This document shows, piece after piece, positions 1 through 12,639 of a DNA stretch of 12,639 nt. The number at the start of each line of letters is the position of its first letter. Position 1 is the first letter of the stretch. The position numbers and the translations under genes were made by a program. Origin of the DNA: Proteobacteria bacterium UBA1844 (GTDB lineage Bacteria > Pseudomonadota > Gammaproteobacteria > Steroidobacterales > Woeseiaceae); NCBI GenBank assembly GCA_002338615.1, contig DDIS01000152.1, positions 18,467-31,105 on the forward strand, given 5' to 3'. The notes below the pieces were generated by a model. The model did no database searches. It was given only the letters and a program-made list of their open reading frames with translations, and was not told where the DNA came from.

Positions 1-860
1 GAGCCGAGCGAGCCGATACCAAAATGGCTTGCAACAACCTGGCTGCATAGCACGGCGCCACACGGGATGCCGCCACCCAGTGCCTTGGCCATGGTCAGGA
101 TGTCGGGCTCGATCCCGTACCTTTGCATGGCGAAGAACTCGCCGCTGCGGCCCATACCACTTTGCACTTCGTCCGCAATCAAAAGTGCCGCGTGACGCTT
201 GCTCGCCGTCCGCAGCGTATCAAGGAACGCGGGTGCCAGGTCGTACGCGCCGGCGACTCCCTGCACGGGCTCGACAATAACCGCCGCAACGCTGTCGTCG
301 ATCATAGCCTTTGCCGCATCAGAGTCGTCGCGCGGAATGAAGGCTACTGCAAACGGCAGGTTTGGAAAGCCGTACCAGGCGGACGAGTTCCAGGTGACGG
401 CTCCGGCCGCCGCGGTACGGCCGTGAAAGCCACCGGTCACGGCCAGTATTTTTTTCCGTCCGGTCGCCACGCAGGCCATGCGCAGTGCGTTTTCATTGGC
501 CTCCGCGCCGGAATTGACGAAGAATGCGCGGGCCATGTTTTCTGGTGCGACCGCGAGCAGGGCTTCCGCTGCCTGTGCCCGTATCCCGAGCGCAACCGCG
601 TTGCTCTGGAACAAAAGGCTTCGCGCCTGGTGTTCAATGGCTGAAGAAAGCTTCGGGTGGCTGTAGCCGAGTGCTGCTACCGCGTGTCCGCCATAGAGAT
701 CAAGGATATGCCGACCATCGTCAGTGATGATGTCGCAGCCGCTCGCAGCCACCGGCACGAAGGGCAGTTGCCCGTAAACAGGCAGCATGCTCGCCGTTTC
801 GCGCGTAGCCGGATCTTGTGGCTCGTGCAGGGCTTGCTTATCCGTCAAGTGAAAATTCAT
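1..860 (-). CDS. argD: Class III PLP aminotransferase, ArgD-type (acetylornithine aminotransferase), C-terminus beyond the window
   Basis: Likely the cytosolic PLP enzyme that transaminates N-acyl-glutamate semialdehyde to N-acylornithine, the step after ArgC. The 286 visible residues include the fold-type I hallmarks: NSGAEANE (116-123) for cofactor phosphate binding, D230 in the IADEVQ stretch that contacts the pyridine nitrogen, and K259 in TMAKALGGG, the Schiff-base lysine. The LDLYGGHAV stretch (53-61) resembles the ArgD found in Bacteroidetes argG-argC-argD clusters rather than E. coli ArgD/AstC. The start is the ATG at 860, 28 nt after the argC stop; the ribosome binding site is weak (GAG). 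About 110-120 residues are missing past the left edge, so this is not a broken gene. It is the last visible gene of the arginine operon. Related ornithine or succinylornithine aminotransferases look alike; the neighbours favour arginine synthesis. Confidence 0.87.
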   Translation of the reverse strand, partial: MNFHLTDKQALHEPQDPATRETASMLPVYGQLPFVPVAASGCDIITDDGRHILDLYGGHAVAALGYSHPKLSSAIEHQARSLLFQSNAVALGIRAQAAEALLAVAPENMARAFFVNSGAEANENALRMACVATGRKKILAVTGGFHGRTAAAGAVTWNSSAWYGFPNLPFAVAFIPRDDSDAAKAMIDDSVAAVIVEPVQGVAGAYDLAPAFLDTLRTASKRHAALLIADEVQSGMGRSGEFFAMQRYGIEPDILTMAKALGGGIPCGAVLCSQVVASHFGIGSLG

Positions 861-888
861 CCGGCATTGCTCAGTGAGTATTTGATTA

Positions 889-1956
889 TCAAGTCCAGCC
901 CGGCGCGGGCGTGTGCAGGCCAGTCGTTTCAGGTAAGTCCCAAAGGCGGTTCATCCACTGCATGGCGCCGCCTGCGGCACCTTTTACCAGGTTATCAATG
1001 GCGCACAGCACAACTATCGTACCGTCGTGCATTGCAGCGCTGACCTGGCAACGGTTGCTCGCTACAACATCTTTCAGCCGCGGCGGCGCTGCCAGCACGT
1101 CGACAAAAGACGCATTTGCGTAAGCTTTGTCGAACGCGGTGCGGACACTTTCCGGGCTGGCCGCGTCGCTTGCCCGTGCCTGGAGAGTGACATAAATGCC
1201 ACGTGCGAATGGCCCCGAGTGGGGCACGAAATTAAGTTTCGTGCGTACGCCCGTGGCCTGTTCGAGTTGGGCGATAATTTCGGGCCCGTGCCGGTGCAGG
1301 AGTGCTTTGTAGGCATACAGGTTGCTGTTGCGCTCGGGGTGGTGGGTGCCGGTTTGTGGCGTGCGCCCGGCACCCGTGCTGCCGGTAATGCCCGATACGA
1401 ACAAATCGTTTTCACACAGGCCCGCAGCAAGCAGCGGCATGGCCGCGAGCAGCACAGCACTTGCGAAGCAACCCGGGTGGCCAGCGTGCCGGGCGGGTGT
1501 GCCATTCAATAACTCCGGTACCGCACTCACGAACTCAGTAAGCAGCTCGGGTGCTCCATGCGCGGTGCCGTATACCGCCTCGAAGGCGGCTTGATCCACA
1601 TAACGAAAATCGGCGGAGGTATCGACCACGTGCAGATCGATATTCTTGGTGGCGGCCGCGGCCATGGCCGCCTTGATTAGTACCGCCGTCGTGCCGTGCG
1701 GCGCCGCAGAGAACAGTGCAAGTTTTGCATTGGCCGGAATACTATCCAGCCATTCATCGTACGCGACCAGCCGGGTGTCCGGATAAGCACTCGCAAGGTG
1801 GGGAAATATGCCTGCAATCCGATCGCCGGCGCGACTGGCGGACACCGCAGCCGCAAGCTCGAACACCGGATGCATGGCAAGCAAACGCAGGAACTCACCA
1901 CCGACGTATCCGGTTGCGCCGAAGACAATTGCCGGTATCGTCGTTGCCGCGCTCAT
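889..1956 (-). CDS. argC: N-acetyl-gamma-glutamyl-phosphate reductase
   Basis: NADPH-dependent cytosolic reductase converting N-acetylglutamyl-phosphate to the semialdehyde in arginine synthesis. The 355-residue protein starts with a Rossmann fingerprint GATGYVGG (13-20). It carries the thioester-forming cysteine C163 in HPGCFASA and a candidate catalytic histidine H246 in VPHSGPFARG, and ends with the family signature KGAAGGAMQWMNRLWDLPE (325-343). Length is normal (about 310-350). The motif is HPGCF instead of the usual NPGC(Y/F), a variation just before the nucleophile. The start codon overlaps the stop of the upstream P-loop gene as ATGA (4 nt), implying translational coupling. The aminotransferase for the next step follows 28 nt later. 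Confidence 0.95.
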   Translation of the reverse strand: MSAATTIPAIVFGATGYVGGEFLRLLAMHPVFELAAAVSASRAGDRIAGIFPHLASAYPDTRLVAYDEWLDSIPANAKLALFSAAPHGTTAVLIKAAMAAAATKNIDLHVVDTSADFRYVDQAAFEAVYGTAHGAPELLTEFVSAVPELLNGTPARHAGHPGCFASAVLLAAMPLLAAGLCENDLFVSGITGSTGAGRTPQTGTHHPERNSNLYAYKALLHRHGPEIIAQLEQATGVRTKLNFVPHSGPFARGIYVTLQARASDAASPESVRTAFDKAYANASFVDVLAAPPRLKDVVASNRCQVSAAMHDGTIVVLCAIDNLVKGAAGGAMQWMNRLWDLPETTGLHTPAPGWT

Positions 1957-3008
1957 TTCCCTGTCTCTTTCAGTGCGGCTGCAATTTTGTCGCCGAGCGC
2001 GATACCGTTGCTAAGTGCATTAATGGCCGTCAGCCCAAGGTGCTCAGCGATCTGATCGACGCCGACTGCGTTGTCAGTGGCGGGCCCGGTAACCGCGGTC
2101 GGCTCGATGCCATACTGTTCGCGCAGAATTTTGGCGCCGCCCCAGGCGGAGACGGGATCGTTTGCGCACAGCACGACCGCGGTCAAAGCATCGCGAATGG
2201 CGGCGTCGGACAGAATTGCCGCGACGCCGTAGGCACCGATAAGCCCGTCACCCAGTTCGAGCACAATGACATCCGGCTGGTTCGCGGCAAGGTCGCTGAG
2301 TAATGCGCGGGTAAGGGCCGGACCATTTACGGCAGTGGTCGTAACAATGCCGAGATCCGAAAAGATCATCGTTTTGCGCGCGCCGGCATCTTCCATTGCG
2401 TTGATATCCCGGCGCAGCGAAACGCCCGTTGCCTTGCAGGCGGCAATCTCCATGCCCAGCTGCCGCAGGCGCCCGACAATTGCACAGGCCGCTGCAGTTT
2501 TGCCTGAATCCATACACGTACCTGCCAGCGCAATAACCGGGATACCCTGCGTGTTGAGCACGGCGTTCAGGTCGAACTTGCGCGCGCCGGCGCGGGCAGG
2601 CACACCGATGCGTTCGCCGAGGTACGGAAAATGCAGCACGCTTCCCAGTACCTCGCAATTGAAAGGAGGGCCAACATCCGGGTTGGCGGAGTCGCACAAT
2701 CCAAGCACGCCGCCAATATTTAGCATTTGTACGCTATCGCCGACCGCCAATGTAACGGGCAGGTGTCCCGAGTATCCGCGCAGCGCTTTGCGATGCCCGA
2801 GTGCGCCGACCACGATATCGCCTGCTACGACGGTCGCCATACGACCCGAGGTCAGCTCCAGCTGGTTGTAGCGGGTCTTGTTGTTCAATACGCGAACCGC
2901 AATGAGGATACCTTCCTCGCAGGGTATGTCCTGTGAGAGCCTGAGCTCGCGACCCACATTATTGTGTTGCGCGACCGAGGCGATCTTGTCGACGACGATG
3001 GATTTCAT
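1953..3008 (-). CDS. BioD/DUF1611-like P-loop protein of unknown function embedded in the arginine operon
   Basis: Function not recognised. The 351-residue protein has two parts. Residues 1 to about 145 are rich in beta-strand-like stretches (VVAGDIVVGALG, 60-71; LNIGGVLG, 96-103), have no signal peptide and match no domain I know. Residues about 155-350 form a P-loop domain with GTCMDSGKT (163-171), the G-T-x4-G-K-T layout of dethiobiotin synthetase (BioD) and DUF1611 proteins. It also has K192 in CKATG, placed like the BioD KPVxSG lysine, D201, and ELGDG (251-255), placed like the BioD EGAGG loop. An ATP-dependent ligase- or kinase-like reaction is therefore plausible but inferred. It overlaps argG by 1 nt (TAATG) and argC by 4 nt (ATGA), so it is co-translated with enzymes on both sides and very likely serves arginine synthesis or its regulation. 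GGTGG upstream of the ATG is the likely ribosome binding site. Confidence 0.85.
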   Translation of the reverse strand: MKSIVVDKIASVAQHNNVGRELRLSQDIPCEEGILIAVRVLNNKTRYNQLELTSGRMATVVAGDIVVGALGHRKALRGYSGHLPVTLAVGDSVQMLNIGGVLGLCDSANPDVGPPFNCEVLGSVLHFPYLGERIGVPARAGARKFDLNAVLNTQGIPVIALAGTCMDSGKTAAACAIVGRLRQLGMEIAACKATGVSLRRDINAMEDAGARKTMIFSDLGIVTTTAVNGPALTRALLSDLAANQPDVIVLELGDGLIGAYGVAAILSDAAIRDALTAVVLCANDPVSAWGGAKILREQYGIEPTAVTGPATDNAVGVDQIAEHLGLTAINALSNGIALGDKIAAALKETGK

Positions 3009-4234
3009 TATTTGCCACCGCCCGCTGCATTACGAGCAGCCCTGGTTTGTAACGATCCGGGCAAGGACAGTATGCGGGAAAAGCCCAGCGCATCGGCTGC
3101 GGTCCATTCTCCGGCTGCCTCACCGTACACACCCCTGCTTGCGGCAAGCAGCGAATAATCGGACGTTACGCCTTCAACAAACAGGTTGCCGGGCCTGAGT
3201 GAAAACCTGACGCGTCCACTAACGCGCTGTTGCGACGATTCGAGCAGGGCTTCAATATTCCGGCACACAAGATCGAGCTGCTTGCCCTCATGTATAAGAT
3301 CACCATAAGTATGGGCGAGCGAATCCTTGACACGCGTCTGTGCGGCGCTCAACACCAGCTTTTCCAGTTCACGATGCGCCGTAATCAGGCTGATCGCAGC
3401 AGGTGCTTCGAACGCAACTCGACCTTTGGTGCCCAGTACGGTATCGCCGAGGTGAATGCCACGACCAATGGCGTAGCTGCCGGCAAGCATTTCGAGTCGC
3501 TCAATCAATTGCACCGGTCCCTCGGCCACGTCGTCCAGCGCGATCGGTATGCCCTGGTCGAAGTCGATAGTGTGGGTGCTCGCCGCCACTGATTTCACGA
3601 ACGCATTTTGTGACAAGACCCACGCGTCTTCCGGCAGTGCGCATTCTGACGTCAGCGTTTCGCGTCCACCTATGGTGATGCCCCAGAGCCCGCGATTGAT
3701 CGAGTAATTTGAGCCTTGTGCGGGCAAAGGCATACCGCGCTTTTTCAGAAACGCGAGCTGTTCATCGCGTACCCAGTTGTTGTCACGTACGGGAGCCAGG
3801 ATCTCGAGGCGCGGATTAAGTGTCCGCAGCGCAACTTCGAAGCGAACCTGGTCGTTGCCGGCCGCGGTGCAGCCGTGCGCTACAGTACTGGCATGCCGGT
3901 CTGTCGCAATTTTCGCCAGGCGCTCTGCTTGCAGACCCCGTTCTGCACCAACGCACAGCGGATACGCGTTGCCGCGCAGCACATTGCCCGCGATCAGGTA
4001 ACGGATCACCTTGTCAAAAAACTCCTGTTTGCAGTCGAGCAAGATGTGTTCGGCCGCACCCAGCGACAGCGCACGTTCCTCGAGCGCCGTTGCTGCCTTG
4101 TCGTCGATGCCACCGGTATCAATAGTCGCCGTGATGACCTCACGACCATAGGTTTCTTTTAGCCACGGCACGCAAAAGGACGTGTCGAGACCACCTGAAA
4201 ACGCGAGAATGATTGGGGATTTGTCGCTTTGCAC
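3008..4234 (-). CDS. argG: Argininosuccinate synthase
   Basis: Joins citrulline and aspartate using ATP to make argininosuccinate in the cytosol. The 408-residue protein has the N-type ATP pyrophosphatase loop AFSGGLDTS (11-19), the citrulline/aspartate region HGCTAAGNDQVRFE (120-133, where family members commonly read HGCTGKGNDQVRFE) and YSINRGLWG (177-185) before a GGRETLTSE stretch. The RGLWG/GGRE form and the C-terminal segment ending in WTAADALGFSRIL resemble the subtype in Xanthomonas and Bacteroidetes arginine clusters, rather than E. coli ArgG. The start is GTG at 4234, with GGAG 6 nt upstream; this keeps the short lead before the P-loop seen in the family. It lies 59 nt after argR and its stop overlaps the next ATG as TAATG. 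Confidence 0.95.
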   Translation of the reverse strand: MQSDKSPIILAFSGGLDTSFCVPWLKETYGREVITATIDTGGIDDKAATALEERALSLGAAEHILLDCKQEFFDKVIRYLIAGNVLRGNAYPLCVGAERGLQAERLAKIATDRHASTVAHGCTAAGNDQVRFEVALRTLNPRLEILAPVRDNNWVRDEQLAFLKKRGMPLPAQGSNYSINRGLWGITIGGRETLTSECALPEDAWVLSQNAFVKSVAASTHTIDFDQGIPIALDDVAEGPVQLIERLEMLAGSYAIGRGIHLGDTVLGTKGRVAFEAPAAISLITAHRELEKLVLSAAQTRVKDSLAHTYGDLIHEGKQLDLVCRNIEALLESSQQRVSGRVRFSLRPGNLFVEGVTSDYSLLAASRGVYGEAAGEWTAADALGFSRILSLPGSLQTRAARNAAGGGK

Positions 4235-4293
4235 GCGAAACTCCGGTAATAGAATTCAAAGATTAACGATTCTGGCAGCAGCAATAAGCAGGG

Positions 4294-4746
4294 CTAGCGA
4301 CCCAGCGAACGCTCAATTCTCGCTAACAGGTGTTTTTGGCCGCTGGCCGATGCAGTCGCGATAAACACGGTGTCATCGCCCCCTATGTTGCCGACAATTT
4401 CGGGCCAGTCGCTGCGATCAAATGCAAGCGCGACGCGTTGCGCCGCCCCGATGGCGGTCCGGATGACCAAAAGATGCGGGCCAGCAGCCGCTGCGCCGCG
4501 CAACAGCGAGGAAACCTGCAACAGCTCGTCAAGCTGCTGGTCCGCTTTGTTCGGTACGGCGTATCCGCTTGCTGTCTTCACGGCACCGAGGCCGCGCAGG
4601 TCACGACTGACGCTCGACTGGGTCACGCTGAAGCCGCGTGCATCGAGCTCGCGAACCAGCATTCGCTGGGTGCTGACCAGGCCTTCGGCCAGCAACTCGC
4701 GGATTGTGTCGCGGCGCGATTGCTGTTCGTCATGAAGATTCGACAC
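4294..4746 (-). CDS. argR: Arginine repressor ArgR, probable GTG start
   Basis: Hexameric arginine-responsive repressor. With the GTG at 4746 the protein has 150 residues, close to E. coli ArgR (156). It has an N-terminal winged helix with the recognition-helix motif SSVSRDLRGLG (44-54) and a C-terminal oligomerisation and arginine-binding domain with GAAQRVALAFD (100-110) and GGDDTVFIA (122-130). A longer reading from ATG 4779 adds 11 residues. I prefer GTG because AAGAGA lies about 8-10 nt upstream of it, and because the predicted promoter puts the transcription start near 4774, after that ATG. The gene is first in the operon, 59 nt before argG, so repressor and enzymes share one transcript and ArgR very probably represses itself. 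The family is certain; the exact start is inferred. Confidence 0.92.
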   Translation of the reverse strand: MSNLHDEQQSRRDTIRELLAEGLVSTQRMLVRELDARGFSVTQSSVSRDLRGLGAVKTASGYAVPNKADQQLDELLQVSSLLRGAAAAGPHLLVIRTAIGAAQRVALAFDRSDWPEIVGNIGGDDTVFIATASASGQKHLLARIERSLGR

Positions 4747-4760
4747 GGGGAGGTTCTCTT

Positions 4761-4778
4761 TGTGCATAAATATGCGCA
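4761..4778. promoter_or_regulatory. argO: ARG-box-like operator (box 1)
   Basis: The 18 bp sequence contains TGCAT-AAAT-ATGCG, a near-perfect palindrome fitting the ArgR consensus layout (TGAAT-4 A/T-ATTCA) with C in place of one A. It covers the predicted transcription start of argR. A second, poorer copy (TGCAT-ATTT-CGTCA, 4793-4810) covers the -35 element. Centre-to-centre distance is 32 bp rather than the 21 bp usual in E. coli pairs, so the second box is doubtful. Confidence 0.5.
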
Positions 4779-4780
4779 TA

Positions 4781-4809
4781 AAAATAACCTAATGTGCATA
4801 TTTCGTCAA
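4781..4809 (-). promoter_or_regulatory. Predicted sigma70 promoter of the argR-argG operon
   Basis: On the minus strand TTGACG (4809-4804) is followed after 17 nt by TATTTT (4786-4781), a good match to sigma70 -35 and -10 elements with ideal spacing. Transcription would begin near 4774, giving a leader of about 28 nt before the GTG start of argR. ARG-box-like sequences overlap both ends of this promoter, which suits direct repression. Confidence 0.55.
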
Positions 4810-4846
4810 GTGCCCGTCGACCTCCAAATGCACCTGCAGGGTATTT

Positions 4847-4874
4847 TTGAGACTGCACCCGTACGCGTTACACT
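4847..4874 (+). promoter_or_regulatory. Predicted sigma70 promoter of the carboxylesterase gene
   Basis: TTGAGA (4847-4852) and TACACT (4869-4874) are separated by 16 nt, followed by a leader of roughly 20 nt with AGAGG before the ATG at 4904. It is divergent from the argR promoter, whose -35 element lies about 40 bp away. Built only from consensus resemblance. Confidence 0.4.
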
Positions 4875-4903
4875 GCGCCGCTTTGCGTTGCAGAGGTTGT
4901 GCC

Positions 4904-5584
4904 ATGTCCTTGCTGGATGCTGTAGTTGTAGAAACCGGGCCTGAACCGTTAGGTGCCGTCATCTGGTTGCACGGTCTCGGGGCCGACGGTCACGATTTCG
5001 AGGCCATTATTCCCGAGTTGCAATTGCCGGATTCGATGCCCTTGCGCTTCGTATTTCCGCATGCACCGGTCAGGCCCGTCACCATCAACGGCGGGATGGC
5101 AATGCGCGCCTGGTACGATATACGTAGCTTTGATGCCGAAGGCCGTGCGGACAGCGACGGCGTCACCGAGAGCAGCGCGGCGCTGGACGATCTTATCGCG
5201 CGCGAGGTTGCGCGCGGCATACCGACTACCAGGATCGTACTCGCGGGATTTTCACAGGGCGGGGCAGTGGTTTTACATAATGCCCTGCGGGCCAGTGAGC
5301 GCCTCGCTGGCTTGCTGGCCCTGTCGACCTACCTGCCGTTGCCAAACGGCTTTACTGACGAGGTCACGAACAATCGCAATTCACAGGACCGGTCCCTGCC
5401 GATTTTCATGGCGCACGGCACAGAGGATCCGATGGTGCCGTTGCAGGCGGGAATCGAGACGGCGACCACATTGCGCGCCGCGGGCTTTACCGTTGAGTGG
5501 CACGAATATCCGATGGCACATGGTATTTGTCCGGCAGAAATTGTCGATATTCGCAACTGGCTGCTCGGAATCTATGCGGGCTGA
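4904..5584 (+). CDS. Carboxylesterase / lysophospholipase-type serine hydrolase (EstB/YpfH family)
   Basis: A 226-residue cytosolic alpha/beta hydrolase that would cleave small carboxylic esters or lysophospholipids; the natural substrate is unknown. It shows the family order: VIWLHGLGADGHDF (19-32) with the oxyanion-hole HGLGADG, RFVFPHAP (48-55), the nucleophile elbow GFSQGG with S117, HGTEDPMVP with D175, and MAHG with H206, giving a complete Ser-Asp-His triad. No signal peptide. The ATG at 4904 is preferred over an upstream ATG at 4847 because AGAGG precedes it by 7 nt, the family begins this way, and the upstream ATG sits in the predicted -35 element. It diverges from argR, and its last 13 nt overlap the end of the convergent NRDE-family gene. 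No functional tie to arginine is evident. Confidence 0.9.
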   Translation: MSLLDAVVVETGPEPLGAVIWLHGLGADGHDFEAIIPELQLPDSMPLRFVFPHAPVRPVTINGGMAMRAWYDIRSFDAEGRADSDGVTESSAALDDLIAREVARGIPTTRIVLAGFSQGGAVVLHNALRASERLAGLLALSTYLPLPNGFTDEVTNNRNSQDRSLPIFMAHGTEDPMVPLQAGIETATTLRAAGFTVEWHEYPMAHGICPAEIVDIRNWLLGIYAG

Positions 5585-6342
5585 TTGCCGAGAGAGAACG
5601 AAAAATTCGTTTGCCCGGTTGACGTACCATCAGCCGCAAAACGCTTCTCGGCGATTCGAAATTGCCCGTCGGCACTTCGTGTAAGAACTGTTGAGCATCG
5701 GGTGCCGTAGTCCGGCAACACGATAAACGGCGCACTCATCGCATGCGCCCGCTCGAACGATGCGCCGTCCGTTTCGAGTTCTGCCGCGCTCGCCATGCGT
5801 CGGTCATCGAGCAGGCGCAACAAGGTCGTTTCATTGACCTGGTCCGCCGCGATCAATGCATTCAGTGCTGCCTTGCAGCGTTCAACCTTGGGCCATGATG
5901 AATCGAGGGTAGAGTTGGCAAGACCGTAGACACCCGGTTCGAGTGCCGCGCAGCCGCCGCCGCGATTCGACAGGTAGGCCAGGTTTGCCCCGTCAGCCAC
6001 AATCAGGTTAAAGCCGGCAAAGCGGTCGCCGTCAATTCCGCTGAGGTACTGCATCGGATCGTCGTTGCCCGATAAAAAATCGGTAACCAGTTTGCCGCGC
6101 GTAACACGCCTCGTATGTGGCGGCTCCGCGTCACGGTAGTTGGTGATCGTCGCGAAACGACCGTTGCGGTGCAGTCCGAGCCACGTGCCACCGCCTTGCA
6201 AATCACGGCCAGCGAGAATGTCCGGCGATTCGACCCACCATTGCAACTTCTGCGCCGGGCGCGCGTGAAACTCATCGCGATTGGCCGCCACAATCAGCGG
6301 AAATTCGGCATGTGCGCGATGCGCGAAGAGGACCAGGCAGAT
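5572..6342 (-). CDS. NRDE / TANGO2-family protein, apparent ATC start
   Basis: TANGO2/NRDE family, Ntn-hydrolase-like fold. Human TANGO2 deficiency causes metabolic crises and roles in heme or acyl-CoA/lipid handling have been proposed; the bacterial role is unsettled. Read from the ATC at 6342, the 256-residue product begins (M)CLVLFAHRAH and has NRDEF (21-25), DILAGRDL and GGGTWLGL, and a TRGKLVTDF stretch, in family order. Members nearly always start Met-Cys, and the codon before TGC is ATC, not ATG. A strong GGGAG (6355-6351) lies 8 nt before this ATC, and TGA precedes it two codons upstream, so no standard start exists that keeps the Cys. The nearest GTG (6291) would remove 17 residues including Cys2 and the first strand. 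Options are a true non-AUG start, a sequence error, or readthrough from nudC. The gene follows nudC by 3 nt and overlaps the convergent esterase by 13 nt. Confidence 0.85.
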   Translation of the reverse strand: MCLVLFAHRAHAEFPLIVAANRDEFHARPAQKLQWWVESPDILAGRDLQGGGTWLGLHRNGRFATITNYRDAEPPHTRRVTRGKLVTDFLSGNDDPMQYLSGIDGDRFAGFNLIVADGANLAYLSNRGGGCAALEPGVYGLANSTLDSSWPKVERCKAALNALIAADQVNETTLLRLLDDRRMASAAELETDGASFERAHAMSAPFIVLPDYGTRCSTVLTRSADGQFRIAEKRFAADGTSTGQTNFSFSLGNQPA

Positions 6343-6345
6343 AGC

Positions 6346-7248
6346 TCAAACTCCCGCGGCGCTGCTGCCGTCAAGCCAGTGGTCGACGAGGCGGCGTGCA
6401 ATGGATATGCGGAACGGCAGTTTCGGATAGCCGGAGCGCAGCTCCTTGCGCGTAAACCACGCGGCATCTTCGAGCTCGCCGTCGTTCATTACGATCTCCG
6501 TTGAGGTCGCGTCGGCAAAAAAGCCGAGCATCAGCGACGACGGAAAAGGCCAGGGCTGCGAGCTGTGGTACCTGACGTCGTCGATGCGAATATTGGTTTC
6601 CTCAAAGACTTCCCGCCGCACGGCATCTTCAATGCTTTCGCCGGGTTCGACAAAACCCGCGACGGTGGAGTACCGCCCTTCGGGCCAGGCGCTTTGCCGG
6701 CCAAGCAAGCAGCGCTCACCGTCACTGACCAGCACAATGATGGCAGGATCGACGCGCGGAAAGGTGATGCGCATGCACTCCGAATTCACGCAGTGACGGC
6801 TGTTGCCGCCTGTATCCGGCCGCGACGACGAGCCACAGGTACCGCAGAACAACTGCGATCGATGCCAGATCGTGAGTGCGCGCGCATGGGCCATCAGGTT
6901 CGCCCCGTCAGGAGACAATACCGAACCCAAAAAGCGCAGGTCGTGAAAGGCCCCGAGTTCACCAAAGGGCGCTGCGGAATCTGCGCTGACCGCAAATGCA
7001 AAGGCGGGCCGATCGTGAAACAGGCCGAGAAAAATGAGGTCCTCGCTCGCATCGAGAAAGTTCTCGATTTGCGCTCGTGTCAGTAGTACCACCTGCAACG
7101 GGTCACCGCCAACCAGGCACTTGTCACCCCAGACAGGTACGAAACGACTGTCCTCGCTGACGATCGCCCGCTGGATCCATTCGGGGTCCTTACGGCGTTC
7201 ACCGAGCCGATCGACGAATGCGCCAGCGAATACATTGTAGTTTTCCAT
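6346..7248 (-). CDS. nudC: NudC: NAD+/NADH pyrophosphatase, RNA deNADding Nudix hydrolase
   Basis: Hydrolyses NAD(H) to NMN(H) and AMP and, in characterised homologues, removes the NAD cap from RNA 5' ends. The 300-residue protein contains an N-terminal beta domain, a four-cysteine zinc site (C135, C138, C153, C158), the Nudix box from G198 to I220 with E204 and REVFEE (212-217), and the NudC signature SQPWPFP (230-236). The usual Gly near the end of the Nudix box is Asn (EETN). The ATG at 7248 is chosen because GGAGG lies 4 nt before it and MENYNVFAG starts the folded domain; an upstream ATG at 7398 would add 50 residues of Pro/Arg-rich non-family sequence and overlap flhC. It is followed after 3 nt by the NRDE-family gene, so the two are probably one transcript. 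Confidence 0.94.
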   Translation of the reverse strand: MENYNVFAGAFVDRLGERRKDPEWIQRAIVSEDSRFVPVWGDKCLVGGDPLQVVLLTRAQIENFLDASEDLIFLGLFHDRPAFAFAVSADSAAPFGELGAFHDLRFLGSVLSPDGANLMAHARALTIWHRSQLFCGTCGSSSRPDTGGNSRHCVNSECMRITFPRVDPAIIVLVSDGERCLLGRQSAWPEGRYSTVAGFVEPGESIEDAVRREVFEETNIRIDDVRYHSSQPWPFPSSLMLGFFADATSTEIVMNDGELEDAAWFTRKELRSGYPKLPFRISIARRLVDHWLDGSSAAGV

Positions 7249-7270
7249 CGTTCCTCCAATACCCGCAGTC

Positions 7271-7294
7271 CCCGAAATTTTCCCTCGGTTCGGG
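7271..7294. repeat. Short inverted repeat between the flhC-like gene and nudC
   Basis: CCCGAA (7271-7276) pairs with TTCGGG (7289-7294) around a 12 nt spacer, in the 91 nt gap between the flhC-like stop and the nudC start. It could form a weak hairpin in the nudC leader. No U-tract follows on either strand, so it is not a clear terminator, and chance occurrence is possible. Confidence 0.2.
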
Positions 7295-7339
7295 CGTGTA
7301 CTCCGCTCTGACGCGCCGCAGTGTACCGGATTCGTACGC

Positions 7340-7933
7340 TCAGGCGGTGGAGAAGGTACGCACCCCGGGCCGTCGCCGTTGATGCGCTTCGATTTCACAG
7401 GCCGGGCAGGTTTTCATGTCCAGCGCATAGGCATCCTGCACGTAGCGTGCCCGGCAGCCGCGACACAGAGCGAGATAAAGTTCATCATTCCAGGCAATGC
7501 TATGCAGCAGGTTCCAGGCCCATTCAAAGCTGAGCAGGGGCCTCTCATGCAACAGCAGATAGTTCTCGAATGCCCGGCAGAGCCGGTGACCAAATTCGAC
7601 ATCAGGCCGCGGCCAACAGGCATGCACCTTGTAGTTTTCGTCAATGCGCACAAGCAGGCCGGCACAGTACAGGGCGACCAGCGTGGTGGCCTGCAATTGA
7701 TGATCGGGATTCTTCACGAAGCGCGTGACCTGCCGCGGCGATTTACCACGGCGGCGGCGCACGTCAGTAATACCGCTGTTCTTGAAATAGGTCGCGTAGA
7801 GCTTCCGAATCCGGTCGTCGGAGAGCCCGGTACAGCCCTGGATCGTGCGTGTCCGGGCCTCGTGCCGGATCATTCTGAGCGCCAGCTCGAACTGGTTGCG
7901 CTCGCCCGCGTAGCGATCATCTGTGAGTCGCAT
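7340..7933 (-). CDS. FlhC-family transcriptional regulator, outside a flagellar cluster
   Basis: Resembles FlhC, the DNA-binding half of the flagellar master activator FlhD4C2. The 197-residue protein matches the FlhC plan. The N-terminal helices LALRMIRHEART...GLSDDRIRKLY (17-45) parallel FlhC's LAMELITLGAR...LSRGRLIKLY, and a WAWNLLHSIAW segment (138-148) precedes a zinc site with C157, C160, C176 and C179 (C-x2-C-x15-C-x2-C; E. coli FlhC has x16). The basic stretch VRRRRGKSPRQ (58-68) may touch DNA. The start is ATG 7933, with AAGGGG 6 nt upstream. No flagellar or chemotaxis gene is in the window and no ordinary flhD adjoins it. Across a 130 nt AT-rich spacer lies a divergent gene that I read as FlhD-like. 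The regulon is unknown; not necessarily motility. Confidence 0.85.
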   Translation of the reverse strand: MRLTDDRYAGERNQFELALRMIRHEARTRTIQGCTGLSDDRIRKLYATYFKNSGITDVRRRRGKSPRQVTRFVKNPDHQLQATTLVALYCAGLLVRIDENYKVHACWPRPDVEFGHRLCRAFENYLLLHERPLLSFEWAWNLLHSIAWNDELYLALCRGCRARYVQDAYALDMKTCPACEIEAHQRRRPGVRTFSTA

Positions 7934-8063
7934 TTATTTCCCCTTATGATAGAAATTGACCATATGTAGCTAGCCCCGCTGTACTATTATCCATAATTGG
8001 GAATTTAAGCAAATATATAGAAAATCGACTTTTCGCAGATTATTGCCCAGACCGGAGAAAAAC
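7934..8063. promoter_or_regulatory. AT-rich divergent regulatory region between the FlhC-like and FlhD-like genes
   Basis: This 130 nt spacer is clearly richer in A/T than the genes around it. On the minus strand GATAAT (7991-7986) could be the -10 of the FlhC-like gene, with TTGCTT (8012-8007) as a -35 at a short 15 nt spacing. On the plus strand TATATA and GATTAT sequences could serve the divergent gene, but no good -35 stands out. AAGGGG and GGAG ribosome binding sites mark the two gene starts. A binding site for the encoded regulators would be expected here; I cannot point to one. Confidence 0.4.
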
Positions 8064-8807
8064 ATGGATTATGAAGGACTGGACGCGGACGATCTGACCC
8101 AGGTCCATGCGCTCAACGCAGCCTTTCTTGGCTACCTGTCCGGGAGCCCCGAGATGCGGGAGCAACTGCCCTTTGAAATGCAGGGCATGTTCGACAAGGC
8201 AAGCCCGGTCGAGCGCTCACGCGTTGCACGCAGCCCGTTCCTGATATTTTCCCTCAGTGAACATGACCACGAGCGCTGGCGGCGGGTTTTCGATCGGGAT
8301 CAGGCCCTGCAGTTGTTCGATAACCCGGAGCATCCGACCGCGAGCGAGGTGGAACTGGTCTCTGCCACGCTCGCATTTCTCTGGCAGTTCGCAAAGCAGA
8401 ATCCCTATGCCGCGCGGGTCATTTCGGGCGCCTCGCTCGAATGGTGCGAGCGACTGGCGGACAGTACGCTGGTCGATCTGTTTCGTTTTGCGGCCACAAC
8501 GAGTCAACTGCTGGGCCTGCGATTCAGGCGTAACACGGCACTGTGGCGCAAGTTGCTGGTCGCTGGCACGAGTGCTGAATCGGAGGTGCGCTCTGCGGCT
8601 CGCATTACCGCGCTGCAAACCTTGTTGACCTGCCCGGGCCCGCGACACTATCAACATGTCGCCGCGGCGGCATGCAAAATGCCTGCGGCGGCTATGCGTG
8701 TCGCGGACCGGCGGACTGTGTCTAATTCCGTGCCGCGTAGCTACAATACGCCGCCTGATGAAAGCCCTGTCGATAAAAGGTCTCGAAAAGACCTACCAAA
8801 GCGGTAA
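8064..8807 (+). CDS. Uncharacterised helical protein, candidate tandem FlhD-like partner of the FlhC-like regulator
   Basis: Not confidently assigned. The 247-residue protein starts at ATG 8064, with GGAG 6 nt upstream; an earlier TTG (8043) lacks support. Residues 117-154 align without gaps to the 38-residue core of E. coli FlhD as I remember it (AMFRLGINEE to CHFRF), sharing A117, G122, E126, L131, T135, L136, A143, T145, R153 and F154. Residues about 15-75 look like a second, more diverged copy: AFL (20-22; compare AFL 104-106), SPVERSRVARSPFLIFSL (47-64; compare STLVDLFRFAATTSQLLGL, 134-152), then RWRRV (72-76; compare LWRKL, 160-164). Ordinary FlhD is about 115-120 residues, so this would be a double FlhD. 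Residues past about 190 look poorly conserved, overlap a hairpin, and run 50 nt into yadG. Divergence from an FlhC-like gene supports a complex; this is inference. Confidence 0.6.
   Translation: MDYEGLDADDLTQVHALNAAFLGYLSGSPEMREQLPFEMQGMFDKASPVERSRVARSPFLIFSLSEHDHERWRRVFDRDQALQLFDNPEHPTASEVELVSATLAFLWQFAKQNPYAARVISGASLEWCERLADSTLVDLFRFAATTSQLLGLRFRRNTALWRKLLVAGTSAESEVRSAARITALQTLLTCPGPRHYQHVAAAACKMPAAAMRVADRRTVSNSVPRSYNTPPDESPVDKRSRKDLPKR
8661..8692 (+). repeat. GC-rich imperfect hairpin near the end of the FlhD-like gene
   Basis: GCCGCGGCGGCAT (8661-8673) and ATGCCTGCGGCGGC (8679-8692) form an imperfect stem with a 5 nt loop (GCAAA). Pairs include GGCAT/ATGCC at the loop and GCCGC/GCGGC at the base, with mismatches and a bulge between. 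No U-run follows, so it is not a textbook terminator. It lies 66 nt before yadG and could limit readthrough or be a REP-like element. Confidence 0.4.
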
Positions 8808-9693
8808 TCAGGCCTTAAGAGGCATTGACCTCGAAGTTGGCGCCGGCGACTTTTACGCGTTGCTGGGACCGAACGGTGCGGGCAAGACGACCGCAATCGG
8901 CATCGTCACATCGCTGGTCAACAAGACCGCCGGCACCGTTGAGATATTTGGTCACAGCATCGACCGGGAGCTCGGAGCAGCCAAAGCCTGTATCGGGCTG
9001 GTACCGCAGGAGATCAATCTCAACCTGTGGGAAAGCGTTCACAATACATTGTTGTACCAGGCCGGATACTATGGTCTTGGCAGGAAGCTGGCACGCGCAC
9101 GCACTGAAAAATATTTAAAAGAACTCAGACTCTGGGACCGCCGCAAGGACAGCGCGAGAAGCCTGTCAGGCGGCATGAAACGACGCCTTATGATCGCGCG
9201 GGCCCTCGTGCATGAGCCGAAGCTATTGATACTCGACGAACCGACCGCAGGTGTGGACATCGAAATTCGCCGATCGATGTGGGAGTTCCTGACACGGATC
9301 AACGAGGCGGGTACCACGATTATCCTCACCACGCACTATCTCGAAGAGGCGGAATCGCTGTGTCGGCGCGTCGCTATTATTGATGAGGGCCGCATTGTTG
9401 AAGATGCAAAAATGAGCACGATCCTGAGGAAGCTGCAGCATGAAACCTTCGTCCTGAGCCTGGTGGAACCCGGCGCCAATAAGCCGCGGCTAACGGCGTT
9501 TGAAAATGTAATGAGAGATGATGGTGAACTGGAGGTGATTATCGGGCCAGGGCAGAGTCTTAACGAGCTGTTTGCAGAGCTCAACGCACAAAATGTTCGT
9601 GTAGCGAGCATGCGCAACAAGGCGAATCGCCTCGAGGAGCTGTTTCTGCGCCTGGTCGAGAGCAATAGCGACGCAAGGGATGCAGACGCATGA
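8758..9693 (+). CDS. yadG: ABC transporter ATP-binding protein, YadG type
   Basis: Cytoplasmic ATPase of an ABC-2 type exporter; substrate unknown. The 311-residue protein has Walker A GPNGAGKTT (37-45), the Q-loop glutamine Q84 in VPQE, signature LSGGMKRR (136-143), Walker B LLILDEP with D160 and E161, and H193 in the switch LTTHYLEEAE. The N-terminus (ALRGIDLEVGAGDFYALLGP) and the C-terminal stretch SMRNKANRLEELFLRLV are nearly the same as in E. coli YadG (308 residues). The start is ATG 8758; an in-frame ATG at 8656 would add 34 residues of Arg/Cys-rich non-family sequence. There is no clear ribosome binding site, while TACAAT (8742-8747) lies close upstream, so a very short or leaderless transcript is possible. 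Its stop overlaps the permease start as ATGA. Confidence 0.95.
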   Translation: MKALSIKGLEKTYQSGNQALRGIDLEVGAGDFYALLGPNGAGKTTAIGIVTSLVNKTAGTVEIFGHSIDRELGAAKACIGLVPQEINLNLWESVHNTLLYQAGYYGLGRKLARARTEKYLKELRLWDRRKDSARSLSGGMKRRLMIARALVHEPKLLILDEPTAGVDIEIRRSMWEFLTRINEAGTTIILTTHYLEEAESLCRRVAIIDEGRIVEDAKMSTILRKLQHETFVLSLVEPGANKPRLTAFENVMRDDGELEVIIGPGQSLNELFAELNAQNVRVASMRNKANRLEELFLRLVESNSDARDADA

Positions 9694-10463
9694 ACCTCGC
9701 CCTGAACACGGTCGCAATAGCAACCGTTGTACAGAAGGAGGTCGTTCGCGTTCTGCGTATCTGGTTGCAGACGATTGTGCCACCCGCAATTACCATGACG
9801 CTGTACTTTATAATATTCGGCAACCTGATTGGCCGGCGCATAGGCACCATGGACGGCTTCGATTACATGTCCTACATTGCGCCCGGGTTGATCATGATGT
9901 CAGTCATCACCAATTCCTACGGTAACGTCGTGTCCTCGTTTTTTGGTGCCAAGTTCGGCCGTCATATCGAGGAGATGCTGGTTGCGCCGATGTCGAATGC
10001 AGCAATAATTATTGGCCATGTGGCCGGCGGTGTACTTCGTGGATTGATGGTCGGTGCACTGGTGACCTGCGTTGCCTTGTTCTTCACGCGACTGCATGTG
10101 GAGCATCTGCTGGTGACGATTTCAGTCGTATTGCTGTCTTCCATCGTGTTTTCGCTCGCCGGTTTTATCAATGCTATCTTCGCGAAGAAATTCGACGATA
10201 TTTCCATCGTGCCGACCTTTGTGCTCACGCCACTGACCTATCTTGGCGGAGTATTCTATTCAATCTCGCTGCTGCCGGAGTTCTGGCAAAACGTATCGCG
10301 CGCCAACCCGATCCTGTACATGGTGAACGCGTTTCGCTACGGGATTCTCGGCACCTCCGACATCGAAATTGCGACGGCCTACGCGATACTGCTCGTGTTT
10401 GTAGTGCTGCTGTTTTCCTTCAGCCTCATGCTGATGAATCGCGGTGTAGGCATTCGGGAGTAG
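9690..10463 (+). CDS. yadH: ABC-2 type permease, YadH type
   Basis: Inner-membrane half of the YadG exporter. The 257-residue protein shows about six hydrophobic segments, among them TIVPPAITMTLYFIIFG (28-44), a GLIMMSV stretch near residue 70, LLVTISVVLLSSIVFSLAGF (144-163), VPTFVLTPLTYLGGVFYSI (176-194) and AILLVFVVLLFSFSLMLM near the C-terminus. The FFGAKFGRHIEEMLVAP stretch is the cytoplasmic coupling-helix region typical of ABC-2 permeases. Similarity to E. coli YadH (256 residues) runs end to end (e.g. PPxITMTLYFIIFGNLIG, PTFVLTPLTYLGGVFYS). It overlaps yadG by 4 nt and is followed after 2 nt by the SRAP gene. The E. coli pair is not well characterised, so no substrate is proposed. Confidence 0.94.
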   Translation: MNLALNTVAIATVVQKEVVRVLRIWLQTIVPPAITMTLYFIIFGNLIGRRIGTMDGFDYMSYIAPGLIMMSVITNSYGNVVSSFFGAKFGRHIEEMLVAPMSNAAIIIGHVAGGVLRGLMVGALVTCVALFFTRLHVEHLLVTISVVLLSSIVFSLAGFINAIFAKKFDDISIVPTFVLTPLTYLGGVFYSISLLPEFWQNVSRANPILYMVNAFRYGILGTSDIEIATAYAILLVFVVLLFSFSLMLMNRGVGIRE

Positions 10464-10465
10464 CA

Positions 10466-11143
10466 ATGTGCGGTAGATTCGCTTTTTATTCACCCACCGA
10501 GGCGACGGCAGCATTGTTTGGTGTGCAGGGAAGTTTGCCAGTTGAGCCGCGCTACAATATCGCGCCGACCCAGTATGTCGCAGCGATTCGCAATTCAGAC
10601 GACGCCGGGCGCGAACTGGTCATGTTGCGCTGGGGCCTGATACCGTTCTGGGCAAAAGACATGTCGATCGGCAATCGCATGATCAATGCCCGCGCCGAGA
10701 CAGTCGCAGAAAAGCCCGCGTACCGCGCCGCCTACAAGCATCGCCGGTCGATTGTGCTTGCCGATGGATTCTACGAGTGGCGCAAAATCGGTGAGCAGAA
10801 AACGCCGTACCTGATATCGCTGGCGAGCGGCGAGCCGTTCGCGCTTGCAGGGCTTTGGGAAAACTGGACCGATAAGGAGTCGGGTGAATCCGTCCAGTCG
10901 ACCACCCTGATTACAACAACTGCCAACCGGTTCATGCAGGTGCTGCACCACCGCATGCCCTTTATCCTGCAAGCGGATCGCGCCAATGCATGGCTCTCCG
11001 GGGATACCGGAATGCTGGAAAACGCAGCGGCGGATTGCCCGCCGCTACAGGCCTGGCCCGTGGACCGGCGAGTCAACAATGCACGCAACGAAGGTGCGGA
11101 ACTGCTGAAACCGGTTGGTGAGACATTGTCGGCTGCTACTTGA
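10466..11143 (+). CDS. yedK: SRAP-domain protein (YedK/HMCES family), abasic-site DNA-protein crosslinker
   Basis: Recognises abasic sites in single-stranded DNA and covalently caps them through its N-terminal cysteine, shielding them during replication. The 225-residue protein keeps the active-site set of E. coli YedK: C2 (exposed after Met removal) in MCGRF, N74 and R76 in MINARAE, E104 in GFYEW, and H161 in HHRMP. Length is normal (about 220). ATG 10466 is fixed by the MCGRF start and has GGGAG 5 nt upstream. It lies only 2 nt after the yadH stop, so it is probably transcribed with the exporter, an unexplained pairing. Its last 8 nt overlap the end of the convergent gspB. No SOS box is visible before it, and none would be expected inside an operon. 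Confidence 0.95.
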   Translation: MCGRFAFYSPTEATAALFGVQGSLPVEPRYNIAPTQYVAAIRNSDDAGRELVMLRWGLIPFWAKDMSIGNRMINARAETVAEKPAYRAAYKHRRSIVLADGFYEWRKIGEQKTPYLISLASGEPFALAGLWENWTDKESGESVQSTTLITTTANRFMQVLHHRMPFILQADRANAWLSGDTGMLENAAADCPPLQAWPVDRRVNNARNEGAELLKPVGETLSAAT

Positions 11144-11777
11144 GCAGTACAAACTCCGTATCTTGATAATCAAGAATGACGCCTTCGCGAGTGATCTCTC
11201 GCACCGTCGGGCCATCGGTCAGCGTATCGCCCTCGCGATACCGGTTCTGGTTGATCGACACAAAGCGCCGTTCGGGCACCGCGTTGTAGACATGCAGGTC
11301 TATACGCATTTCCGGCAACGCCAGTCGCCCGCTAAGGCGCACTTCATCGAAGCTTGGCAGGGTCGCCACGCCAGCCGTGACCACCGGGCTCTCGTTTTCA
11401 GGGCTAACCTCGGTATTGCGCGAACCTTGGCGCGCGGCACTTGCCGGCGCCTCGAGATCTGTTGTCGGCACAGCCTGCGTGGGGCGTGATTGCCGGACTT
11501 TATCGAGCCGGGCCACGAAATCAGCCTGGCGCGGTACTGCATTCACTTCCGGCTGGGGTGGTTGAGCTGCTGGCAGAACCGTGGGCGGGCTGGCATCCGT
11601 CTTAAGCAGCATCGCAGCGACTATCACTGCATTGATCAGCAGCAAGCCGGCAAGTGGCCACAGCCAGCGAGGCGCAGGCGCACTCCGCTGACTGTCAGGT
11701 ATTGTCGATAAGCTGGCAGGCGCTTGTTGCTGGCGCTCGCTTTCCGATTTTCGTAAGGCGTCAAGGATGAATGACAT
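11136..11777 (-). CDS. gspB: Type II secretion accessory protein GspB (ExeB/PulB-like)
   Basis: Inner-membrane partner of GspA that helps place and assemble the secretin GspD in the outer membrane. The 213-residue protein starts MSFILDALRKSE, the conserved N-terminal motif of GspB, in the cytoplasm. It has one membrane segment (about 39-58, WPLAGLLLINAVIVAAMLL), a Pro/Ala-rich periplasmic linker (60-140) and the C-terminal T2SSB domain (about 142-213) with LPEMRIDLHVYN, RRFVSINQNRYREGD and GVILDYQDTEFVL. The ATG at 11777 comes 2 nt after the gspA stop, giving a gspA-gspB operon. It converges on the SRAP gene with an 8 nt overlap. No other gsp gene is in the window; gspAB is often unlinked from the main gsp cluster. 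Confidence 0.92.
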   Translation of the reverse strand: MSFILDALRKSESERQQQAPASLSTIPDSQRSAPAPRWLWPLAGLLLINAVIVAAMLLKTDASPPTVLPAAQPPQPEVNAVPRQADFVARLDKVRQSRPTQAVPTTDLEAPASAARQGSRNTEVSPENESPVVTAGVATLPSFDEVRLSGRLALPEMRIDLHVYNAVPERRFVSINQNRYREGDTLTDGPTVREITREGVILDYQDTEFVLLK

Positions 11778-11779
11778 GG

Positions 11780-12639
11780 TCAGTCCGCTGCATAGCGATT
11801 GGTGATCAGGCGCGGCACCTCACTACCGGCGGTGAGTCCGTTGACAATAATCTGGGTTTGTCGCCCGGCGAGGCCGTCCACGGTCAGGCGATGGTCGCGC
11901 TGAAAATCACGCACCTTGCTTTCAAGTCCGGCATCGTAAAAATCGGATGTCAGCGGTTCGGCGCGGTAGCGCGGTTCGATCTCGGCAAGGCTGTCACGCA
12001 ACCACCTGACATTTGCATTCTGTACGCCGGGTCCGAGCGCGTCAGATACGCCGTTGGCGGGTTTCCAGACAATGAGAAACTGGCCGAACCAGAGATCCGA
12101 TACTTCGGCGATGGAATGCGTGACCGGCACGCCGGCGATAGTGAGCTCAGCCTGGTCACCGTCGATTGCTTTGAGCACGGCGTCATGTGTATCGCCCTGG
12201 CTATCCGTCAGGGTCAGAATCGCGGGACGATTGTATTGGCGCAGGCTGTTCCATGAGCCACGCTGTGCCATACACTCGAACCCCAACGCCACCACGTCCA
12301 CGCAATTTCTGAACGATGCGGGGTCGGGTACGCCCCAAAAGCCAAGCAGGTCGGCAAGTGCTGACTCGGAATCAGTCATGTTGCTGGCCAGGATCAGTTC
12401 CTCGTCCAGCGTGGCTTCCGGTGGCGTAGCAACAATGCTGGCTGTGGCAGTCGTTCCGGCCTGCGGTGCCGTTGTTGCGCTGGTTGCTGGTCCTGGCCCC
12501 GCGTTTTCGTTGTCGACAGGAATAGTGACCGGCGCCTGCGGGCGAGCCGCGCCCCTGAAGTTGTGCAGCGGGTCCTGCAAGACCGCGAAGGCGCCAACTC
12601 CAAGAACCAGCACACCCGCGGTGATCGCGGTGGGCGCCA
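11780..12639 (-). CDS. gspA: Type II secretion ATPase GspA (ExeA-like), C-terminal part; N-terminal AAA domain beyond the window
   Basis: Membrane ATPase that, with GspB, binds peptidoglycan so the secretin can assemble through it. About 285 C-terminal residues are visible. They begin with a membrane segment (PTAITAGVLVLGVGAFAVL, about visible residues 2-20), then a Pro/Ala/Thr-rich periplasmic linker. Next is the GspA periplasmic domain with CMAQRGSWNSLRQYNRPAIL and an LWFGQFLIVWKP stretch, a degenerate C39-peptidase-like region. Last is a peptidoglycan-binding repeat (WLRDSLAEIEPRY...VRDFQRDHRLTVDGLAGRQT). The AAA+ ATPase domain, usually about 280 residues, should lie past the right edge. 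An internal GTG (12613) is not the start because the membrane segment continues in frame to the edge. GspB follows 2 nt later. Confidence 0.92.
   Translation of the reverse strand, partial: APTAITAGVLVLGVGAFAVLQDPLHNFRGAARPQAPVTIPVDNENAGPGPATSATTAPQAGTTATASIVATPPEATLDEELILASNMTDSESALADLLGFWGVPDPASFRNCVDVVALGFECMAQRGSWNSLRQYNRPAILTLTDSQGDTHDAVLKAIDGDQAELTIAGVPVTHSIAEVSDLWFGQFLIVWKPANGVSDALGPGVQNANVRWLRDSLAEIEPRYRAEPLTSDFYDAGLESKVRDFQRDHRLTVDGLAGRQTQIIVNGLTAGSEVPRLITNRYAAD

Follow-up and report, generated by a model that had tools for sequence, protein, structure and literature searches.

The window analysed here is the whole stretch of 12,639 nucleotides at positions 18,467-31,105 of contig DDIS01000152.1. 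It holds the first genes of an arginine cluster ordered argR-argG-X-argC-argD-argF'-argB-argH, where X is an open reading frame at 1953..3008 of the minus strand that encodes 351 residues from an ATG start. Features are listed in window coordinates; the last three genes lie downstream, beyond the window, and are placed on L002.

4294..4779, minus strand: argR, the first gene of the cluster (two Pfam domains above cut-off)
3008..4234, minus strand: argG, argininosuccinate synthase (297 bits with TIGR00032, cut-off 268)
1953..3008, minus strand: X, predicted L-glutamate N-succinyltransferase, DUF1611/DgcN-like (open reading frame, conservation, predicted fold)
2559..3008, minus strand: N-terminal beta-rich domain of X, residues 1-150 (secondary structure, full-length AF2 model)
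2496..2522, minus strand: P-loop GTCMDSGKT of X, residues 163-171 (residue conservation)
2424..2438, minus strand: CKATG of X, residues 191-195, including K192 (residue conservation)
2244..2258, minus strand: ELGDG of X, residues 251-255 (residue conservation)
889..1956, minus strand: argC (286 bits with TIGR01850, cut-off 234)
1..860, minus strand: 5' part of argD, partly N-masked, the rest beyond the window on L002 (named from sequence by eye)
L002 17974-16967, same strand as X: transcarbamylase gene argF'
L002 16970-16041, same strand as X: argB, 309 residues
L002 16044-14848, same strand as X: argH

On the minus strand the argG/X junction reads AATAATGAA, in which the TAA of argG and the ATG of X have one A in common (TAATG), and the X/argC junction reads AAATGAGC, with a 4-base overlap of the X TGA and the argC ATG (ATGA). 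An initial annotation of this DNA had described both junctions and a 351-residue protein with GTCMDSGKT, K192 in CKATG and ELGDG; all of this is borne out, and the minus strand is now added. The argR product scores 103 bits with the NCBIfam argR_whole model, below the cut-off of 130. A scan for ArgR boxes gave two weak matches against about 0.4 expected, and an imperfect palindrome, TGTGCATAAATATGCGCA, lies at the argR start (4761-4778); it is a weak site, with three mismatches to the ARG box.

The arrangement around X is conserved. A related-locus search gave 118 loci, 80 of which were kept as X loci, most of them with titles that name Woeseiaceae, Gammaproteobacteria or Proteobacteria MAGs, and 14 loci from the other families of the order bring the set to 94. 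The genes argG, X and argC are adjacent in every one, with at most 191 bases between BLAST hits, and the 94 X sequences are all distinct, with identity down to 59%. The complete order from argR to argH is present in 78 loci, and in the remaining 16 the absent genes fall past the contig end. Four genomes outside the order, from a class-wide sample of 369, also carry X (G384, G137, G331 and G215; 43-49% identity), again as argG-X-argC; in three of them argD-argF-argB-argH comes before this trio, and the fourth locus is on a short contig. X and argC are about 570 bases apart in one of these loci (L213). The X sequences from inside and outside the order form a single clade separate from the paralogues (SH-aLRT 95; the tree was a quick one, and its two outgroup branches are long). 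Tabulation of these neighbourhoods therefore excludes chance placement of X among arg genes, and the possibility, raised at the outset, that the association is confined to this genome fails. One X orthologue is named from Natronospira proteinivora. A homologue named from a Holophagaceae MAG (P0266) is 62% identical to the Natronospira protein and may reflect gene transfer or mis-binning.

Across 34 aligned X orthologues, the P-loop residues G163, T164, C165, M166, G169, K170 and T171 are invariant, as are K192, A193, T194 and G195 and the ELGDG residues E251, G253, D254 and G255. G163, T164, M166, G169, K170 and T171, together with K192, T194, G195, E251 and G253, stay invariant when the paralogue family is included. 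Structure prediction, which the initial annotation had recommended, gives a model with the fold of solved DUF1611 proteins, including DgcN (PDB 7xrj), and it also matches BioD and CTP synthase. DgcN is a D-glutamate N-acetyltransferase of DUF1611; its entry, titled N-acetyltransferase, is the closest functionally named acyl-transferring structure among the fold matches, and X is 14% identical to it over the aligned part. Membership of the BioD family was rejected: no dethiobiotin synthetase model is among the family matches of X, which differs from BioD in an additional N-terminal domain of about 150 residues. Residues 1-150 have no Pfam match, to DUF1611_N or any other domain, and the model of this domain in isolation is poor (pLDDT 67).

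The DUF1611 model PF07755 gives no Pfam match at E-values up to 10, and PDB sequence searches with X, X profiles and one paralogue returned nothing significant. The sole Pfam match is MobB (17.1 bits, cut-off 26.6), and membership of that family was rejected because the score is below cut-off in both family libraries; TnpB, with a sub-threshold family match or none, was likewise set aside. Profile-profile comparison links X to its paralogue family (probability 99.9, 293 columns, 30% identity), many members of which carry a precomputed PF07755 assignment, and two X orthologues are named DUF1611 domain-containing in UniRef. Neither a GNAT NAT domain nor an ArgJ domain was matched in X by Pfam and NCBIfam scans. 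Among the open-licence papers listed in literature searches, no title or abstract linked DUF1611 to arginine, and none that was listed bore on the cultured hosts of X.

The distribution of X was compared with that of enzymes for the first arginine step. Among 99 genomes of the order, X is present in 77 and a fused N-acetylglutamate synthase (NAGS) with a NAT domain in 14, with both in none and neither in eight. The 77 are matches of at least 59% identity with fragments counted (G006, G026, G035, G049); G024, G063, G066 and G088, which have only a paralogue of about 30% identity, were left out, and would raise the tally to 81. By family, X occurs in eight and NAT in six. The exclusion has Fisher p-values of 8e-12 over genomes and 3.3e-4 over families, both of which ignore relatedness. 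No ArgJ turned up in the 99 genomes, against 10 positives among 14 controls, and none of the 99 has a classical ArgA over cut-off; the NAT search (PF04768) matched none of the 14 controls. In the four X genomes outside the order, the ArgA model covers the ArgB part only, plus a 32-bit GNAT stretch in G331. By comparison, 21 of 30 other Gammaproteobacteria, hand-picked from the class list rather than drawn at random, have ArgA over cut-off.

From the exclusion of NAGS and the absence of ArgJ and over-cut-off ArgA, X therefore fills the position of the N-acylglutamate synthase. The initial annotation had listed an acylating step replacing ArgA among its options, and this option is well supported by the same results together with the DUF1611/DgcN fold. 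Another of its options, that X replaces ArgB, is unsupported, since an ArgB is encoded in the same operon; of the losses it had proposed to look for in X genomes, those of argJ and of an over-cut-off argA were found and that of argB was not. Two X genomes with fragmented assemblies (G009, G026) gave no ArgB kinase match. The eight genomes with neither X nor NAT also have no match to an ArgB-like kinase, so the pathway may be absent from them or their assemblies incomplete. Two families, f9 (G068, G081, G093) and f13 (G072, G085, G096), are without matches to X, NAT, an ArgB-like kinase or a transcarbamylase and are possible arginine auxotrophs.

The identity of the acyl group is suggested by the operon transcarbamylase, whose best PDB matches are N-acetyl- and then N-succinyl-ornithine carbamoyltransferases. 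The acetyl enzyme is described as having Glu92, Asn185 and Lys302, and the succinyl enzyme A/S/P/V/Q, P and V/I/E at these positions (PMC4581275). We placed positions 92 and 302 where PDB chain variants differ; 92 and 185 fit the 3kzc chain numbering. In the window's genome argF' has A, P and V, in agreement with the rule for N-succinyl-L-ornithine transcarbamylase, and its use of N-succinylornithine is predicted on these residues. They are readable in 84 of the 94 X loci (A-P-V in 74, A-P-A in seven and partial in three, all distinct counts), and the three X loci outside the order that hold a transcarbamylase have P-P-E, P-P-E and V-P-E. In the eight NAT operons examined, of 14, the residues are E-N-K in seven and E-N-Q in one. 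Because the diagnostic residues differ between the two operon sets, X accompanies the succinyl signature and the NAGS-kinase the acetyl signature. The intermediates of X operons are thus probably succinylated, which could not be seen in the initial annotation, as the window does not reach the transcarbamylase gene. A succinylated arginine route has been described in Bacteroides (PMC7311316).

The two sets were also compared for removal of the acyl group. An ArgE-like M20 gene is on the contig of the NAGS-kinase's kinase part in all 14 NAT genomes (129-184 bits with TIGR01892). X operons contain no argE; an unlinked ArgE-type protein is nevertheless over cut-off in eight of the 77 X genomes (G006, G022, G046, G061, G070, G076, G083, G089). 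At least one M20 protein was found in each of 16 X genomes examined, and none of those listed sits in the arg cluster. Since the single M20 protein (E 1e-6) of G094, a 100% complete genome, is DapE, this enzyme of the lysine pathway is probably the economical candidate for the desuccinylase; the best M20 proteins of G000, G065 and G074 are DapE too. The unlinked ArgE-type proteins and other M20 proteins of 134-147 bits in several f1 genomes speak against a simple picture of deacylation. AstE (PF04952) was rejected as the desuccinylase on its absence from all 16 X genomes examined (one of 14 controls is positive). An esterase gene beside the cluster (window 4847-5584) has a match in 76 of the 94 X loci; it was rejected as the deacylase, being retained at L189-L192 where the operon is gone and without a match in two f15 loci examined.

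We propose, with a probability of roughly three in four, that X is a non-GNAT succinyl-CoA:L-glutamate N-succinyltransferase, which takes the place of ArgA and opens an arginine pathway with succinylated intermediates. X would form N-succinylglutamate by succinylating L-glutamate at its alpha-amino group, and the most likely donor is succinyl-CoA bound at the P-loop domain. ArgB, ArgC and ArgD would then work on succinylated intermediates, and the operon transcarbamylase would form N-succinylcitrulline, to be desuccinylated, probably by DapE, before ArgG and ArgH complete arginine. The reaction, the acyl donor and the desuccinylase are all deduced indirectly, and support is stronger for the role of X in the first acylation than for the donor or the precise acyl group.

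The same product would arise if X were an ATP-dependent ligase, coupling free succinate (or acetate) to L-glutamate by way of an acyl phosphate in the manner of amide-forming enzymes with the BioD fold. We consider this unlikely, given the N-acetyltransferase title of 7xrj; DgcN uses acetyl-CoA. Slightly less likely again is that X acetylates glutamate and that the transcarbamylase residues misreport the acyl group. DgcN makes N-acetyl-glutamate and the title of 7xrj agrees, but the diagnostic residues agree among X loci and set these apart from the eight NAT operons examined. These two alternatives overlap, and the odds of the rivals do not sum to one.

X could also act as a transacylase analogous to ArgJ, moving succinyl from N-succinylcitrulline to L-glutamate in a cyclic pathway with no separate deacylase. 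X operons without NAGS and without an ArgE-type deacylase, set against the ArgE-like gene of every NAT genome, are what such a cycle would leave. DapE is available, however, a purely cyclic route still requires a priming reaction, and no DUF1611 relative is known to have this activity; we regard it as improbable, and consider equally improbable the variant in which a single DUF1611-type P-loop protein takes over from ArgA as well as ArgE, with ATP or CoA needed only for priming or regulation. Least probable is a regulator, a sensor of arginine or nucleotides (an ATP/arginine sensor had been suggested initially) or another accessory operon protein, to which only the P-loop and overlapping genes point, which leaves the NAGS exclusion and the absent first enzyme unexplained, and for which argR is already in the cluster.

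The proposed N-succinyltransferase can be set beside several known systems, from each of which it differs. DgcN belongs to a D-amino-acid pathway and acetylates D-glutamate, whereas X has arg-gene neighbours in all 94 loci and is proposed to succinylate L-glutamate. The NAGS-kinase (vertebrate-like NAT, PF04768, Xanthomonas type) supplies the first enzyme in sister families within the order; it has a fused NAT domain, is accompanied by an ArgE-like gene and, in the eight operons examined, by an acetyl-type transcarbamylase, and occurs together with X in no genome of the 99. BT3761 of Bacteroides is presumably of the GNAT type, whereas X is a DUF1611-like P-loop protein. It is given as a probable N-succinylglutamate synthase more than 50% identical to the NAGS Cabys_1732, with the same reaction as proposed for X and also with a succinyl-type transcarbamylase (PMC7311316). 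C-NAGS of Corynebacterium, described as unrelated in sequence to classical NAGS (PMC4490483), is set apart by its acetyl pathway.

Common marine-sediment bacteria conserve X in their arg operon, and it very probably encodes the missing first enzyme, which succinylates glutamate. The reaction is of a known type, but both the fold and the lineage proposed for it are unexpected; the fold, as modelled, is absent from the usual enzymes of this step. According to a 2015 review, the glutamate-succinylating gene had yet to be identified (PMC4490483); for Bacteroides, BT3761 was subsequently put forward by GapMind (PMC7311316). If correct, our assignment would name the first arginine enzyme of Woeseiaceae and several other gammaproteobacterial families, give a DUF1611-like branch a testable function, and carry the succinylated pathway beyond Bacteroidetes, its setting in the cited papers. 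It would also represent a non-homologous replacement of a committed step with a switch of protecting group. Without it, automated annotation could mistake X genomes for arginine auxotrophs.

In the window's genome the operon occupies the site esterase-[arg operon]-polA-yihA. Four NAT genomes (G064, G091, G088, G075; families f5 and f16) have just a single transcarbamylase gene at this site and a different NAGS-kinase operon on another contig. The most plausible history is that they gained the acetyl pathway and then lost the X operon. The lone transcarbamylases beside polA show 44-49% identity and an altered set of diagnostic residues (A/V/K/R at 92, P at 185 and S/G at 302), and are perhaps repurposed relics:

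L189:8073-9062, lone transcarbamylase
L190:7026-8015, lone transcarbamylase
L191:1976-2956, lone transcarbamylase
L192:5937-6917, lone transcarbamylase

A DUF1611-like X paralogue also occurs in a three-gene cassette with a flavin-reductase-like protein and an M20 peptidase (neighbours family-scanned in L142), which may be a system for amino-acid acylation and deacylation:

L141:4825-7662, cassette
L142:3103-5946, cassette
L144:4067-6884, cassette
L145:5195-8036, cassette
L146:5926-8866, cassette
L155:491-3352, cassette
L157:1042-3906, cassette

In L193:4984-9451 an M20 peptidase, an OTC-like protein and an apparent carbamate kinase and ammonia-lyase, all named by eye, stand in a row that resembles a ygeW-type transcarbamylase locus; the M20-transcarbamylase pair is seen in part of f1. 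Woeseiales are reported as notable dgcN carriers in a metagenome survey (PMC12363236), and some of the genes counted there may encode X, or the paralogue of X, instead of DgcN.
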